64,000 bases of DNA, from positions 4,143,501 to 4,207,500 of the forward strand of contig NZ_CP082966.1 in NCBI RefSeq assembly GCF_019968605.1, in the 5' to 3' direction. Positions 1-64,000 of this stretch are shown one piece after another; within the stretch, counting starts at the first letter, position 1, and the number at the start of each line of letters is the position of its first letter. Position numbers and translations under genes: made by a program. The notes under the pieces were generated by a model that was given only the letters and a program-made list of their open reading frames with translations, made no database searches and had not been told where the DNA came from. This DNA comes from Polaribacter litorisediminis (lineage in GTDB: Bacteria > Bacteroidota > Bacteroidia > Flavobacteriales > Flavobacteriaceae).

Positions 1-398
1 ACACCTGCTTTTTTTAAAAAATTTAATCCAGAAGAATCTCGGTAATCTTTTGCATATACAACCCGTTTTATACCTGCCTGATGTATTAGTTTACTGCATT
101 GCGTGCAAGGAGATAGCGTTATATATAAAGTAGCATTTTTTGCTGATTGTGTTGAGGAAGCAACTTTTAAGATTGCATTGGCTTCGGCATGTAAAACTTC
201 CCATTTTGTATTGCCTTCTTCGTCTTCGCAGCAATTATCAAAGTTAGTAGGTGTTCCGTTAAAACCATCAGAAATAATCATTCTATCTTTTACAATTAAG
301 GCACCTACTTGTTTGCGCTTGCAATGAGACAATTTTCCCCATTCTAGCGCCATTGCTAAATAAGCTTTATCATATTTCAATTGCTTTTCTTCTGTCAT
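1..398 (-). CDS. dCMP deaminase family protein, C-terminus cut by window edge
   Basis: This zinc-dependent deaminase probably converts dCMP to dUMP, feeding dTTP synthesis. About 132 codons are visible, reading leftward from an ATG at 398. The zinc site is clear: HAEAN (His70, proton-shuttling Glu72) and PCTQC (Cys98, Cys101). The N-terminal stretch with K-R-K-Q-V-G-A and the N-G-T-P-T-N motif is typical of deoxycytidylate deaminases rather than cytidine or tRNA deaminases. Family members are about 140-150 residues, so only the last few residues should be missing. The protein was translated by hand because its end lies outside the window. The family assignment is firm; substrate is inferred. 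Confidence 0.9.
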   Translation of the reverse strand, partial: MTEEKQLKYDKAYLAMALEWGKLSHCKRKQVGALIVKDRMIISDGFNGTPTNFDNCCEDEEGNTKWEVLHAEANAILKVASSTQSAKNATLYITLSPCTQCSKLIHQAGIKRVVYAKDYRDSSGLNFLKKAG

Positions 399-542
399 AA
401 AACGAAAGTAAAAAGATTTGTAGAATAAAGACGTTAATTAATAGACAAAATTTAGAAACCATGCTTCATTTAAACGGCATAAATATGCCAATTTAACAAC
501 AGTATGAATATATTTTTAAACAAATAAGAGGATAAAGATCTG

Positions 543-1124
543 TTACCAAAAAACTCTGTCTACCATCATTTGAATGGAAAACCCAATTACGATAGAAGAG
601 CAAACTAAAACCCAATCTCTTCGATCTACCCTAAAAATGCTTTTAAGCAGCATGCCTATAATTAAGATGCCAATAACAACAATAACTTGTGCTAGCTCAA
701 TACCTAATGCAAATTCTATTAAAGGAAGTAGTTTGTCTTCTTCTTTGCCAATCATCATTTTAAAATAATTAGAAAAACCCAAACCATGAATTAACCCAAA
801 AAATAGGGCGAAAATTAAATTGATATTCCCTTTTTTTGTGGCTCCTGTTTTAGCATTTGCAATGTTGATAACCCCTGTTATAAAAATAGTTAACGGAATT
901 AAAAATTCAATGATATCAATTCTTATTTTTAGAATTCCGTAGGCAGATAAAGCTAAGGTTAAAGAATGCCCAAGTGTAAATAAAGTAACGAGCCAGATTA
1001 CTTTTCTCCATTGAAAATGATCGAAAACAACCGCTAAAACAATTAAAAATAAAATATGATCATACGCAGAAAAATCTAACACATGATTTAAACCCATTTT
1101 AAAATACAAAAGAAAATCTTCCAT
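543..1124 (-). CDS. HupE/UreJ-like membrane protein
   Basis: The 193-residue protein is almost entirely hydrophobic, with about five or six membrane segments. His-containing motifs near or within membrane segments (GLNHVLD, DHILFL, TLGHSLTL, GLIHGLGF) match the HupE/UreJ_2 family. Relatives are linked to nickel or other metal uptake in hydrogenase and urease clusters, but no such genes are near, and in Bacteroidota this family is usually stand-alone, so the transported ion is unknown. The gene is monocistronic and reads away from a TAnnTTTG-type box at 1151-1158. Confidence 0.8.
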   Translation of the reverse strand: MEDFLLYFKMGLNHVLDFSAYDHILFLIVLAVVFDHFQWRKVIWLVTLFTLGHSLTLALSAYGILKIRIDIIEFLIPLTIFITGVINIANAKTGATKKGNINLIFALFFGLIHGLGFSNYFKMMIGKEEDKLLPLIEFALGIELAQVIVVIGILIIGMLLKSIFRVDRRDWVLVCSSIVIGFSIQMMVDRVFW

Positions 1125-1462
1125 TATTGACGATGAAATTTATAAAGTTTCAAAGGTATTAAAAAGTAGATTGAGTAAAAGACATTATCTTATGAATCCT
1201 ATAGCTTTTTAGAAATATTTAAGAAAACAAAGTGCGTTTGGCTCTAGAATAAAGAGAATTGTATAATACTTATATAAAATCTTTAAAAATTATATTGATC
1301 TGTTTCATCTTTATGTTTTAGAAAACAGGTTTTTCAAACAAATCTTCTAATTCTTTTTTGCAAAGAGGCATCTAAATGATATGCATAAAAAACAAATTAA
1401 CGTACAATTTTGAAACCTTTTTAAATTTATTTCGTTTTTAATAATAGAATCAACCAACAAGC
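1125..1462. other. Intergenic region between divergent genes
   Basis: This 338-bp spacer separates the HupE-like gene from the sigma factor gene. It holds the minus-strand promoter box at 1151-1158 and otherwise only AT-rich sequence. I see no ORF, RNA gene or strong hairpin, and no clear TAnnTTTG box for the rightward sigma gene. Confidence 0.6.
1151..1158 (-). promoter_or_regulatory. -7 promoter box for the HupE-like gene
   Basis: On the minus strand this reads TACCTTTG, an exact match to the Bacteroidota -7 consensus TAnnTTTG, 26 nt upstream of the ATG at 1124. No TTG (-33) was found at the usual 17-23 nt spacing, so this is supported only by the -7 box and its position. Confidence 0.5.
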
Positions 1463-2005
1463 ATGTCTAAAGAAATTAATTTTCTCGTTTTAGAAAGTAA
1501 AAAAGGCAAACAAAAGGCTCAAATACAACTGTACGATTTGTATTGCAACGCCATGTTTACTATTTCTTGTCGATATTTAAAAAATGAAGAAGAAGCCAAA
1601 GATGCTATGCAAGACGGATTCTTAAAAGCTTTTTTAAACTTGAATAATTATGATATGACCACAAATTTTAGCGCTTGGTTAAAGACGATTATTATAAATA
1701 CTTGTATAGATAAACTTAAAAAGAAAAAATTAGAAACGGTTTCTTTGGAAAAATATCCTCTAGAAATTTCTAATGATGAGGATTGGAATTTCGATCCAAA
1801 AATTAGCAAACAACAGATTATTGAGGCAATCGAGAAAATTGATTTAAAATACCAATTAGTGATAAAATTATATTTGATGGAAGGTTATGACCATCAAGAA
1901 ATAGCATCAATTCTAAAAATTCCAATAAAAACATCAAGAACACATTTAAGAAGAGGAAAATTAGCCTTGAGAAACCTTTTAAAAGTTGAAAAATATGGAA
2001 CGTGA
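1463..2005 (+). CDS. ECF-type RNA polymerase sigma factor
   Basis: A 180-residue sigma-70 family factor of the extracytoplasmic-function group. Region 2 spans about residues 18-90 (D-L-Y, RYLKNEEEAKDAMQDGFLKA, then F-S-A-W-L-K), and region 4 spans about 120-172, with the helix-turn-helix around GYDHQEIASIL and the R-T-H-L-R-R-G-K recognition end. The stop overlaps the next gene's ATG (1995), so the two should be translationally coupled. The following TM protein probably acts as its anti-sigma factor and the third gene encodes an exported protein. The target regulon is unknown. Confidence 0.93.
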   Translation: MSKEINFLVLESKKGKQKAQIQLYDLYCNAMFTISCRYLKNEEEAKDAMQDGFLKAFLNLNNYDMTTNFSAWLKTIIINTCIDKLKKKKLETVSLEKYPLEISNDEDWNFDPKISKQQIIEAIEKIDLKYQLVIKLYLMEGYDHQEIASILKIPIKTSRTHLRRGKLALRNLLKVEKYGT

Positions 2006-2519
2006 TATAAGAGATTTATTTTCTAAAGATGATTTTGTTCATACCGAAATCCCAAAAAATCATCGAGAAGATTTTATAGAAAAGTTAGGCAAACATCAAC
2101 CTGAAAAAAATAAAAAAAGGAAGTATAAAACTTTAAAAATTGTTGCTTCTTTTTTGTTGATGATGACTTGTGCTTATTTTTATAAAAACACAATTCCTTC
2201 ACCTGAAAAATCATCTTTAGAAATTAAAATGGAATCCATTGAAAAGGATTATTTAATTAGTATCGATAAAGAATGGAATCGTTTTATGGAAGTAGCGAAA
2301 GATTCTATTTTGATAAAAAAATATGAAGTAAAATTAAAAGAGTCAAATACTGATTATCAAAAAATTACAAAGCAATTCAAAGAGTTTCCAAACAATATAA
2401 ATGTGCTACAATCTTTAATCGATAATTTGCAAAGACGTTTGCAATTAGTTAAAGATATACAGGAACATATTAACGAGTTAAACCAAAAAAATATAAGTAA
2501 TGAAACCATATATATTTAG
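1995..2519 (+). CDS. Single-pass membrane protein, putative anti-sigma factor
   Basis: This 174-residue protein starts at the ATG at 1995, which overlaps the sigma gene's stop; a TTG nine bases upstream is less likely. It has a ~45-residue charged cytosolic N-terminus, one membrane segment (about residues 46-65, IVASFLLMMTCAYFY) and a charged helical C-terminal half with coiled-coil character. No zinc-finger HxxxCxxC motif is visible, so it is not a classical ZAS anti-sigma factor. That role is inferred from topology and from coupling to the ECF gene; I do not recognise a named family. It overlaps the next gene by 20 bp. Confidence 0.75.
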   Translation: MERDIRDLFSKDDFVHTEIPKNHREDFIEKLGKHQPEKNKKRKYKTLKIVASFLLMMTCAYFYKNTIPSPEKSSLEIKMESIEKDYLISIDKEWNRFMEVAKDSILIKKYEVKLKESNTDYQKITKQFKEFPNNINVLQSLIDNLQRRLQLVKDIQEHINELNQKNISNETIYI

Positions 2520-3630
2520 TATTTTATTTCTATTATCAGTCACTATTTCTTCTGCACAGACAGAAGAAGTTATTCTAAAAAAAAGTTTTAAGGTTGATGA
2601 AAACACTGTTTTAAATTTAGATTTAGACAATGTTGCGATCGTTTTTGAAGAATCTTTTGATGATAAAATTCATTTTGATTACAACATGACTTTTATAAGA
2701 TATCCAAAAGAAAAGAAACAAAAAATATTAAAAGGTGTCAACGTAAAAACTTCAAAAAAAGGAAATATTGTTACTTTGGATGTAAAAAATTCCATGTATG
2801 TAGGAATGAGTAAAAGTCCACTTCTTTCCATGGATTCTCTTAAAGTGGCAATTACAAGTTATTGGAAATACGATAAAAAAAACAGAGGTGTTTATATAAC
2901 AAAAGACTCTTTAATGAATGAAATAAAGTATAGTTTGGGGAGTGAATTAGACAGTTATATCTTTAATAATAAAAAGAAATATGCAAATGATGATTTTATT
3001 AAAAAGCAAAAAGATATTCATAAAAGTTTTGTTATCCGATTACCAAATTATATGCGAATTGAAATAAAGGCTTTACACGCTAATCTCACTTTTAATTATG
3101 ATCTTAAAGAAACAATGATGGCGAATACTTTTAAAGGAAAATTAAAATTTAAAAAAATACTGTCTGCAAATAATAAATTTGAGTTGATTAGTGGTTTTTT
3201 TCAAGCTGAAGAAATTGCAGGTGGAAATTATAAATTAAAAAATGTGTACCCAGCAAAAATTGGTTTTATTTCTAATGCAAAAATTGATTTAGAAACTTGT
3301 AGATTAAAAATTGGCGAAATCGGCAAAAATGTATCAATTACAGATTTTGATAGTAAAATTTACTTGTATAACTTCCATAAAAATTTTACAAAATTTAATT
3401 TAAAAGGGGATTATACAGCGCTCAATCTTTATAAAGTTAAAGAAACTAATTTTTCTATGGATGTTTTTGGGTTGAATACAACTTTAAATATGAATGGAAC
3501 TAAAACTTCATTCGGAGCATCAAAAGAAAAACAACTCACAAAAATTCTTCAGAAAAAAAGAAAAGAAAATAGTCCGTTTTTAGGAAATATTGAAGTGATA
3601 TTGAAAAACGGAATTTTAAATATTAAATAA
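2500..3630 (+). CDS. Exported beta-rich protein of ECF sigma cassette, unknown function
   Basis: This 376-residue protein has a clear Sec signal peptide (about residues 1-19, ending S-S-A-Q). The mature part is rich in short alternating hydrophobic strands and Asn/Lys/Asp, suggesting a beta-solenoid or adhesin-like fold of the DUF4097 kind, though I cannot assign a family with confidence. Its ATG lies inside the end of the putative anti-sigma gene, so the three genes form one operon ending at the hairpin at 3629-3672. Sensing or being the main target of the sigma factor are both possible; neither is shown by sequence. Confidence 0.75.
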   Translation: MKPYIFSILFLLSVTISSAQTEEVILKKSFKVDENTVLNLDLDNVAIVFEESFDDKIHFDYNMTFIRYPKEKKQKILKGVNVKTSKKGNIVTLDVKNSMYVGMSKSPLLSMDSLKVAITSYWKYDKKNRGVYITKDSLMNEIKYSLGSELDSYIFNNKKKYANDDFIKKQKDIHKSFVIRLPNYMRIEIKALHANLTFNYDLKETMMANTFKGKLKFKKILSANNKFELISGFFQAEEIAGGNYKLKNVYPAKIGFISNAKIDLETCRLKIGEIGKNVSITDFDSKIYLYNFHKNFTKFNLKGDYTALNLYKVKETNFSMDVFGLNTTLNMNGTKTSFGASKEKQLTKILQKKRKENSPFLGNIEVILKNGILNIK

Positions 3631-3672
3631 TATGTAAATACCCAACTGAAAAAGTTGGGTTTTTACATATTA
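3629..3672. terminator. Bidirectional terminator hairpin
   Basis: A long inverted repeat: ATATGTAAA and ACCCAACT on the left pair with AGTTGGGT and TTTACATAT on the right, around a GAAA-type loop. It lies between two convergent genes (the sigma cassette and the ALDH gene) and has T-runs suitable for both directions. The inner stem-loop is the same sequence as the terminator at 33366-33391. Confidence 0.85.
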
Positions 3673-3691
3673 TTTAAAGACTAAAAATCTC

Positions 3692-5233
3692 TTAAAGGTC
3701 AAACTTAATACCTTGTGCTAAAGGCAATTCATCAGAATAATTAATGGTATTGGTTTGTCTTCTCATGTACACTTTCCAAGCATCAGAGCCAGATTCACGG
3801 CCACCACCAGTTTCTTTTTCACCACCAAAAGCACCACCAATTTCTGCACCAGAAGTTCCGATGTTTACGTTGGCAATTCCACAATCTGAACCTGCATAAG
3901 ACAAAAATTTCTCTGCCTCTTTCAATTCATTGGTCATAATTGCAGAGGATAATCCTTGTGCAACACCATTTTGTTTTGCAATTGCATTTTCTACATCTCC
4001 TGAGTATTTCATTAGATATAAAATAGGAGCAAACGTTTCATGCTGTACAATTTCAAAATGATTTTCAGCTTCAATAATTGCTGGTTTTACGTAGCAACCA
4101 CTTTCATATCCTTCTCCTTCTAAAACACCACCTTCAACTAATACAGTTCCGCCTTCAGCTTTGGCCTTTTCAATGGCAGCTAAATAGGTATTTACCGAAT
4201 CATGGTCAATTAATGGTCCCACATGTTTTGTTTCATCTAAAGGATTTCCAATTTTAATTTGACCATAAGCGCCAACAATGGCATCTCTTACTTTATCATA
4301 AACAGATTCGTGAATAATCAACCTTCTTGTTGAGGTACAACGTTGTCCACAAGTTCCTACAGCACCAAAAACAGCACCTGGAACCACTACTTTTAAATCT
4401 GCAGTTGGGGTAATAATAATAGCATTGTTTCCTCCTAATTCTAATAAAGATTTTCCGAAACGTTGCGCCACAGTTGCACCCACAATTCTTCCCATTCTTG
4501 TAGATCCTGTTGCAGAAATTAACGGAATTCTAGTATCATTGGTCATCATTTCACCAACTTTGTAATCTCCGTTAATAATAGAAGAAATACCTTCTGGTAA
4601 ATTATTTTCTTTTAAAACACCTGCAATAATATTTTGACAAGCCACGGTACATAAAGGTGCTTTTTCAGAACCTTTCCAGACACATACATCTCCACAAATC
4701 CAAGCTAAAGCAGTGTTCCAAGCCCAAACAGCAACCGGAAAGTTAAATGCAGAAATAATACCAACAACACCAATTGGGTGCCATTGCTCTCTCATAACAT
4801 GTCCAGGTCTTTCAGACGGAATTGTTTGGCCGTTTAATTGTCTTGATAAACCAACAGCAAAATCACAGATATCAATCATTTCTTGAACTTCACCATACCC
4901 TTCTTGTAAAGATTTACCCATTTCATAAGAAACTAATTTCCCTAAAGGTTCTTTTAAATCTCTTAATTTATTACCAAATTGACGAACAATTTCTCCTCGT
5001 TGCGGAGCTGGCATATTTCTAAATGATAAAAAAGCTTTTGTAGCTGATTCCATCACTTTTTCATAATCTTCTTTTGATGTTGCTACTACTTTACCAATCA
5101 GTTTTCCATCAACTGGCGAATAAGATTCAATAATTTTTCCGTTAGAAAAGTTATGAGAACCTGTAGAAGTTCCGTTATTTATATCTTTTAAACCTAAATC
5201 TAATAATGCTTCTTTAATTCCAAAGTCTGTCAT
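3692..5233 (-). CDS. ALDH7-family aldehyde dehydrogenase (probable alpha-aminoadipic semialdehyde dehydrogenase)
   Basis: A 513-residue NAD-dependent aldehyde dehydrogenase that oxidises an aldehyde to a carboxylate in the cytosol. The nucleophile is Cys in GTCGQRCTSTRR (about residue 300), and the general-base Glu lies in LLELGGNN (about 268). The motif G-Q-R-C-T-S and the WHPIGVVGIISAFNFP segment are characteristic of the ALDH7/antiquitin/AmaB subfamily, which acts on alpha-aminoadipic semialdehyde (piperideine-6-carboxylate) in lysine breakdown. The length is normal. No other lysine catabolic gene is adjacent, so the substrate is inferred from subfamily. Confidence 0.9.
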   Translation of the reverse strand: MTDFGIKEALLDLGLKDINNGTSTGSHNFSNGKIIESYSPVDGKLIGKVVATSKEDYEKVMESATKAFLSFRNMPAPQRGEIVRQFGNKLRDLKEPLGKLVSYEMGKSLQEGYGEVQEMIDICDFAVGLSRQLNGQTIPSERPGHVMREQWHPIGVVGIISAFNFPVAVWAWNTALAWICGDVCVWKGSEKAPLCTVACQNIIAGVLKENNLPEGISSIINGDYKVGEMMTNDTRIPLISATGSTRMGRIVGATVAQRFGKSLLELGGNNAIIITPTADLKVVVPGAVFGAVGTCGQRCTSTRRLIIHESVYDKVRDAIVGAYGQIKIGNPLDETKHVGPLIDHDSVNTYLAAIEKAKAEGGTVLVEGGVLEGEGYESGCYVKPAIIEAENHFEIVQHETFAPILYLMKYSGDVENAIAKQNGVAQGLSSAIMTNELKEAEKFLSYAGSDCGIANVNIGTSGAEIGGAFGGEKETGGGRESGSDAWKVYMRRQTNTINYSDELPLAQGIKFDL

Positions 5234-5344
5234 TTTGTAGTTCCGTTTTTGTTGTTTAAATTACAAGACGAAATTACGAATAATTTAAGACATAATTAAA
5301 TTTAACAGAAACAACTATTATTGTTTAAAATAAAACAAATTTTC

Positions 5345-6418
5345 ATGAAAATTTTTTTACCCATTTTCTTTATTTTATCCATTGTATTTGGATGTAAACC
5401 AACTTCAGATAAAAGTAACGACACTGATATAGCTGTAGATATTACTGAAAATCAACAAAAAACAAATGATTTTGCAATTATTATTCACGGTGGAGCAGGA
5501 ACTATTTTAAAGAAAAATATGTCTGATGAAAAGGAGTCAGAATACAAAGCAAAACTTGAGGAAGCGATTAGAACGGGACATGATATTCTTAAAAACGGCG
5601 GAACAAGTCAAGAAGCTGTGATGAAAACTATTCAAATCATGGAGAAATCGCCATTATTTAATGCAGGAAAAGGAGCTGTTTTTACCCATGAAGGTACAAA
5701 TGAGTTAGATGCCTCTTTTATGGATGGTAAAACTTTAAACGCAGGCGCTGTTGCAGGAGTTACCAATGTAAAAAGTCCGATTGAGTTGGCTATAAAGATT
5801 ATGACCGATTCAGAACACGTTATGCTTTCTGGAAAAGGAGCATCAATCTTTGCAAAAGAAAAAGGATTAGAAATTGTGGATCCTAGTTATTTTTATACCG
5901 AAAATAGGTTTAAATCTTTGCAAAGAATTAAAGATAGAGAAAAATCAGAATTAGACCATGATGCGAAAGCAGCGTTTTATGATCCCATTATAAAAAATAG
6001 TAAATACGGAACAGTGGGCTGCGTGGCTTTAGATATAAGTGGAAATATTGCTGCAGGAACATCTACAGGAGGAATGACAAACAAACGATGGGGACGAATT
6101 GGTGATGCTCCCATCATTGGTTCTGGTACCTATGCTAATAATAAAACTTGCGGAGTTTCCTCTACCGGCTGGGGAGAATATTTTATAAGAAATCAGGTTG
6201 CCTATGACATTTCTGCACAAATGGAATATAAAAATAGCACTTTAAAAGAAGCTACAAAAGATGTTATTCAGAATAAATTAACGGCACTTGGCGGCACTGG
6301 AGGCGTTGTTGCTTTAGACAAGAATGGAAATATGTCTTTCGAATTTAATACAGCTGGGATGTACAGAGCTTCTATGGGCCAAAAAGGAAATTTAGTGGTG
6401 AAAATCTATAAAGAATAA
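5345..6418 (+). CDS. Isoaspartyl peptidase/L-asparaginase, lipoprotein form
   Basis: A 357-residue Ntn-hydrolase of the plant-type asparaginase family, which cleaves asparagine and isoaspartyl dipeptides after self-cleavage. HGGAG lies near the mature N-terminus, and the catalytic threonine that becomes the beta-subunit N-terminus is Thr223 in YGTVGC. I chose the ATG at 5345, not the upstream TTG at 5321, because it places a lipobox (IVFGC, Cys17) at the end of a normal signal peptide. The enzyme is therefore probably a lipid-anchored envelope protein, whereas E. coli IaaA is cytosolic. Its 3' end overlaps the convergent hypothetical gene by 13 bp. Confidence 0.92.
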   Translation: MKIFLPIFFILSIVFGCKPTSDKSNDTDIAVDITENQQKTNDFAIIIHGGAGTILKKNMSDEKESEYKAKLEEAIRTGHDILKNGGTSQEAVMKTIQIMEKSPLFNAGKGAVFTHEGTNELDASFMDGKTLNAGAVAGVTNVKSPIELAIKIMTDSEHVMLSGKGASIFAKEKGLEIVDPSYFYTENRFKSLQRIKDREKSELDHDAKAAFYDPIIKNSKYGTVGCVALDISGNIAAGTSTGGMTNKRWGRIGDAPIIGSGTYANNKTCGVSSTGWGEYFIRNQVAYDISAQMEYKNSTLKEATKDVIQNKLTALGGTGGVVALDKNGNMSFEFNTAGMYRASMGQKGNLVVKIYKE

Positions 6419-6825
6419 TCTAACCATTCTTCTGGTAAAGGCTTTAATGCTATTACAATTTTTTTAGATTTTTTCTTTTTTTTAAATACTAATGTCGAGA
6501 TTTTTGAAATTGATAAATTGATGTTGTTTCTTTTATTGATAGCTGCTAAAACAACTTTCATCGGTTTTTTAGCGCATAAAACTAAACTATTCATCATGGC
6601 ATTAGATTCTATGGATAGATCAAATAAATCTACATAAAATTTAGGTTTTTTATCTTGCATTATAATAAATTGAGTAGGTTTTCTACTAGGAATTTCAATG
6701 CATTTCTTGGTGCCGCTGAGTGTTCTATAGGTGGTTTCAATGAGTTCCATCATGTTTTTATTTTCAATTTTAATAAGTTGTTCAATTCGAATAATACTTA
6801 TATCATTTGAGGGAATAAAATTCAT
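6406..6825 (-). CDS. Hypothetical protein
   Basis: A 139-residue protein of unrecognised family. It has no signal peptide or membrane segment, a basic cluster KKKKKSKK near residue 118, and a C-terminus LPEEWLDYSL. A mid-section with mixed strands and helices (QFIIMQDKKPKFYVDLFD) suggests a small soluble fold. It overlaps the end of the convergent peptidase gene by 13 bp and has a 1-kb gene-free tract upstream. Codon use resembles its neighbours, so it is probably real, but function is unknown. Confidence 0.55.
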   Translation of the reverse strand: MNFIPSNDISIIRIEQLIKIENKNMMELIETTYRTLSGTKKCIEIPSRKPTQFIIMQDKKPKFYVDLFDLSIESNAMMNSLVLCAKKPMKVVLAAINKRNNINLSISKISTLVFKKKKKSKKIVIALKPLPEEWLDYSL

Positions 6826-6948
6826 TTTTTACAATTACTTGCAAGCAAACAAATTAATTACTACTTAAAAATTTCACAATACCTATTTACAGGTATTTAT
6901 CAGGGCATCGCAATTTAAATGTACAATTTTACGTACATACATTGAGCT

Positions 6949-7003
6949 ATTTTTTGATTTATTGAAATTAAAAAGAATTCGTCGAATGCTCATTACTTTA
7001 CCT
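6949..7003. repeat. Diverged intergenic repeat, copy A
   Basis: This stretch aligns by eye with 49194-49249: both have TTTTTTGATTTATT, then an ATTAAAAA-GAATT block, then a CATTAC block. Part of the same motif occurs inverted at 50006-50031 (TTTTTGATTTATTGAAATTA on the minus strand). The copies are worn, suggesting an old, non-autonomous dispersed element. Confidence 0.5.
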
Positions 7004-7430
7004 GTATTCACTTTTTCACTTTGATTTTATTTTTTTGTTTTAAAGTTTTTTTTAGATCAATTGATGTTTTTATAGTAAAATAAGTTTTAAAAAAATTAGG
7101 CTAATCTTATTTAATCAATCTTTATTAGCTTTAATAGTTTCGCTGTTTTATTTTTTAAAGCAAAGGTAAATAAGGTATTAGTGGTGCGGAATGATCTATG
7201 TCATTCTAAAATTAAGGTGCATAAAATATTGAGCTATTATTGAGTTTGCAAAAAGCATTATTAGAAAAACCTTTGTGGCAATTAAGTTTTTAGAACTCTT
7301 TATCGGTAAAAATGTCTTTTTTTTTATTTTTCATGATATTTTATAAGCTAAATGGACGATACTTTGGAACTAAAATATTCGACAGGCTAGTTATAAAAGC
7401 ATTACAGTAAATGAACAATAAGCGGTTATA

Positions 7431-7516
7431 TAAAGAATTAGCACAGCCTTCGTTACGATATATTTTTTTTAATAAAAGGAAATGAAAAAGAAACAATTTA
7501 ATACGGCGATATAGCG
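7431..7516. repeat. Diverged intergenic repeat, copy C
   Basis: Aligns by eye with 49221-49301: shared blocks are AAGAATTAGC, TTC(A/G)TTACG, TTTTTTTAATAAAA, GAAAAAGAAAC and ATTTA, in the same order and near-identical spacing. It has no ORF. Together with copy A it makes most of the recognisable content of this gene-free region. Confidence 0.55.
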
Positions 7517-7861
7517 ATAAAATGATTTATAATTAAATTCAAATTTAAAAACTAAAAGAGAAGTAGGTTCATCTATTTCGATAAGTGGTTAAAATTTATC
7601 TTTAAACTATTTTAAGAAGTTGATACCAATGATTATTTTAAATTACTATCATCAAATGCGCCTTTTCCCTTTCTATTTCAGCGAATACCATATAATACCT
7701 TCTACAACTTGAATTTATCGTAATAAAACGCCCTTTTTTCCTTTCTTCATCATTTAAAAAATAAACCGTAGCTATGCTTTAGTATTTACTTTTATATAAA
7801 AAAAAGCATCATTTTCTTATACAGTAATTTCAAATAATTAGGGGTTTTAGAAAGCATATTT

Positions 7862-9151
7862 TTAAAATTGATAGGTAAGGCCAGAGTAGATTCCTAGATA
7901 AAAAGGTGCAAAATTATTAGCATTTTCGTTAAAAGTATTGAATTGAACTTTTAACATCGGGTTTACATGTAGAGACCAATTTTTATTGAGAAGGTAATTA
8001 AAATCAAATCCTAAATTTCCACTAAAATTGAGCGTATTTAAGTTGGATGCTTTTCCTGATGTTGATAGGTTGTCGGCATTTAAACGAATACTATTTTTAT
8101 TTAAAAGTAATGAACTGAATCCCGTTACGATTTGTGTTTTAAAAATTTCACTATTAGAAAGGTTATATTTTAATTCAATAGGTATTTCTACATACCCATA
8201 ATTTTGAGTTATATTTCCGTTATAGCTTATTGCATTGGTGATGGAGTTTTCACTAATACCAGCATTTTCATAATTGTTTCTATGAAAAGAAAAAGAAGCT
8301 CCACTTATAAATTCAGTACTAGCGCTATTGGTTTGTGAAGAAGAAAAAACAGCGATTTGGTTGTTAGAAAAACTCATTTCTTGTAGATGAATTCCAGATT
8401 GAATCGTCCATTTTTTATTGATATTATAAGCAACTTGCACACCATAAGAAAAACTATTTTCTCCTTTTGTAGAGTTGGCTAAATTGGCATCAATAGGAGA
8501 TGTGTTTGAAAAAGAGTTGGATTTTAGAACGGCGAAAACAGGAGCAATCGCCCAGTGATTTGAAGTTTTTTTATCAACTTTTAAAGAATCTTTTGGCTTT
8601 AGAAAAGTAGTAATATCTATTTTTTTCAAGGCTAATCCTGTATGTATATTTTTAGTGATTTCAATGATACTTTTTTCTTGAAGTGAAGCTATGTTCACCT
8701 GAATTTTCAAAGGTTTTGGCGCAAGATTTTTAATGAGCCTTTTAGGAATAGGAACTTCTTTTTCTTTTTTTGCGATAACAGCGTTTTCTTTATTTTTTTG
8801 ATTTTTTAAACGCACATCTTTTTTAGTGATGAGAACTTCTTCTTTTATGTTTTTATTTATGATGATCGCATCAATTTTATCCTCTAAATTTTTTGTTTTT
8901 TTGGGAGTTATCGTAATTATTTCATCAGAATTACTTTTTGTATTTTGGTTTTCATCCTTTAAAAAAGGAAAAATAAAAAAAACTAAAACAACTATAGAAG
9001 CCACACCCGTTGAAAATAACCAAAAAGGAAACATACGGCGTTTCTTCTTTTTAAGTTTCGTTTCAATATGGCTCCAAACTCTTTTATTTGGTGCAGTTTC
9101 TAAATTTTGCAACTGTTTTTGAAACAGTTCATCTATTTTTTTTTGATCCAT
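7862..9151 (-). CDS. Membrane-anchored protein with C-terminal beta-barrel, partner of ECF sigma factor
   Basis: A 429-residue protein with a ~40-residue cytosolic N-terminus (ending KKKKRRM), one membrane segment (about 42-64), a Lys-rich linker (about 65-195) and a C-terminal region of alternating amphipathic strands ending in aromatic Phe, as in PorT-like outer-membrane beta-barrels. The layout recurs in Bacteroidota next to ECF sigma genes, where the N-terminus may bind sigma. Its ATG overlaps the sigma stop codon (TAATG), so translation is coupled. Anti-sigma activity is inferred from position; the barrel is supported by strand pattern only. Confidence 0.75.
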   Translation of the reverse strand: MDQKKIDELFQKQLQNLETAPNKRVWSHIETKLKKKKRRMFPFWLFSTGVASIVVLVFFIFPFLKDENQNTKSNSDEIITITPKKTKNLEDKIDAIIINKNIKEEVLITKKDVRLKNQKNKENAVIAKKEKEVPIPKRLIKNLAPKPLKIQVNIASLQEKSIIEITKNIHTGLALKKIDITTFLKPKDSLKVDKKTSNHWAIAPVFAVLKSNSFSNTSPIDANLANSTKGENSFSYGVQVAYNINKKWTIQSGIHLQEMSFSNNQIAVFSSSQTNSASTEFISGASFSFHRNNYENAGISENSITNAISYNGNITQNYGYVEIPIELKYNLSNSEIFKTQIVTGFSSLLLNKNSIRLNADNLSTSGKASNLNTLNFSGNLGFDFNYLLNKNWSLHVNPMLKVQFNTFNENANNFAPFYLGIYSGLTYQF

Positions 9152-9687
9152 TAAGTAAACTTTTTTTGATGGATTTCTACTTTCTCTTTTAAAATTTTTT
9201 TTGCTCTAGATAAGTTTGATTTTGAAGTTCCTTCAGAAATTTTTAACAAGCTTGCAATTTCTTTATGAGAGTACTCATCAAGCACATATAAATTAAAAAT
9301 TAATCGATATCTATCGGGTAACTGCTGCACAAAACCAAGTAAAACATCCATGCTAAAAAGGGTTTCTTCTAAATTGAACGCTTCATTTTCAGATTCATTA
9401 GCAACTTCTTTTACAATTTGTAAGGGTGTTTTTTCTCTATATTTTTTTAAAGCGGTATGAATGGTAATCCGTTTTAACCAACCTTCAAAAGATCCGTTGT
9501 GTTTGTATTGTTTAATTTTATCGAAAATTGTTAAAAAACTATCTTGTAGATTGTCTTCTGCATCTTGGTAATTTCTAGAATATTTTAAAGAAACACCAAA
9601 AAGCTTATCAGCATAAAGCTGATAAACTTTAGATTGAGCATCTAAATCTTGCTCACAACATTTTTGTATAAGTGCTTCGAGTTTGAT
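9151..9687 (-). CDS. ECF-type sigma factor with a non-standard start codon
   Basis: The open frame encodes about 178 residues with complete sigma-70 regions: region 2 (SLKYSRNYQDAEDNLQDSF, then GSFEGWLKRI) and region 4 (LPDRYRLIFNLY, EYSHKEIASLL, SNLSRAKKILKEK). There is no ATG, GTG or TTG in frame upstream of region 2. The frame opens after a TAA at about 9697 and offers only ATT (9696), ATC (9687) or ATA. I chose ATC at 9687 because the next residues (K-L-E-A-L-I-Q-K) resemble family N-termini. The first in-frame ATG (9351) would keep only region 4. It lies 4 nt after a lipoprotein gene. Either an unusual start or a start-loss mutation. Confidence 0.75.
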   Translation of the reverse strand: MKLEALIQKCCEQDLDAQSKVYQLYADKLFGVSLKYSRNYQDAEDNLQDSFLTIFDKIKQYKHNGSFEGWLKRITIHTALKKYREKTPLQIVKEVANESENEAFNLEETLFSMDVLLGFVQQLPDRYRLIFNLYVLDEYSHKEIASLLKISEGTSKSNLSRAKKILKEKVEIHQKKFT

Positions 9688-9691
9688 GCTT

Positions 9692-10096
9692 CTAATTTAC
9701 GGGAACTACAAATTCTTCGAAAATATTTTCTCCGTTACTATCTGTTCCTTTCCAAAATTTAAAAACATAATCTTCTTCTTGGCTTACATTTACCACAAAT
9801 TTATATTCTTCTTGAACAATGACTTCTGCACAATAGACATCTAAAGAAACCAAGGCGCGCGCGGCAACAATTCTTGTGGTATCTTGATACTCATAATATA
9901 GGTTGTTAAAGGCATAACAACTGTTTGGTAAAGTGTATTTAATAGCAATTGTATCTTGTTCGCCAAACGTAAAACTTGCGGGTACATTAGCTTCGTCAAT
10001 GGGTAAAAGCTCGTATTTAAAAATAGGTTCATTGTCATTTAAACAGGAGCCAAATAGCACAATGGCCAGACATAAAATGGTAAATTTTTTAAGCAT
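9692..10096 (-). CDS. Small lipoprotein, unknown function
   Basis: A 134-residue protein with a lipoprotein signal peptide whose lipobox ends at Cys18 (LFGSC). The mature region is acidic and strand-rich (PASFTFGEQDTIAIKYTLP), with no recognised domain. It is the last of five lipoprotein genes in the operon and lies just 4 nt before the likely start of the sigma factor, implying co-transcription. Envelope location is inferred from the lipobox. Confidence 0.75.
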   Translation of the reverse strand: MLKKFTILCLAIVLFGSCLNDNEPIFKYELLPIDEANVPASFTFGEQDTIAIKYTLPNSCYAFNNLYYEYQDTTRIVAARALVSLDVYCAEVIVQEEYKFVVNVSQEEDYVFKFWKGTDSNGENIFEEFVVPVN

Positions 10097-10112
10097 AATT
10101 TTTGTTTTTTAA

Positions 10113-10829
10113 TTAGTATATAAGTGTTGGGTAACTATTTACGCAGGCTACAGCTATTGGTTGTGCAGTAACACTACAATCAGAAATAATACCCCATTTG
10201 CGATTAAATTCTTTTTCTGATTGGGTATAAATTTCAATTTTCTTTAAAAATTCTTCCGTATTCATATTTTTAGAATACGCCATAAATCCTTGAGGACCGC
10301 CACAAGCTTTAGATCCGTAGGCCGTAAATGCCCAATTTGATGCATCAATACAAGAAGTAGCATATGCTAAATTCTGAATTTCATCAAACAAAGCCATTAA
10401 ATTTCTATGCTCTTTTTCTTGCTCTGTAAATTCTCTTTTTAAGGTCAAAGAGTTTTCAGAGAGATCAATTACAAGATAGTTGTACCTCAAAATAGGTTGG
10501 ACTCCTATAATTTCCATGTTATATTGATCATATATTTTTAGATAATTTTCAGATAAAACCCAAGTCCCTGATTGCTCAAAAAACGTTAATGGAGGTGTGC
10601 CACAAAAGCCAGAAGTTAGTTCTGTAAAAGAACCATCTTTTTTAAAAGTAAAACTTCTAGTATCATTTGACAAAGAATTTGCTCTTTTAAAGATTATTGT
10701 TTCTCCGTCATAAAAAGGTTCAATCCAGCTGCCAAGTAGTAAATTATCAGTATCAATGATTATTTCATCACTTTCACAAGAAAAGAATACCGTTGCAATC
10801 AATAGTAAAAATAGTGGTTTTAGTTTCAT
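10113..10829 (-). CDS. Lipoprotein with lipocalin-like segment
   Basis: A 238-residue protein with a lipobox at Cys18 (VFFSC). After it, a segment beginning LLGSWIEP with a beta-strand pattern (FTFKKDGSFTE, SGTWVLSENYLKI) resembles the small lipocalin-like domains common in Bacteroidota lipoproteins. The C-terminal ~90 residues contain several Cys (C-I-D-A-S, KACGG, SDCS, ACVNS) that may form disulfides. Gene spacing is 3 nt from the upstream lipoprotein gene and 16 nt to the next. Function unknown. Confidence 0.75.
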   Translation of the reverse strand: MKLKPLFLLLIATVFFSCESDEIIIDTDNLLLGSWIEPFYDGETIIFKRANSLSNDTRSFTFKKDGSFTELTSGFCGTPPLTFFEQSGTWVLSENYLKIYDQYNMEIIGVQPILRYNYLVIDLSENSLTLKREFTEQEKEHRNLMALFDEIQNLAYATSCIDASNWAFTAYGSKACGGPQGFMAYSKNMNTEEFLKKIEIYTQSEKEFNRKWGIISDCSVTAQPIAVACVNSYPTLIY

Positions 10830-10832
10830 GAT

Positions 10833-11234
10833 TTATCGTTTAAAAATATAGGCGATATCGTCAAAAGCGATACCAAAATCAATTGTTAATTCGTCGTTTA
10901 TTAATGAAATAGTTCCTTTTCTTTCTCCGACTTCTAAGTATGTTATATTGTTTTCGGTGATTATATTAAAAGAATAAATACCCCCTTGATTATTTGTAAA
11001 ACTAGGGATGTCTAAGTGATTAAAAATATCAACATTATTTACAATAGTTATTGTTTTTTCATCAAAATCAAAAAACCAAGTAAACTCGCCCTCATTATAT
11101 TCTTTGGTGGGTGCTAAACCACCGACAATTTGCATAACATTCCAGTTTCCTTGAATAGGATTGTCGATTTCTGTGTTGTTTTCACATGAAAAAAAGCAGA
11201 AGATTGTGCAGCAAAAAAGTAGTATTTTTTTCAT
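10833..11234 (-). CDS. Small lipocalin-like lipoprotein
   Basis: A 133-residue protein with a lipobox at Cys17 (CFFSC). The mature part starts IQGNWNVMQIVGG and alternates strands through FTWFFDFDEKTITIV and LEVGERKGTISLI, a typical pattern for short lipocalin-like domains (about 100 residues). Only 1 nt separates it from the upstream gene and 3 nt from the downstream one, so it is a middle member of the operon. Ligand unknown. Confidence 0.75.
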   Translation of the reverse strand: MKKILLFCCTIFCFFSCENNTEIDNPIQGNWNVMQIVGGLAPTKEYNEGEFTWFFDFDEKTITIVNNVDIFNHLDIPSFTNNQGGIYSFNIITENNITYLEVGERKGTISLINDELTIDFGIAFDDIAYIFKR

Positions 11235-11235
11235 C

Positions 11236-11652
11236 TTAGTTATACTTTATTTGATGATGCCAACCTTCTAAATTGAAAATAACTTCAGCAAATTCCTCTT
11301 TTAGAATTGTGATATCAAATGTAAATTCTCTCCCAAAAACAGCCAAACAAGCTTCATTATTTTCTAAAGATAATTTTATGTTACGCTGAATAGGATCAGA
11401 TTCTAAGATTTCATTAGCATCTACCAAAATAGCTTTCCAAGAATTTGCACTACAACCACTGCTGCTTATTTTTATGGTTAATAAATGCTCATCTAATTGA
11501 ACATCTGTAATTGTATAATTGTTGGTTGCCGTTTCTTGGTACAGGTTGTTGTCAATAAAAACAGCTTCATTTTGTATATTATTCTTGTCATTTTTTTCAT
11601 CACAAGAAATTAATACAAAAGAGAGGAATAAAAAATAGAGTGTCTTTTTCAT
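11236..11652 (-). CDS. Small lipoprotein, unknown function
   Basis: A 138-residue protein with a lipobox at Cys17 (VLISC). The mature part is strand-rich and contains two further cysteines (SGCSAN and NEACLA) that could pair. No family recognised. It sits between two other lipoprotein genes with gaps of 10 nt and 1 nt. Nothing in the sequence indicates a specific ligand or partner. Confidence 0.72.
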   Translation of the reverse strand: MKKTLYFLFLSFVLISCDEKNDKNNIQNEAVFIDNNLYQETATNNYTITDVQLDEHLLTIKISSSGCSANSWKAILVDANEILESDPIQRNIKLSLENNEACLAVFGREFTFDITILKEEFAEVIFNLEGWHHQIKYN

Positions 11653-11662
11653 AAAATAGAAG

Positions 11663-12094
11663 TTATAATTTTTTAATTTTTAGTACTATGTTATAGTTGC
11701 TACTTTCGGGTTCTTGTATGTCTGTTCTTTTAGGATGCACCGCTATGAACTGAATTAAATAGCCTTCATATTCAAATGAATCGGAATATAGGTTTTGAGA
11801 ATTACTTTGTGAATTCTCCAGACTTATGGTATGTTTATCAATCGTATTCATACTTATTTCTACGAGCACTCTGCCTTGCCAAACACAATTGATACTTGAG
11901 TTTTCAGGACACCTAGAGTCTTCTAAAATTTTAGAAAAAGTGATTGAAATTTTTTCGGAACCAATTATTTTAGTCTCTTGAAACGGAATTATAATATCTT
12001 GCGATTGTATTTCTGTTTCACTATTGTTTTTGCTACAACTAGCATAGGTAAATACAAGTATAAAAAAATAGATTATTTTAAAATTTAGCTTCAT
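11663..12094 (-). CDS. Small lipoprotein with SRCP...CVWQG motif
   Basis: A 143-residue protein. I chose the ATG at 12094, not the one at 12193, because it gives a proper lipoprotein signal peptide with lipobox Cys20 (TYASC) and removes an overlap with the divergent gene at 12171. The mature region has S-R-C-P followed by C-V-W-Q-G, a motif shared by many small Bacteroidota lipoproteins whose two cysteines probably form a disulfide. It is the first gene of the lipoprotein-sigma operon. Function unknown. Confidence 0.75.
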   Translation of the reverse strand: MKLNFKIIYFFILVFTYASCSKNNSETEIQSQDIIIPFQETKIIGSEKISITFSKILEDSRCPENSSINCVWQGRVLVEISMNTIDKHTISLENSQSNSQNLYSDSFEYEGYLIQFIAVHPKRTDIQEPESSNYNIVLKIKKL

Positions 12095-12153
12095 TAATTG
12101 ATTCTCTTTCTTATAAGATACAAAAATTGTAAAAAGGTTGCGTCGAATAATGT

Positions 12154-12161
12154 TATTTTTG
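12154..12161 (+). promoter_or_regulatory. -7 promoter box for the LuxE-like gene
   Basis: TATTTTTG matches the TAnnTTTG consensus. The box ends 9 nt before the ATG at 12171, so the transcript would have almost no leader. A TTG lies 24 nt upstream (12127-12129), slightly beyond the usual spacing. Confidence 0.55.
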
Positions 12162-12170
12162 TGAATCGAT

Positions 12171-13145
12171 ATGGAAGATAAAATATTTAACATACAAAGC
12201 CAGAAAGATTTTACAGAAGTAACGTTAGCGATTTTTAAACACCAATTTAAAAATAATAAAGTCTATCGTTCTTTTTGCGATTTGCTATATATACATCCTT
12301 CGGATATTTCTAAAATTGAAGAAATTCCGTTTTTACCCATACAGTTTTTTAAGAGCAGAAAAGTTCTTTCTTCTTTAAATGAAATTCAAGAAACTTTTAC
12401 GAGTTCTGGCACTACAGGAAGCAGTACAAGCAAACATTTTGTAACAGATATTACCCTATATAAAGACAGTTATTTAAAAGGATTTGCGCATTTTTATGGA
12501 AACATAGAAGACTATGTTGTTTTAGCGTTGTTGCCAAATTATTTAGAACGAAAAGGCTCTTCTTTGGTTTTTATGGTAGCTGATTTAATAGCAAAATCTA
12601 AGAATTTAGAAAGTGGGTTTTACTTAAATAATGTGGATGAATTAATTAAAAAACTTATCAATCTTGATAAAAAAGGACAAAAAGTTTTATTAATAGGGGT
12701 TTCTTTTGCTCTGTTAGATTTGATAGAAAAATATCAATTTAACTTAAAAAATACCATCATTATGGAAACGGGTGGTATGAAAGGAAGAAGAAAAGAAATC
12801 ATTCGCAACGAGTTGCATCACCTTTTACAAGAGGGATTTGGTGTTGATAAAATCCATTCAGAATATGGCATGACAGAGTTATTAAGCCAAGCATACTCAA
12901 AAGGTAATGGTATTTTTGAATCCCCTCTTTGGATGAAATTTTTAACGAGAGATACAGAAGATGCCTTAACTATTTTGCCAACAGGCAAAGTAGGCGGAAT
13001 TAATGTAATTGATTTGGCAAACTATAATTCTTGTTCCTTTATTGCAACACAAGATTTAGGAAAAGTATATCAAAACGGAACTTTTGAAATTATTGGGCGT
13101 TTTGATAATTCTGATATTAGAGGTTGTAATTTAATGGTGTTATAA
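12171..13145 (+). CDS. LuxE-family acyl-protein synthetase/acyltransferase-like protein
   Basis: A 324-residue member of the LuxE / F390-synthetase-like adenylate-forming group. The phosphate-binding signature T-S-S-G-T-T-G-S is at about residues 80-87, followed further on by METGGMKGRRKE and SEYGMTELLSQAY, both typical of this group. LuxE itself activates fatty acids to acyl-AMP; in non-luminous Bacteroidota the substrate is unknown, and no luxCD genes are present. It is followed 19 nt later by mscL, probably in one transcript. Confidence 0.8.
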   Translation: MEDKIFNIQSQKDFTEVTLAIFKHQFKNNKVYRSFCDLLYIHPSDISKIEEIPFLPIQFFKSRKVLSSLNEIQETFTSSGTTGSSTSKHFVTDITLYKDSYLKGFAHFYGNIEDYVVLALLPNYLERKGSSLVFMVADLIAKSKNLESGFYLNNVDELIKKLINLDKKGQKVLLIGVSFALLDLIEKYQFNLKNTIIMETGGMKGRRKEIIRNELHHLLQEGFGVDKIHSEYGMTELLSQAYSKGNGIFESPLWMKFLTRDTEDALTILPTGKVGGINVIDLANYNSCSFIATQDLGKVYQNGTFEIIGRFDNSDIRGCNLMVL

Positions 13146-13164
13146 GAAAATAAAATTAAAAAAC

Positions 13165-13623
13165 ATGAAATTTAAGTTAATAGAAGAATTTAAAGAGTTT
13201 GCCGTAAAAGGAAACATGATTGATATTGCAGTTGGTGTTATTATTGGTGCTGCTTTTAATAAAGTGGTTAATACTTTAGTAAAAGAAATTTTGATGCCAC
13301 CCTTATCTATGATGACCAATGGAACTATTTGGGAAAATAAAAAATTGGTTTTAAGAGATGCAGTGGACGTAGAGGGCGCGCCAAAAGTAGAAGAAGTAGC
13401 TATTGGTTATGGAAAATTAATAGAGGCAGGAGTCGATTTTTTAATTATCGCGTTAACTGTTTTTTTAATTGTTAAAGCAATGAATACAGTGAAGAAAAAA
13501 GCAGATGATCCTAAAAATGTAACCGTGGCAACGCCTAAAAACATCGAGTTAATGAACAAGACGAACGAGCTTTTAGAAAAACAAAATGAGTTTTTAAGGA
13601 AGGTATTAGAAGAGAGAGGTTAA
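13165..13623 (+). CDS. mscL: Large-conductance mechanosensitive channel MscL
   Basis: A 152-residue inner-membrane channel that opens under membrane tension and releases solutes during osmotic downshock. The signature first transmembrane helix is clear (KGNMIDIAVGVIIGAAFNKV, about residues 13-32), followed by a periplasmic loop with a short insertion (about 50-75), the second helix (ALTVFLIVKAM) and a C-terminal helical bundle (about 120-150). Length is normal. It lies 19 nt after the LuxE-like gene and before a hairpin terminator. Confidence 0.95.
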   Translation: MKFKLIEEFKEFAVKGNMIDIAVGVIIGAAFNKVVNTLVKEILMPPLSMMTNGTIWENKKLVLRDAVDVEGAPKVEEVAIGYGKLIEAGVDFLIIALTVFLIVKAMNTVKKKADDPKNVTVATPKNIELMNKTNELLEKQNEFLRKVLEERG

Positions 13624-13635
13624 GTTTATAAATTG

Positions 13636-13668
13636 AAAAAAAGGACTGAATTCATGCAGCCCTTTTTA
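13636..13668 (+). terminator. Probable terminator after mscL
   Basis: An imperfect hairpin with AAAAAGG-A-CTG and CAG-C-CCTTTTT arms around AATTCATG, ending in a T-run, placed 13 nt after the mscL stop. It has A-runs on the left and could serve tyrS from the other side as well. Confidence 0.6.
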
Positions 13669-13719
13669 AGATTTTTTTTAATGATTAATAATTTAGAAAT
13701 AATTTTTATCTGGAATAGA

Positions 13720-15012
13720 TTAGGCAACAACCAATAAATAATACGTCTTTTTACCTCTCTGCAATAAAACATATTTGTCGGCAATTAAATCATCGGCAGT
13801 AATTATAAAATCTTCTTTTGCTTTTTCTTTATTTACTGAAATTGCATTTTCTTTTAAAGCTCTTCTTGCATCACCATTAGATTTTAAAAAGTTGGTTTTC
13901 GCGGCTAAAGCTCCAATCATGTCTAATCCTTCAGAAAAATCAGCAACTGAAATTGTAGCTTGAGGAACGCCCGTAAACACGTCTAAAAAAGTTTGTTCAT
14001 CTAAAGATTTTAAATCGGTCGCTGTAGATTTTCCGAATAAAATATTAGAAGCTGCAATTGCTTTTTCATAGGCTTCTATACCATGTACTAGAACGGTAAC
14101 TTCTTCTCCCAAACGTTTTTGCAAAACACGTAAATGAGGCGTTTCTTTATGTTCTTCAATTAAAGAATTTATGGTTTCTTGGTCTAAAAATGTAAAGATT
14201 TTAATGTACTTTTCTGCATCATCATCTGAAGTATTAAGCCAATATTGGTAAAATTTATAGGCAGAAGTTCTTTTAGCATCTAACCAAACATTTCCGCCTT
14301 CAGACTTCCCGAATTTAGAACCATCGGATTTTGTGATTAAGGGACACGTAATTGCATATCCTTTTCCATTGCCAATTCTTCTAATTAATTCTGTTCCGGT
14401 TGTAATATTTCCCCATTGATCAGAACCACCCATCTGAATTGTAGTTGCATTTTCTCTATACAAATGTAAAAAATCATATCCTTGTACCAATTGATAGGTA
14501 AATTCTGTAAAAGACATTCCGTCTTTAGAATCAGAATTAATTCTGTTTTTTACAGAATCTTTAGCCATCATATAGTTTACAGTAATATGCTTACCAACAT
14601 CTCTAATAAATTCGAGGAATGAAATATCTTTCATCCAATCGTAATTATTCACTAGAATTGCGGCATTTTTTGCATCTGAAGTAAAATCTAAAAAATGACT
14701 TAATTGTGCTTTTACACATTCTTGGTTATGGCGCAATGTTTTTTCATCTAATAAATTACGTTCGGCAGATTTTCCTGAAGGATCGCCAATCATACCTGTT
14801 GCGCCACCCACCAAAGCAATGGGTTTGTGTCCACAACGCTGATAATGTGCTAATAACATAATAGGAACCAAGTTACCAATATGTAAAGAATCTGCCGTAG
14901 GATCAAAACCTACATACGCACTTCTCATTTCTTCTAACAAATGTTCTTCTATTCCTGGCATGCTGTCTTGCAACATTCCTCTCCATTGTAATTCTGCAAT
15001 AAAATTATTCAT
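13720..15012 (-). CDS. tyrS: Tyrosine-tRNA ligase
   Basis: A 430-residue class I aminoacyl-tRNA synthetase that charges tRNA-Tyr. The HIGH-type signature is HIGN within [12 protein letters not shown] (about residue 43-46), and the KMSKS-type loop is KFGKS (about 232-236). The tyrosine-binding segment QGYDFLHL and [10 protein letters not shown] are present, and an S4-like RNA-binding domain closes the protein (about 365-430). Length is normal for bacterial TyrS. A palindromic repeat lies in its putative leader region. Confidence 0.97.
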
Positions 15013-15060
15013 TATAAATGGTAAATTAATTCAGTTTAAAAATTAAGATGTTTCACTAAG

Positions 15061-15110
15061 CTTGTCGAAAGCGATGGTTTTTAATAGTTTAAACCATCGC
15101 TTTCGACAAG
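15061..15110. repeat. Perfect 20-bp palindromic extragenic repeat
   Basis: Arms 15061-15080 (CTTGTCGAAAGCGATGGTTT) and 15091-15110 are exact reverse complements around a 10-nt loop. Degenerate relatives occur at 57595-57630 and, as a half-site, at 7378-7388. The CTTGTCGA / TCGACAAG ends are characteristic of repetitive extragenic palindromes in flavobacteria. It lies between tyrS and its candidate promoter, so it may form a stem in the tyrS leader. Confidence 0.8.
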
Positions 15111-15159
15111 TTCAATTTCACGATGTTCAGCGCGTTTAAATAACTGCTTTTTAACGGGG

Positions 15160-15167
15160 CAAAGATA
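15160..15167 (-). promoter_or_regulatory. -7 promoter box, possibly for tyrS
   Basis: On the minus strand this reads TATCTTTG, matching TAnnTTTG. It is about 150 nt upstream of the tyrS ATG, so a transcript from here would carry the palindromic repeat in its leader. No well-spaced TTG was seen. Confidence 0.4.
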
Positions 15168-15200
15168 AACTTATCAATCAAAAAACCATAAATTAGCGGT

Positions 15201-16202
15201 ATGATTTTAGTTACTGGAGGCACAGGTTTAGTCGGTTCGCATTTGTTGTATCATTTAAGTTTAGAAAATGATAACATTAGAGCCATTTATAGAACGGCAT
15301 CTTCTTTAGAAAACGTAAAAAAAGTGTTTTCTTTTTATACAGATGATGAAAAATTATTTTCAAAAATTGAGTGGTTTCAAGCGGATATTACGGAAGTTCC
15401 TGCAATGATTCCTGCATTCGTAGCGGTAAAACAAGTATATCATTGTGCGGCATTTATTTCTTTTAATCTTAAAGATTATAGAGAAATGCGAAAGGTAAAT
15501 ATTTATGGAACTGCCATTATTGTAAATCTTGCTATCGATGCTAAAATTGATAAACTTTGTTTTGTAAGTTCTATTGCGGCAGTTGGAGATTCTTTAAAAG
15601 GAAATATCATTACCGAGAACAACGAATGGAATAAGGAGCTAGATAATAGTGGGTATTCTATAACAAAATTTGGCGCAGAAATGGAAGTTTGGCGGGCAAG
15701 TCAAGAAGGGGTGAAGGTAGTAATTGTAAATCCGGGTGTTATTTTAGGAAGTGGGTTTTGGAATGCCGGTTCTGGAAAAATATTTAGTCAAGTTTACAAG
15801 GGTTTAAAATATTATACAGAAGGCGTTACAGGTTTTGTATCTGTACAAGACGTAGTAAAACCAATGATTTTATTAATGAATTCGACCATTCATAACGAGC
15901 GATTTATTTTAGTTTCAGAAAATAAATCATTTAAAGAAATCTTCTTTCTAATTGCAGATTTTTTTAATAAAAAACGACCGTTTAAAAAAGTAAGACCTTG
16001 GCAGACAGCTATTTTTTGGAGACTTACTTGGGGTGTCTCAAAAATAACAGGAGTACCACCTTTACTAAGTAAATATTCAGCTAAATCTGCCCATTCTATA
16101 TCCGAATATTCATCAGAAAAGATAGAAAAGGCAGTAAATTTTAAATTTGAAAAGCTTGAAAATTCAATCAAAAGAATTTGTGAAGCCTATCCTAAAGCTT
16201 AA
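15201..16202 (+). CDS. NAD-dependent epimerase/dehydratase family protein
   Basis: A 333-residue extended short-chain dehydrogenase. The N-terminal Rossmann nucleotide-binding motif is GGTGLVGSH (residues 6-14), and the catalytic Tyr-x3-Lys pair lies in YSITK (about residue 150). C-terminal variation fits the group acting on nucleotide sugars, sterols or dihydroflavonol-like substrates; the actual substrate cannot be read from the sequence. Its end overlaps the convergent DUF4296 gene by 11 bp. It is probably monocistronic. Confidence 0.85.
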   Translation: MILVTGGTGLVGSHLLYHLSLENDNIRAIYRTASSLENVKKVFSFYTDDEKLFSKIEWFQADITEVPAMIPAFVAVKQVYHCAAFISFNLKDYREMRKVNIYGTAIIVNLAIDAKIDKLCFVSSIAAVGDSLKGNIITENNEWNKELDNSGYSITKFGAEMEVWRASQEGVKVVIVNPGVILGSGFWNAGSGKIFSQVYKGLKYYTEGVTGFVSVQDVVKPMILLMNSTIHNERFILVSENKSFKEIFFLIADFFNKKRPFKKVRPWQTAIFWRLTWGVSKITGVPPLLSKYSAKSAHSISEYSSEKIEKAVNFKFEKLENSIKRICEAYPKA

Positions 16203-16659
16203 CTTTTAAATCCTTTACATTATTTGGCAACTCTCTTTCTTTCTTTTTATTCAAGGTATCGATAAGAATTGGTTTCTTATTGCTATTTCTAATAGAATCA
16301 GTTCTTAAAGAATCTTTTGTTTTTTTAAGATCGTCTAAAATGGCTTTTTTTCTTTCTAAATTGGCTTTTGCATCTTCAAAAATAGCTTGATAATCATCTA
16401 TTTTAGACATGTAGTAGAGGTTACTCGTCTGAAAACGAATGCTATCAATTTTAAAAAGATCATAAACTAAAGGCATATAATTAATCTTTCTTTCTAGATT
16501 TTTATTTTTGATGAATTTAGACGATGAAGCAATCATCATTTCTTGTACCAAAAGACTCATGGTGTCTTTTGGAATAAGGTCTTTTGGTTTTTTAAAAATA
16601 GTATTACTTGTACAAGAAGTTAAAAAAGTAAAGATTAATAAATAACTTATTTTCTTCAT
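16192..16659 (-). CDS. DUF4296-type lipoprotein
   Basis: A 155-residue protein. I chose the ATG at 16659 rather than 16713 because it gives a lipoprotein signal peptide with lipobox Cys16 (FLTSC). The conserved section L-I-P-K-D-T-M...LVQEMMIA...DSIRFQTSNLYY matches DUF4296, a Bacteroidota family that commonly follows dihydroorotase genes. A helical charged tail ends the protein. Its start is just 1 nt after the end of pyrC, so they are co-transcribed. Function unknown. Confidence 0.82.
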   Translation of the reverse strand: MKKISYLLIFTFLTSCTSNTIFKKPKDLIPKDTMSLLVQEMMIASSSKFIKNKNLERKINYMPLVYDLFKIDSIRFQTSNLYYMSKIDDYQAIFEDAKANLERKKAILDDLKKTKDSLRTDSIRNSNKKPILIDTLNKKKERELPNNVKDLKVKL

Positions 16660-16660
16660 A

Positions 16661-18001
16661 TTAGCGATTAAAAGTGATTCGTTTTCCTTTAATATCATCA
16701 TTAAAAACACCATTATTATAGATTAAATTTCCGTTGATAAAAGTGTGGGTAATGGTAGATGAAAACGTAGTACCTTCAAAAGGAGACCAGCCACATTTAT
16801 ACAAAATATTTTCTTTGGTAACGGTTTGAGGTTTATGTGTATCAATTAAAACCAAATCAGCAAAATACCCTTCTTTGATAAAACCACGTTTTTCTATTTG
16901 AAATAATTTAGCAGGATTGTGGCTCATTTTTTCTACCAATTTCTCGATTGAAATTACACCTTCTTTTACCTTTTCTAAAAGCGCAATTATGGCATGTTGT
17001 ACTAATGGTCCGCCACTAGGTGCCGTTAAATAGGTATTCGTTTTCTCTTGTAAAGTATGAGGCGCATGATCGGTTGCCAAAACATCAATTCTATCATCTA
17101 ACAAAGCTTCCCATAAACCCAATCGATCGGCTTCTGTTTTTACTGCAGGATTCCATTTAATATGCGTTCCTTTTTCATCATAATCTTTGTCATTAAACCA
17201 TAAATGATGTACACAAACTTCTGCTGTAATTTGTTTTTCTTCTAAAGGAATATCATTTCTAAAAAGATGGGTTTCTTTGGCTGTTGATAAATGAAAAACA
17301 TGCAATCTTGCTCCTGTTTTTTTTGCAAGTTCAATGGCTTTTGATGACGATAAATAACAAGCCTCTTCGCTTCTAATGATGGGGTGATATTTTATAGGAA
17401 TGTCTTCTCCATATTTTTCTTTAAATAATGCGGTGTTTTTTTTGATGGTTGCTTCGTCTTCGCAATGTACAGAAATAATCATTTTTGTTGATGAAAAAAT
17501 CTTCTCTAAAACGGTTTCATTGTCCACCAACATATTCCCGGTAGACGAGCCGAGGAAAAGCTTTATGCCAGCCACTTTTTTTGGATCAGTCTTTAATAAT
17601 TCTTCTAGATTATCATTCGTTCCACCAAACATAAAAGAGTAGTTTGCGTAAGAATCTTTAGCGGCAATTTCAAATTTATTTTCTAATAATTCTTGCGTAG
17701 TGGCTTGCGGTACTGTATTCGGCATTTCTATAAAAGTAGTAATTCCGCCAGCAACAGCAGCTCTACTCTCTGTAGCAATTGTTGCTTTGTGGGTTAAGCC
17801 AGGTTCTCTAAAATGTACTTGGTCGTCTATAAAACCAGGAATTAAATACTTTCCTTCGGCATGAATAACTTCTGTATTTTCAGGTGTTTTTATTTCTGAA
17901 GAAATCTGCTTTATAATTTCATTTTCAATCAGAACATCACCCAAAAAAGTATTGTTTTCATGAACGATTCTTGCATTTTTTATTAACGTTAATTTTGTCA
18001 T
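16661..18001 (-). CDS. pyrC: Dihydroorotase
   Basis: A 446-residue amidohydrolase that interconverts carbamoyl-aspartate and dihydroorotate in pyrimidine synthesis. Metal ligands are visible: V-H-F-R-E-P-G (replacing D-x-H-x-H-x-R) near residue 62, a later VHCEDE, HVFHLS, and the catalytic ATDHAPH (about 313). The layout is that of class I dihydroorotases. The first metal motif reads D-Q-V-H-F-R, with one of the usual two histidines not obvious, as in several Bacteroidota forms. It follows the mannosyltransferase gene in a three-gene operon. Confidence 0.93.
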   Translation of the reverse strand: MTKLTLIKNARIVHENNTFLGDVLIENEIIKQISSEIKTPENTEVIHAEGKYLIPGFIDDQVHFREPGLTHKATIATESRAAVAGGITTFIEMPNTVPQATTQELLENKFEIAAKDSYANYSFMFGGTNDNLEELLKTDPKKVAGIKLFLGSSTGNMLVDNETVLEKIFSSTKMIISVHCEDEATIKKNTALFKEKYGEDIPIKYHPIIRSEEACYLSSSKAIELAKKTGARLHVFHLSTAKETHLFRNDIPLEEKQITAEVCVHHLWFNDKDYDEKGTHIKWNPAVKTEADRLGLWEALLDDRIDVLATDHAPHTLQEKTNTYLTAPSGGPLVQHAIIALLEKVKEGVISIEKLVEKMSHNPAKLFQIEKRGFIKEGYFADLVLIDTHKPQTVTKENILYKCGWSPFEGTTFSSTITHTFINGNLIYNNGVFNDDIKGKRITFNR

Positions 18002-18057
18002 TTTTATATTTTTTTAAACACTAATTTTTCCAATTCCAATTCAGTTAGATATGTATG

Positions 18058-18780
18058 TTACTTTGGTAATCCTTGTAGTTTCATTTTTATCACGCCAAAC
18101 AAAGCTTCAAAAATAATATTTCCTCTTAATTTAGAAGCTCCTACTTTTCTGTCTGTAAAAATAACAGAAACTTCCTTTATTTTAAATTTATGTTTCCATG
18201 CTTTAAATTTCATTTCAATTTGAAAAGCATACCCAGCAAATTTAATTTTATCTAGATTAATCGTTTCAAGCACATTTCTAGACCAACAAACAAATCCGGC
18301 CGTGGTATCATACAACGGAATTTGAGTAATAATGCGCACATATCTAGAGGCAAAATAAGACAGTAATAATCTTTTTATATCCCAATTAACCACGTTCACT
18401 TGATGGTTTACATATCTAGAACCTACAGAAACATCCGCTTTATCTATATAACAAGCATTGTATAAACGAATTAAATCTTTAGGATTATGAGAGAAATCTG
18501 CATCCATTTCTATAATGTATTGATATTTTCTTGCCAACGCCCATTTAAAGCCATGAATATAAGCTGATCCTAAACCAATTTTACCTATTCTTTTTTCTAA
18601 AAAGAGGATCTCTGGAAATTCATTCATAAGATTGATCACAATTTCTGAAGTTCCGTCTGGAGAATTATCATCTACAACTAAAACATGAAATGATTTTTTT
18701 TGATTGAAAGTAGTACGAATAATAGCTTCAATATTTTCTTTTTCGTTATATGTAGGAATTATTACTAAAGTGTCTGACAT
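18058..18780 (-). CDS. Polyprenol monophosphomannose synthase-like GT2 glycosyltransferase
   Basis: A 240-residue family 2 glycosyltransferase that probably moves mannose from GDP-mannose to polyprenyl phosphate on the inner face of the membrane. Motifs: IIPTYNEKENI (residues 7-17), VDDNSPDGT (about 36-44), metal-binding DADFSHNP (about 94-101) and a late segment FTDRKVGASKL. It has no membrane domain, matching the short DPM1 class. It is the first gene of the operon with pyrC and DUF4296. Confidence 0.88.
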   Translation of the reverse strand: MSDTLVIIPTYNEKENIEAIIRTTFNQKKSFHVLVVDDNSPDGTSEIVINLMNEFPEILFLEKRIGKIGLGSAYIHGFKWALARKYQYIIEMDADFSHNPKDLIRLYNACYIDKADVSVGSRYVNHQVNVVNWDIKRLLLSYFASRYVRIITQIPLYDTTAGFVCWSRNVLETINLDKIKFAGYAFQIEMKFKAWKHKFKIKEVSVIFTDRKVGASKLRGNIIFEALFGVIKMKLQGLPK

Positions 18781-18805
18781 AAATTAATTTTCAGTACGAA
18801 GAAAA

Positions 18806-18813
18806 CAAATATA
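18806..18813 (-). promoter_or_regulatory. -7 promoter box for the mannosyltransferase-pyrC operon
   Basis: Reads TATATTTG on the minus strand, matching TAnnTTTG, 25 nt upstream of the ATG at 18780. It is divergent from the box at 18828-18835, so the two promoters lie back-to-back in an 81-bp spacer. Confidence 0.5.
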
Positions 18814-18827
18814 CATTATTTAATTAC

Positions 18828-18835
18828 TAATTTTG
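18828..18835 (+). promoter_or_regulatory. -7 promoter box for DUF4271-hemD
   Basis: TAATTTTG matches TAnnTTTG and lies 26 nt before the TTG start at 18862. No clear -33 TTG was seen at 17-23 nt. Confidence 0.5.
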
Positions 18836-18861
18836 TGCTAAATTTTATAAATCAAAGTTAA

Positions 18862-19503
18862 TTGCAAGCACTAGAAAAAATAGCTTATTCAAATAATTGG
18901 GTTACCGAAATTTTATTGCTTTTGTTTTTGAGTGTTGTATTGTTAAAATTACTCGATGCCAAAAGACTAAAAGAAAGCTTCTTTGTTTTTTTTAAAGTTA
19001 GCGTTATTAAGGAAGAAGATTTGGACAGCAACAAATTTTTAGATGCTTTTGAAATAGTCATATTTTTCTTTCTTGTTACAGTAATATCACTTTTAACGCA
19101 TAATTTCCTTATATACAAAAGACCGACTGTTTCAGATAGTTTTTCTACATTTTTGAATGTTTTTCTAGTTTTATTGGTGTATTTTTTAGCGAAAAAAATA
19201 TTAGAATTTGTGCTCTCATTTTTATTTTTGATTAAAGAAAGCATTCAGATTTTTAGTTTTTATAAAACTAGAACCCTATACAGTCTTTCATTTTTCTTAT
19301 ACATAGCTATCATTTTATGCGAATATGCAGGCGTAAATCAACTATATTCCTACTATTTTGCAGGCTTCCTATTTATAGCAAGATTTGTATTGTATTCCGT
19401 TAGAAATAAAAACCTGATTTTTAATAAGTTGTTTTATTTTATTTTGTATATTTGCGCCTTTGAAATAGCGCCGCTATTTGTACTTTTTAAATTGATGTTT
19501 TAA
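18862..19503 (+). CDS. DUF4271 family membrane protein
   Basis: A 213-residue integral membrane protein with about six hydrophobic segments (for example ILLLLFLSVVLLKLL near residue 18 and IVIFFFLVTVISLLTH near 63). It matches the flavobacterial DUF4271 family, which often precedes hemD. The start is a TTG; no ATG occurs early in the frame, and homologous N-termini usually begin near here. It lies 18 nt before hemD, so the two are co-transcribed. Function unknown. Confidence 0.8.
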   Translation: MQALEKIAYSNNWVTEILLLLFLSVVLLKLLDAKRLKESFFVFFKVSVIKEEDLDSNKFLDAFEIVIFFFLVTVISLLTHNFLIYKRPTVSDSFSTFLNVFLVLLVYFLAKKILEFVLSFLFLIKESIQIFSFYKTRTLYSLSFFLYIAIILCEYAGVNQLYSYYFAGFLFIARFVLYSVRNKNLIFNKLFYFILYICAFEIAPLFVLFKLMF

Positions 19504-19521
19504 ATATAAAATTTACAGTCT

Positions 19522-20268
19522 ATGAAAGTGAAAACTATATTAGTTTCTCAACCAGCACCAAAGACAGAAACATCTCCTTATTTTGATTTGTCTGACAAAC
19601 AAAAAGTGAAAATTGATTTCAGATCTTTTATTCATGTAGAAGGAATTTCTGTAAAAGAAGTTAGAGCTGAGAAAATTGATTTAACAGATTTTACTGCAAT
19701 TATTTTAACTAGCAGAAATGCAGTAGATCATTTTTTTAGAATTGCAGAAGAGATGCGTTTTAAAGTTCCAGATTCTATGAAATATTTCTGTCAGTCAGAG
19801 GCTGTAGCGTACTATTTACAGAAGTATGTAGTGTACAGAAAACGTAAAATTTATGTAGGGAACAGATCTTTTGTCGATTTAACAAAATTGATAAAAAAAC
19901 ATAAAACTGAAAACTTTTTATTACCCTCTTCTGATAAACTAAAATCATTAATTCCTGAGGAATTAGATAAGTTAAGTGTAAAGTGGACTCGATTAGATTT
20001 ATACAGAACAGTTGTTAGTGATTTGTCTGATTTGCAGGATGTTTTTTATGATGTATTAGTTTTCTTTAGTCCTTCTGGAATAGAATCTTTATTTCATAAT
20101 TTTCCTAATTTTAAACAAAACGAAACAAGAATTGCTGCCTTTGGGAGCTCTACTGTAAACGCTGTAACAGATGCGGGTTTAAAGTGTGATATTGTTGCAC
20201 CTTCAAAAGAAACACCGTCTATGACCATGGCTTTAGACAAATACATTAAAGAAGCAAATAAGAGATAA
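19522..20268 (+). CDS. hemD: Uroporphyrinogen-III synthase
   Basis: A 248-residue two-lobed enzyme that cyclises hydroxymethylbilane into uroporphyrinogen III in haem synthesis. The family is divergent, but typical features are present: an N-terminal strand with ILVSQPAP, the segment IILTSRNAVDHFF (about residue 59-71), a mid-protein YRTVVSDL and FFSPSGIESLF, and a C-terminal IAAFGSSTVNAVTDAGL followed by A-P-S-K-E-T-P. These match the HemD signature pattern. It is second in an operon after DUF4271 and ends at a strong terminator. Confidence 0.88.
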   Translation: MKVKTILVSQPAPKTETSPYFDLSDKQKVKIDFRSFIHVEGISVKEVRAEKIDLTDFTAIILTSRNAVDHFFRIAEEMRFKVPDSMKYFCQSEAVAYYLQKYVVYRKRKIYVGNRSFVDLTKLIKKHKTENFLLPSSDKLKSLIPEELDKLSVKWTRLDLYRTVVSDLSDLQDVFYDVLVFFSPSGIESLFHNFPNFKQNETRIAAFGSSTVNAVTDAGLKCDIVAPSKETPSMTMALDKYIKEANKR

Positions 20269-20330
20269 AGTTTTAAAAATTCTACACCGAACTTATTAAA
20301 ATGTGCCATATAAGCTTTATAAAATTGATA

Positions 20331-20358
20331 AAAAATCGAGTAATTTTACTCGATTTTT
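20331..20358 (+). terminator. Terminator after hemD
   Basis: A near-perfect hairpin: AAAAATCGAGTAA pairs with TTACTCGATTTTT around TT. It has T-runs in both directions and also faces the end of radA, so it may serve both convergent genes. Confidence 0.85.
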
Positions 20359-20447
20359 GTTTTTTAACATCAATAGTATAAGTTTTATTTTATTCCGTTC
20401 GCTACAAGTATTATGGAGTAGCGTATCTTTAATTATGCTGATTATAA

Positions 20448-21809
20448 CTATGCAAATAAAGTGGCAAAAGCTTCTTCAATTTTACCAACTAAAACGAGTT
20501 TAATTCCGTGGTTTTTAGAAGAAATCTTATTGTATTTTGAGGCTACAAAAGTTTTATACCCTAATTTTTCTGCTTCTAAAATTCGTTGATCAATTTTTGA
20601 TACGGGTCTTATTTCTCCTGCCAAACCAACCTCTGCTGCAAAACAAACATTTGGGTTAATGGCAATATCTTGATTGGATGATAAAATAGCGGCAACTACT
20701 GCCAAATCAATAGCAGGATCATCAACATTAATGCCTCCAGTAATATTTAAAAAAACATCTTTTGCTCCTAATTTAAAGCCTGCTCTTTTTTCTAAAACTG
20801 CCAAAATCATGTTTAAGCGTTTTAGGTTATAACCAGTCGTAGATCTTTGTGGAGTTCCGTAAACAGCTGTTGAAACCAAGGCCTGAATTTCAATCATTAA
20901 AGGTCGAATGCCTTCTAAAGTTGATGCAATCGCAGTGCCGCTTAAATCGGCATCTTTTTTAGAAATCAATATTTCAGACGGATTTGAAATTTCTCGCAAT
21001 CCGTTGGAAAGCATTTCGTAAATACCTAATTCTGACGTAGAGCCAAACCTGTTTTTTTGAGATCGCAAAATTCTGTAGGTATGATTTCTGTCGCCTTCAA
21101 ATTGCAAAACAACATCAACCATGTGTTCTAAGATTTTAGGACCAGCAATGTTTCCTTCTTTGTTTATATGACCAATTAACAGCACAGGAGTTGCGGTTTC
21201 TTTAGCATATTTTATGAGTTCTGCAGCAGTTTCTCTAATTTGAGAAATACTTCCAGGAGAAGCTTCAATAGAACTTGTATGTAAAGTTTGAATAGAATCG
21301 ATTACTAGAACTTCGGGAGCTGTTTCTTCTATATTTTTGAAAATTTGTTGGGTGTTGGTTTCAGTTAAAATTAAACAATTAGAATTGTTCGCTTCAAGCC
21401 TTTCTGCTCTCATTTTTATTTGAGATTGGCTTTCTTCCCCAGAAACATACAATACCTTTTGACGAATATTTAAAGCAACTTGCAGTAATAAAGTCGATTT
21501 TCCAATTCCGGGTTCCCCTCCTAAAAGCGTTACAGAGCCTTTTACCAAACCACCACCTAAAACCGTGTCTAATTCCTTGTTATTGGTAATTACCCTTTCT
21601 TCTGGGTTCAACTGAATATCTGCAATCTTTAATGGTTTGTTTACAACCTGCTTTGCTGTAGTAGATTGTTTCCAAACGCGTTTTTCTTCTTTCTGTATTA
21701 CTTCTTCTACAATAGTGTTCCATTCTTTACATGCGCCACATTGACCTACCCATTTTGCATGTTGTGTACCACAATTCTGACAGAAAAAAGTTGTTTTGGT
21801 TTTGGCCAT
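20448..21809 (-). CDS. radA: DNA repair protein RadA
   Basis: A 453-residue RecA-related ATPase that helps branch migration in recombinational repair. Domains in order: an N-terminal C4 zinc finger (CQNC at about residues 10-13 and CGAC at 27-30), the ATPase core with Walker A GGEPGIGKST (about 97-106), the RadA KNRFG motif (about 255), and a C-terminal Lon-like domain (about 290-453, with GLAGEIRP). Length matches E. coli RadA. No neighbour appears functionally linked. Confidence 0.97.
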   Translation of the reverse strand: MAKTKTTFFCQNCGTQHAKWVGQCGACKEWNTIVEEVIQKEEKRVWKQSTTAKQVVNKPLKIADIQLNPEERVITNNKELDTVLGGGLVKGSVTLLGGEPGIGKSTLLLQVALNIRQKVLYVSGEESQSQIKMRAERLEANNSNCLILTETNTQQIFKNIEETAPEVLVIDSIQTLHTSSIEASPGSISQIRETAAELIKYAKETATPVLLIGHINKEGNIAGPKILEHMVDVVLQFEGDRNHTYRILRSQKNRFGSTSELGIYEMLSNGLREISNPSEILISKKDADLSGTAIASTLEGIRPLMIEIQALVSTAVYGTPQRSTTGYNLKRLNMILAVLEKRAGFKLGAKDVFLNITGGINVDDPAIDLAVVAAILSSNQDIAINPNVCFAAEVGLAGEIRPVSKIDQRILEAEKLGYKTFVASKYNKISSKNHGIKLVLVGKIEEAFATLFA

Positions 21810-21868
21810 TTATTTTAGTTGAAGAGTTTTAAAGTAGTAAAGTTACAAAGTAAAATTTGATTTTTATT

Positions 21869-23149
21869 TTAAAGTTTTATAGAACTTATTGCAACTAAAA
21901 TTGAATCAATCTCTTTTGGCTCTGGGTTTATTGCTAAAATTTTTCCTCTGGAACTGATTAAAAATTGAGAACCTCCAGAACGAGAAATATTGTATTTGTC
22001 CCAAATCTTAAATTCTTCATCAAGTTCATAGTTTACTGTCCATGGATAGTTATACTTATCTCTATTTGTAATATATGTATCTTTTGAATTGATAGCACCA
22101 ATAACAGCAAAAACTTCCAAACCTTTTGCTTTAAGATTTTTATATTGTGGTTTTAATTTTTTGCTTTTGGCTATACAAGGTCCACACCATGGAGCCCATA
22201 AATCAATTAAAGTTGCTGTATTTTCTTTTACAACTGGAGATACTTTTACGATTTTATCATTTTTTGTTTTTGATGAAAAATCAACATAATCATTACCAAT
22301 TTTAGCATTTTCGATTCCCTCTAATAAATCCGTTGAACTTACTGTATATGGATGATTTTTAAATTTTGATTGGTATCTATCTAAATTGAGTTTTATAAAA
22401 CCATAATTGAAATCTTTATTGTATTTATTCGAAAACAATTCATCAACTAACATAGCATAACCCAAAATAGAGCTATCTTTTTCAATAAATTCGTAATTCA
22501 TTTTTTTAGATTCACTGCTTAAAGAGTCAATTTTATTTTGCCAAAACCTTCCCTCTGTAGTCAAATCTTTTTTCTGTTCTTTAAGAGATCTATATTTTTT
22601 TAAAAGGACTGTTTTGTCATCAGAATTGTCATATTCTTTCCAAATTTCTTGAACTTGTTTAGTTTCCCATTTCCCAATTTTTTCTAGTGAATCAACTTTA
22701 GTTTTGTAAATCCATCCTATTTTATCCCAAAATTTAACTTTAGATTTATTGGATAGTATTTTCTTTTTCAAGTTTAGTTTACCACCATAAAAAATATTAT
22801 TATCTGCTTTATCTTTTTTGAATAAGGTTACATATATAGTGTCTTTATCATTAAAAAAATTTAAGTTCCTCCAAGATCCTTGTTCTAATTCATCATTGAA
22901 AGCCATCAAATACTCTTCAACAAAATCAGATGTAATTGTGTGTTGAAATTCTCCATTTATAATAGATATTTCAGTTGGATTTACTCTAAAATCTCCATCT
23001 TTAGTAATTAAAGATAATTTGTCACTGTGAGGCCTGTTAATAACCTCACCAATTAAAACGGTTGTAGTATTTTTTGTTTTTATTTCTGTTTTGCAATTAA
23101 TAAAAGTAAAAGTTACAGATATAAATAATAAGAGATAAAGATTTTTCAT
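21869..23149 (-). CDS. TlpA-like thioredoxin-fold lipoprotein
   Basis: A 426-residue envelope thiol-disulfide oxidoreductase. It has a lipobox at Cys19 (TFINC), an N-terminal strand-rich section (about 30-110) resembling DUF4369, a helical middle (about 130-290) and a C-terminal thioredoxin domain with the redox motif WCGPC (about residue 320). A late Ser-Gly-Gly-Ser-Gln stretch replaces the usual cis-Pro loop. Such TlpA-like lipoproteins reduce cysteines in the periplasm; the partner is unknown. It is monocistronic with its own promoter box. Confidence 0.88.
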   Translation of the reverse strand: MKNLYLLLFISVTFTFINCKTEIKTKNTTTVLIGEVINRPHSDKLSLITKDGDFRVNPTEISIINGEFQHTITSDFVEEYLMAFNDELEQGSWRNLNFFNDKDTIYVTLFKKDKADNNIFYGGKLNLKKKILSNKSKVKFWDKIGWIYKTKVDSLEKIGKWETKQVQEIWKEYDNSDDKTVLLKKYRSLKEQKKDLTTEGRFWQNKIDSLSSESKKMNYEFIEKDSSILGYAMLVDELFSNKYNKDFNYGFIKLNLDRYQSKFKNHPYTVSSTDLLEGIENAKIGNDYVDFSSKTKNDKIVKVSPVVKENTATLIDLWAPWCGPCIAKSKKLKPQYKNLKAKGLEVFAVIGAINSKDTYITNRDKYNYPWTVNYELDEEFKIWDKYNISRSGGSQFLISSRGKILAINPEPKEIDSILVAISSIKL

Positions 23150-23172
23150 GGCTTTAACCTAACAATTAAAAC

Positions 23173-23180
23173 CAAAAGTA
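23173..23180 (-). promoter_or_regulatory. -7 promoter box for the TlpA-like gene
   Basis: Reads TACTTTTG on the minus strand (TAnnTTTG), 23 nt upstream of the ATG at 23149. It lies 6 nt before the end of the next operon (23187). Confidence 0.5.
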
Positions 23181-23186
23181 ACGAAA

Positions 23187-24131
23187 TTATTTATTCTTAT
23201 TGTAGATAGGAAGAAATACAAATGCCAAACCGCCAAAAATGATAATCATGGCTGTCTGTGCAGTCCACATAATCCAACCAAAAGCGGTAGCGGGTTCTGT
23301 TGGGATATCGAACAACGCTAATGCCCCAGCCACAGCAACTGGATACAAACCAATGCCACCATTGGTTGCTGCAATAGAAAAAGCACCAGCTATAAAGCCA
23401 ATTAGAACGCCACCTAAAGGGACTTCTAAACCTTCAATTGCAGGAATTGTTGCCCAAAACATCGCAACATACATAATCCATATAAATACCGTATGAAAAA
23501 TAAATGCCCATTTATTTTTCATTTTAAAAATGCTGGTAACTCCTTCTACTAAGCCAGAAACAAAGGCTTTTATTTTAAATAAAAATCCTGATTTTGCTTT
23601 TTTAACGAGAGACGTAAGTGTATAAAAACCGATAATTAAAACGGTTAAACCAATAATTATTTTAGTTGGATTAAAATTACGGGTTAAAAGGTCATAAATA
23701 AAATCGAATTGAACAAAAAGCGTGATAAGAAGGACAATTAGCATCATTACTAAATCAGCAATTCTCTCAGCTACAATGGTTCCAAATCCTTTTTCAAAAG
23801 GTATTTCTTCGTAATTGGTTAACACCAAAGCTCTAGAAACTTCCCCGGCTCTGGGTATGGCCAAATTCACTAAATATCCTACTAAAACAGCTAACATACT
23901 GTTTGTAAATTTAGGTTTAAACCCCAAAGGGGCGAGCATAAATTTCCATCGATAAGCTCGTGATAAATGACTTAAAATTCCGAAAAATAACCCAAGAAAA
24001 ATCCAGCTATAATTCGCATCTTTAAAATATCCTATTAAAATATCAATAGAAATTTTTGAAATAGAATACCAAACTAAAAAACCTCCTAGAATAAGAGGTG
24101 TAATAATTTTTAAAACTTTTTTAATATTCAA
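23187..24131 (-). CDS. Lysylphosphatidylglycerol synthase-like/UPF0104 flippase-type membrane protein
   Basis: A 314-residue integral membrane protein with about eight segments, matching the YbhN/AglD/LPG-synthetase TM superfamily. Signature stretches are SHLSRAYRW (about residue 57), IPRAGEVSRALVL (about 92) and NGGIGLYPVAVAG (about 256). Members are implicated in lipid or lipid-linked precursor transport, but the substrate here is unknown. It follows panD by 2 nt and completes the panC-panD operon, a typical flavobacterial arrangement. Confidence 0.85.
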   Translation of the reverse strand: MNIKKVLKIITPLILGGFLVWYSISKISIDILIGYFKDANYSWIFLGLFFGILSHLSRAYRWKFMLAPLGFKPKFTNSMLAVLVGYLVNLAIPRAGEVSRALVLTNYEEIPFEKGFGTIVAERIADLVMMLIVLLITLFVQFDFIYDLLTRNFNPTKIIIGLTVLIIGFYTLTSLVKKAKSGFLFKIKAFVSGLVEGVTSIFKMKNKWAFIFHTVFIWIMYVAMFWATIPAIEGLEVPLGGVLIGFIAGAFSIAATNGGIGLYPVAVAGALALFDIPTEPATAFGWIMWTAQTAMIIIFGGLAFVFLPIYNKNK

Positions 24132-24133
24132 AA

Positions 24134-24484
24134 TTATGTAAGTGTATTATTTTTTTCGTTCGGAAAAACTAAAGAAGGTTTAAAATTTTTAGCCTCTTCT
24201 AATTCCATGAAAGCATACACAATTAAAATTAAAACATCTCCCACAGCCACTAATCGAGAAGCCGCTCCATTTAGGGTAATTTCTCCGCTTCCACGTGGAC
24301 CGGGAATTGCATAGGTTTCTAAACGATTGCCGTTATTGTTGTTCACAATTTGAACACGTTCTCCTTCGATAATACCCGCAGCATCCATTAAATCTTCATC
24401 AATGGTAATGCTGCCTATATAATTTAAATCTGCACCTGTAACTTTTACACGGTGGATTTTTGATTTTACTACTTGAACTAACAT
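24134..24484 (-). CDS. panD: Aspartate 1-decarboxylase
   Basis: A 116-residue pyruvoyl-dependent enzyme that makes beta-alanine from aspartate for pantothenate synthesis. The self-cleavage site is Gly24-Ser25 (Y-I-G-S-I-T), and ligands [15 protein letters not shown] (about residues 72-86) are present. Length is typical. It lies 28 nt after panC and 2 nt before the flippase-like gene, so beta-alanine formation and its coupling to pantoate are co-regulated. Confidence 0.97.
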
Positions 24485-24512
24485 TTTGCAAAAATAGTAT
24501 TTTTTTTGGTTA

Positions 24513-25361
24513 TTAACTTTTTAAACGAATATTATCAATTAATCTTATTTCGCCTGCAAATACAGCAATAAAAGCCCGATATTTTTTATCAGATTCTTTT
24601 GTTTTTATGGTTTTTAACGTTTTTTCATCAGCAATTGTAAAGTATTCTAAATTTAATAATGGATGTTTTTTAAATTTATTTTCTACCCATTCAATCACAG
24701 AATGCACATTTTCTGTATTAAATTTTTTATACGCTTTTTTAAGTGTTTTGTAAATAAATGGTGCCGCAGTTCTTTGCGCTTTAGTTAACCTTACATTTCT
24801 TGAACTCATAGCTAAACCGTCTTCTTCTCTGAAAATAGGACATCCTTTAATTTTAACATTTAAACGATATTTTCTCACCATTTTTTTAACGATTTGTAAC
24901 TGCTGAAAATCTTTTTGACCAAAGTAAGCTTTGTTGGGTTCAATAATTTCAATCAATGTTTTTACAATAGTACCTACGCCATCAAAATGACCAGTTCTAA
25001 ACTCTCCTTCCATTTCATGTTCTAGTCCGTCAAAATCAAATTTTTCAGAAACGATATTGTTGCTGTAAATTTCCTCTACAGAAGGATTAAAAAGCACATC
25101 ACAAGAAACACTTTCTAATAATTTAAGATCATTTTGTATTGTTTTTGGGTATTTTAATAAGTCTTCTTTCTTGTCAAACTGAGTAGGATTTACAAAAATA
25201 CTAACTACAATAAGGTCGTTTTTTTTCTGCGCTTTTTTAATTAAAGACAAATGTCCTCTGTGTAAAGCTCCCATTGTGGGTATAAAACCAATTGTTTTTT
25301 TTTGAGCTTTAAAGTTTGATAAATAAGCGATTAAAGCTTTTTTTTCTGTAAAAACGACCAT
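24513..25361 (-). CDS. panC: Pantothenate synthetase (pantoate-beta-alanine ligase)
   Basis: A 282-residue enzyme that joins pantoate and beta-alanine via a pantoyl-adenylate. Signatures: [11 protein letters not shown] (HIGH-like, about residue 27-37), [10 protein letters not shown] (about 54-63), [13 protein letters not shown] (about 148) and MSSRN (about 180), the KMSKS-equivalent. It is the first gene of the panC-panD-flippase operon and is transcribed from a box at 25385-25392, divergent from the glycogen-synthase-like gene. Confidence 0.97.
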
Positions 25362-25384
25362 AGTGCATTACTTTATAAAGTCTG

Positions 25385-25392
25385 CAAACTTA
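25385..25392 (-). promoter_or_regulatory. -7 promoter box for panC
   Basis: Reads TAAGTTTG on the minus strand, matching TAnnTTTG, 23 nt from the ATG at 25361. Divergent from the box at 25425-25432. Confidence 0.45.
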
Positions 25393-25424
25393 CCAATTTA
25401 ACATCATATTAGCATAAAAATTTG

Positions 25425-25432
25425 TACTTTTG
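25425..25432 (+). promoter_or_regulatory. -7 promoter box for glycogen-synthase-like gene
   Basis: TACTTTTG matches TAnnTTTG. It contains the TTG that would be the longest-frame start at 25430; this argues that translation actually begins at the ATG at 25460, 27 nt after the box. Confidence 0.55.
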
Positions 25433-25459
25433 CGAATCTTATTAAAAGAGTTTGATGTA

Positions 25460-26269
25460 ATGAAAGACAAGAGAATTTTATTTGTATCGTCTGAGGTGGT
25501 GCCATATTTACCTGAAACAGAACTGTCTTCTACAGCTTTTATTTCAGCAAAAAACGCACATTCTAAAGGTGTTCAAACCCGTATTTTTATGCCAAGATAT
25601 GGTGTAATTAATGAAAGAAGACATCAATTACATGAGGTAATTCGCCTTTCAGGAATGAACCTAGTTGTGAATGATATAGATATGCCTTTAATTATTAAAG
25701 TAGCCTCTATCCCGAAGGAAAGAATGCAAGTTTATTTTATTGATAATGAAGAGTATTTTAAAAGAAAAGCTGTTTTTTCCGATGAAGATGACGAATTGTT
25801 TGAGGATAACGATGAAAGAGCAATTTTCTTTGCAAAAGGAGTTGTGGAAACTGTAAAAAAATTGAATTGGGCACCTGATATAATTCATATTCATGGTTGG
25901 CTCGCTTCTTTATTACCGCTTTATTTAAGAGAGTTCTACAAAGAAGAACCTTTGTTTACAGAAAGTAAAATAATTACTTCTTTGTATAATAGAGGTTTTG
26001 AAGGCAATTTGAATGAAGATTTGGCTAATAAAGTAAAATTTGATTTGCTTAAATCACCTAAAATAGCAACAATACAAACACCAAGTCATATTAATATTTT
26101 AAAGAGTGCAATAGAAAATTCTGATGCAATTATTCATGGTAGCGAAACGATTGCTGAAGAGTTAAATTCTTTTATAGCGGAAAAAGAAATACCAGTTTTA
26201 GAATATCAATCAGAGAATTTAAAAGAGTCTTATTTAAATTTTTATGCTGATTTATTGGCAACTAAATAA
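25460..26269 (+). CDS. Half-length glycogen/starch synthase-like protein (GT5 N-terminal domain only)
   Basis: A 269-residue protein resembling the N-terminal half of glycogen synthase: ILFVSSEVVPYLPETELS near the start and DIIHIHGWLASLLPLYL (about residue 134-150) match GT5 enzymes. The second Rossmann domain and its catalytic E-x7-E region are absent, and the frame simply ends, so it is unlikely to polymerise glucose alone. This short form recurs in flavobacteria next to DUF4270 and glmS. It starts at the ATG at 25460 because the upstream TTG lies in a promoter box. Role unknown, possibly regulatory or binding. Confidence 0.8.
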   Translation: MKDKRILFVSSEVVPYLPETELSSTAFISAKNAHSKGVQTRIFMPRYGVINERRHQLHEVIRLSGMNLVVNDIDMPLIIKVASIPKERMQVYFIDNEEYFKRKAVFSDEDDELFEDNDERAIFFAKGVVETVKKLNWAPDIIHIHGWLASLLPLYLREFYKEEPLFTESKIITSLYNRGFEGNLNEDLANKVKFDLLKSPKIATIQTPSHINILKSAIENSDAIIHGSETIAEELNSFIAEKEIPVLEYQSENLKESYLNFYADLLATK

Positions 26270-26279
26270 TTATTTTTAA

Positions 26280-27839
26280 GTGAAAAATTTTTTTAGAAAA
26301 AGTGTTTATATAGGTATCGCAATATCTTTATTTACCATTATTTTATCCTGTGAAGAGGAATTCACAGACGTTGAATCTAATGTAATTACGAATACAAAGT
26401 TTGATACGGATGCTATTTCAATAGATGTAATAACCGAAAATAGTCCTTTAGAAAGGATTCAATCAGATAATATTTCAAGACAAATTGCTCAATATTTACT
26501 AGGTGTTTACGCCAACCCAGATTACGAAAAAATTGAAGCATCGATAGTATCTCAAATCTCAATACCTACTGGTTTAAGTGTTTTAGACGGTGTTGTGTAT
26601 GGCGCAGATACAACAGTGGTTACAAAAATAGATACGGTGTTTTTAAAATTACCGTACCAAGTAACTTCAAATACTGATGGAAATAAATTTGAAATCGATT
26701 CTGTTTTTGGAGATAAAAGCAAGCCGTTTCATCTCAATATTTATAGATCTAATACATATATAAACGTGTATAATCCTGCAGATCCTTCAAAAATTAATAG
26801 TTTTTATTCTGATGATGTTTTTGAGAAAATAGGAACTGAACTAAATACTGAAGTAAACTTTCCTTTTATCCCTAATGAAAATGATACCATGTTTGTGGTA
26901 AAAAGAAGATTGTATGATGATACAATAGTTGCTAGTGATACCATAAAGCTTTTTAATTCTACTGCAAGTACAATTCCCGTTCCTTTTGCTAGAATCCCTT
27001 TAAATGAAGATGCCTTTAAAGAATTATTTTTAGATAAATATGAAACAGGTGAATTTGCATCTCAAGATGCTTTTAATGATTATTTTAGAGGAATTATTAT
27101 CGAAGCCACAGGCGATGAAGGCTCTTTAACTTCATTTAATTTTAACAACAACAACTCTACGCTTATCCCTTCATTAGAAGTGTATTATACCAATACAGTT
27201 TTAAAATCTGGAACGGTAGTTTTAGATACAATTTCTAAAAATAATAGCTTTCCTTTATCTGGTTTTAAAGTAAACACTTTTAAAATGGAGGATAAAGTAT
27301 ATCCTGTAAATAATGAAATAAAAATTCAAGGAACTGCCGGAAGTGAGGGTAGTATAACGTTATTTGATCAAGTTAAAATAGACGAGTTAAAAGCTAATAA
27401 TTGGTTGATTAATGATGCTACTTTAACTTTTTATATCAATCAATCTGCAGATACGTCTCATGTTCCTGATAGATTGTATTTGTATAAGAGCGACACAAAT
27501 GTTCTGAGTCCGAGTTTTAGCCAAATAAAAGATGCTACTAGCGAAGGTGCATTTGGCGGTATTGGTGGGTTTTTATCGAGAGATGCTAGTGGTAAAAAAG
27601 AAAAATATACATTTAAAATAACGGATTATATTTCTGACATATTAAACGGAAATATTGAGTACGAATCGATCTTAAAACTAAAAGTTTACAATCCTTCAGA
27701 TGCTCCTACTTCGGGTAATGATATAGTTTTTAGAAACAGTAGTTGGAATCCTAAAGCGGTTACTTTGTTTAATAATTCTGCAGAAAACGGAGTTAAAAAA
27801 GCAGCATTGGTAATCTCATATTCAAAAAAAACAGAATAA
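26280..27839 (+). CDS. DUF4270 lipoprotein
   Basis: A 519-residue exported protein with a lipobox at Cys24 (TIILSC) and a GTG start, needed to give the full signal peptide. The remainder is strand-rich and matches the Bacteroidota DUF4270 family, envelope lipoproteins of unknown function. It lies between the glycogen-synthase-like gene (10 nt) and glmS (24 nt), a common flavobacterial arrangement, so the three are likely one transcript. Confidence 0.85.
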   Translation: MKNFFRKSVYIGIAISLFTIILSCEEEFTDVESNVITNTKFDTDAISIDVITENSPLERIQSDNISRQIAQYLLGVYANPDYEKIEASIVSQISIPTGLSVLDGVVYGADTTVVTKIDTVFLKLPYQVTSNTDGNKFEIDSVFGDKSKPFHLNIYRSNTYINVYNPADPSKINSFYSDDVFEKIGTELNTEVNFPFIPNENDTMFVVKRRLYDDTIVASDTIKLFNSTASTIPVPFARIPLNEDAFKELFLDKYETGEFASQDAFNDYFRGIIIEATGDEGSLTSFNFNNNNSTLIPSLEVYYTNTVLKSGTVVLDTISKNNSFPLSGFKVNTFKMEDKVYPVNNEIKIQGTAGSEGSITLFDQVKIDELKANNWLINDATLTFYINQSADTSHVPDRLYLYKSDTNVLSPSFSQIKDATSEGAFGGIGGFLSRDASGKKEKYTFKITDYISDILNGNIEYESILKLKVYNPSDAPTSGNDIVFRNSSWNPKAVTLFNNSAENGVKKAALVISYSKKTE

Positions 27840-27863
27840 AGTTAAAAATAAAAATAAAAATTT

Positions 27864-29720
27864 ATGTGTGGAATTTCAGCATATATAGGTCATAGAGAGG
27901 CTTATCCAATAGTAATAAACGGATTAAAAAGATTGGAGTACAGAGGTTATGATAGTTCTGGGATAATGATGTATGATGGTAATAAAATGATCATTTCAAA
28001 AACTAAAGGTAAAGTTTCTGATTTAGAGCTTATTACTGATGAAGATGAGGTGAGAAAAGTTGGAAATATTGGGATGGGACATACTCGTTGGGCAACGCAC
28101 GGAGTTCCAAATGATGTAAATTCGCACCCACATTATTCACAGTCGGGTAATTTAGCAATAGTTCATAATGGCATTATTGAAAATTATGATACCATTAAAA
28201 AGGAGTTAATTGCTAGAGGTTATTCTTTTAAAAGTGATACCGACACTGAGGTGTTAATAAATTTAATTGAAGAGGTTAAAAAAACCGAAGGCTGTAAATT
28301 AGGTAAAGCTGTTCAATTGGCACTAACAAATGTTGTAGGAGCTTATGCTATTACTGTTTTCGATAAAGAAAAACCAGATGAAATTGTGGTTGCGCGTTTA
28401 GGAAGCCCTATTGCTATTGGAGTTGGAGTAGAAAATAAAGAGTTCTTTGTAGCTTCTGATGCTTCTCCTTTTTTAGAATACACCCAAAATGTTATTTATT
28501 TAGAAGATGAAGAAATGGCGATTATTAAATTAGGGAGAACTGTAAAAGTTCGTAGAATTCACGATGATGCCCTAGTTGATCCTATAATTCAAAAACTTCA
28601 AATGAGTTTAGACCAAATTGAAAAAGGAGGTTATGAACATTTTATGCTTAAAGAGATCAATGAGCAACCTAAGGCAATCACAGATACTTTTAGGGGTAGG
28701 ATGTTGCTAGAAGAAAATATGATTAAGATGTCTAGCATAGAAGATAATCTTGATAAGTTTTTAAATGCAAACAGAATTATAATTATAGCCTGTGGTACTT
28801 CTTGGCATGCAGGTCTAGTAGGAGAATATCTTATTGAAGATATGGCAAGAATTCCTGTAGAAGTTGAATATGCCTCTGAATTTAGATATAGAAATCCTAT
28901 CATTACAGATAAAGATATTGTAATTGCTATTTCACAATCAGGTGAAACAGCAGATACATTGGCCGCAATAAAGTTAGCAAAATCTAAAGGAGCTTTTGTT
29001 TATGGAATTTGTAATGTTGTTGGGTCTTCTATTGCAAGAGAAACGCATACAGGGGCCTATACGCATGCAGGTCCAGAAATAGGTGTTGCATCCACAAAAG
29101 CGTTTACAACCCAAATTACAGTTTTAACGCTAATCGCATTAAAATTAGGGCAAGCAAACGGATCTTTACCTGATTATACTTTTAAAAAGTATATTCAAAA
29201 AATGCAATTAATTCCTAGACAAATAGAACAATTGTTGCAAATTGATGAGCATGTTAAAAGTATTGCAGATGTTTATAAAAATGCTACGAACTGTTTATAT
29301 TTAGGAAGAGGATTTAATTTTCCAGTAGCTTTAGAGGGAGCTTTAAAATTAAAAGAGATTTCTTACATTCATGCAGAAGGATATCCTGCGGCAGAAATGA
29401 AACATGGCCCTATTGCTTTGATTGATGAAAACATGCCAATTTTTGTAATAGCAACAAACAAAGGGCATTATGAAAAAGTAGTAAGTAATATTCAAGAAAT
29501 AAAATCTAGAGCAGGTAAAATTATTGCCATCGTTACAGAAGGAGATACACAGGTAAGAGAGATTGCAGATCACGTAATTGAAATTCCTGAAACAGAAGAG
29601 GCATTAACACCTTTATTAACGACGATTCCTTTTCAATTATTATCGTATCATATTGCGGTAATGTTAGGTAAAAATGTAGATCAACCAAGAAATTTGGCAA
29701 AATCAGTTACAGTAGAGTAG
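27864..29720 (+). CDS. glmS: Glutamine-fructose-6-phosphate aminotransferase
   Basis: A 618-residue enzyme that makes glucosamine-6-phosphate for peptidoglycan and LPS. The N-terminal Ntn glutaminase starts MCGISAYIG, with Cys2 as nucleophile after Met removal, and includes GHTRWATHG. Two SIS isomerase domains follow, with ACGTSWHAG, SQSGETADT, STKAFTTQ and the C-terminal PRNLAKSVTVE. Length is normal. No upstream riboswitch-like structure was seen. It ends at a strong hairpin terminator. Confidence 0.98.
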   Translation: MCGISAYIGHREAYPIVINGLKRLEYRGYDSSGIMMYDGNKMIISKTKGKVSDLELITDEDEVRKVGNIGMGHTRWATHGVPNDVNSHPHYSQSGNLAIVHNGIIENYDTIKKELIARGYSFKSDTDTEVLINLIEEVKKTEGCKLGKAVQLALTNVVGAYAITVFDKEKPDEIVVARLGSPIAIGVGVENKEFFVASDASPFLEYTQNVIYLEDEEMAIIKLGRTVKVRRIHDDALVDPIIQKLQMSLDQIEKGGYEHFMLKEINEQPKAITDTFRGRMLLEENMIKMSSIEDNLDKFLNANRIIIIACGTSWHAGLVGEYLIEDMARIPVEVEYASEFRYRNPIITDKDIVIAISQSGETADTLAAIKLAKSKGAFVYGICNVVGSSIARETHTGAYTHAGPEIGVASTKAFTTQITVLTLIALKLGQANGSLPDYTFKKYIQKMQLIPRQIEQLLQIDEHVKSIADVYKNATNCLYLGRGFNFPVALEGALKLKEISYIHAEGYPAAEMKHGPIALIDENMPIFVIATNKGHYEKVVSNIQEIKSRAGKIIAIVTEGDTQVREIADHVIEIPETEEALTPLLTTIPFQLLSYHIAVMLGKNVDQPRNLAKSVTVE

Positions 29721-29742
29721 TGCTGTTTTTGCCTTAGCGAAT

Positions 29743-29778
29743 AAAAAAAATCCAGCTGTTTAGCTGGATTTTTTTTTA
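29743..29778. terminator. Terminator between glmS and TonB-like gene
   Basis: A perfect hairpin: AAAAAATCCAGCT pairs with AGCTGGATTTTTT around GTTT, with T-runs on both strands. It reaches the last codons of the convergent TonB-like gene. Confidence 0.88.
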
Positions 29779-30507
29779 TTCTCTAACTTCAAAAGTAATG
29801 GGAATACTATAACTAACTCCTACAGGAGTACCTCTTTGTTTGCCAGGAATCATTTGAGGTAAAGAATTAATGATTTGTGTAACCTCTCTCTCTAAAACAG
29901 GATGAGGACCTCTAGCTCTTACATTGTCAATCTTTCCATTTTTAGCAATTCTAAAAATAACAAATAACTTTTTTTTGCCAGGAGATAGTCCTAGTTCTTT
30001 AGATAATTCAACATCGAACCTTTTCGAAAAATGTTGTGTTACTTTCTGTGTAAAACACTTTTTTAGTTCTTCATTATTTCCTTTACATCCAGGAAAAACC
30101 GGTACATCTGAAATTAACATAAAGGGCACATCTTCAATAACTTCTTCAGTTTCTTCAACTTCAACCACATCTTCCATATTTACTACAATGGCTTCTCCTT
30201 CATCTGTTTCGGTAGATTCTATAATAGTTTCTTCAATTTTTAATTCATCTTCAACAACTTTAATAGCTTCCATTACTTTAGGAATATTTTTTGGAGGTGG
30301 AGTTACTTTTTTAATTTCAATAATAGGAATATCCTCTTTCATTTCTTCTATCACCGTTAAAACTCCTAAATTAGAATAATTTTTTTCGTAACTTTTGTAT
30401 TCTATTAAAAGGTGAATAATTAATAGGCTTAATACCAAACCTATTTGAAAGAAAATTTTGCTAAAATTACCTAAAGCGAATTCTGGGTTTTTTTTTATCT
30501 GTATCAT
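29776..30507 (-). CDS. TonB-like energy transducer protein
   Basis: A 243-residue protein with an N-terminal membrane anchor (about residues 17-36), a Glu/Val/Pro-rich periplasmic linker (about 60-140, including KKVTPPPKNIPK) and a TonB C-terminal domain (about 150-243), with FRIAKNGKIDNVRARGPHP and a PGKQRG-x-PV-GVSYSIPI end. TonB couples proton motive force, via ExbBD, to outer-membrane transporters. No exbBD genes or TonB-dependent receptor are near. It is a clear paralogue of the protein at 32599. Confidence 0.88.
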   Translation of the reverse strand: MIQIKKNPEFALGNFSKIFFQIGLVLSLLIIHLLIEYKSYEKNYSNLGVLTVIEEMKEDIPIIEIKKVTPPPKNIPKVMEAIKVVEDELKIEETIIESTETDEGEAIVVNMEDVVEVEETEEVIEDVPFMLISDVPVFPGCKGNNEELKKCFTQKVTQHFSKRFDVELSKELGLSPGKKKLFVIFRIAKNGKIDNVRARGPHPVLEREVTQIINSLPQMIPGKQRGTPVGVSYSIPITFEVRE

Positions 30508-30640
30508 CTTTTAAACCTTTAAATTTTTTTTACCACACAACCTTTGTTGGTATCCTATTTACACGTTTTATAAACTATTTATAAGTCTAATAACGCAGTT
30601 TAAAAGTAAGAACTAAATTGGTTTTAAAATATGATTAATA

Positions 30641-31246
30641 TCATGCCTTATCATGAATTTTGGTGTGATTTCCATGATTCCAAAGTGTAAGAATATCGGT
30701 TGCTACAGAAGCCCCGCTGCCTGCAGCAATGGCAAATTGACTGCGCACACCAGAAATGGTACCGCAACAATACAGTCCAGTTTTAATAAAATGATCTGTG
30801 TTTTTTAACTGAATTCTATCTTTTAAAGGATTCGATTTTTTATGAGGAACTATAAATTCTTCTAAACCTTTAATAGTAAATGGTTTTGCGTAATTTAAGG
30901 CAAGTATGACAAGTTTAGAGCTATAAACATGCTTGTTTGTTGTTATTGTAGTAATTTCTTGATTTTTTTGGATAGCTAACACCTTTTCACCTACAATTTG
31001 AGATACATGCGGATACAAATCTGCTAATTGCTCCCTTCCTTGTTTCAAAAGGTCTTTTCCTTTTGTTTTTGGTGGTAGACCTAAAACATTATTAAATAAG
31101 GCATTTTCTAAATGAGAATTTCTTTGGTGCATAATAATTCCTATATTTTTACGAGCAGCAAAAGCTTTATCTTTTGCAGAACCCAAAACGAAAGCACATT
31201 GCATTCCAGAAACACCACCACCAATAATTAAAGCGTCAAAAATCAT
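30641..31246 (-). CDS. Small FAD/NAD(P)-binding oxidoreductase, thioredoxin-reductase-like
   Basis: A 201-residue protein with an N-terminal dinucleotide-binding motif GGGVSG (residues 9-14) and a C-terminal FAD-binding stretch GLYCCGTISGVRSQFAIAAG. The layout resembles thioredoxin reductase, but the separate NADPH domain and the redox CxxC pair are missing (only adjacent Cys in Y-C-C-G). Such small flavoproteins are common in flavobacteria, with unknown partners. It is 1 nt downstream of the MarC gene and so co-transcribed with it. Confidence 0.78.
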   Translation of the reverse strand: MIFDALIIGGGVSGMQCAFVLGSAKDKAFAARKNIGIIMHQRNSHLENALFNNVLGLPPKTKGKDLLKQGREQLADLYPHVSQIVGEKVLAIQKNQEITTITTNKHVYSSKLVILALNYAKPFTIKGLEEFIVPHKKSNPLKDRIQLKNTDHFIKTGLYCCGTISGVRSQFAIAAGSGASVATDILTLWNHGNHTKIHDKA

Positions 31247-31247
31247 T

Positions 31248-31832
31248 TTAGATAAATAACATTTTTATATTTTGAGCAAATAGTTTTACAGAGATTGCCA
31301 ATAAAATTACTCCAAAAACTTTACGGATTATTTGAATACCACTCGGTCCTATTAAGCGTTCTATTTTAGAAGAAGTTTTTAAAACGATATATAGAAATAT
31401 TACGTTTAAAACTACAGCAATAATTATATTCTGTACATCGAATTCTGCTCTTAAAGAGAGTAAAGTTGTTAAACTTCCTGGACCAGCAATTAATGGAAAA
31501 GCTAACGGAAAAACAGTTGCAGTGATCGGTGCATTATTACCATCGTCTTTATATAAAGTGATGCCTAAAATCATTTCTAAAGCAATAAAAAAGAGAATAA
31601 ATGCGCCTGCAACTGCAAAAGAGTTTACATCAATACCAATTAGACTTAATAAGCTTTGTCCTAAAAAAAGGAATACAATCATAATAACCCCTGCAATTAG
31701 AGATGCTTTTTCAGACTGGATATGCCCTACTTTTTTACGTAAATCTATGATGATAGGAATATTTCCAATAATGTCTATTACTGCAAATAAAACCATAAAA
31801 GCAGTCAGTATTTGTTTAAAATCGAAAGTCAT
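31248..31832 (-). CDS. MarC family integral membrane protein
   Basis: A 194-residue protein with six hydrophobic segments matching the MarC/UPF0056 family (FPLAFPLIAGPGSLTTLL, about residues 108-125, is a signature). MarC was once linked to antibiotic resistance, later disputed; its transport role is unknown. It precedes the small flavoprotein by 1 nt. Its start ATG is 88 nt from the divergent DUF3109 gene's ATG. Confidence 0.9.
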   Translation of the reverse strand: MTFDFKQILTAFMVLFAVIDIIGNIPIIIDLRKKVGHIQSEKASLIAGVIMIVFLFLGQSLLSLIGIDVNSFAVAGAFILFFIALEMILGITLYKDDGNNAPITATVFPLAFPLIAGPGSLTTLLSLRAEFDVQNIIIAVVLNVIFLYIVLKTSSKIERLIGPSGIQIIRKVFGVILLAISVKLFAQNIKMLFI

Positions 31833-31908
31833 TTTTTAAAAATTTATTTTTTTGCAAAATTAGTCAACTAACTTTACGAAATTGGTAAAAATCACAAAAA
31901 AATATGCT

Positions 31909-31916
31909 TATTTTTG
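31909..31916 (+). promoter_or_regulatory. -7 promoter box for DUF3109 gene
   Basis: TATTTTTG (TAnnTTTG) ends 4 nt before the ATG at 31921. A TTG lies 24 nt upstream (31882-31884). Its position supports the downstream ATG as the start and predicts a leaderless mRNA. Confidence 0.6.
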
Positions 31917-31920
31917 TCGT

Positions 31921-32490
31921 ATGTTTCAATTAGGAAAAACGATCGTTTCTGAAGAAATTATAGAAAATGATTTTATCTGTAATTTATCTGCGTGTAAAGG
32001 TGCTTGCTGTATAGATGGCGAAGCTGGTGCACCTTTAGAGCAAGAAGAAACCAAGATTTTAGAGGAAATTTATCCGAAAATAAAACCTTTTTTAAGAAAA
32101 GAAGGAATCGAAGTTATTGAGAAAGAAGGTACTTGGGTTACCAGTGAATGGGGCGAGCTAGAAACTCCTCTAGTCAACGGAGCACACTGCGCTTATGTTA
32201 TTTTTGATAAAAAAAATACTGCCTTGTGTGCCATAGAAGAAGCTTATAACCAAGGAGAAATTGATTGGAAAAAACCAGTTTCTTGTCATTTATATCCTAT
32301 TCGAGTGCAAGATTATAGTGAGTTTTCTGCAGTAAATTATCATAAATGGGAAATTTGCGATGATGCCTGTTCTCTCGGAAAAGAGTTACAAGTTCCTGTT
32401 TATAAGTTTGTAAAACAAGCTTTAGTTCGAAAATTTGGGCAAAATTGGTATGATGAATTAGAAAAAGTTGCTGAAAAACTCTTAAAATAA
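31921..32490 (+). CDS. DUF3109 family cysteine-rich protein
   Basis: A 189-residue soluble protein matching DUF3109. Clustered cysteines CNLSACKGACC (about residues 21-31), CHLYPIRV (about 124) and CDDAC (about 145-149) suggest an iron-sulfur or zinc site, like the related YkgJ-type CxxxCxxCC proteins. I placed the start at the ATG at 31921, not the TTG at 31882, because a -7 box lies between them. Function is not established. Confidence 0.85.
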   Translation: MFQLGKTIVSEEIIENDFICNLSACKGACCIDGEAGAPLEQEETKILEEIYPKIKPFLRKEGIEVIEKEGTWVTSEWGELETPLVNGAHCAYVIFDKKNTALCAIEEAYNQGEIDWKKPVSCHLYPIRVQDYSEFSAVNYHKWEICDDACSLGKELQVPVYKFVKQALVRKFGQNWYDELEKVAEKLLK

Positions 32491-32598
32491 AAATAACTTA
32501 TATTAATTAGAGTTCTTTCAATCAGTATTTTATCTTTTTTAAGTTTTTTACGGCATGTTCTTTGTTTTAACAAAGTCTTAACATTTAAAAACTTTCTA

Positions 32599-33339
32599 AT
32601 GATGAAAAATCTGAAAAAATTACCAAGCAAACAATTAGAGAAATTCTCAACTATTTTTACCCAACTAGGTCTTGTATTAGTGCTCTTTATCGTCTACTTA
32701 ATTTTAGAGCATCAAACGCCACAAAAATCACTGGCAATTATAGATTTTAATCCACCAGAAGTCATGATGATTTCTTCAGATCAAGATATTGTTTTTGTAA
32801 AAGAATCAAAACTAGTACCAAAAATTGAAAGAACAAGTACTGTTTTTGTCGCCGATGAACCTATTAAAAAAGTAGATAATACCATCATTGAAACTGTTTT
32901 AGTAGCGCCAAAAGAAGATTTAGTTCCATTAAACATCGATGCTCTTGTAACTGCCGAAGAACCAAAAGATGAACCGGTAGAGACTTTACCTTTTATTCTG
33001 ATAGAAAATGCACCTGTATTTAAAGGTTGTGAAGGTTTGTCAAAAGAGGAAAATAAAATATGTTTTGATGCAAAAATGAAGAAATTTGTGCAACGTAATT
33101 TTGATGCGCAACTAGCAAATGAAATTGGTTTAAATTCAGGAAAATATAGAATTAGTACACAGTTTGTTATTGATGATCAAGGTAATGTTGTTGACATACA
33201 AATTAGAGCACCGCACATTAAACTAAAAAAAGAAACGCAAGCGTTAATTGAAAAACTTCCAAAATTTACTCCAGGAAAGCAAAGAGACAAGGCCGTTAAA
33301 GTAAAATATACATTGCCAATTTCTTTTAGGGTAGATTAA
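32599..33339 (+). CDS. TonB-like energy transducer protein
   Basis: A 246-residue protein with a membrane anchor (about residues 18-37, LGLVLVLFIVYLILEH), an acidic linker and a TonB C-terminal domain ending G-K-Q-R-D-K-A-V-K-V-K-Y-T-L-P-I. Both its N-terminus (FSTIFTQLGLVLVLF) and its C-terminal domain (VFKGCEG... DAQLANEIGLNSGK) are close to the minus-strand protein at 29776, so the pair are paralogues. Two adjacent ATGs (32599, 32602) are possible starts. It ends at a hairpin terminator. Confidence 0.85.
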   Translation: MMKNLKKLPSKQLEKFSTIFTQLGLVLVLFIVYLILEHQTPQKSLAIIDFNPPEVMMISSDQDIVFVKESKLVPKIERTSTVFVADEPIKKVDNTIIETVLVAPKEDLVPLNIDALVTAEEPKDEPVETLPFILIENAPVFKGCEGLSKEENKICFDAKMKKFVQRNFDAQLANEIGLNSGKYRISTQFVIDDQGNVVDIQIRAPHIKLKKETQALIEKLPKFTPGKQRDKAVKVKYTLPISFRVD

Positions 33340-33365
33340 TTTATTTTTAGATTTATAAAAGATTT

Positions 33366-33391
33366 AACCCAACTGAAAAGTTGGGTTTTTT
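33366..33391 (+). terminator. Terminator after second TonB-like gene
   Basis: AACCCAACT pairs with AGTTGGGTT around GAAA, followed by a T-run. Same stem-loop core as the terminator at 3629-3672. Confidence 0.88.
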
Positions 33392-33400
33392 ATTATTTCG

Positions 33401-33408
33401 TATTTTTG
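33401..33408 (+). promoter_or_regulatory. -7 promoter box for deoC
   Basis: TATTTTTG (TAnnTTTG) lies between the upstream terminator and the deoC ATG at 33414, 5 nt away, predicting a leaderless transcript. Confidence 0.6.
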
Positions 33409-33413
33409 ATACT

Positions 33414-34160
33414 ATGAAAATCAACCAATATTTAGATGCCACGTATTTAAAGACTATAAATCAAGCGAATATTTCTGAAGATGAAAATCAACAGAAAGTT
33501 ATTGATTTAATTCGTGAAGCAATTTTGTATCATTATAAATTGATTATGATTCGTGCAAAACACATTCCCTTAGCAAAAAAAATGCTCTTAGAAGCGAATT
33601 CAGACGTTTTAATAGGCACCGTAATCGATTTTCCTGAAGGAAATTCATCTATTAAAAGTAAACTAGAAGAGGCTAAAAAAGCAATTCTTTTAGAAGCAGA
33701 TGAACTCGATTTTGTAGTGAACTACAAAGCTTTTAAAAAAGGAGAGATTGAGGTGATAAAATCAGAAATTTTAGAGTGCACAAAATTGTGTTTAGAAAAT
33801 AGTAAAGTTGTAAAATTTATTATAGAAGTTGCAGCATTATCAACCGAAGAAATTATTGCAATATCACAATTGATAAAAGAAGTTGTGCTTACAAATTTTG
33901 ATGAAACGGCTGCTAAAAGAGTTTTTGTAAAATCTTCTACTGGCTTCTTTAAAACTATAGATAATAAACCGAATGGCGCTACTTTAGAAACTATGAAATT
34001 GATTTCAGAAAACGCAAAACCATTGCAAATAAAAGCAGCAGGAGGTGTGAGAGATTACGGAACAGCTTTAAAAATGATTTGTTTAGGAGTTAATAGAATA
34101 GGAACGTCATCGGCTAAAGAAATTTGCACAAAACAAGAAAATAATAACTCAGAATATTAA
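33414..34160 (+). CDS. deoC: Deoxyribose-phosphate aldolase
   Basis: A 248-residue TIM-barrel class I aldolase that splits deoxyribose-5-phosphate into acetaldehyde and glyceraldehyde-3-phosphate. The Schiff-base lysine is in FVKSSTGF, a second catalytic lysine in IKAAGGVRD, and the helix D-E-L-D-F-V-V-N-Y is typical. I chose the ATG at 33414 since the TTG at 33381 lies in the upstream terminator. Its stop is 4 nt before the acetyltransferase gene, so they are probably co-transcribed although their pathways differ. Confidence 0.95.
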
Positions 34161-34164
34161 TTTT

Positions 34165-34734
34165 ATGGATTATTTTGCACACGAAACGGCGGTTATAGAT
34201 GATCATTCTTCCATTGGGAAAGGTACTAAAATTTGGCATTTTAGCCATATCATGTCCAATTGTACTATTGGTAATGATTGTAATTTAGGACAAAATGTTG
34301 TGATTTCTCCAAACGTTGTTTTAGGAAATAATGTTAAAGTACAAAATAACGTTTCTATTTACACGGGTGTCATTTGTGAAGATGATGTTTTTTTAGGTCC
34401 GTCTATGGTTTTTACAAATGTGATGAACCCAAGAAGTGCTATCAACAGAAAAAATGAATATTTAAAAACGCTTGTTAAAAAAGGAGCAACGATTGGTGCA
34501 AATGCAACGGTTGTTTGCGGTAATACTATTGGCGAGTTCGCGTTTATTGGTGCAGGAGCAGTGGTTACCAAAGAAGTGTTACCGTATGCTTTGGTTGTTG
34601 GGAATCCGTCAAAACAAATTGGTTGGGTTAGTGAATTTGGTCATACCCTAAATTTCAATGCTGATGGTTTAGCAACTTGTAAAGAGAGTGGTGAAGAGTA
34701 TCAATTGAAGGATAATAGCGTAACTAAAATATAA
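34165..34734 (+). CDS. WbpD/WlbB-type sugar N-acetyltransferase
   Basis: A 189-residue left-handed beta-helix acyltransferase. Hexapeptide repeats run through the protein ([46 protein letters not shown]). The N-terminus with HETAVIDD and the [18 protein letters not shown] segment match enzymes that N-acetylate UDP-2,3-diamino uronic acid sugars (WbpD, WlbB) in surface polysaccharide synthesis. The exact substrate is inferred, and no other O-antigen gene is near. It follows deoC by 4 nt. Confidence 0.85.
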
Positions 34735-34781
34735 TGCAAATATATGGAAGCCAAAGAAATTGATTTTTTTTTGATAAATTG

Positions 34782-34925
34782 ATGGTAAAATATCAAGTAT
34801 TATCACAAAAAGAAAAAAAGATTTTAAATGTAAGTATCGAATTATTTTCTGTTCTTTTTATTATTGGGGCATTCTATAATGTTGGCGAAGTTATAGGGAG
34901 TTTTTTATATGTTATTAGTCATTAA
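34782..34925 (+). CDS. Small membrane protein (47 residues), hypothetical
   Basis: A 47-residue ORF, too short for most gene callers, starting ATG at 34782 and ending TAA at 34925. It has a basic N-terminus (M-V-K-Y-Q...KEKKILN, residues 1-16) and one membrane segment (about 20-43, LFSVLFIIGAFYNVGEVIGSF). Similar tiny one-helix proteins occur in flavobacteria, but I cannot name a family. It lies in the 247-bp gap between the acetyltransferase and YoaK-like genes. Support: amphipathic layout and good charge/hydrophobic partition only. Confidence 0.4.
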   Translation: MVKYQVLSQKEKKILNVSIELFSVLFIIGAFYNVGEVIGSFLYVISH

Positions 34926-34981
34926 GTTTTTTCAAAATCTTCATTTTCTCCTTTTAAAATATTGAAATAAATTGAACCAAA

Positions 34982-35728
34982 ATGTTTAGACATCAAGGCA
35001 AAAGTAGAACTTTAAAACACAATTTAAGAATTGCTTCTATCTTGTCTTTTGTAGCCGGAATTGTAAATGTTACAGGTTTTTTAGCTTTTAAGCAACTGGC
35101 AACTAATGTAACTGGTCATTTTGCATTGTTTATAAATGATGTTGCAGAATTTAAGGTTTGGAAAGGAACCATTTATTTTCTATATATTTTTTCATTTCTC
35201 TTTGGTTCTTTCTCATCAAGTTTTTTAATAGAAACATTTAGAGAAAATAAAAAGTTAAACGTTTTTGTAATACCAATTTTAATTGAATCTTTTATATTTA
35301 TCTCAATTGCAGTTATAAGTGATCTTGTTGTAATAAAATACCCTAATTTAATTATTTGCTTACTTCTTTTTTCAATGGGTATGCAAAACTCTTTTGTAAC
35401 TAAAATTTCGAACGCAATTGTTAGAACAACGCATTTAACAGGATTATTTACAGATTTAGGAATTGAATTATCTCAATTGTTTTTTCCAGAAACGCATCCT
35501 CATCGAGAAAAAATTACAGCCACTATAAAACTGAGACTTTTTATAATTTGTTTCTTTTTTATGGGTGGATTAATCGGCGGATTTATGTATTCTAGACTTG
35601 ATTTAAAATTAAACACCCTTATTTTTGGAGCAATAATTTTAGTAATAAGTCTGTTTTATGACGATTTTAGATATCAATTTATGAAAACTAGAAGGAAATT
35701 TAAACATAGAAAATCCAAAGTAAAATAA
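34982..35728 (+). CDS. YoaK/DUF1275 family membrane protein
   Basis: A 248-residue membrane protein with about six hydrophobic segments, matching the DUF1275 family. Signature stretches are LSFVAGIVNVTGFLAF with TNVTGHFALF (about residues 16-46) and MGMQNSFVTKISNAIVRTTHLTG (residues about 133 on). The transport or other role is unknown. Its stop codon lies inside the following terminator hairpin. Confidence 0.85.
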   Translation: MFRHQGKSRTLKHNLRIASILSFVAGIVNVTGFLAFKQLATNVTGHFALFINDVAEFKVWKGTIYFLYIFSFLFGSFSSSFLIETFRENKKLNVFVIPILIESFIFISIAVISDLVVIKYPNLIICLLLFSMGMQNSFVTKISNAIVRTTHLTGLFTDLGIELSQLFFPETHPHREKITATIKLRLFIICFFFMGGLIGGFMYSRLDLKLNTLIFGAIILVISLFYDDFRYQFMKTRRKFKHRKSKVK

Positions 35729-35746
35729 TTACTTTGGATTTTTTTA
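35711..35746. terminator. Terminator overlapping the YoaK-like stop codon
   Basis: AAATCCAAAGTAA pairs with TTACTTTGGATTT around a short AATAA loop, followed by a T-run. The TAA stop (35726-35728) is in the stem-loop, so a terminating ribosome would cover it. Confidence 0.85.
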
Positions 35747-35780
35747 TGCTATTCGTTGAATATTGAAAAACTACTCAATG

Positions 35781-36821
35781 TTATGGCGCAGGATTCGGAA
35801 TTTCCTTATGAACTTCCTCAATCTCTTTTAAAGTTTCTTCGGATAATTCGATATGAATAGAATTGATATTTTCTTTTAATTGACTCAATTTTGTAGCACC
35901 AATAATATTACTAGTTACAAACGGTAATTGATTTATAAATGCTAATGACATTTCCGATAATGTAATTCCGTTTTTTTTCGCAATAGCTTCATATCTTTTT
36001 ACAGCTTCTAAAGAACCGTCTCCCATATAACGGGCAATAAACCGCGGAAATAAAGTTCCTCTTGCACCTTCAGGTAAATTTCCATTTAAATATTTACCAG
36101 ATAAAACACCTTGTGCTAACGGTGAATATGCCAATAAACCAATATTTTCTCTCATCGAAACTTCAGACAATCCATATTCATAAGCTCTATGAATCAAAGA
36201 ATATGAATTCTGAATCGTAGATGGTCTCACTAAATGATTTGTATCTGCAGTTTGCAAATATTTCATGGTTCCCCAAGGAGTTTCATTAGATAGGCCAATT
36301 GCTTTTATCGTTCCTGCTTTTACAAAATCGTTTAAAGTTTCTAAAATTTCTAAATGCTTTTCTGCTTCTTTGGTGGATGTTTTATAAGGATAATCTCTGA
36401 CACCAAAACAATTTACACCTCGATCTGGCCAGTGCAATTGATACAAATCAATATAGTCAGTTTGCAAACGTTTTAAGCTTCCTTGTACTGCATCTATAAT
36501 GTTTTGTTTGTTGAATCCACCAGTTCTAACATGTGCTGTATAATCACCACCGCCAGCAATTTTACTTGCTAAAACAACTTTGCTTCTGTTGCCAGTTTTT
36601 TGAAACCAATTACCAATAATTCTTTCAGTTTCTGCATACGTTTCTGGCGTTGCAGGAACAGGATACAATTCTGCTACATCAAAAAAGTTAACACCTTGTT
36701 CTAGCGCATAATCCATCTGTTCAAAGGCTTCTTCTTGTGTATTTTGGTTTCCCCAAGTCATGGTTCCTAAACAAATTTTAGAAACTTTAATATCGGTGTT
36801 TGGTAAAGTTGTGTATTTCAT
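35781..36821 (-). CDS. Aldo/keto reductase, Tas-like
   Basis: A 346-residue NADPH-dependent oxidoreductase with an aldo/keto TIM barrel. The catalytic tetrad is visible: Asp and Tyr in FFDVAELYPVP, Lys in VVLASKIAG, His in YQLHWPD. The long insertions and the WPDRGVNCFG section fit the Tas subfamily of E. coli. I chose the ATG at 36821 since the longer frame adds 22 residues with no family resemblance. Substrate unknown. Confidence 0.92.
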   Translation of the reverse strand: MKYTTLPNTDIKVSKICLGTMTWGNQNTQEEAFEQMDYALEQGVNFFDVAELYPVPATPETYAETERIIGNWFQKTGNRSKVVLASKIAGGGDYTAHVRTGGFNKQNIIDAVQGSLKRLQTDYIDLYQLHWPDRGVNCFGVRDYPYKTSTKEAEKHLEILETLNDFVKAGTIKAIGLSNETPWGTMKYLQTADTNHLVRPSTIQNSYSLIHRAYEYGLSEVSMRENIGLLAYSPLAQGVLSGKYLNGNLPEGARGTLFPRFIARYMGDGSLEAVKRYEAIAKKNGITLSEMSLAFINQLPFVTSNIIGATKLSQLKENINSIHIELSEETLKEIEEVHKEIPNPAP

Positions 36822-37060
36822 ATATTTTAAAGTGTAATTGTTGATTAGTTTCAGTAGGCCATTATTAAAAAAATGGAATGGGCACAAAATTAAAAGTTTA
36901 AACTTTCATAAAATAGCAAACTAGTAATTTTAACAGAGAATTTACAAACGGGATTCTTAACTTTTAAAAGTTTAGGATATAATCAAATTGAATTCGTAAA
37001 CAAATTCATTTAGCGCTGGTCTTATCGGTACATTGTATAGTTGTTTTTGGGCGTTCGTTT

Positions 37061-38230
37061 TTATTCTTTTAAGCGTATATATTTTCTTAAATTTGATGTA
37101 AGAATATGGTATAATTCGTCTTTATTTTTATAATCAGTTTTTACAAAAACAAAACCGAAAAGGGGATATTTATTGATATCTAATGGTCTCACTAAAACAG
37201 GATTTTCAAAATCATTTGCAAGTGCTTTATAATCAAACGCAGCAATCTTATTCGAAATAATTCCTGAATTATTATCTAAAACAATAAGGCTGAATACGTC
37301 GTTTTCTTTGCCCTCGTATATATTATCCCAATTAGGATGTTTGTTTTCAAAAAAGTATTTATAAGAATTAAAACCTATGGCAATTCCTGACAAATCAGCG
37401 GTTGTGCACCAACCACCAAAACGTAATGGGTTAATTTCAATAGGTATTATGTTGCCATTTTCATCTATTCTTACCTCTGCGTGCGCTGGGAAATTTTTCA
37501 AGTTTAATTGATTGCCAATTTTGTTTAAAAAGTTTTCTAATTCAGTTTTATGCTTATAAATAATTTCTTTTGAAGTCGAATACACTCTATCGCTTGTATC
37601 TGTTCCTGATGAAAATATGTGATGCAAGATATTTAAAATCACAACCGCTCCCTTATCATTATGATAATAATCTATGGCGAATTCCTCGCCTTGTATAAAA
37701 TCTTCAATGATAAAATAAGAGGTGTCAAGCACATTTTTCGGGAAAATACTTTTCAGATTTCCTGAATTTATCTCTTTTTTTGCATTTTCCCAATCGTTTT
37801 TATCTTCGATGATATAAACACCAATACTTAAAAAACCTACGGACGGTTTGATAACAAATGGAAATGATAATTCTTCTGTTGTGATATTTTGTATGTCTTG
37901 TAATTTTATTTTTTGAAACTTAAAATCTGGAAAAATCGTCTTAACATGCTCTCTAAAGGCAACTTTGTCTTTAAAAATATTGATTTGTTTTGATAATTCA
38001 CTTTCGCCAAAGTTATTTTCTATCCAACTTAAAGCATTTTCTGAATTAGAATATATTGGTTTATGTAGATTCTCTTTGATATAGGAAACAGCGTCTTTTT
38101 CGCTAATCCAATTTAGAGAAGCATCCGTTACTAATTCTTTGGCCTCTTTTGTTGCAACAATAGGATACTTATTTTCCTTGATTGTAGTGACAAGAAAATC
38201 TGAAATATAGGGTTTATCTATTAAGTACAT
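37061..38230 (-). CDS. ATP-grasp domain protein
   Basis: A 389-residue protein with an ATP-grasp fold: FPFVIKPSVGFLSIGVY (about residue 125-141, Lys for ATP), IIEDFIQGEEFAIDYY (about 185) and the metal-binding HAEVRIDENGNIIPIEINPLR (about 243-263, given in part). ATP-grasp enzymes join a carboxylate to an amine or thiol via an acyl-phosphate. The substrate is not evident. It is monocistronic, flanked by 239-bp and 437-bp spacers. Confidence 0.83.
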   Translation of the reverse strand: MYLIDKPYISDFLVTTIKENKYPIVATKEAKELVTDASLNWISEKDAVSYIKENLHKPIYSNSENALSWIENNFGESELSKQINIFKDKVAFREHVKTIFPDFKFQKIKLQDIQNITTEELSFPFVIKPSVGFLSIGVYIIEDKNDWENAKKEINSGNLKSIFPKNVLDTSYFIIEDFIQGEEFAIDYYHNDKGAVVILNILHHIFSSGTDTSDRVYSTSKEIIYKHKTELENFLNKIGNQLNLKNFPAHAEVRIDENGNIIPIEINPLRFGGWCTTADLSGIAIGFNSYKYFFENKHPNWDNIYEGKENDVFSLIVLDNNSGIISNKIAAFDYKALANDFENPVLVRPLDINKYPLFGFVFVKTDYKNKDELYHILTSNLRKYIRLKE

Positions 38231-38436
38231 TTAACAATTTATTATATTTATTAGGCGGTTTTTTGTTCGTTGTTTTGTAATCAAATTATCACCAATGTAA
38301 TTGTGGAGTGCCTGCCTTTTATGTAACGATTTTTTAGAATCCATACATGTGTATACATTAAACCATTGATAACATCCATATTTGATGTAAAGTTACAACT
38401 AGAATTCTATTGTTTTTAAGGATTTTCATAAGGAAT

Positions 38437-38466
38437 AAAAAAGGTATACAATTCTGCATACCTTTT
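38437..38466 (-). terminator. Possible terminator for pgk
   Basis: AAAAGGTAT and ATACCTTTT arms around a TACAATTCTGC-type loop; on the minus strand the right side ends in TTTTTTATT. It is about 200 bp past the pgk stop, which is distant, so its role is uncertain. Confidence 0.5.
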
Positions 38467-38603
38467 AAATTTTGTCCATGTTCTATTACAAAAATTCGTA
38501 AATTATAGCTTTATAAATGTCATATTATAGGAGCTTAAAGATCTTTTACCAATTTAATTTTTTAACGCATTTCAATTAAAAATAATCATCATCTTCGTTG
38601 CTA

Positions 38604-38634
38604 TACTTTTTTTGATAAAAAGTAAGCAGAAAAG
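38604..38634. repeat. Diverged intergenic repeat, copy E
   Basis: TTTTTTTGATAAAAAGTAAG with AGAAA following; a near copy occurs inverted at 49945-49970. Both are in gene-free DNA. Confidence 0.45.
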
Positions 38635-38667
38635 AATCCATGATAGAATTAAATTGATGTTAAAAGC

Positions 38668-39858
38668 TTATTTTAAGATGGCTTCAATTCCTGGTAAAGA
38701 TTTCCCTTCCAACATTTCTAACATAGCACCACCACCAGTAGAAACATAACTTACTTTATCCGCAAAACCAAATTGTTTTACAGCCGCAACAGAATCACCA
38801 CCACCAACTAGAGAAAATGCACCATTTTTAGTTGCTTTATCAATAGAATGACCCAAAGCAATTGTACCTGCAGCAAACGATTCCATTTCAAAAACCCCTA
38901 AAGGACCGTTCCAAAGAATCGTTTTACATTGATTTACAATTCCATCAAAAATTTCTCTTGATTTTGGTCCAGCATCAACACCTTCCCAGCCATCAGGAAT
39001 TGAATCAATGTCACAAATTTGGGTATTTGCATCATTGCTGAAATTATCGGCAGCAACAACATCCACAGGAATATGAATTTGAACATTTTTAGCTTTCGCT
39101 TGTTTTAGAATGTCAAGTGCTAATTCCATTTTATCATCCTCACAAATAGAGTTTCCAATTTTTCCGCCCTCTGCTTTTATAAAAGTAAAACTCATTCCGC
39201 CACCAATAATTAAATGATCTACTTTATCTAAAATATTTTCAATTACTGTAATTTTAGAAGATACTTTTGCACCACCTAGAATTGCTAAAACGGGTTTTTC
39301 AGAATTGTTTAAAACTTTATCGATGCTTTCAATTTCTCTTGCCAATAAGTTTCCAAAACATTTACGGTCTTCGAAAAATTGTGCAATAATGGTAGTAGAT
39401 GCGTGCGCTCTGTGAGCAGTGCCAAAAGCATCATTTACATAAATATCACCTAACTTAGATAATTTCTCAGCAAAAGCAACATCACCTTTTTCTTCTTCCG
39501 GATGAAAACGAAGATTTTCTAGTAATAAAATTTCACCATCTTCTAAATTTGCAACTGCCTCCTCTGCTTTTTCACCTACACAGTTTTCTACAAATTTTAC
39601 TTGAACACCCATAATTTCTTTAACCTTGGCAACAATATGTTTTAAAGAAAATGCATCATTAACAACACCTTTTGGTCTTCCTAAATGCGACATTAAAACG
39701 CAACTTCCGCCATCTTCTAAAACCTTAATAATAGTAGATTTTGCAGCCTCAATTCTCGTGGCATCTGTTACTTCAAATTGATCATTTAAAGGCACATTAA
39801 AATCTACGCGAATGATTGCTTTTTTATTTTTGAAATTAAAATTGTTTAGTGTTTTCAT
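38668..39858 (-). CDS. pgk: Phosphoglycerate kinase
   Basis: A 396-residue glycolytic enzyme that transfers phosphate between 1,3-bisphosphoglycerate and ADP. Signatures: RVDFNVPLN near residue 18-26, SHLGRPKG (about 60), the LLLENLRFH loop (about 108), and the nucleotide-binding [13 protein letters not shown] (about 366). I placed the start at the ATG at 39858; the longer frame upstream has no family resemblance and covers a promoter box. It is monocistronic. Confidence 0.97.
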
Positions 39859-39876
39859 TTTTAGATGTATTTTTAA

Positions 39877-39884
39877 CAAAAATA
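39877..39884 (-). promoter_or_regulatory. -7 promoter box for pgk
   Basis: Reads TATTTTTG on the minus strand, matching TAnnTTTG, 18 nt upstream of the ATG at 39858. No clear TTG at -33. Confidence 0.5.
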
Positions 39885-40043
39885 CTTTTTTATTTACGTT
39901 TATTGAAACGGATAACTTAAAATTTAAGTTAACGTTTGCGTAAATTAAGAACTTTATAAGGCGCAAAGAGTTTCCCAGTCTAAAAGTTCTTTTATTTTGA
40001 TTTTTTAAATTATGAATTGCGAATTAATGGCGAACTAATTTTT

Positions 40044-40051
40044 TATATTTG
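40044..40051 (+). promoter_or_regulatory. -7 promoter box for DNA polymerase III delta-prime-like gene
   Basis: TATATTTG (TAnnTTTG) ends 3 nt before the ATG at 40055. A TTG lies 24 nt upstream (40017-40019). Predicts a leaderless mRNA. Confidence 0.55.
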
Positions 40052-40054
40052 TCC

Positions 40055-41197
40055 ATGCTTTTCAACCAGATTATAGGTCAAGAACATATTAAAAAACATT
40101 TGCAGACTTCTGCTGAAAATGGCAGAATTCCGCATGCCCAATTATTTGTTGGTAAAGAAGGTTGCGGTACGTTGCCCATGGCAATAGCGTATGCACAATT
40201 TTTATTGTGTAATTTTTCTGACAATAAAGAGGCTTGTACTATAAAGTGTGGTAAATTACAGCATCCAGATTTGCATTTTGCCTTTCCTGTTACAACAAAT
40301 GATGCTGTGAAAAAAAATGCAGTAAGTAATTTGTTTATAGAAGATTGGCGCTCGTTTATTGCCTCCCAACCTTACGGAAGTTTATTTAATTGGTTGCAAC
40401 ATATTGGCGTAGAAAATAAACAAGGTTTAATTGGTGTTGATGAAGCGGAAGCCGTTGTAAAAAAGTTAAAATTAAAAAGTTACGAAGGTGGTTTTAAGGT
40501 GATGATTATTTGGATGGCAGAAAAAATGAACATTTCTGCGGCTAATAAATTATTAAAACTCATAGAAGAGCCTCCGCAAAAAACGGTTTTCTTGCTGATT
40601 ACAGAAAATGAAGAGCAGATTATAAACACCATTACATCGAGATGTCAAGCGTTACATTTTCCTGTTTTAAGTGAGCAAGATATTGCTAATTCTTTAAGTG
40701 TAAACTATCAGGTTGCAGATAATGAAGCGGCGAAAATTGCGCATCAAGCAGAAGGAAATTTTAACAAAGCCCTTCATTTATTGCAAAATGACGGAAATGA
40801 TTTGGTTTTTGAAAAATGGTTTGTTGATTGGATTAGAACTGCGTTTAGAGCCAAAGGAAACCCTGCAGTAGTGCAACAATTAATTTCTTGGTCTGATACG
40901 ATTGCAAAAACAGGAAGAGAAACACAAAAACAATTTTTAGAATATTGCTTACAATTTTTTAGACAAGCACTTTTGTTAAACTATAAGTCTGATCAGTTGG
41001 TTTTTATGAATTCAAAATCGGGTTTTGATTTATCAAAATTCGCTCCATTTGTACATTCAGGAAATATTTTAGATATCGAAAAAGAACTCAATGAGGCAAT
41101 GTATCATATTGAAAGAAATGGAAATTCAAAAATTATTTTGTTAGATCTTTCTATGAAATTAACTCGATTTTTACACAAAAAAGAAGAGAAGGTTTAG
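40055..41197 (+). CDS. DNA polymerase III subunit delta-prime-like AAA+ protein
   Basis: A 380-residue clamp-loader-like AAA+ protein. The start is the ATG at 40055; the TTG at 40049 overlaps the promoter box. The P-loop is degenerate (GKEGCGTLP, no Lys-Ser/Thr), as in delta-prime subunits. Zinc-module cysteines (CNFSDNKEACTIKC, about residues 56-69), a MIIWMAEKMN...LLKLIEEPP region and the SRCQ sensor-1 motif match HolB/DnaX. The C-terminal domain (about 250-380) is lineage specific. Overlap with ribE at the 3' end is 4 nt. Confidence 0.88.
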   Translation: MLFNQIIGQEHIKKHLQTSAENGRIPHAQLFVGKEGCGTLPMAIAYAQFLLCNFSDNKEACTIKCGKLQHPDLHFAFPVTTNDAVKKNAVSNLFIEDWRSFIASQPYGSLFNWLQHIGVENKQGLIGVDEAEAVVKKLKLKSYEGGFKVMIIWMAEKMNISAANKLLKLIEEPPQKTVFLLITENEEQIINTITSRCQALHFPVLSEQDIANSLSVNYQVADNEAAKIAHQAEGNFNKALHLLQNDGNDLVFEKWFVDWIRTAFRAKGNPAVVQQLISWSDTIAKTGRETQKQFLEYCLQFFRQALLLNYKSDQLVFMNSKSGFDLSKFAPFVHSGNILDIEKELNEAMYHIERNGNSKIILLDLSMKLTRFLHKKEEKV

Positions 41198-41784
41198 TTA
41201 TTGTAAGCTGTTAATCTAGCAACATATTTTCCAATTACATCAAACTCTAAATTTACAACATCATTAATTTGTAAGGTTTTAAAAGTGGTATGTTGCCAAG
41301 TATAGGGAATAATTGCAACACTAAATTCGTCCTTTTTAGAATTCACAACCGTTAAACTAACACCATTTACTGTAATAGAACCTTTTTCTATGGTGATGTT
41401 GTTTTGGTTAGAAATATATTTAAAAGTGCACAATGTACTTCCGTTTTCATCTTTTATGCCTATACAAACCCCCGTTTCATCTACGTGGCCTTGCACTATA
41501 TGTCCGTCTAATCGGTCTCCTAATTTCATGGCGCGTTCTAGATTCACGATGTGATCTAGTTTCAGTTTTCCAATATTGCTTTTATCCAAAGTTTCTTTAA
41601 TAGCCGTTACGGTATATTCATCATTTTTAATATCAACAACCGTTAAACATACACCGTTATGTGCAACACTCTGATCTATTTTTAATGCATTTGTAATATC
41701 ACTTTTTATTGTTAAATGAACATTTTCTTGCTCTTTTACAATATTTTTTACTGATCCAAGTGTTTCTATAATTCCTGTAAACAT
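41194..41784 (-). CDS. ribE: Riboflavin synthase alpha subunit
   Basis: A 196-residue enzyme converting two lumazines to riboflavin. It begins MFTGIIETLG and has the duplicated lumazine-binding domain: GVCLTVVD (about residue 47) in the first and GVSLTVVN (about 143) in the second, plus GHIVQGHVDETG between them (about 96). Length is normal. Its ATG is 58 nt from the divergent pdxA ATG, with overlapping divergent promoters. No FMN riboswitch is evident in this spacer. Confidence 0.96.
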   Translation of the reverse strand: MFTGIIETLGSVKNIVKEQENVHLTIKSDITNALKIDQSVAHNGVCLTVVDIKNDEYTVTAIKETLDKSNIGKLKLDHIVNLERAMKLGDRLDGHIVQGHVDETGVCIGIKDENGSTLCTFKYISNQNNITIEKGSITVNGVSLTVVNSKKDEFSVAIIPYTWQHTTFKTLQINDVVNLEFDVIGKYVARLTAYNN

Positions 41785-41800
41785 ATCTCTAAAATTTGGT

Positions 41801-41808
41801 TACTTTTG
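41801..41808 (+). promoter_or_regulatory. -7 promoter box for pdxA
   Basis: TACTTTTG (TAnnTTTG), 34 nt before the ATG at 41843. It lies 7 nt from the divergent ribE box (41816-41823), so the two promoters may compete. Confidence 0.5.
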
Positions 41809-41815
41809 TACCTAT

Positions 41816-41823
41816 CAAAAATA
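41816..41823 (-). promoter_or_regulatory. -7 promoter box for ribE
   Basis: Reads TATTTTTG on the minus strand, 31 nt upstream of the ATG at 41784. Face-to-face with the pdxA box. Confidence 0.45.
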
Positions 41824-41842
41824 GTAATATTACAAGACATCT

Positions 41843-42877
41843 ATGGATAAATCTGAGAAAATAATTGTAGGAATTTCAATAGGAGATTTAAACGGAATTG
41901 GTATTGAAGTAATTTTAAAAACTTTTGAAGATAAAAGAATGTTAGAGTTTTGTACTCCAGTGTTGTTTGGAACAACAAAAACCATTTCTTATCATAAAAA
42001 AGCATTGGGAATAGAAATTCCTGTGCACGGAATTACATCCATAACGCAAATAAATCACTCAAAAATTAATATTTTAAATATTTGGAAAGAAGAGGTTGCT
42101 ATAGAATTAGGAAAAGCGACTAAAATTTCTGGAGACTATGCCGCAAAATCGTTAGCTTCTGCAGTAAAGCATTTAAAGGAAGATGCCATTGATGTTTTAA
42201 TTACTGCGCCTATCAACAAAGAAAATATACAATCGGATACTTTTAATTTTCCGGGCCATACAGAATATTTAGAAGCCAATTTAGAAGGTAAAAGTTTAAT
42301 GATTTTAATGACAGATCAATTAAGAATTGGTTTAATTACGGGTCATATTCCTATTGCCAAGGTTGCCGAATCGATTACTCCAGAAGTTATTAAGAGTAAA
42401 GTTGAAACGATGTATACCTCTTTAAAACAAGATTTCGGAATCGATAAACCAAAAATTGCGGTCTTGTCTTTAAATCCGCATTGCGGAGATAAAGGAGTTA
42501 TTGGAGAGGAAGATGATAAAATAATACGACCAACTATTGAAGAAATTAAGGAGACTGGCAAGCTGGTTTTTGGTCCTTATGCAGCCGATGGCTTTTTTGG
42601 TTCTGAAACTTACAAGCAATTTGATGGTGTTTTAGCAAGCTATCACGATCAAGGTTTAGCGCCTTTTAAAGCGTTGTCTTTTGGTAAAGGAGTAAATTTT
42701 ACGGCAGGTTTAGATCATATTAGAACTTCACCAGATCATGGTACAGGCTATGATATTGCTGGTAAAAATCTAGCAAATCCCTCTTCATTTAAAGAGGCTT
42801 TATTCACGGCATTAAAGATTTTTAACACGAGAAATGAATATAAAGAATTGACAAAAAACCCGTTGGTTGTAAAATAA
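41843..42877 (+). CDS. pdxA: 4-hydroxythreonine-4-phosphate dehydrogenase
   Basis: A 344-residue enzyme of the DXP-dependent vitamin B6 pathway, which oxidises and decarboxylates 4-phosphohydroxythreonine. Metal-binding histidines lie in FPGHTEYLE (about residue 137), SYHDQGLAP (about 267) and TSPDHGTGYDIAG (about 295); ISIGDLNGIG at the N-terminus is a family mark. Length is typical. It is followed by the DUF177-rpmF unit with its own promoter, so the link is positional. Confidence 0.96.
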   Translation: MDKSEKIIVGISIGDLNGIGIEVILKTFEDKRMLEFCTPVLFGTTKTISYHKKALGIEIPVHGITSITQINHSKINILNIWKEEVAIELGKATKISGDYAAKSLASAVKHLKEDAIDVLITAPINKENIQSDTFNFPGHTEYLEANLEGKSLMILMTDQLRIGLITGHIPIAKVAESITPEVIKSKVETMYTSLKQDFGIDKPKIAVLSLNPHCGDKGVIGEEDDKIIRPTIEEIKETGKLVFGPYAADGFFGSETYKQFDGVLASYHDQGLAPFKALSFGKGVNFTAGLDHIRTSPDHGTGYDIAGKNLANPSSFKEALFTALKIFNTRNEYKELTKNPLVVK

Positions 42878-42910
42878 AAAGAAAGAATATTCTTTTTTTT
42901 ATATAATATA

Positions 42911-42939
42911 TTGCAGAAATACATTTTTTTGTATCTTTG
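42911..42939 (+). promoter_or_regulatory. Promoter of DUF177-rpmF operon
   Basis: TTG (42911-42913), 18 nt, then TATCTTTG (42932-42939). Both elements and the spacing match the Bacteroidota consensus TTG-N17-23-TAnnTTTG. The ATG of the DUF177 gene is 23 nt further on. Confidence 0.7.
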
Positions 42940-42961
42940 CCCGCTCAATTGATGTTTGATA

Positions 42962-43498
42962 ATGAAAGACTTGAAACAATTCAACATACCGTTTGTAGGA
43001 TTAAAAGAAGGAAGTCATGTATTTAGTTATACTATTGAGAATACGTTCTTTGAAGCTTTTAATTTTGATGAATTTACCAGTTCATCAATAAAAGTTTTAT
43101 TAACATTTGTAAAAAAAAGCACATTATTTGAGCTAGTTTTTACGGCAGAGGGTTCGGTTGAAGTTCCTTGTGATGTAACAAATGAGTTATATCACCAAGA
43201 AATAATATCTGAATTGCCTTTAGTTGTAAAGTTTGGTCCAGAATATAATGATGATAATGAAGAAATTTTAATACTTCCTCATGAAGCTTATGAAATGAAT
43301 GTTGCACAGTTTATTTATGAAATGATAATTTTAGCAGTTCCTAACAAAAGAGTACATCCTAAAGTTTTAGATGGTACAATGAAATCTGAAGCATTAAATA
43401 AATTGAGAGAATTAGAGATAAAGAAAGTAAAAACTGTAGAAACTACAGACCCAAGATGGGATAAATTAAAGAATTTAATAACAGAAAAAAAGACATAA
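42962..43498 (+). CDS. DUF177/YceD family protein
   Basis: A 178-residue protein of the YceD/DUF177 family, which is widely found directly upstream of rpmF and is linked to rRNA precursor handling or ribosome assembly. Acidic and without the family's usual CxxC pair; the signature V-P-C-D-V-T (about residue 71) and [10 protein letters not shown] near the end are present. I chose the ATG at 42962, not the TTG 6 nt earlier. It overlaps nothing and is 1 nt before rpmF. Confidence 0.88.
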
Positions 43499-43499
43499 A

Positions 43500-43694
43500 A
43501 TGGCGCATCCTAAAAGAAAAATATCCAAAACAAGAAGAGATAAAAGGAGAACACATTATAAAGCATCGTATCAACAGATTGCTACAGACCCAACAACTGG
43601 TGAATCTCACTTATACCACAGAGCTCACTGGCACGAAGGAAAATTATATTACAGAGGTCAAATTGTTTTAGAATCTGCATCAGCAGAAGCTTAA
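43500..43694 (+). CDS. rpmF: 50S ribosomal protein L32
   Basis: A 64-residue ribosomal protein. [21 protein letters not shown] is replaced here by its key features: the basic start with P-K-R-K-I-S-K and R-D-K-R-R-T-H. The usual zinc-binding cysteine ribbon is absent: the equivalent region has H-L-Y-H-R-A-H instead, i.e. the zinc-free (C-) type. It is 1 nt downstream of DUF177 and ends at a terminator, so acc/fab genes are a separate unit. Confidence 0.97.
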
Positions 43695-43715
43695 CAGACA
43701 CCTATAAAGAAACCC

Positions 43716-43747
43716 AAAAACCCTCAACTTTGAGGGTTTTTTTACGT
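43716..43747 (+). terminator. Terminator after rpmF
   Basis: AAAAACCCTCAA pairs with TTGAGGGTTTTT around CT, with a T-run following. It separates DUF177-rpmF from fabH. Confidence 0.9.
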
Positions 43748-43808
43748 TTTTAAGATAAATTACCATTCTTTAGAGGTAAAATAGGGTAAAACGTGAAATA
43801 ATTTTCAC

Positions 43809-43816
43809 TACTTTTG
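43809..43816 (+). promoter_or_regulatory. -7 promoter box for fabH
   Basis: TACTTTTG (TAnnTTTG) overlaps a TTG start candidate at 43814, arguing that fabH starts at the ATG at 43850, 33 nt after the box. Confidence 0.55.
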
Positions 43817-43849
43817 AATATTCTAAACTTAAGAAAACAAACCTTAATT

Positions 43850-44851
43850 ATGACAAAAATCTCTGCAGCAATTACGGCAGTAGGAAAATATGTTCCTGAT
43901 TACATCTTAACGAATAAGGAATTAGAATCCTATGTAGATACAAATGATGAATGGATTACTACTAGAACAGGGATTAAGGAGCGAAGAATTCTTAAAGGAG
44001 AAGGTTTAGGTACTTCTTTTATGGCTATAAAAGCAGCCGAAGATTTATTAGAAAGATCAAACTCAAAATCAGAAGATATAGATTTGGTAATTGTTGCTAC
44101 GGCAACTCCAGATTTACCAGTTGCATCAACAGCAGCTTATGTAGCTTCACAAATTGGTGCTGTCAATGCATTTTCTTATGATTTGCAAGCAGCGTGTTCT
44201 AGTTTTTTATTCGGAATGTCTACAGCAGCTAGTTATATAGAGTCTGGTAGATACAAAAAAGTACTTTTAATTGGCGCCGATAAGATGTCTTCTATTATAG
44301 ATTATAAAGACAGAGCAACTTGTATTATTTTTGGTGATGGTGCAGGAGCTGCATTATTTGAGCCAAACAATGAAGGTTTGGGGCTGCAAGATGAGTATTT
44401 AAGAAGTGATGGTATAGGAAGAGATTTTTTGAGAATTGAAGCAGGTGGTTCTATAATGCCACCGACAATAGAAACTGTGCAACAGAAAAAACATTTCGTA
44501 TATCAAGAAGGAAAAACGGTTTTTAAATATGCAGTATCTAATATGGCAGATGTTTCAGAAAAAATGTTAACAAGAAATAATCTTACTGAAGTAGATATTC
44601 AATGGTTAGTGCCACATCAAGCAAATAAAAGAATTATTGAAGCAACAGCAAAAAGAGTTGGGGTTAACGATGATAAAGTAATGATGAATATTCAAAAATA
44701 TGGAAATACAACATCTGCCACGTTACCACTTTTATTATCCGATTATGAAAATCAACTTAAAAAAGGAGATAACTTAATTTTTGCAGCATTTGGTGGAGGT
44801 TTTACTTGGGGCGCTATTTATTTAAAATGGGCATATAATTCAAAAAAATAA
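43850..44851 (+). CDS. fabH: 3-oxoacyl-[acyl-carrier-protein] synthase III
   Basis: A 333-residue condensing enzyme that starts fatty-acid synthesis from acyl-CoA and malonyl-ACP. The catalytic triad is visible: Cys in LQAACSSFLFG (about residue 119), His in WLVPHQANKR (about 258) and Asn in KYGNTTSAT (about 288). Start chosen at the ATG at 43850, because the TTG at 43814 is in a promoter box. It leads the fabH-accB-accC unit, matching supply of malonyl-CoA with its first use. plsX, common in other phyla between rpmF and fabH, is absent. Confidence 0.96.
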   Translation: MTKISAAITAVGKYVPDYILTNKELESYVDTNDEWITTRTGIKERRILKGEGLGTSFMAIKAAEDLLERSNSKSEDIDLVIVATATPDLPVASTAAYVASQIGAVNAFSYDLQAACSSFLFGMSTAASYIESGRYKKVLLIGADKMSSIIDYKDRATCIIFGDGAGAALFEPNNEGLGLQDEYLRSDGIGRDFLRIEAGGSIMPPTIETVQQKKHFVYQEGKTVFKYAVSNMADVSEKMLTRNNLTEVDIQWLVPHQANKRIIEATAKRVGVNDDKVMMNIQKYGNTTSATLPLLLSDYENQLKKGDNLIFAAFGGGFTWGAIYLKWAYNSKK

Positions 44852-44870
44852 TAATTAAATAATAATAAGA

Positions 44871-45350
44871 ATGGATATTAAGGAGATTCAAAATCTTATA
44901 AAATTTGTAGCTAAATCTGGCGCTAGCGAGGTAAAGTTAGAAATGGAAGATATAAAGATTACAATTAAAACAGGTTCAGGAAAAACTGAAACAACAATTG
45001 TACAAGCTGCACCTATGAGCAATATGCCACAATCGGCTCCAGCTCCTGTTGTGCAGCAGGTTGCCGAAACACCAGCTCCTGCAAAAGCAGCAGAAAGCGA
45101 GGACTCCAAATACATTACAGTTAAATCGCCCATAATTGGTACTTTTTATAGAAAACCAGCTCCAGACAAACCTAATTTTGTGGAAGTTGGTACAGATATT
45201 AGTATTGGAGATACGGTTTGTGTTATCGAAGCAATGAAATTATTCAATGAAATTGAATCTGAAGTTTCGGGTAAAATTGTAAAAGTTTTAGTAGACGATT
45301 CTTCTCCGGTAGAGTTCGATCAGCCTTTATTTTTAGTAGATCCATCTTAA
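44871..45350 (+). CDS. accB: Biotin carboxyl carrier protein of acetyl-CoA carboxylase
   Basis: A 159-residue carrier. The biotinyl domain is at the C-terminus, with the modified Lys123 in EAMKL. A Pro/Ala-rich linker (about residues 48-75) separates it from an N-terminal segment (EIQNLIKFVAKSGASEVKLE). Length and layout are typical. It lies 19 nt after fabH and 82 nt before accC. The spacer to accC contains a 33-bp tandem repeat. Confidence 0.96.
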   Translation: MDIKEIQNLIKFVAKSGASEVKLEMEDIKITIKTGSGKTETTIVQAAPMSNMPQSAPAPVVQQVAETPAPAKAAESEDSKYITVKSPIIGTFYRKPAPDKPNFVEVGTDISIGDTVCVIEAMKLFNEIESEVSGKIVKVLVDDSSPVEFDQPLFLVDPS

Positions 45351-45392
45351 TAGAAAGGGTTTAGATTTTGTAGTTTAGATAGTAGATTTTCT

Positions 45393-45425
45393 AACTCATA
45401 ACTCAAAACTCATAACTCAAAACTC
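45393..45425 (+). repeat. 14-bp tandem repeat between accB and accC
   Basis: The unit AACTCATAACTCAA occurs exactly twice (45393-45406, 45407-45420) plus 5 nt of a third copy. Each unit itself is two 7-mers (AACTCAT, AACTCAA). It ends 8 nt before the accC ATG (45433), so it would lie in the ribosome-binding region. Confidence 0.9.
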
Positions 45426-45432
45426 TTATCTT

Positions 45433-46773
45433 ATGTTTAAAAAAATATTAATTGCCAATAGAGGTGAAATTGCACTGCGTGTCATAAGAACTTGCAAGGA
45501 AATGGGCATAAAAACTGTAGCAGTCTATTCTACGGCGGATGCAGAAAGTTTACATGTTAGATTTGCCGATGAAGCTGTTTGTATTGGACCACCGTCAAGC
45601 GCGGAATCTTACCTTAAAATGTCTAATATTATATCTGCGGCAGAAATTACAAATGCAGATGCCATACATCCCGGATATGGTTTTTTATCAGAAAACGCAA
45701 AATTTTCGAATTTGTGCGAAGAGCATAACATTAAATTTATTGGGGCTACAGGTAGTATGATTGATCAAATGGGAGACAAAGCAAATGCTAAATCAACCAT
45801 GAAAAAAGCAGGTGTACCTTGTGTACCTGGTTCTGAAGGGGTTATTACTGATTTTCAAGAGTGTGAAAAACTAGCAAAAGAAACGGGTTACCCTGTTATG
45901 TTAAAAGCTTCTGCTGGAGGTGGCGGTAAAGGAATGCGCGCAGTTTGGAAAGCTGAAGATTTAAAAGATGCTTGGGATTCTGCAAGACAAGAAAGTAAAG
46001 CTGCTTTTGGGAACAATGATATGTATATGGAAAAACTCATTGAAGAGCCAAGACATATCGAAATTCAGATTGTAGGAGATTCTTATGGAAAAGCCTGCCA
46101 TTTATCAGAAAGAGACTGTTCTGTGCAAAGACGTCATCAAAAGTTAACAGAAGAAACTCCTTCTCCTTTTATGACGGATGAATTGAGAGAAAATATGGGT
46201 AATGCAGCAGTAAAAGCCGCTGAATTTATAAAATATGAAGGTGCAGGAACGGTAGAGTTTTTGGTTGATAAACATAGAAATTTCTACTTTATGGAGATGA
46301 ATACTCGTATTCAAGTAGAGCACCCTATTACGGAAGAAGTTGTAAATTATGATTTAATCCGCGAGCAAATTTTAGTAGCAGCTGGGGTACCTATTTCTGG
46401 AAAAAACTACTATCCGCAACTACATTCTATAGAATGTAGAATTAATGCAGAAGATCCTCATAACAATTTTAGACCAGCACCAGGAAGAATAACCACCTTT
46501 CATGCTCCTGGAGGTCATGGAGTTAGAATGGATACACACGTGTATGCAGGATATATGATTCCGCCAAATTATGATTCTATGATTGCAAAATTAATTGTTA
46601 CTGCTCAGACTAGAGAAGAAGCAATTAATAAAATGAAAAGAGCTTTAGATGAGTTTGTTATCGAAGGGGTTAAAACGACCATACCTTTTCACAGACAATT
46701 AATGGAACATCCAGACTATGTGGCCGGAAACTATACCACTAAATTTATGGAAGATTTTGAAATGAAAGCATAA
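45433..46773 (+). CDS. accC: Biotin carboxylase of acetyl-CoA carboxylase
   Basis: A 446-residue ATP-grasp enzyme that carboxylates the biotin of AccB. It has the ATP-binding glycine loop [12 protein letters not shown] (about residue 159), the catalytic [15 protein letters not shown] region (about 287-301) and the N-terminal [12 protein letters not shown]. Length is typical for the separate bacterial subunit. It follows fabH and accB, giving malonyl-CoA supply beside initiation. The end is marked by a strong terminator. Confidence 0.97.
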
Positions 46774-46800
46774 GTAACGTTTAGATTTAAAATAAGATTA

Positions 46801-46837
46801 AAATAGAGAATACATGTTTGTATTCTCTATTTTTTTA
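46801..46837 (+). terminator. Terminator after accC
   Basis: AAATAGAGAATAC pairs with GTATTCTCTATTT around ATGTTT, with a T-run following. Confidence 0.9.
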
Positions 46838-46861
46838 TCTTTAGGCTAAAATAATATACCT

Positions 46862-47311
46862 ATGAAAATTGACGGAATTGATAAAATTATTATTAAAAGA
46901 TTAGTAAAAGATGCAAGAACACCTGTATTAAGTATTGCTAGAGAGGTTGGTATTTCTGGCGCAGCTATACATCAAAGATTAAGAAAATTAGAAAAATCTG
47001 AACTTATTGATGGGTATAGAATGGTGTTAAACCCAAAGTCTTTAGGGTATACAACGACAGCTTTTGTAGGGGTTTTTTTAGATTCATCGAGTTTGTATTC
47101 ATCTGCGGTTAAAAGACTAAAAGAAATTCCAGAAGTTGTAGAAAGTCATTATACAACAGGAAATTATGCTATTTTTATAAAGATATTGTGTAAAAACAAT
47201 GAAGATTTAATGCATCTTTTAAACAAAGATATTCAAAATATAAAAGGAGTCTCTAGAACTGAAACCTTTATCTCTTTAGATCAACAGATTGATAGACAGA
47301 TTAGTATTTAG
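46862..47311 (+). CDS. Lrp/AsnC family transcriptional regulator
   Basis: A 149-residue regulator with an N-terminal winged helix-turn-helix (about residues 5-55; DKIIIKRLVKDART then VGISGAAIHQRLRKLEKSELI) and a C-terminal RAM ligand-binding domain (about 65-145; VVESHYTTGNYAIFIKI and the GVSRTETFISL motif). Family members usually sense amino acids and form octamers. The regulon is not evident from neighbours. It lies just after the accC terminator; no consensus promoter box was found nearby. Confidence 0.93.
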   Translation: MKIDGIDKIIIKRLVKDARTPVLSIAREVGISGAAIHQRLRKLEKSELIDGYRMVLNPKSLGYTTTAFVGVFLDSSSLYSSAVKRLKEIPEVVESHYTTGNYAIFIKILCKNNEDLMHLLNKDIQNIKGVSRTETFISLDQQIDRQISI

Positions 47312-47832
47312 ATTTTAGAAAGCATATCCTAAAAAATAGCTAGAGAAGAAAGTATAAAGGCAACCTATTTCATAAATAGTATTCAGTGGAATTTTGTTAA
47401 TACTATTTGTAAATGATGATACAATTAAAAGATTAAAATTTAAAAAAGGATGCCAAAAAATTTATTTTCCTGCTCATAATGATAAATCCATTAGGTGGTG
47501 AAAAGGCCCATAAATATTTAAATAGTAAAGTTTTGTGTAATCTAATGATTTCTTATGTGAACATGCCTAGAATGAACAGAGTTAGATTTTTATCAGTTTT
47601 AAGAAACTATCTAATTATGCCTATTTCTTTTTTGAAAAACGAGTTGCAAAAGTTTTTGGTTTTTGGTATTTCTCCTTATTTTACAAAGTATTTAAAATCT
47701 ATAGACAACATAAATACAGTTACTTTTTTATAGCTGATTCGCACAAAAACCAGTTTATCTTGGTAAAAAATGAGACAAAAGTAATTTTATTTAATAGTTG
47801 AATTTTTATAAAAATCTCTAATTTTAGGTCTT
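47312..47832. other. Gene-poor region
   Basis: 521 bp before the HPt gene. It has an inverted repeat at 47374-47408 (AAATAGTATT and AATACTATTT around 15 nt). An 84-codon frame at 47479-47733 exists but looks spurious and is not annotated. No RNA gene seen. Confidence 0.5.
47374..47408. repeat. 10-bp inverted repeat
   Basis: Arms AAATAGTATT (47374-47383) and AATACTATTT (47399-47408), separated by 15 nt, in the gap after the Lrp gene. Could be an operator or a leftover of a mobile element; there is no T-run, so it is not a terminator. Confidence 0.5.
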
Positions 47833-48147
47833 ATGGAGCAGCCCAACTTATCTTTTATAAAAGAATTATCAGGAGATGATGCTGATTTTGAAAAAAGTAT
47901 GCTAGACATCATTAAAATAGAATTTCCTGAAGAGGTTCAGCTTTTCAAACATAATTTTCAATTAAAAAACTATGTTGAGGCTTCTTATAATGTGCATAAA
48001 ATAAAACATAAAATTGGTTTATTAGGAATGCAGGAAGGGGCAGCAACAGCTTCTGAATTTGAACTTGCTTTAAAAATGGGAAACACTAAATTACATGCTG
48101 TTTTTTTAAAAGTTATTGATAAAATTCATGTATATTTATTTAAGTAA
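47833..48147 (+). CDS. HPt (histidine phosphotransfer) domain protein
   Basis: A 104-residue single-domain protein of the HPt fold (four-helix bundle). The phosphorylatable histidine is His55 in VHKIKHKIGLLG, matching the family pattern A-H-x-L-K-G. The rest (about 20-50 and 70-100) forms amphipathic helices. It lies 20 nt before a LytTR response regulator gene, suggesting that the two form a phosphorelay branch, but no histidine kinase is adjacent. Confidence 0.88.
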   Translation: MEQPNLSFIKELSGDDADFEKSMLDIIKIEFPEEVQLFKHNFQLKNYVEASYNVHKIKHKIGLLGMQEGAATASEFELALKMGNTKLHAVFLKVIDKIHVYLFK

Positions 48148-48167
48148 TTTTTAATTGGATTCGTAAA

Positions 48168-48866
48168 ATGAATTGTATTATTGTAGACGATGATGCTACT
48201 GCCAGGTTAATTATCAAGCAACTTTGCTCAAAATCAGAACAAGTGCAGGTGTTAGAAGAATTTTCTTCTGCCATAGAAGCTATAAAATATCTAAATACTA
48301 CCGAAGTAGATTTGGTCTATTTAGATATTCATATGCCAACCTTTTCGGGCTTTGATTTTATTAAAACCTTAAAAAAATTACCGAAAATTATTTTAACGAC
48401 TTCGGATAAAAATTTAGCCTTAAAAGCATTTGAATATAAAGGAGTGGTAGATTATTTAGTAAAACCGATATCCAAAAACCGATTTCAGCAATCGTTAGAA
48501 AAATTAGCTGCTCTCTCACCCCAAACAGCACTGAGTTCCGAAGAAAAAATGAGCTCTGAATTCTTATTTGTAAATGTTGATAAAAGGCTTGTAAAAATCA
48601 TAATATCAGATATTTATATTATTGAGGCAAAAGGTGATTACATAAATATAAAAACTGAACATAAAAACTACCTTGTACATTCTAGTTTAAAAAAAATTAA
48701 TGATAAATTACCATCAACGTTATTTTTTAAGGTGCATAGATCTTTTATTATCAATACCGCAAAAATTATAGATATAGAAGATAATACAGTTTTAATTAAG
48801 AAAGAAGTAATCCCAGTAAGTAGATCAAATAAAGGTGAACTAATGAAAAAATTGAACTTACTGTAA
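48168..48866 (+). CDS. LytTR-family response regulator
   Basis: A 232-residue transcription regulator: receiver domain (residues 1-115; acidic pocket Asp7-Asp9, phosphoacceptor Asp53 in LVYLDIHMP, conserved Lys in VDYLVKPI) and a C-terminal LytTR DNA-binding domain (about 140-230; VDKRLVKIIISDIYIIEAKGDY..., KVHRSFIINTAKI). It follows the HPt gene by 20 nt, so the two are one transcript. The input kinase and targets are unknown. Confidence 0.93.
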   Translation: MNCIIVDDDATARLIIKQLCSKSEQVQVLEEFSSAIEAIKYLNTTEVDLVYLDIHMPTFSGFDFIKTLKKLPKIILTTSDKNLALKAFEYKGVVDYLVKPISKNRFQQSLEKLAALSPQTALSSEEKMSSEFLFVNVDKRLVKIIISDIYIIEAKGDYINIKTEHKNYLVHSSLKKINDKLPSTLFFKVHRSFIINTAKIIDIEDNTVLIKKEVIPVSRSNKGELMKKLNLL

Positions 48867-49025
48867 ATAATAAATTTTACAAGTAATCGATACTTTTCTG
48901 CTATTCATCGTTAATAATCATTCAATTATCGATATAGCACTATGATGGATTGAAAAAATAGTTAATTTTAAAAAGTATTGTAAAACATTATTATAAGTTG
49001 GGGGATTTATAAATTTAAACAATAC

Positions 49026-49052
49026 AGGGCTGATTTTTATCAGCCCTTTTTT
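49026..49052 (+). terminator. Terminator after LytTR unit
   Basis: AGGGCTGAT pairs with ATCAGCCCT around TTTT, followed by a T-run. It is about 160 bp after the LytTR stop. Confidence 0.8.
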
Positions 49053-49193
49053 ATGCCATGTTTTATTTCATGTTTTGCAGTGTAAAATCTAAAAGTTTAG
49101 ATTATCTTAAATCAACGCAGATCTTTGAAAGGTAATAAGTTTTAAATTTCAATTTCAACATTTTAATTTCATAGGGAGATCAAGTTTTTCTAA

Positions 49194-49301
49194 ATTATTT
49201 TTTGATTTATTTTCATTAAAAAAGAATTAGCTTAACGTTCATTACGGTCATTTTTTTAATAAAAAGTACACGAAAAAGAAACGATTTATTGCAGTGTTAT
49301 C
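49194..49301. repeat. Intergenic repeat, copy B (best preserved)
   Basis: Its left part matches 6949-7003 (copy A) and its right part matches 7431-7516 (copy C), so it appears to hold the whole element: TTTTTTGATTTATT, AAAGAATTAGC, TTCATTACG, TTTTTTTAATAAAAAG, GAAAAAGAAAC. No ORF. Confidence 0.6.
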
Positions 49302-49519
49302 GTCTACAATGATATTAAATGGCTGAATAGAAAGTTCTTTTAAAATTTTTATTGAATTCATTGGTTTTAGATATTGTTTGCAATACATATGCCTACTTTC
49401 AATAGCTGGGATACACGATTATTTTTAACCAAATAAGTACTCATTTTATATTTTATAATGAACTTAAAGGATAGATTGTAGGTTATATCAACAGCCTTTG
49501 AAATTAAATATATATTCTC

Positions 49520-49804
49520 ATGAAAAACAATAGATTTAAAATTATTTTAGTCATTACAGTGCTGATATTATTCATTCCGTTAATTGCCATGCAAGTTACT
49601 GACGAAGTAAATTGGAAAGTATTTGACTTTTTAATTGTTGGATTATTACTCGTCGGAACTGGGGTACTATTAGATTTTTCTTGGCGAAAAATAGGGAAAT
49701 TAAAATATAGAATTTTCGCAATTATTACTATTGCAATTGTTTTTCTACTCATTTGGGCAGAGCTTGCGGTGGGCATTTTTGGTACGCCTTTTGCTGGAAA
49801 TTAG
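49520..49804 (+). CDS. Small three-helix membrane protein, unknown function
   Basis: A 94-residue protein with three membrane segments (about residues 8-24, 38-55 and 65-88). The C-terminus with LLIWAELAVGIFGTPFAG is recurrent in small flavobacterial membrane proteins. It has no neighbours within 500 bp on either side, so context gives no function. The start ATG follows a spacer with no consensus promoter box. Confidence 0.7.
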   Translation: MKNNRFKIILVITVLILFIPLIAMQVTDEVNWKVFDFLIVGLLLVGTGVLLDFSWRKIGKLKYRIFAIITIAIVFLLIWAELAVGIFGTPFAGN

Positions 49805-50005
49805 AAAATATCAGTAAAACAAAAGTAAAGCAATCGCTATGACTGATATTTTTTTTAGAAAAAAATATACGAAGGTGTTCAGACAATCTACCTATTTACC
49901 AAAATTAATTTTTCACTAAAATATGAACTAATTTTTATGTGAATTTCTACTTACTTTTTATCAAAAAAAATACCCTTATCAAAAAAGGTTTTATAGCTTG
50001 TTTTT

Positions 50006-50031
50006 AATTTCAATAAATCAAAAATAATGGA
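50006..50031. repeat. Diverged intergenic repeat, copy D (inverted)
   Basis: On the minus strand this reads ATTTTTGATTTATTGAAATT, matching copy A at 6949. A second inverted piece, at 49945-49970, resembles copy E at 38604-38634. Confidence 0.45.
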
Positions 50032-50190
50032 ATCTATTCATGTCATATTATAAATTTAAATTGACGTAAAGTGCTAAAGTTATACCATGCGATTGTTCTT
50101 ATAAGTTAAACTTGATACAAGAATCTTAGTTTTATTTTTAGCAAACATAAATTATTAGTTGATAAAAAAATACTAAAAGGATATATATAA

Positions 50191-50205
50191 TTAACGTGGA
50201 GTTAA
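50191..50205. promoter_or_regulatory. Inverted-repeat site next to orphan promoter
   Basis: TTAAC-GTGGA-GTTAA, a short dyad just 2 nt before the TTG (-33) of the orphan promoter. It could be an operator; the evidence is its symmetry and position only. Confidence 0.3.
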
Positions 50206-50207
50206 CT

Positions 50208-50235
50208 TTGAAAAAATAAAATATCTGTAAATTTG
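50208..50235 (+). promoter_or_regulatory. Orphan promoter for a candidate small RNA
   Basis: TTG (50208-50210), 17 nt, then TAAATTTG (50228-50235), an exact match in both boxes and spacing to the Bacteroidota consensus. No ORF follows; a terminator lies about 80 nt on. Confidence 0.55.
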
Positions 50236-50240
50236 TCATG

Positions 50241-50341
50241 TGTAAATTATGAACTAAATAATAATTGTATGAAATAAAAGTAAAAGTTAAAGAATTTGAA
50301 TTAATTATTTAAAATCTCAATTTGTTTTGAGGTTTTTTTTT
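50241..50341 (+). ncRNA. Candidate small RNA (~100 nt)
   Basis: A stretch between a consensus promoter (50208-50235) and a hairpin with T-run (50311-50341). Any ATG inside is followed at once by a stop, so it does not code for protein. The first base is estimated from the usual distance after the -7 box. The main stem is the terminator hairpin. There is no recognised RNA family. Evidence is only the promoter and terminator pairing. Confidence 0.4.
50311..50341 (+). terminator. Orphan terminator hairpin
   Basis: CTCAA and TTGAG arms around TTTGTT, flanked by A-run and T-run. The nearest upstream ORF ends 500 bp away, so it serves the candidate RNA rather than a protein gene. Confidence 0.55.
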
Positions 50342-50527
50342 GCACTAAAAAATGATTAAAAACAATAGTTAAACTATCGTTAAAAAATAGGATATATTTC
50401 TTTATTAATAGTAATACTTTTATATTTGATCTCGGAGACATAGAATGTGATTTTTTTATCATAACTGCATGTTTTTTTCATTAAAGTTAGTTTGGTTGAT
50501 TAATTTAGTTGGCATCAAAAAATGTTT

Positions 50528-50554
50528 TTGGTGTCAACTTTCTTTTTACCTTTG
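50528..50554 (+). promoter_or_regulatory. Promoter of hflX
   Basis: TTG (50528-50530), 16 nt, then TACCTTTG (50547-50554). The box ends 6 nt before the ATG at 50561, predicting a leaderless or near-leaderless mRNA. It lies inside the longer TTG/ATG-initiated frame from 50522, which argues against that start. Confidence 0.6.
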
Positions 50555-50560
50555 TATTGT

Positions 50561-51775
50561 ATGATAGAACAAAAAGAAGCCACTTCAGAAAAGACTGTTT
50601 TAATAGGTGTTATTACGCAACAGCAAGATGAAACTCAATCTGAAGAATATTTAGATGAACTCGAGTTTTTAACCGAAACGGCGGGAGGCGTTGTTGTAAA
50701 ACGTTTTGTACAAAAAATGGAAAAACCGCACCCTAAAACTTTTTTAGGTACTGGTAAATTAGAAGATGTAAAAGCATACATAGATTCTCATGATATAGGA
50801 ACTGCAATTTTTGATGACGAATTATCACCGGCGCAACTTCGAAACATAGAAAAGATTTTAGATTGTAAAATTTTAGACAGAACTAATTTAATACTAGATA
50901 TTTTTGCACAAAGAGCCCAAACAAGTTCAGCCAAAACGCAGGTAGAATTAGCGCAACATCAATATTTATTGCCACGTTTAACGAGACTCTGGACTCACCT
51001 AGATAAACAAAAGGGAGGTATTGGAATGCGAGGGCCTGGGGAGACAGAAATAGAGACCGATAGGCGTATTATTAATGATCGAATTGTACTTTTAAAAAAT
51101 AAATTAAAAACAATTGATAAGCAAATGGCCGTTCAGCGAAAAAATCGCGGTAGAATGGTACGTGTTGCTTTGGTAGGATATACAAACGTTGGTAAATCTA
51201 CCTTGATGAATGTCATTAGTAAGAGTGATGTTTTTGCCGAAAACAAGCTTTTTGCAACTTTAGACACTACGGTTAGAAAAGTTGTTATTAAGAACATTCC
51301 ATTTTTAATGACAGACACCGTTGGGTTTATTAGAAAATTACCTACACAACTGGTAGAATCTTTTAAATCTACTTTAGATGAGTTGCTTGAAGCAGACTTA
51401 TTGTTGCATGTTGTAGATATTTCACATCCTAATTTTGAAGATCATATAGCATCTGTCAATACTATTTTAAATGATATTAAATGTGGGGATAAACCAACAA
51501 TAATGGTTTTTAATAAGATTGATGCCTACAAGCATGAAACTATTGAAGAGGATGATCTAGTTACTGAAAAAGGAAAAGAACACTACACTCTGCAAGATTG
51601 GGAAAAAACTTGGATGAATGATTATGATGTGGACTCGATTTTTATTTCTGCTTTAAACAAAGAAAATTTAGAAGATTTTAAAGAAAAAACATATCAAGAG
51701 GTAAAGAAAATTCATATTCAACGTTTTCCATATAATGATTTTTTATACCATGAATATAAGGAAGAGGATCAGTAA
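50561..51775 (+). CDS. hflX: GTPase HflX
   Basis: A 404-residue GTPase that binds the 50S subunit and helps split stalled ribosomes. An N-terminal HflX domain (about residues 15-115) is followed by the basic helical linker (GGIGMRGPGETEIETDRR) and the G domain: G1 GYTNVGKST (about 207), G3 DTVG (about 253) and G4 NKID (about 323). The start is the ATG at 50561 because a promoter overlaps the upstream frame. The duplicated cassette begins 10 bp past its stop. Confidence 0.95.
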   Translation: MIEQKEATSEKTVLIGVITQQQDETQSEEYLDELEFLTETAGGVVVKRFVQKMEKPHPKTFLGTGKLEDVKAYIDSHDIGTAIFDDELSPAQLRNIEKILDCKILDRTNLILDIFAQRAQTSSAKTQVELAQHQYLLPRLTRLWTHLDKQKGGIGMRGPGETEIETDRRIINDRIVLLKNKLKTIDKQMAVQRKNRGRMVRVALVGYTNVGKSTLMNVISKSDVFAENKLFATLDTTVRKVVIKNIPFLMTDTVGFIRKLPTQLVESFKSTLDELLEADLLLHVVDISHPNFEDHIASVNTILNDIKCGDKPTIMVFNKIDAYKHETIEEDDLVTEKGKEHYTLQDWEKTWMNDYDVDSIFISALNKENLEDFKEKTYQEVKKIHIQRFPYNDFLYHEYKEEDQ

Positions 51776-51784
51776 AATTATCTC

Positions 51785-51806
51785 TCAAGCCGTTTTTGAC
51801 GTCTCA
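51785..51806 (+). repeat. 22-bp direct repeat, copy 1 (before cassette copy 1)
   Basis: TCAAGCCGTTTTTGACGTCT plus CA, identical to 52872-52893. It starts exactly 57 bp before the ATG of the first gene, the same distance as in copy 2. It contains the GACGTC palindrome and may be a promoter, an operator or a duplication junction. Confidence 0.9.
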
Positions 51807-51841
51807 AACCCTTAGCCATATTAATTTTAAAAAGAAATAAT

Positions 51842-52246
51842 ATGGAATTACTTTATGACAGACTAGATTACTGCTTTTTAGCAGACATTTTAAAGAGAAA
51901 TAAACTAGCAAGAGAGGCTTTGGTTTATCTCGTTGATTTTAAGAGACACAAGAACTTAGAAATTAAATTTAAGAAACATTCCATTGAGATTTTTAATGAT
52001 GATGTTTCAGTTTCTATATTTATGTTTCTTGGTTTTGAAAATTCTGAGTACTTAGAAATCAAGAAAAAACCTAATTTTTATATTGTTTGCTTTAATTTTT
52101 ATTCTTTGAAAGTGAATAAAAATAAAAATTTTGTGCAAAATTTAAAATGGCTTGACAAAAATACCTGGTTTTACGCTCTCTTAGAATTTTCTGATGATAG
52201 AATTTGCCAAGATTTAAGAGGTATAAAAAACCTTAATTTAAACTAA
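51842..52246 (+). CDS. Unknown protein, gene 1 of duplicated cassette (copy 1)
   Basis: A 134-residue soluble protein of unrecognised family. Its first 45 residues are very close to the copy-2 protein (YDRL-Y, DILKRNKLARE, VDFKRHK, LEIK), while the C-terminal half has drifted, sharing mainly EFS-D and CQDL near the end. The N-terminus is helical (LADILKRNKLAREALVY), followed by strands. No membrane or signal segment. It is 5 nt upstream of the second gene, so the two are translated from one mRNA. Function unknown; a partner or immunity role is possible. Confidence 0.72.
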   Translation: MELLYDRLDYCFLADILKRNKLAREALVYLVDFKRHKNLEIKFKKHSIEIFNDDVSVSIFMFLGFENSEYLEIKKKPNFYIVCFNFYSLKVNKNKNFVQNLKWLDKNTWFYALLEFSDDRICQDLRGIKNLNLN

Positions 52247-52251
52247 AAAAA

Positions 52252-52797
52252 ATGAAAGAAATAATTGAAAGAATTTTAGAGAAATTAAATACGCTAGAAA
52301 AAGAAGATTTTTATACAGAATATGAGTCTAATAATAAAAAATACAATTACATAACAGATTTTATAAAAACACTTTTTGGTCAAGAAGGAGAAAAGTTAGG
52401 TTATGAATCTGCAGCTCACGAGAATCGTTTTGCCTATAAAGATTTTGAATATAATGAAAGAGAATGGATGTTCGATTTTGTTTGGTATAAAATGAGTGAT
52501 ACGAATGATCAAGTTATGTTAAGTGTTCCTTTAGTTTTAGAAAGCGAATTAAGTAATAAAAGTTTTGGGGGATTAAAAGTTGATTTTGATAAGCTTTTAG
52601 TAGCTTCAGACTCTGATAAAGTTTTTGTTACCTCCTATGACTATCGAAATGAAGAGGAACTAAAAAAGAAAGAAGAATATATTCAAAAGGCAATTAATAA
52701 CTATAATTCATTTAAAGCTGATGAAACTTTATATTTGATTATTTGGGATGAAAATGATACGGGTAAATTTTATTTCAAAGAATTTAAAAAACAATAA
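52252..52797 (+). CDS. Unknown protein, gene 2 of duplicated cassette (copy 1), possible PD-(D/E)XK nuclease fold
   Basis: A 181-residue soluble protein. A helical start (KEIIERILEKLN, then a segment ending FIKTLFGQEGEKLGY) is followed by strand segments with Asp75 (WMFDFVWY), then 21 residues later E97-S-E99 (VPLVLESEL), and later DFDKLLVASDSDKVFV. An Asp strand followed by an E-x-K/E strand is the layout of the PD-(D/E)XK nuclease core; BamHI likewise uses E-x-E. This is a pattern match, not proof. The copy-2 protein has E-x-K in place of E-x-E. The target is unknown. Confidence 0.65.
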   Translation: MKEIIERILEKLNTLEKEDFYTEYESNNKKYNYITDFIKTLFGQEGEKLGYESAAHENRFAYKDFEYNEREWMFDFVWYKMSDTNDQVMLSVPLVLESELSNKSFGGLKVDFDKLLVASDSDKVFVTSYDYRNEEELKKKEEYIQKAINNYNSFKADETLYLIIWDENDTGKFYFKEFKKQ

Positions 52798-52830
52798 TTA
52801 TGTAAGTTTAAATCAAATAAAAACTTATAA

Positions 52831-52870
52831 ATATCCTACAAGATTCAGAAAATCTTGTAGGATATTTTAT
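52831..52870 (+). terminator. Terminator after cassette copy 1
   Basis: A perfect 15-bp stem (52831-52845 ATATCCTACAAGATT; 52851-52865) with a 5-nt loop, followed by a T-rich run. It separates the two cassette copies. A related hairpin with CCTAC/GTAGG follows copy 2. Confidence 0.8.
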
Positions 52871-52871
52871 T

Positions 52872-52893
52872 TCAAGCCGTTTTTGACGTCTCA
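52872..52893 (+). repeat. 22-bp direct repeat, copy 2 (before cassette copy 2)
   Basis: Identical to 51785-51806, and again starts 57 bp before the first ATG of the cassette (52929). The flanking sequence to the ATG is only loosely similar, so the 22-bp block is under constraint or recent. Confidence 0.9.
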
Positions 52894-52928
52894 TACTCTC
52901 TACTAAAATTAATTAAAAAATAAATAAT

Positions 52929-53330
52929 ATGGAACTATTTTATGACAGATTACACTATAACAATTTACTAGATATTTTAAAAAGAAATAAACTAGCAAGA
53001 GAATCTTTAGTTTACATGGTCGATTTTAAAAGACATAAAGATTTAGAAATTAAACCAAAAAGATATTCAATTGAAATTTATAATAAAGATGTTTCTGTTG
53101 TAATCTATCTTTTTAATGGCTGTGTGTATGATGAATATATTGAAGTTAAGCAACAGTTAAATTGTTACATTATAGATTTTAGCCTTTACATATCAGGTCT
53201 TCATAATACAGAGTTTGGAGATTATAATAGAGTAAAATACATAAATATAAATGCATGGATAAATCTAATGATTGAATTTTCAGAAGATAGCTTTTGTCAA
53301 GATTTAAAAAAACTGAAAAAATTATTGTAA
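52929..53330 (+). CDS. Unknown protein, gene 1 of duplicated cassette (copy 2)
   Basis: A 133-residue soluble protein, a paralogue of the one at 51842. Conserved: MELFYDRL, DILKRNKLARE and VDFKRHKDLEIK in the first 45 residues; the middle differs (LFNGCVYDEYIEVKQQLNCY). The DNA here is especially AT-rich compared with hflX, which may hint at transfer. It is 2 nt upstream of its partner. No function is assigned. Confidence 0.72.
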   Translation: MELFYDRLHYNNLLDILKRNKLARESLVYMVDFKRHKDLEIKPKRYSIEIYNKDVSVVIYLFNGCVYDEYIEVKQQLNCYIIDFSLYISGLHNTEFGDYNRVKYININAWINLMIEFSEDSFCQDLKKLKKLL

Positions 53331-53332
53331 AA

Positions 53333-53845
53333 ATGAGAGAAATAATTAGAGAAATTATAGAAGATTTAAATATCGAAGTTAATTACCAACAATATAATTT
53401 GAGAAACCAAAGTGATTTTTATATTAATGAAGTTATTAAAACTCTTTTTGCTACAAAAGGAACGAAACTAGGATATAAAAATGCATCTAAAAAAAATATT
53501 TTAGCAAATTTAGATTTTCTATTTGATGATGTAGTTGCTCAATTCGATTTGGAATGGTTTAAATTAGTTGAGGAAGATAATTTATCTATAAAAACTGTTT
53601 CTTTGGTTTTAGAATCAAAATTAGATAGCTATGATTTTGATGAATTTAAATTGGATTTCACCAAATTTATAGAAGAAAAAAATGCTACTAAAGTTTTTGT
53701 AACTTTAAATAAATCTATTAAAGAAAAAGTGAAATTTATCCAAAAATTAATAGATGATAATATCTTTTTTTCACTAAATGACAATTTATATTTAATAATT
53801 TATTGTCAGAGTGAAAATGGTGAATTTTTATTAAAAGAATTTTAA
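53333..53845 (+). CDS. Unknown protein, gene 2 of duplicated cassette (copy 2), possible PD-(D/E)XK nuclease fold
   Basis: A 170-residue paralogue of the protein at 52252. Start at the ATG 53333, because MREIIREII aligns with the copy-1 start; the frame's earlier TTG would overlap the upstream gene. It has Asp72 (FDLEW) and, 21 residues later, E94-S-K96 (SLVLESKL), i.e. the standard E-x-K motif of PD-(D/E)XK enzymes. Helix FYINEVIKTLF and DFTKFIEEKNATKVFV align with copy 1. Enzyme activity is not demonstrated by this alone. Confidence 0.65.
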   Translation: MREIIREIIEDLNIEVNYQQYNLRNQSDFYINEVIKTLFATKGTKLGYKNASKKNILANLDFLFDDVVAQFDLEWFKLVEEDNLSIKTVSLVLESKLDSYDFDEFKLDFTKFIEEKNATKVFVTLNKSIKEKVKFIQKLIDDNIFFSLNDNLYLIIYCQSENGEFLLKEF

Positions 53846-53856
53846 AAACAATAATT

Positions 53857-53898
53857 TAATTTTCCTACGAGGTTTTTTTTACTTTGTAGGAAAAAATT
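53857..53898 (+). terminator. Hairpin after cassette copy 2
   Basis: TTTCCTAC (53861-53868) pairs with GTAGGAAA (53886-53893), with an inner GAGGTTTTTTTTACTTT loop. Like the copy-1 hairpin it uses CCTAC/GTAGG arms, but it is imperfect. It also lies against the convergent CNNM gene's end. Confidence 0.5.
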
Positions 53899-55012
53899 AT
53901 TTCTCTTTTCTATTTCTAATGATATCCATTTTTTTGGCACGAGCTTTCCAAGATTTTCTTGCATGCGCTTGTAAATCTTCAACAGAGTCGCTTTCGTCCA
54001 TAATTTCTAAACCAAGCAAAGTTTCTATAACGTCTTCTTGAGAAACGAGTCCGCTTACAGATCCATATTCATCTACAACCAAGGCAATATGTTCTTTTTC
54101 TTTAATTAATTGATCAAATAAATCAGGAATTGATGAATCTCTATCGGTAATGATGATATCTCTTTTAATAGAGGCTAAAGTATCCTCTCCTTTTCCGTTA
54201 ATAATAGCTTCTAAGAGATTATTCTTTAAAAAATAACCCGTTACTTCGTCAGGGTTTTCATTAAAAACGGGAATTCTAGAAAAACGCAAGTTTTTATGTT
54301 CATTATAAAAAGAGGCTATGGTTTGGCTTTCATCAGCAATTTCTAAAATGATTCGTGGCGTCATGACATCATTTACTTTTATCTTCTTAAAACCTAAAAG
54401 ATTTCTAATTACCTTACTTTCGTTTTCTTTAAAAACACCATCTTTCTCAGCCATTTCTGTCATCACCAAAAAGCCTTCTCTACTTAAAACACTTCCATGA
54501 CCTTTGCCACCAATCAATTTTGTAGTTAATTGTAAAATCCATAAAATACCCGTGTATTTTAACGGAAAAATCATCAATTTTAAAGTTGTTGCTGTAAAAT
54601 TAGCTAACTGTTTCCAATACGTTGCGCCAATTGTTTTAGGTATAATTTCTGATGCTACTAAAATTAAAATAGTCATCACAGTAGATACGATACCCACCAT
54701 GACATCTTCTGTAATTTTAATTCCTAAAATACTTTTTTCAACGATTCCGTACATTTCTGCGTAGGCAATTTTTGCTTGAACACCCACTAAAATTGCACCC
54801 ACGGTATGTGCAATTGTATTGATCGTTAAAATAGCAATTAAAGGTTTGTCTACATCTCTTTTTAAAATCTCTAATTCGGTTGCATACTCAAGTCCTTCAT
54901 TTTTTTTAAGATTGATAAAAGTAGGTGTTATACTCAATAACACAGCTTCTAAAATAGAACACAAAAATGAAAAAAATATAGAAACGATTGCGTAAATTAT
55001 TAATATTGTCAT
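53897..55012 (-). CDS. CNNM/CBS-domain membrane protein (CorB/CorC type)
   Basis: A 371-residue protein with an N-terminal CNNM (DUF21) membrane domain of about four helices (about residues 1-180) and two CBS domains (about 200-345; for example VNDVMTPRI and HIALVVDEYGSVSGLVSQEDVIE, given in part). Relatives are linked to magnesium/cobalt efflux or to haemolysin-type naming without haemolysis. The C-terminal CorC_HlyC extension is missing or very short. Substrate not determined. It is transcribed towards the duplicated cassette. Confidence 0.9.
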   Translation of the reverse strand: MTILIIYAIVSIFFSFLCSILEAVLLSITPTFINLKKNEGLEYATELEILKRDVDKPLIAILTINTIAHTVGAILVGVQAKIAYAEMYGIVEKSILGIKITEDVMVGIVSTVMTILILVASEIIPKTIGATYWKQLANFTATTLKLMIFPLKYTGILWILQLTTKLIGGKGHGSVLSREGFLVMTEMAEKDGVFKENESKVIRNLLGFKKIKVNDVMTPRIILEIADESQTIASFYNEHKNLRFSRIPVFNENPDEVTGYFLKNNLLEAIINGKGEDTLASIKRDIIITDRDSSIPDLFDQLIKEKEHIALVVDEYGSVSGLVSQEDVIETLLGLEIMDESDSVEDLQAHARKSWKARAKKMDIIRNRKEK

Positions 55013-55047
55013 TAACAGAATTTTAGAATGTAAAAATACGGAAAATA

Positions 55048-55074
55048 AAAAACCTCAAAAGTTTCTTGAGGTTT
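55048..55074 (-). terminator. Terminator after DUF3078 genes
   Basis: On the minus strand AAACCTCAA pairs with TTGAGGTTT around GAAACTT, followed by TTTTATTTT. It lies about 25 bp past the DUF3078 stop at 55100. Confidence 0.8.
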
Positions 55075-55099
55075 ATAAAATATTATTTTTTAAGTTTTT

Positions 55100-56017
55100 T
55101 TAGAGTGAGTAACTGACACCAAATAACCAATAAGATTGTATTTTGTTGTCTATAGAACCAAAATTAGCCGTTGTATCTGTAATTAAAGCATTGTTTAAAG
55201 CTTCTTGTTTGTTGTTACGTAAACCAAAATCGAAACCCAAACCTATTCCTTTCCATAGTTTGTAACCAAAAGAATTCGTCCAGTTCCAGTTGTTTAAGTT
55301 AGAGTCTTTATAACTTTGAAACATAGAAAAATTTGATTTTATACTTATTTTATGATGCGTTGCTGTATAATCAGCCACTAATTTAGCACCTGGAGAAGAA
55401 GTAAAAATACTTTTACCCCTACTAAAAATGGCATTGTAGTTACCAGGATGCATTACAACGACTAATCTACTGGTTGGTGTCCAGGTAAAACCAACACCAA
55501 AATCTAAAAAACCTGGGTTATTAAAGTTATCTATTAGCGTGGTTCGGTATTCGCCTAAAGCAGAAAGCTCCCATTTTTTATTCAATCTTCTACCATACAA
55601 AGAAGTTAGTGTAAATACATCTGTTGCTGTTTCAAAATCTTCATCACCAGTTTTAGATTCATCATCTAGTTTAACCCAGCCAAGATTGATAGCTCCTGAG
55701 TTTCTCCAAAAGAATTTTTCTTCAATTAAATTAGCAAAAGCATTTACAGAAACACCAATGTTTCCTGCAGATGCATTGGGGGCTGTTCTAGAGTACCAAT
55801 TGTTAAAACCAGATAAACTTGCGCCTATAGTTCCAAAAGCACCTTTTTTCCAACCCGGAAGCGCATCTATTTTTTTCTGCAAAGCTTTTACTTCACCTTG
55901 TAATTTTGCAATTGCTTCTTTTTTAGGAGCTTGTTCTTTTTTTAATTCTTCTGCTGTTTGCGCTTTTGCAGAATAGCCAATACATATCAATACAATTAAA
56001 ATTAATAGTTTTTTCAT
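55100..56017 (-). CDS. DUF3078 family outer-membrane-like protein
   Basis: A 305-residue exported protein with a signal peptide ending S-A-K-A-Q-T (about residue 20), a coiled-coil-like segment (about 25-55, K-L-Q-G-E-V-K-A-L-Q-K) and a strand-rich part (about 60-305) with the DUF3078 mark SGFNNWYSRTAPNASAGN. It probably forms an outer-membrane beta-barrel. It sits 60 bp from another DUF3078 gene, with which it is paralogous. Function unknown. Confidence 0.85.
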   Translation of the reverse strand: MKKLLILIVLICIGYSAKAQTAEELKKEQAPKKEAIAKLQGEVKALQKKIDALPGWKKGAFGTIGASLSGFNNWYSRTAPNASAGNIGVSVNAFANLIEEKFFWRNSGAINLGWVKLDDESKTGDEDFETATDVFTLTSLYGRRLNKKWELSALGEYRTTLIDNFNNPGFLDFGVGFTWTPTSRLVVVMHPGNYNAIFSRGKSIFTSSPGAKLVADYTATHHKISIKSNFSMFQSYKDSNLNNWNWTNSFGYKLWKGIGLGFDFGLRNNKQEALNNALITDTTANFGSIDNKIQSYWLFGVSYSL

Positions 56018-56077
56018 TTGATGTTGATGTTTTATTAAAGTATGTAAAAATACACTTTTGTAATTAAGACAACAATA

Positions 56078-56941
56078 TTATTGATACGTCACTTTTTCAT
56101 GGAAACTATAATTAAGTCCCATACCAAATAGTTGTCTAAATTGAAGGTGGCTAGAAGAGTCATCATCAAAAATTGCATGGAAAGTCATGTGCATTTTAAT
56201 ATGATCATTTACTTTAAAACGTATGTTTGTTTGGTAATCGGTATCTACATTCCCTACGTTTGCTAAATAATCGGTGTATAGGGTAAGGATATTTTCCATT
56301 TCTATATTCTCCATGAGGCTAAACTTGTAATAAGAAGATAAGTTAAAACCCAAACTAAAAGCAGTATTTTTGCCTTCTTCAACACCAAATTTACCAGAAA
56401 AAAAGTCGTTTACTAACGTATATCTTGCCGTTGCAGGAGCAATATTGACATTTAAATTATCAGATTTTTTCCACAACATACCTGGTCCAAATGTTAAATA
56501 TGCAGGAGAAAAGAAATTTGAAACGGATACTTTTGGGTCTTTTCTATAATCAAAACCTTCCGTATATTGAGTTCTAAAATTAGCAATAAATGAAAAAAAC
56601 CAATAGGTTGAAGTTTTGTAACCAAATAAAGAATTTAGTTCAAAACGATCATCTGTTTTTCTTAATCCATTTTCACTTAAATGACTTAAGCCATATCCAG
56701 AAATTAATCTAGTATCCCAGTTAACATTGTTTTTTTTATAATTAAAATCGTAGTTTATATTGATGTTTCCGGCAACAGTGTTCTCTCCCCCAGAAGCCCA
56801 ATTAGAAAAAGAAGATTGGTTAAAGATAAAAGCGAATCTACCATGAATTTTCCATTTTGGTTTTGGTAATGTATCATTTTTCTTTTGTGAAGAAACGCTA
56901 AAAGAAAGTAAAATAAAAAAAAGGAGGACTGTTTTCTTCAA
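56078..56941 (-). CDS. DUF3078 family outer-membrane-like protein
   Basis: A 287-residue exported protein with a signal peptide (about residues 1-18, ending VSSQ) and a strand-rich body with SSFSNWASGGENTVAGNINI, the DUF3078 signature. It lacks the coiled-coil segment of the neighbouring copy. The C-terminus ends in alternating aromatic residues as in beta-barrels. It is upstream of the other DUF3078 gene, giving a tandem pair. Ligand or transport role unknown. Confidence 0.85.
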   Translation of the reverse strand: MKKTVLLFFILLSFSVSSQKKNDTLPKPKWKIHGRFAFIFNQSSFSNWASGGENTVAGNININYDFNYKKNNVNWDTRLISGYGLSHLSENGLRKTDDRFELNSLFGYKTSTYWFFSFIANFRTQYTEGFDYRKDPKVSVSNFFSPAYLTFGPGMLWKKSDNLNVNIAPATARYTLVNDFFSGKFGVEEGKNTAFSLGFNLSSYYKFSLMENIEMENILTLYTDYLANVGNVDTDYQTNIRFKVNDHIKMHMTFHAIFDDDSSSHLQFRQLFGMGLNYSFHEKVTYQ

Positions 56942-56993
56942 AAAGTTACAATTTTATGAAGTCAAAAATAAGATTATCTGCTTAAAATTAAAA

Positions 56994-57503
56994 TTATTTT
57001 TTTGCTTTGTATAAAGGTACTGTAGAGCAAGCTTCACCAAACATAATAGATTTAGCAATAGGTTGCAGTTTTTCTATAAGAAAGGCATAGGCACTATTGG
57101 GTATTGGTTTTTCTGCACAACCTTTAATGATTACGGGTTTGTTTGTAAAATCTCTAAAGTCTATGAACCCCATTAATTCTTGATAAATAACAGTTTCTAA
57201 TAATTCTAAATTACCAATAACAACTTTTTTGGCAAAAGGAATTAATTCTGCTGTAATTAACATAAATGCCCAAGAAGGTATAATGGCATCTACAGAGCAA
57301 GTAACGGCAACAAATGTATTTTTATATTGAGACCAATCATGATTTTTAACAGATAATCTAAAATCTTTTTCCTTCAGAATAATTTCATGAAACAGCCAAT
57401 CTTTAATATCAAACAAAATTCTTGATCCTTCAGGATAAATTTCTTCTAAATCAAAAGTTTTAAGCGGACTTTTGTTTACTCTATTTACAATTTCTTCTTG
57501 CAT
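56994..57503 (-). CDS. DUF2480 family protein
   Basis: A 169-residue soluble protein of the Bacteroidota DUF2480 family. Recognised by LKTFDLEEIYPEG near residue 15, WLFHEIILKEKDFR, the VDAIIPSWAFMLI segment (about 72-84) and a terminal GEACSTVPLYK. It has conserved cysteines near the end (VIIKGCAEKPIP, GEACS). DUF2480 genes often occur near SUF genes, as here (sufE and DUF59 lie 214 bp upstream), which hints at an iron-sulfur link; the function is not established. Confidence 0.85.
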   Translation of the reverse strand: MQEEIVNRVNKSPLKTFDLEEIYPEGSRILFDIKDWLFHEIILKEKDFRLSVKNHDWSQYKNTFVAVTCSVDAIIPSWAFMLITAELIPFAKKVVIGNLELLETVIYQELMGFIDFRDFTNKPVIIKGCAEKPIPNSAYAFLIEKLQPIAKSIMFGEACSTVPLYKAKK

Positions 57504-57594
57504 TTTTTTGAGGTCTTAAAGTTTATAGCATTAAATTAAAAAAAATATTAAAATTAAAAAGTATCATTATAAATAATCTTATTAAATAAATAGA

Positions 57595-57630
57595 CTTGTC
57601 GAAGTAGTATAGGTAAAAATCTTCGACAGG
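57595..57630. repeat. Palindromic extragenic repeat, degenerate copy
   Basis: CTTGTCGAAG (57595-57604) and CTTCGACAGG (57621-57630), a shorter and imperfect version of the palindrome at 15061-15110. It lies between the DUF2480 and DUF59 genes. Confidence 0.65.
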
Positions 57631-57716
57631 TTCTAACTGAAAAATATTCAGTAAATTATTGTTATCAAAACTTCAAAAAACAAGAATATATATTACTTAA
57701 TTTTCTAGTTTTAATA

Positions 57717-58037
57717 CTAAAGCATTCCCAATTCTAACTTCGCTTCCTCGCTCATCATTTCTGATGTCCAAGTGGGGTCGAAGGTAATTTCTACTTCACA
57801 CTCTTTAATTTCTTTTAAAGACTTTACTTTGTCTTCTACATCTCTTGGCAAACTTTCTGCAACAGGGCAGTTAGGCGATGTTAATGTCATTAATATTTTT
57901 GCATTATTTTCTTCGGATACAAAAACATCGTAAATTAATCCTAATTCGTAAATATCTACAGGGATTTCAGGATCATAAATAGTTTTTAAAACACGTATAA
58001 TTTTATCACCAATTTCATCTAATTCTTTATCTGTCAT
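57717..58037 (-). CDS. DUF59/MIP18 family protein (SufT-like)
   Basis: A 106-residue DUF59 protein linked to iron-sulfur cluster assembly or transfer. Signatures: DPEIPVDIYELGLIYDV (about residues 22-38), LTSPNCPVAESLP with its conserved Cys (about 67-79), and FDPTWTSEMMSEEAK near the end. Such proteins appear within SUF operons; here it follows sufE by 1 nt, so co-transcription supports that role. Exact client proteins unknown. Confidence 0.92.
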   Translation of the reverse strand: MTDKELDEIGDKIIRVLKTIYDPEIPVDIYELGLIYDVFVSEENNAKILMTLTSPNCPVAESLPRDVEDKVKSLKEIKECEVEITFDPTWTSEMMSEEAKLELGML

Positions 58038-58038
58038 T

Positions 58039-58464
58039 TTAATTTGCTAATTTAGTTTGTTGTGCAATTGCATACATTTTTATTTGTTTTACCATAGAAA
58101 CCAAACCATTTGCTCTGGTTGGAGATAAATGTTCTTTTAGACCTATTTCATCAATAAAAGTAGTTTCTGCGGTTAAAATATCATTAGGTTTCTGACCAGA
58201 ATATACTCGCAATAATAATGCCGCAATTCCTTTTGTTAAAATAGCATCACTATCTGCTGTATATTTAATGACATCATTTTCTAATTCAGAGAATAGCCAA
58301 ACCTTCGATTGGCAACCCTTAATTAAATTTTCATCTAATTTATACTGATCTTCTATAATAGGTAGAGATTTACCAAGTTCTATAATATATTCATAACGAT
58401 CCATCCAATCATCAAACATAGAAAACTCATCAATAATTTCTTCTTGTATTTCTTTGATAGTCAT
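58039..58464 (-). CDS. sufE: Cysteine desulfuration protein SufE
   Basis: A 141-residue protein that accepts sulfur from the cysteine desulfurase SufS and passes it to the SufBCD scaffold. The persulfide Cys is in ENLIKGCQSKVWL (about residue 51), and the C-terminal helix with R-A-N-G-L-V-S-M is typical. SufS and SufBCD are not in this window. It is the first gene of a two-gene unit with DUF59 and is read from a box at 58514-58521. Confidence 0.95.
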   Translation of the reverse strand: MTIKEIQEEIIDEFSMFDDWMDRYEYIIELGKSLPIIEDQYKLDENLIKGCQSKVWLFSELENDVIKYTADSDAILTKGIAALLLRVYSGQKPNDILTAETTFIDEIGLKEHLSPTRANGLVSMVKQIKMYAIAQQTKLAN

Positions 58465-58513
58465 TTTTAAAACTTATTTTTGCGGTATTGTAAACACCTT
58501 TTTTATAAAGGTG

Positions 58514-58521
58514 CAAAAATA
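58514..58521 (-). promoter_or_regulatory. -7 promoter box for sufE
   Basis: Reads TATTTTTG on the minus strand, matching TAnnTTTG, 50 nt upstream of the ATG at 58464. Confidence 0.45.
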
Positions 58522-58637
58522 CGAAAAAAAGCATGAACGGTGCTTTTTTAATTAGAAAGTAAATAGTTATTAACATATTAAATTCCTTTCCGAACCTTTC
58601 TTAAAAAGGGTTAAAATGGGAAGTTTAAGAAGGGCTT

Positions 58638-59564
58638 ATGAGTAAATTATTAGCAGTTGGTACTGTAGCATTTGACGCAATTGAAACTCCTTTTGGTAAA
58701 ACAGATAAAATTCTTGGAGGTTCCGGAACTTTTGTAGGTTTGGCTTCAAGTCAGTTTGGTGTAAAAACTGGAGTTGTTTCTGTGGTTGGTGGAGATTTTC
58801 CACAATCGTATTTGGATATGATGAATACCAGAGGAATCAATACAGATGGTGTTGAAATTATTAAAGAAGGAAAAACATTTTTCTGGAGTGGTAAATATCA
58901 TAATGATATGAATTCCCGAGATACTTTAATTACAGAGTTAAATGTACTAGAGAATTTTAAACCTTTAGTTCCCGAAGATTTTAAAGACGCTAGTATCGTA
59001 ATGTTAGGTAATTTACATCCTTTAGTACAGGCATCTGTATTAGACCAAATGAAAGAAAGACCAAAGTTAGTTGTTTTAGATACGATGAACTTCTGGATGG
59101 ATATTGCTTTGGCTGATTTGCACACCATTTTAAAAAGAGTGGATGTTATTACGATTAATGACGAAGAAGCTCGCCAATTATCAGGAGAATATTCTTTGGT
59201 AAACGCAGCAAAGAAAATTCATGAAATGGGTCCGAAATATGTGGTGATAAAAAAAGGGGAACACGGCGCTTTATTATTCAATGAGGGTAATATGTTTTTT
59301 GCACCGGCATTGCCTTTGGCAGAGGTTTTTGATCCAACGGGAGCAGGAGATACGTTTGCAGGTGGTTTTTGTGGTTATTTAGCCATGACTAACAATGTTT
59401 CTTTTGAAAACATGAAAAATGCCATTATTTACGGTTCTAATTTGGCTTCGTTTTGTGTAGAAAAATTTGGCACAGAACGCATGCAAGAATTAACGGCAGA
59501 TGAAGTTAGAATACGCTTGCAGTCTTTTAAAGAACTAACACAATTTGATATAGAAATCTCATAA
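58638..59564 (+). CDS. PfkB-family sugar/nucleoside kinase
   Basis: A 308-residue kinase of the ribokinase/PfkB family. The N-terminal VGTVAFDAIETPFG and GGSGTFVG match the substrate side; the anion-hole and catalytic signature DPTGAGDTFAGGF (about residues 232-244, catalytic Asp in G-A-G-D) is complete. Substrate is not determined; the position two genes upstream of purF is compatible with, but does not prove, a link to nucleotide metabolism. Ends at a terminator that overlaps its stop. Confidence 0.88.
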   Translation: MSKLLAVGTVAFDAIETPFGKTDKILGGSGTFVGLASSQFGVKTGVVSVVGGDFPQSYLDMMNTRGINTDGVEIIKEGKTFFWSGKYHNDMNSRDTLITELNVLENFKPLVPEDFKDASIVMLGNLHPLVQASVLDQMKERPKLVVLDTMNFWMDIALADLHTILKRVDVITINDEEARQLSGEYSLVNAAKKIHEMGPKYVVIKKGEHGALLFNEGNMFFAPALPLAEVFDPTGAGDTFAGGFCGYLAMTNNVSFENMKNAIIYGSNLASFCVEKFGTERMQELTADEVRIRLQSFKELTQFDIEIS

Positions 59565-59565
59565 A

Positions 59566-59598
59566 AAAAAATCCGCGTTTAAACTCGCGGATTTTTTA
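59566..59598 (+). terminator. Terminator after the PfkB kinase
   Basis: AAAAATCCGCG pairs with CGCGGATTTTT around TTTAAACT, with T-run. It ends 11 nt before the next ATG (59610), so the acyltransferase may depend on read-through or a promoter inside the hairpin. Confidence 0.88.
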
Positions 59599-59609
59599 TT
59601 GCATATATA

Positions 59610-60731
59610 ATGATACAAAATGGTAAACTTTACTTTCCTAATCTAAATGGTTTACGGTTTATTGCGGCATTTTTTGTTATTATCAATCATACAGAACAAT
59701 TAAAGGTTTTCTTTAAAGTAGGTACTGGAGTTGTTAGCGATTTTGCAAAAAATATTGGAAAATTGGGTGTAATGCTATTTTTTGTTTTAAGCGGATTTTT
59801 AATTACGTATTTGTTATTATCAGAAGAACGATTAACCGGAGTTATAAATACCAAAAAATTCTATTTTAGAAGGTTTTTAAGAATATTACCGCTCTATTTT
59901 TTTGTGGTAGTTTTGGTTTTTTTTGTAATTCAGAATTTTTCTTTCTGGGATATTCCAGGTTTAAAAGACCCAATTGATACTAATTTTGTGCCCATAATTT
60001 TTTTACATATTTTTTTAGTTCCTAATATGGCAACTGCTATTTACGGATTTATACCTTATATAGCACAAGCTTGGTCTATAGGCACAGAAGAACAATCTTA
60101 CTTAATTTGGCCACTTTTACTTAAAAAATTTAAAGCGAACAGAATGTTTTTAATGATTGGCATTATCATATTTCATTTTTTGGTAACAGTTTTGTTATCT
60201 AATAAGTTGAATTTGCCAATTCCCTATAAAGAAATAATTCATAAGTTTTGGTTTCATTTTAATATTGATGTTATTGCAATTGGTAGTATTTTTGCAATAG
60301 TATTACTAGCTAAAAATAAGATTTTGAAATTTATTTTAAATACAAAATTCTTTTATGCTACAGTACTTTTAACGGTTTTGCTTTTACTTTTGGCTATAAG
60401 AATACCCTATTTTCATTATCAATTCTACTCTGTGCTATTTGGTATTGTTATTCTCAATTTGGCTGCCAATAAAAAATTGAAAAACGTTTTGGAGTGTAAG
60501 GTATTTAATTATTTAGGAAAAATTTCTTACGGAATTTACATGTATCATTTTATTGTTTTAATTCCTGTTTTAGTGTTTGTTTCTTATCTAAATATAAACA
60601 ACAATATTATAATCTATTTTTTAATACTATCAATTACAATAGCAATATCATCAATTTCATATCATTATTTTGAAAATTATTTCTTGAAAAAGAAATCTAA
60701 ATTTTCAATCATAAAAAGTGGTGAGAAATAA
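59610..60731 (+). CDS. Acyltransferase 3 family protein (OafA/YrhL-like)
   Basis: A 373-residue membrane acyltransferase with about ten helices. The catalytic histidine is in FFVIINHTEQL (about residue 26), and the R-x10-H type loop (FYFRRFLRILPLYF) is present (about 84-97). Such enzymes O-acetylate cell-surface polysaccharides; the C-terminal SGNH domain of the long OafA type is absent. The modified glycan is unknown. It is just after the kinase's terminator. Confidence 0.88.
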   Translation: MIQNGKLYFPNLNGLRFIAAFFVIINHTEQLKVFFKVGTGVVSDFAKNIGKLGVMLFFVLSGFLITYLLLSEERLTGVINTKKFYFRRFLRILPLYFFVVVLVFFVIQNFSFWDIPGLKDPIDTNFVPIIFLHIFLVPNMATAIYGFIPYIAQAWSIGTEEQSYLIWPLLLKKFKANRMFLMIGIIIFHFLVTVLLSNKLNLPIPYKEIIHKFWFHFNIDVIAIGSIFAIVLLAKNKILKFILNTKFFYATVLLTVLLLLLAIRIPYFHYQFYSVLFGIVILNLAANKKLKNVLECKVFNYLGKISYGIYMYHFIVLIPVLVFVSYLNINNNIIIYFLILSITIAISSISYHYFENYFLKKKSKFSIIKSGEK

Positions 60732-60760
60732 TTTTATGAAATTAAAAACAACTATCTAAA

Positions 60761-62659
60761 ATGAGTGATTCAATAAAACACGAATGCGGAATTGCATTGG
60801 TTAGGTTAAAAAAACCATTACAGTTTTATAAAGAGAAATATGGTTCTGCTTTTTACGGAATTAATAAAATGTATCTATTAATGGAAAAGCAGCACAATCG
60901 TGGACAAGATGGCGCTGGTTTTGCAAGTATAAAATTTAATGTATCACCAGGTACAAGATACATTAGTAGAGTGCGTTCTAATCAATCCCAGCCTATACAA
61001 GATATTTTTGCACAAATTAATGGTCGCTTAAATGGTGTGCTTGAGCAAAATCCAGATAAAAAAGATGATGTGCAATGGCAAGAAGAAAATATGCCTTATG
61101 TAGGAAATCTGTTTTTAGGGCATGTGCGTTACGGAACTTTTGGTAAGAACTCCATAGAAAGTGTGCATCCATTTTTACGCCAAAGTAATTGGAAACATCA
61201 AAACCTAATTGTTGCGGGTAACTTTAATATGACGAATTCTAAACAAATGCTAGAAGAATTGGTTGAGTTAGGTCAGCACCCAAAAGAGTCTACCGATACG
61301 GTAACGGTTATGGAGAAAATTGGTCATTTTTTAGAAGATGAAGTATCTAAATTGTATCAACAAGCAAAGAAAAAAGGCTTTAATAAAAAAGATGCATCCC
61401 CATATATTGAAAAAAATTTAAGTCTTAAAAAAGTATTAAAAAGATCGTCTAAAAACTGGGATGGTGGCTATGCAATGGCGGGCTTAGTAGGCCATGGAGA
61501 TGCTTTTGTGTTGAGAGATCCTAACGGAATTAGACCTACGTTTTTTTATGAAGATGAAGAAGTTGTTGTGGTAGCTTCCGAAAGACCCGTTATACAAACT
61601 GTTTTTAATGTAAAGATAGAAGATGTGCAGGAATTAGAAAGAGGCCATGCACTAATCATTAAAAGAAGTGGGAAAACCTCTATTAAAAAAGTGATAGAGC
61701 CAAGAGAAAATAAAGCCTGTTCTTTTGAACGAATTTATTTTTCTAGAGGAAGTGATGCAAGTATTTATGAAGAGCGAAAAAATTTAGGAAAATTTGTATT
61801 TCCAAAAATTTTAAAGTCCATTGATTCTGATATTTCAAATACGGTTTTTTCTTATATTCCGAATACAGCAGAAACTTCTTTTTATGGAATGACAGAGGCT
61901 GCGGAAGATTTGTTAAATCAACAAAAAACTAAAAAAATTCTTGAGGGAGGAAAAAAATTATCGTCAGAAAAAGTAACAGAAATTTTATCTGAAAGACCAC
62001 GTTTTGAAAAAATAGCCATAAAAGATGCCAAATTAAGAACTTTTATTGCTGATGATAGTTCTAGAGATGATTTGGTAGAACATGTTTATGATATTACGTA
62101 CGGCGTTGTAAAGCCCACTGATAATTTAGTAATTATTGACGATAGTATTGTACGCGGAACAACACTCAAAAAAAGTATTATAAGAATTTTAGACAGATTA
62201 AGTCCTAAAAAAATTGTAGTGGTTTCTTCTGCGCCACAAATTAGGTATCCGGATTGTTACGGAATTGATATGGCTAGAATTGATGCATTTATTGCATTTA
62301 AAGCAGCATTAGCGTTGCTAAAAGACCATAACAAATACCATATTGTAGAAGATGTTTACAAAAAGTGTATTGAGCAACAGACAAAACCCGATACAGAAAT
62401 TATAAATCATGTAAAAGAAATTTATAGTTCGTTTACACCAGAAGAAATTTCTGCTAAAATTGCATCAATGTTAAAAACGGAAGATATAAAAGCGGAGGTA
62501 GAAGTTATTTATCAATCTATAGAAGGGTTGCACAAAGCGTGCCCAGATAATTTAGGAGATTGGTATTTTACAGGAAATTATCCAACTCCTGGAGGTCATA
62601 GAGTGGTAAATCAGGCTTTTATAAACTTCTTCGAAGGAAATATGAAAAGAGCATATTAA
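60761..62659 (+). CDS. purF: Amidophosphoribosyltransferase (PurF), Bacteroidota long form
   Basis: A 632-residue enzyme for the first step of purine synthesis, moving glutamine nitrogen to PRPP. The N-terminal Ntn glutaminase has its Cys nucleophile after a short propeptide (HECGIALV, Cys9) and motifs QHNRGQDGAG and GHVRYGTFG. The PRPP site is VIIDDSIVRGTT (about 464-475). It is about 130 residues longer than E. coli PurF, as in other Bacteroidota, with an extra C-terminal helical section (about 540-632). Confidence 0.93.
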   Translation: MSDSIKHECGIALVRLKKPLQFYKEKYGSAFYGINKMYLLMEKQHNRGQDGAGFASIKFNVSPGTRYISRVRSNQSQPIQDIFAQINGRLNGVLEQNPDKKDDVQWQEENMPYVGNLFLGHVRYGTFGKNSIESVHPFLRQSNWKHQNLIVAGNFNMTNSKQMLEELVELGQHPKESTDTVTVMEKIGHFLEDEVSKLYQQAKKKGFNKKDASPYIEKNLSLKKVLKRSSKNWDGGYAMAGLVGHGDAFVLRDPNGIRPTFFYEDEEVVVVASERPVIQTVFNVKIEDVQELERGHALIIKRSGKTSIKKVIEPRENKACSFERIYFSRGSDASIYEERKNLGKFVFPKILKSIDSDISNTVFSYIPNTAETSFYGMTEAAEDLLNQQKTKKILEGGKKLSSEKVTEILSERPRFEKIAIKDAKLRTFIADDSSRDDLVEHVYDITYGVVKPTDNLVIIDDSIVRGTTLKKSIIRILDRLSPKKIVVVSSAPQIRYPDCYGIDMARIDAFIAFKAALALLKDHNKYHIVEDVYKKCIEQQTKPDTEIINHVKEIYSSFTPEEISAKIASMLKTEDIKAEVEVIYQSIEGLHKACPDNLGDWYFTGNYPTPGGHRVVNQAFINFFEGNMKRAY

Positions 62660-62736
62660 TAAAAAACTAGAATTGGTATTAGATACATGGCATCCAAAAT
62701 CTAAATGACTATCAAACGGTTTTTTAAAATTAGCAA

Positions 62737-62774
62737 TAAAAAAAAGCATCCAAATTTTTGGATGCTTTTTTTTA
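62737..62774. terminator. Terminator between purF and sodA
   Basis: AAAAAGCATCCAAA pairs with TTTGGATGCTTTTT. It has T-runs on both strands and serves convergent genes. Confidence 0.88.
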
Positions 62775-62823
62775 TCAACTCATGTTTTAAAGTATGAGTA
62801 AAATACTAAAAAAGGCTGCGCCT

Positions 62824-63432
62824 TTATTTTGCGTCTGCATATCTTCTTTCAACTTCATTCCAGTTAATTACTTTAAAGAAAGCATCAATATAATCGGGTC
62901 TTCTGTTTTGGTAGTTTAAGTAGTAAGCATGTTCCCAAACATCCAATCCTAAAATAGGAGTTCCTCCACAAGTTACACCTGGCATTAATGGATTGTCTTG
63001 ATTTGGCGTAGAACAAACTTCAACTTTTCCTCCTGGAAGCACACATAACCAAGCCCAACCAGAACCAAATTGTGTTGCAGCAGCTTTAGAAAAAACTTCA
63101 ATAAAAGCATCCTTAGAACCAAAAGCAGCTTCAATAGCATCTTTTAATTCACCAGATAAATATCCTCTATCTTCAGGGTTCATTACTGTCCAAAATAATG
63201 AGTGGTTGTAAAAGCCTCCTCCATTATTTCTAACAGCACCATTACTCATATCTAAATTAGCAAGGATATCTTCTATAGATTTTCCTTCTAATTCGGTACC
63301 TTCAATAGCAGCATTTAACTTTGTTGTATATCCGTTATGATGTTTTGTATGGTGTATTTCCATAGTTCTAGCATCTATATTTGGTTCTAATGCATCGTAT
63401 GCATATCCTAATTCTGGTAATTCAAAAGCCAT
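62824..63432 (-). CDS. sodA: Superoxide dismutase (Fe/Mn)
   Basis: A 202-residue Fe/Mn superoxide dismutase, converting superoxide to peroxide and oxygen. Metal ligands are visible: His27 in [10 protein letters not shown], His in YNHSLFW (about residue 77), and Asp and His in [12 protein letters not shown] (about 164-168). Whether iron or manganese is used cannot be told by eye; the gene symbol is given as sodA by convention. No signal peptide, so it is cytosolic. It has a well-formed promoter. Confidence 0.95.
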
Positions 63433-63472
63433 AATTGTATATTTTTTTTTGATTAAATTTAAACTTGTCTTA

Positions 63473-63503
63473 CAAAATTAACAATTTAAAAATGTTTTAA
63501 CAA
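63473..63503 (-). promoter_or_regulatory. Promoter of sodA
   Basis: On the minus strand TTG (63503-63501), 20 nt, then TAATTTTG (63480-63473), matching the Bacteroidota consensus TTG-N17-23-TAnnTTTG in both boxes and spacing. The ATG is 40 nt further. Confidence 0.65.
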
Positions 63504-63544
63504 GCAGATTACGTTTTGATAATTGATAGTGATATAAAGAGGCT

Positions 63545-64000
63545 TTATTCCCCGTATTTTTGCATAAATTCTTCTAATTCTTCAACCATGTTAATACTAC
63601 CACAAATAAATGGCACTCTTTGGTGTAATTCGGTAGGCTCTACATCCATGGTTCTTGTATACCCATCAGAAGATTTACCATTAGCTTGTTCTGCTATAAA
63701 AGCCATTGGGTTGCACTCATACAACAAACGTAATTTTCCCTGTGGATTTCTAGAGCCTTTTGGATACATATAAATACCACCTTTAATCATATTTCTATGA
63801 AAATCTGAAACTAAAGAGCCAATATATCTGCTTGTATAAGGTCTGTCTCCTTCTTCTTCTTGACAGTATTTAATGTATTTTTTAACACCTAAAGGAAAAT
63901 CCATATAATTTCCTTCATTTACAGAATACATCGTTCCGTCTTCTGGAAATTCCATATTAGGATGTGATAAATAAAAAGTACCAATTGCTGGGTTTAACGT
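63545..64000 (-). CDS. fbp: Class I fructose-1,6-bisphosphatase, C-terminal part
   Basis: The visible 151 residues are the C-terminal half of a class I fructose-1,6-bisphosphatase (gluconeogenesis; normal length about 330). The frame runs off the right edge: the start of the gene is outside the window, and the in-frame ATG at 63955 is an internal Met. Recognisable marks are [37 protein letters not shown] (given in part) and [18 protein letters not shown], the substrate and metal region of this family. Confidence 0.93.

Follow-up and report, generated by a model that had tools for sequence, protein, structure and literature searches.

The locus examined here lies in a window (the whole 64,000-nt stretch of Polaribacter litorisediminis DNA that was analyzed) and consists of two head-to-tail units, A (51785–52867) and B (52872–53894), positioned 3′ of hflX (TIGR03156) and before a convergent CNNM/GldE-like gene on the minus strand (53897–55012) whose family matches were below cut-off. 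Each unit carries a gene 1 (133–134 aa) followed by a gene 2 (170–181 aa) on the plus strand, including: (i) gene 1A (51842–52246; 134 aa) and gene 2A (52252–52797; 181 aa), separated by 5 nt; and (ii) gene 1B (52929–53330; 133 aa) and gene 2B (53333–53845; 170 aa from the ATG at 53333, which we took as the start, the mechanical ORF list beginning this ORF at a TTG at 53294), separated by 2 nt. The initial annotation, which had described a tandemly duplicated two-gene unit after hflX with 2 to 5 nt between the genes of each copy, was borne out, as all four ORFs exist and the DNA of the two units was 73% identical over the first 300 nt at a spacing of 1087. Its description of AT-rich base use also held, with a GC content of 25.3% for unit A and 22.1% for unit B compared with 30.2% for the whole window; the 24 long ORFs of the window averaged 31.7% GC (range 24.8–36.9). 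When comparing the proteins of the two copies, identity was 54% for gene 1 and 39% for gene 2. The gene 1 proteins, reported to be alike in their first 45 residues, were indeed alike there, and the similarity was found to span the entire protein. The rapid divergence described for the C-terminal halves was mild in gene 1; it was gene 2 of copy B that had diverged strikingly.

Each copy had been described as ending in a hairpin. The first hairpin (52829–52867, plus strand) was strong, with perfect 17-bp arms (52829–52845 and 52851–52867) around a 5-nt loop, and is a probable terminator of unit A. The second (53860–53894, assigned to neither strand), in the interval from gene 2B to the CNNM-type gene convergent with it, was present in a shorter form with 9-bp arms (53860–53868 and 53886–53894); it is probably a generic terminator, and perhaps the original terminator of hflX. 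Since hairpins 3′ of hflX were also seen by eye in relatives that are devoid of the units (e.g., L047, L048, L049, and L058), these structures are not markers of the cassette. No tRNAs were found within the window, no exact 9-nt direct repeat was detected within 150 nt around the units, and Rfam returned only sub-threshold snoRNA matches. Inverted matches of 13/15 were present around unit A (one) and around A and B together (four) and not around B; these were dismissed as unit ends because they were A/T-rich or A-rich and had their left sides inside hflX.

A 22-mer that had escaped the initial annotation, TCAAGCCGTTTTTGACGTCTCA, was found to precede each gene 1, in identical form at 51785–51806 and 52872–52893 (plus strand), ending 35 nt 5′ of the start codon in unit A. 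With up to 3 mismatches allowed, these were the only two matches to TCAAGCCGTTTTTGACGTCTCA in the window (0 in 100 shuffles), and its 20-nt core was detected at only these two sites in the 4.34-Mb genome. Fourteen bases of the element, TCAAGCCGTTTTTG, were invariant in all four gene 1 units available as DNA (window A, window B, and the loci L003 and L004 described below), although the gene 1 proteins of these units were down to 32% identical. The distance from the element to the gene 1 start was also similar, at 56 nt in both window units, 51 nt in L003, and 52 nt in L004. Judging from this placement and from a TTG located roughly 40 nt upstream of the start codon, the element may be a promoter or operator. 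Across 397 family genomes, exact copies of CAAGCCGTTTTTGNNGTC numbered four, in three genomes, and gene 1 followed only the two of the window (reversed control, one match); this ruled out the element as a general regulatory site of these genomes. None of 19 viral stretches carrying the element pattern had a gene 1 behind it, and we read these matches as chance.

Based on its sequence pattern and predicted fold, gene 2 is predicted to encode a nuclease of PD-(D/E)xK type whose active site reads D..ExE (D75, E97, and E99, with K114, in gene 2A). The structure model of gene 2A (pLDDT 89.9) displayed helices at 31–48 and 105–116 and strands at 52–55, 76–81, 89–99, and 122–129; the fold core, a mixed four-stranded sheet with flanking helices, was scored as present from this order of elements, not from coordinates. 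In an alignment of 21 selected rows (both window proteins and 19 rows taken from the best 120 of 211 matches), D75 and E97 were conserved in 21/21 rows and E99 in 20/21, so the site was read as corresponding to D94-E111xE113 of BamHI. An acidic residue in place of the motif lysine has precedent among PD-(D/E)xK variants, as described in an excerpt of PMC1189080. Fold searches with the gene 2 model gave scores that were weak taken alone, with BamHI, OkrAI, and BglII, which share the predicted fold, in the top rows. As in BamHI, the predicted ExE strand is followed by a KLL helix, whereas the D-to-E spacing is 22 residues in gene 2 compared with 17 in BamHI. No likeness to BamHI was detected in sequence: gene 2A and gene 2B had no Pfam match at E ≤ 1, the 13 Pfam families matched at this cut-off by 23 gene 2 family members (best no better than E 0.021) included no BamHI family, and no BamHI chain was recovered at E ≤ 10. 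The gene 1 proteins were likewise without a Pfam match at E ≤ 1; for gene 1A, a degenerate fold resembling that of restriction endonucleases is possible, and a catalytic motif was not seen. PADLOC returned no family at E ≤ 1 for any of the four window proteins. Two NCBIfam matches of window proteins (E 0.02) were regarded as chance, as was a match to Rap3T in a PDB sequence search (E 0.002), whose aligned stretch excludes the catalytic residues. Word searches of the literature, which cannot find sequence families, returned no description of the gene 1-gene 2 pair.

Relatives were collected in three ways. Of 141 candidates for gene 2A, protein search gave 23 matches, the query included; for gene 1A, 6 of 13 candidates matched, and 2 of these 6 are the window proteins themselves. 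Scanning genome contigs with an alignment of gene 2 proteins yielded 5 loci. A gene 1 match in genome G462 (51 aa, two internal stops, E 7.7e-5) was discarded as spurious. The pair was found at two of the 5 loci, L003 (Flavobacteriaceae MAG) and L004 (Flavobacterium MAG), with gene 1 directly 5′ of gene 2 at gaps of 3 and 8 nt, and the unit was detected after hflX in 0/29 relatives. Thus, recurrence of the pair at variable locations, which had been proposed as a check, was observed, and the constant synteny with hflX that would have spoken against a mobile cassette was not. The tandem arrangement recurred less clearly, as L003 and L004 come from genomes with a single gene 2 match each and a second tandem was inferred from one metagenomic contig (see below). 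Overall, the element, gene 1, and gene 2 recur as a block in four units whose surroundings differ, and the unit is an accessory block. In a member of the same genus (L057), the hflX-CNNM interval was occupied by a two-gene pair that we take to resemble HigB/HigA; hence this interval seems to accept small modules.

The unit in L003 was found in the form of a cassette. The block of element and both genes is flanked by GTTAGTGGCAAGCAT (1047) on one side and by a near-complement of it, ending at 2076, on the other, and the two other ORF units of the contig each have their own, different GTT...AAC terminal inverted repeats. The repeats of the three units (89–927, 1047–2076, and 2201–2900) are 15 nt long, starting with GTT and ending with AAC, and the inner parts GCGGTTTG and CAAGCCGC are common to some of the sites. 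Only these three GTT...AAC pairs with at least 13/15 complementary positions at 500 to 1300 nt apart were present, compared with a mean of 0.14 (maximum 1) in 200 shuffles. We consider the three units to form an integron-like cassette array. The likeness to integron gene cassettes lies in the private inverted repeats of each ORF unit of this contig; the ends deviate from the integron consensus GTTRRRY, and when the three inter-cassette stretches were folded as DNA the z-scores were −1.87, −2.76, and 0.28, the last no better than shuffles. The integron integrase (TIGR02249) was over cut-off in none of three genomes, that of L003 being a fragmented MAG. In contrast to L003, no ends of this kind flank the window copies, and the one candidate pair in L004 (5113/6213; 13/15) is doubtful; we attribute it to chance, as it starts with GTT but inside the preceding ORF and ends with ACC. 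Some two-ORF integron cassettes encode toxin-antitoxin systems, according to a passage of PMC8618304.

Nine gene 2 relatives from six genomes (L005, L006, L007, L043, L044, L045, L084, L085, and L086) were found without gene 1 in the ORF lists of their loci, and the upstream element was absent from all nine. Restriction or Abi genes were located near four of them: (i) in L005, an ApaLI-like REase (E 6e-87) and a DNA methylase are immediately 5′ of gene 2; (ii) in L006 (Neptunitalea), mrr (E 1.5e-33; 9073–9957) is followed after 43 nt by the gene 2 relative (10001–10525) in an operon-like arrangement; (iii) in L045, hsdS and hsdR are nearby, with hsdR 1.5 kb off and three small ORFs between, two of which match PADLOC PDC-M64; and (iv) in L086, an AbiJ_NTD4 gene (E 2e-13) is about 1 kb away. 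In L004, a DUF6602 gene that is NucC-like in PADLOC (E 4.9e-13) lies 1.2 kb upstream of the element. For comparison, and not as a null model, ten window neighbors had no PADLOC match better than 1e-6 (four weak matches, 4.1e-5 to 9.4e-6). The proposed proximity to defense genes was observed for the four loci listed above and not for L007, L044, and L085, which by eye had ordinary neighbor genes only. By eye, L043 appeared to lie in an integrase/relaxase element, and L084 was near a DUF3800 gene that had no PADLOC match. Four scattered and diverged gene 2 members (L007, L084, L085, and L086) come from a single Desulfurellaceae-labeled MAG, G871.

The initial annotation had favored a conflict cassette. 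An accessory, conflict-type cassette is supported by the predicted restriction-enzyme-fold nuclease, the patchy distribution, the lack of a fixed link to hflX, the cassette form in L003, and the restriction or Abi genes near 4/9 gene-1-less loci. Our preferred reading, to which we assign a probability of about 50%, is that the units are small mobile modules of genome conflict, each composed of a private promoter/operator element, gene 1, and a gene 2 nuclease with gene 1 as its partner. Gene 2A would act as a metal-dependent DNA-cutting nuclease, and gene 1, translated just before it, would be its dedicated partner. Gene 1 most likely would restrain or direct gene 2, as an antitoxin or immunity protein does, while the element would give the unit its own, possibly self-regulated, expression. 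Inhibitor, activator, specificity subunit, and regulator are all candidate roles for gene 1.

A heteromeric restriction-like nuclease, in which gene 1 shares the fold of gene 2 but serves as a non-catalytic subunit required for DNA recognition and the complex cuts foreign or modified DNA with no methyltransferase, is a tentative second explanation that we hold to be clearly less probable. The cassette differs from BamHI-type enzymes in being without a methyltransferase and in having a small partner that is predicted to be co-translated. We find it unlikely that gene 2 serves in DNA repair or in another housekeeping-type process involving nucleic acids and that the pair is ordinary cargo spreading as a cassette. 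The closest viral-library folds to gene 2 are MmcB-like repair proteins and the relatives in L007, L044, and L085 stand alone among ordinary genes, as such a function would suggest; however, the extreme patchiness of gene 2 relatives (2/166 genus and 4/395 phylum genomes), the diverged tandem copies, and the restriction or Abi neighbors argue against it. A known housekeeping fold, named beforehand as evidence against a conflict cassette, was not what the analysis returned for gene 2, which is predicted to be of PD-(D/E)xK type.

Copy B was found to have diverged most in its nuclease. In a leave-one-out comparison, gene 2B broke 28/63 of the positions with a conservation of 90% or more among the other rows. 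Among the 21 other rows, P0023 broke 18/63 and the C-terminally deviant P0012, which was excluded from the reference counts, broke 12/59; the remainder broke 0 to 5, and gene 2A only 2/59. The changes in gene 2B include E71V, W72A, and E99K, the last replacing ExE by ExK and aligning with E113 of BamHI, so that it is a natural counterpart of the classical BamHI laboratory mutation E113K, which cuts poorly and still binds. When five pairs were compared (A, B, L003, L004, and P0026/P0006), each of the six comparisons that did not involve B gave a higher identity for gene 2 than for gene 1, as exemplified by A and L003 (60% for gene 2, 38% for gene 1). This order was reversed for A compared with B and for B compared with P0026/P0006 (gene 2 41%, gene 1 44%), whereas B compared with L003 or L004 followed the usual order. 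Three proteins share the same longest-contig size (2203) and the same source and were therefore taken as one metagenomic contig: P0029, a partial gene 1 resembling that of A (75% identical to A and 42% to B); P0002, a gene 2 resembling that of A (76% identical to A and 40% to B); and P0027, a gene 1 resembling that of B (81% identical to B and 56% to A). If this is a single contig, the A-B tandem predates a lineage split; thus the tandem may be old, with both copies kept as the lineages diverged. In terms of the preferred conflict module, copy B probably represents an old duplicate that was retained and whose nuclease is now largely impaired in cutting, and its role may lie in DNA binding or regulation. 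Since the predicted cutting site is altered in one copy, A and B may be active and tamed versions of one weapon. An extension that we regard as improbable is that the four genes form one system, in which an active A is paired with a cleavage-impaired B that binds the same DNA or partner as antidote or regulator under a shared private operator, B having been kept since before the lineage split; if true, this would be a nuclease defense module whose control subunit is a duplicated, catalytically tamed copy. That the units are decaying remnants, with copy B already dead and copy A not selected, would fit the broken positions of gene 2B and its standing as the AT-richest of the four cassette genes (20.9% GC), but is very improbable given that the four ORFs are intact, copy A is well conserved, and both copies seemingly were kept on the inferred 2203 contig.

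The cassette was further compared with known systems. By HicAB-type criteria, as worded in an excerpt of PMC2701414, it resembles type II toxin-antitoxin systems in having two small genes in one predicted operon (gaps of 5, 2, 3, and 8 nt in the four units). It is also patchy and apparently mobile, has its own upstream element, and forms a two-gene cassette in L003; however, no toxin or antitoxin domain of a known kind was found in it, and nine relatives of gene 2 occur without gene 1. The usual type II toxins are RNases, unlike a restriction-fold nuclease. The cassette was assigned neither to the toxin-antitoxin systems nor to the BamHI family because defining features were looked for and not found. 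NucC, Can2, HamA, Shedu, and Mrr have the same predicted fold as gene 2, several are structural neighbors, and Mrr adjoins gene 2 in L006, yet the cassette has no signaling or helicase gene and matched no PADLOC model. Within Pfam, no family name was found for the gene 2 family, and PADLOC and NCBIfam gave nothing convincing for the four window proteins. With 211 profile matches at E ≤ 0.001, the D..ExE restriction-fold assignment would provide a testable function for some two hundred hypothetical proteins, and the two-gene form with its private element presents a compact candidate defense or addiction module of Bacteroidota. Two gene 2 relatives of about 300 aa, P0062 and P0047, were found to have an additional C-terminal part, which in P0062 has a precomputed assignment to Clp_N (PF02861), which may connect the nuclease with an AAA+ unfoldase.
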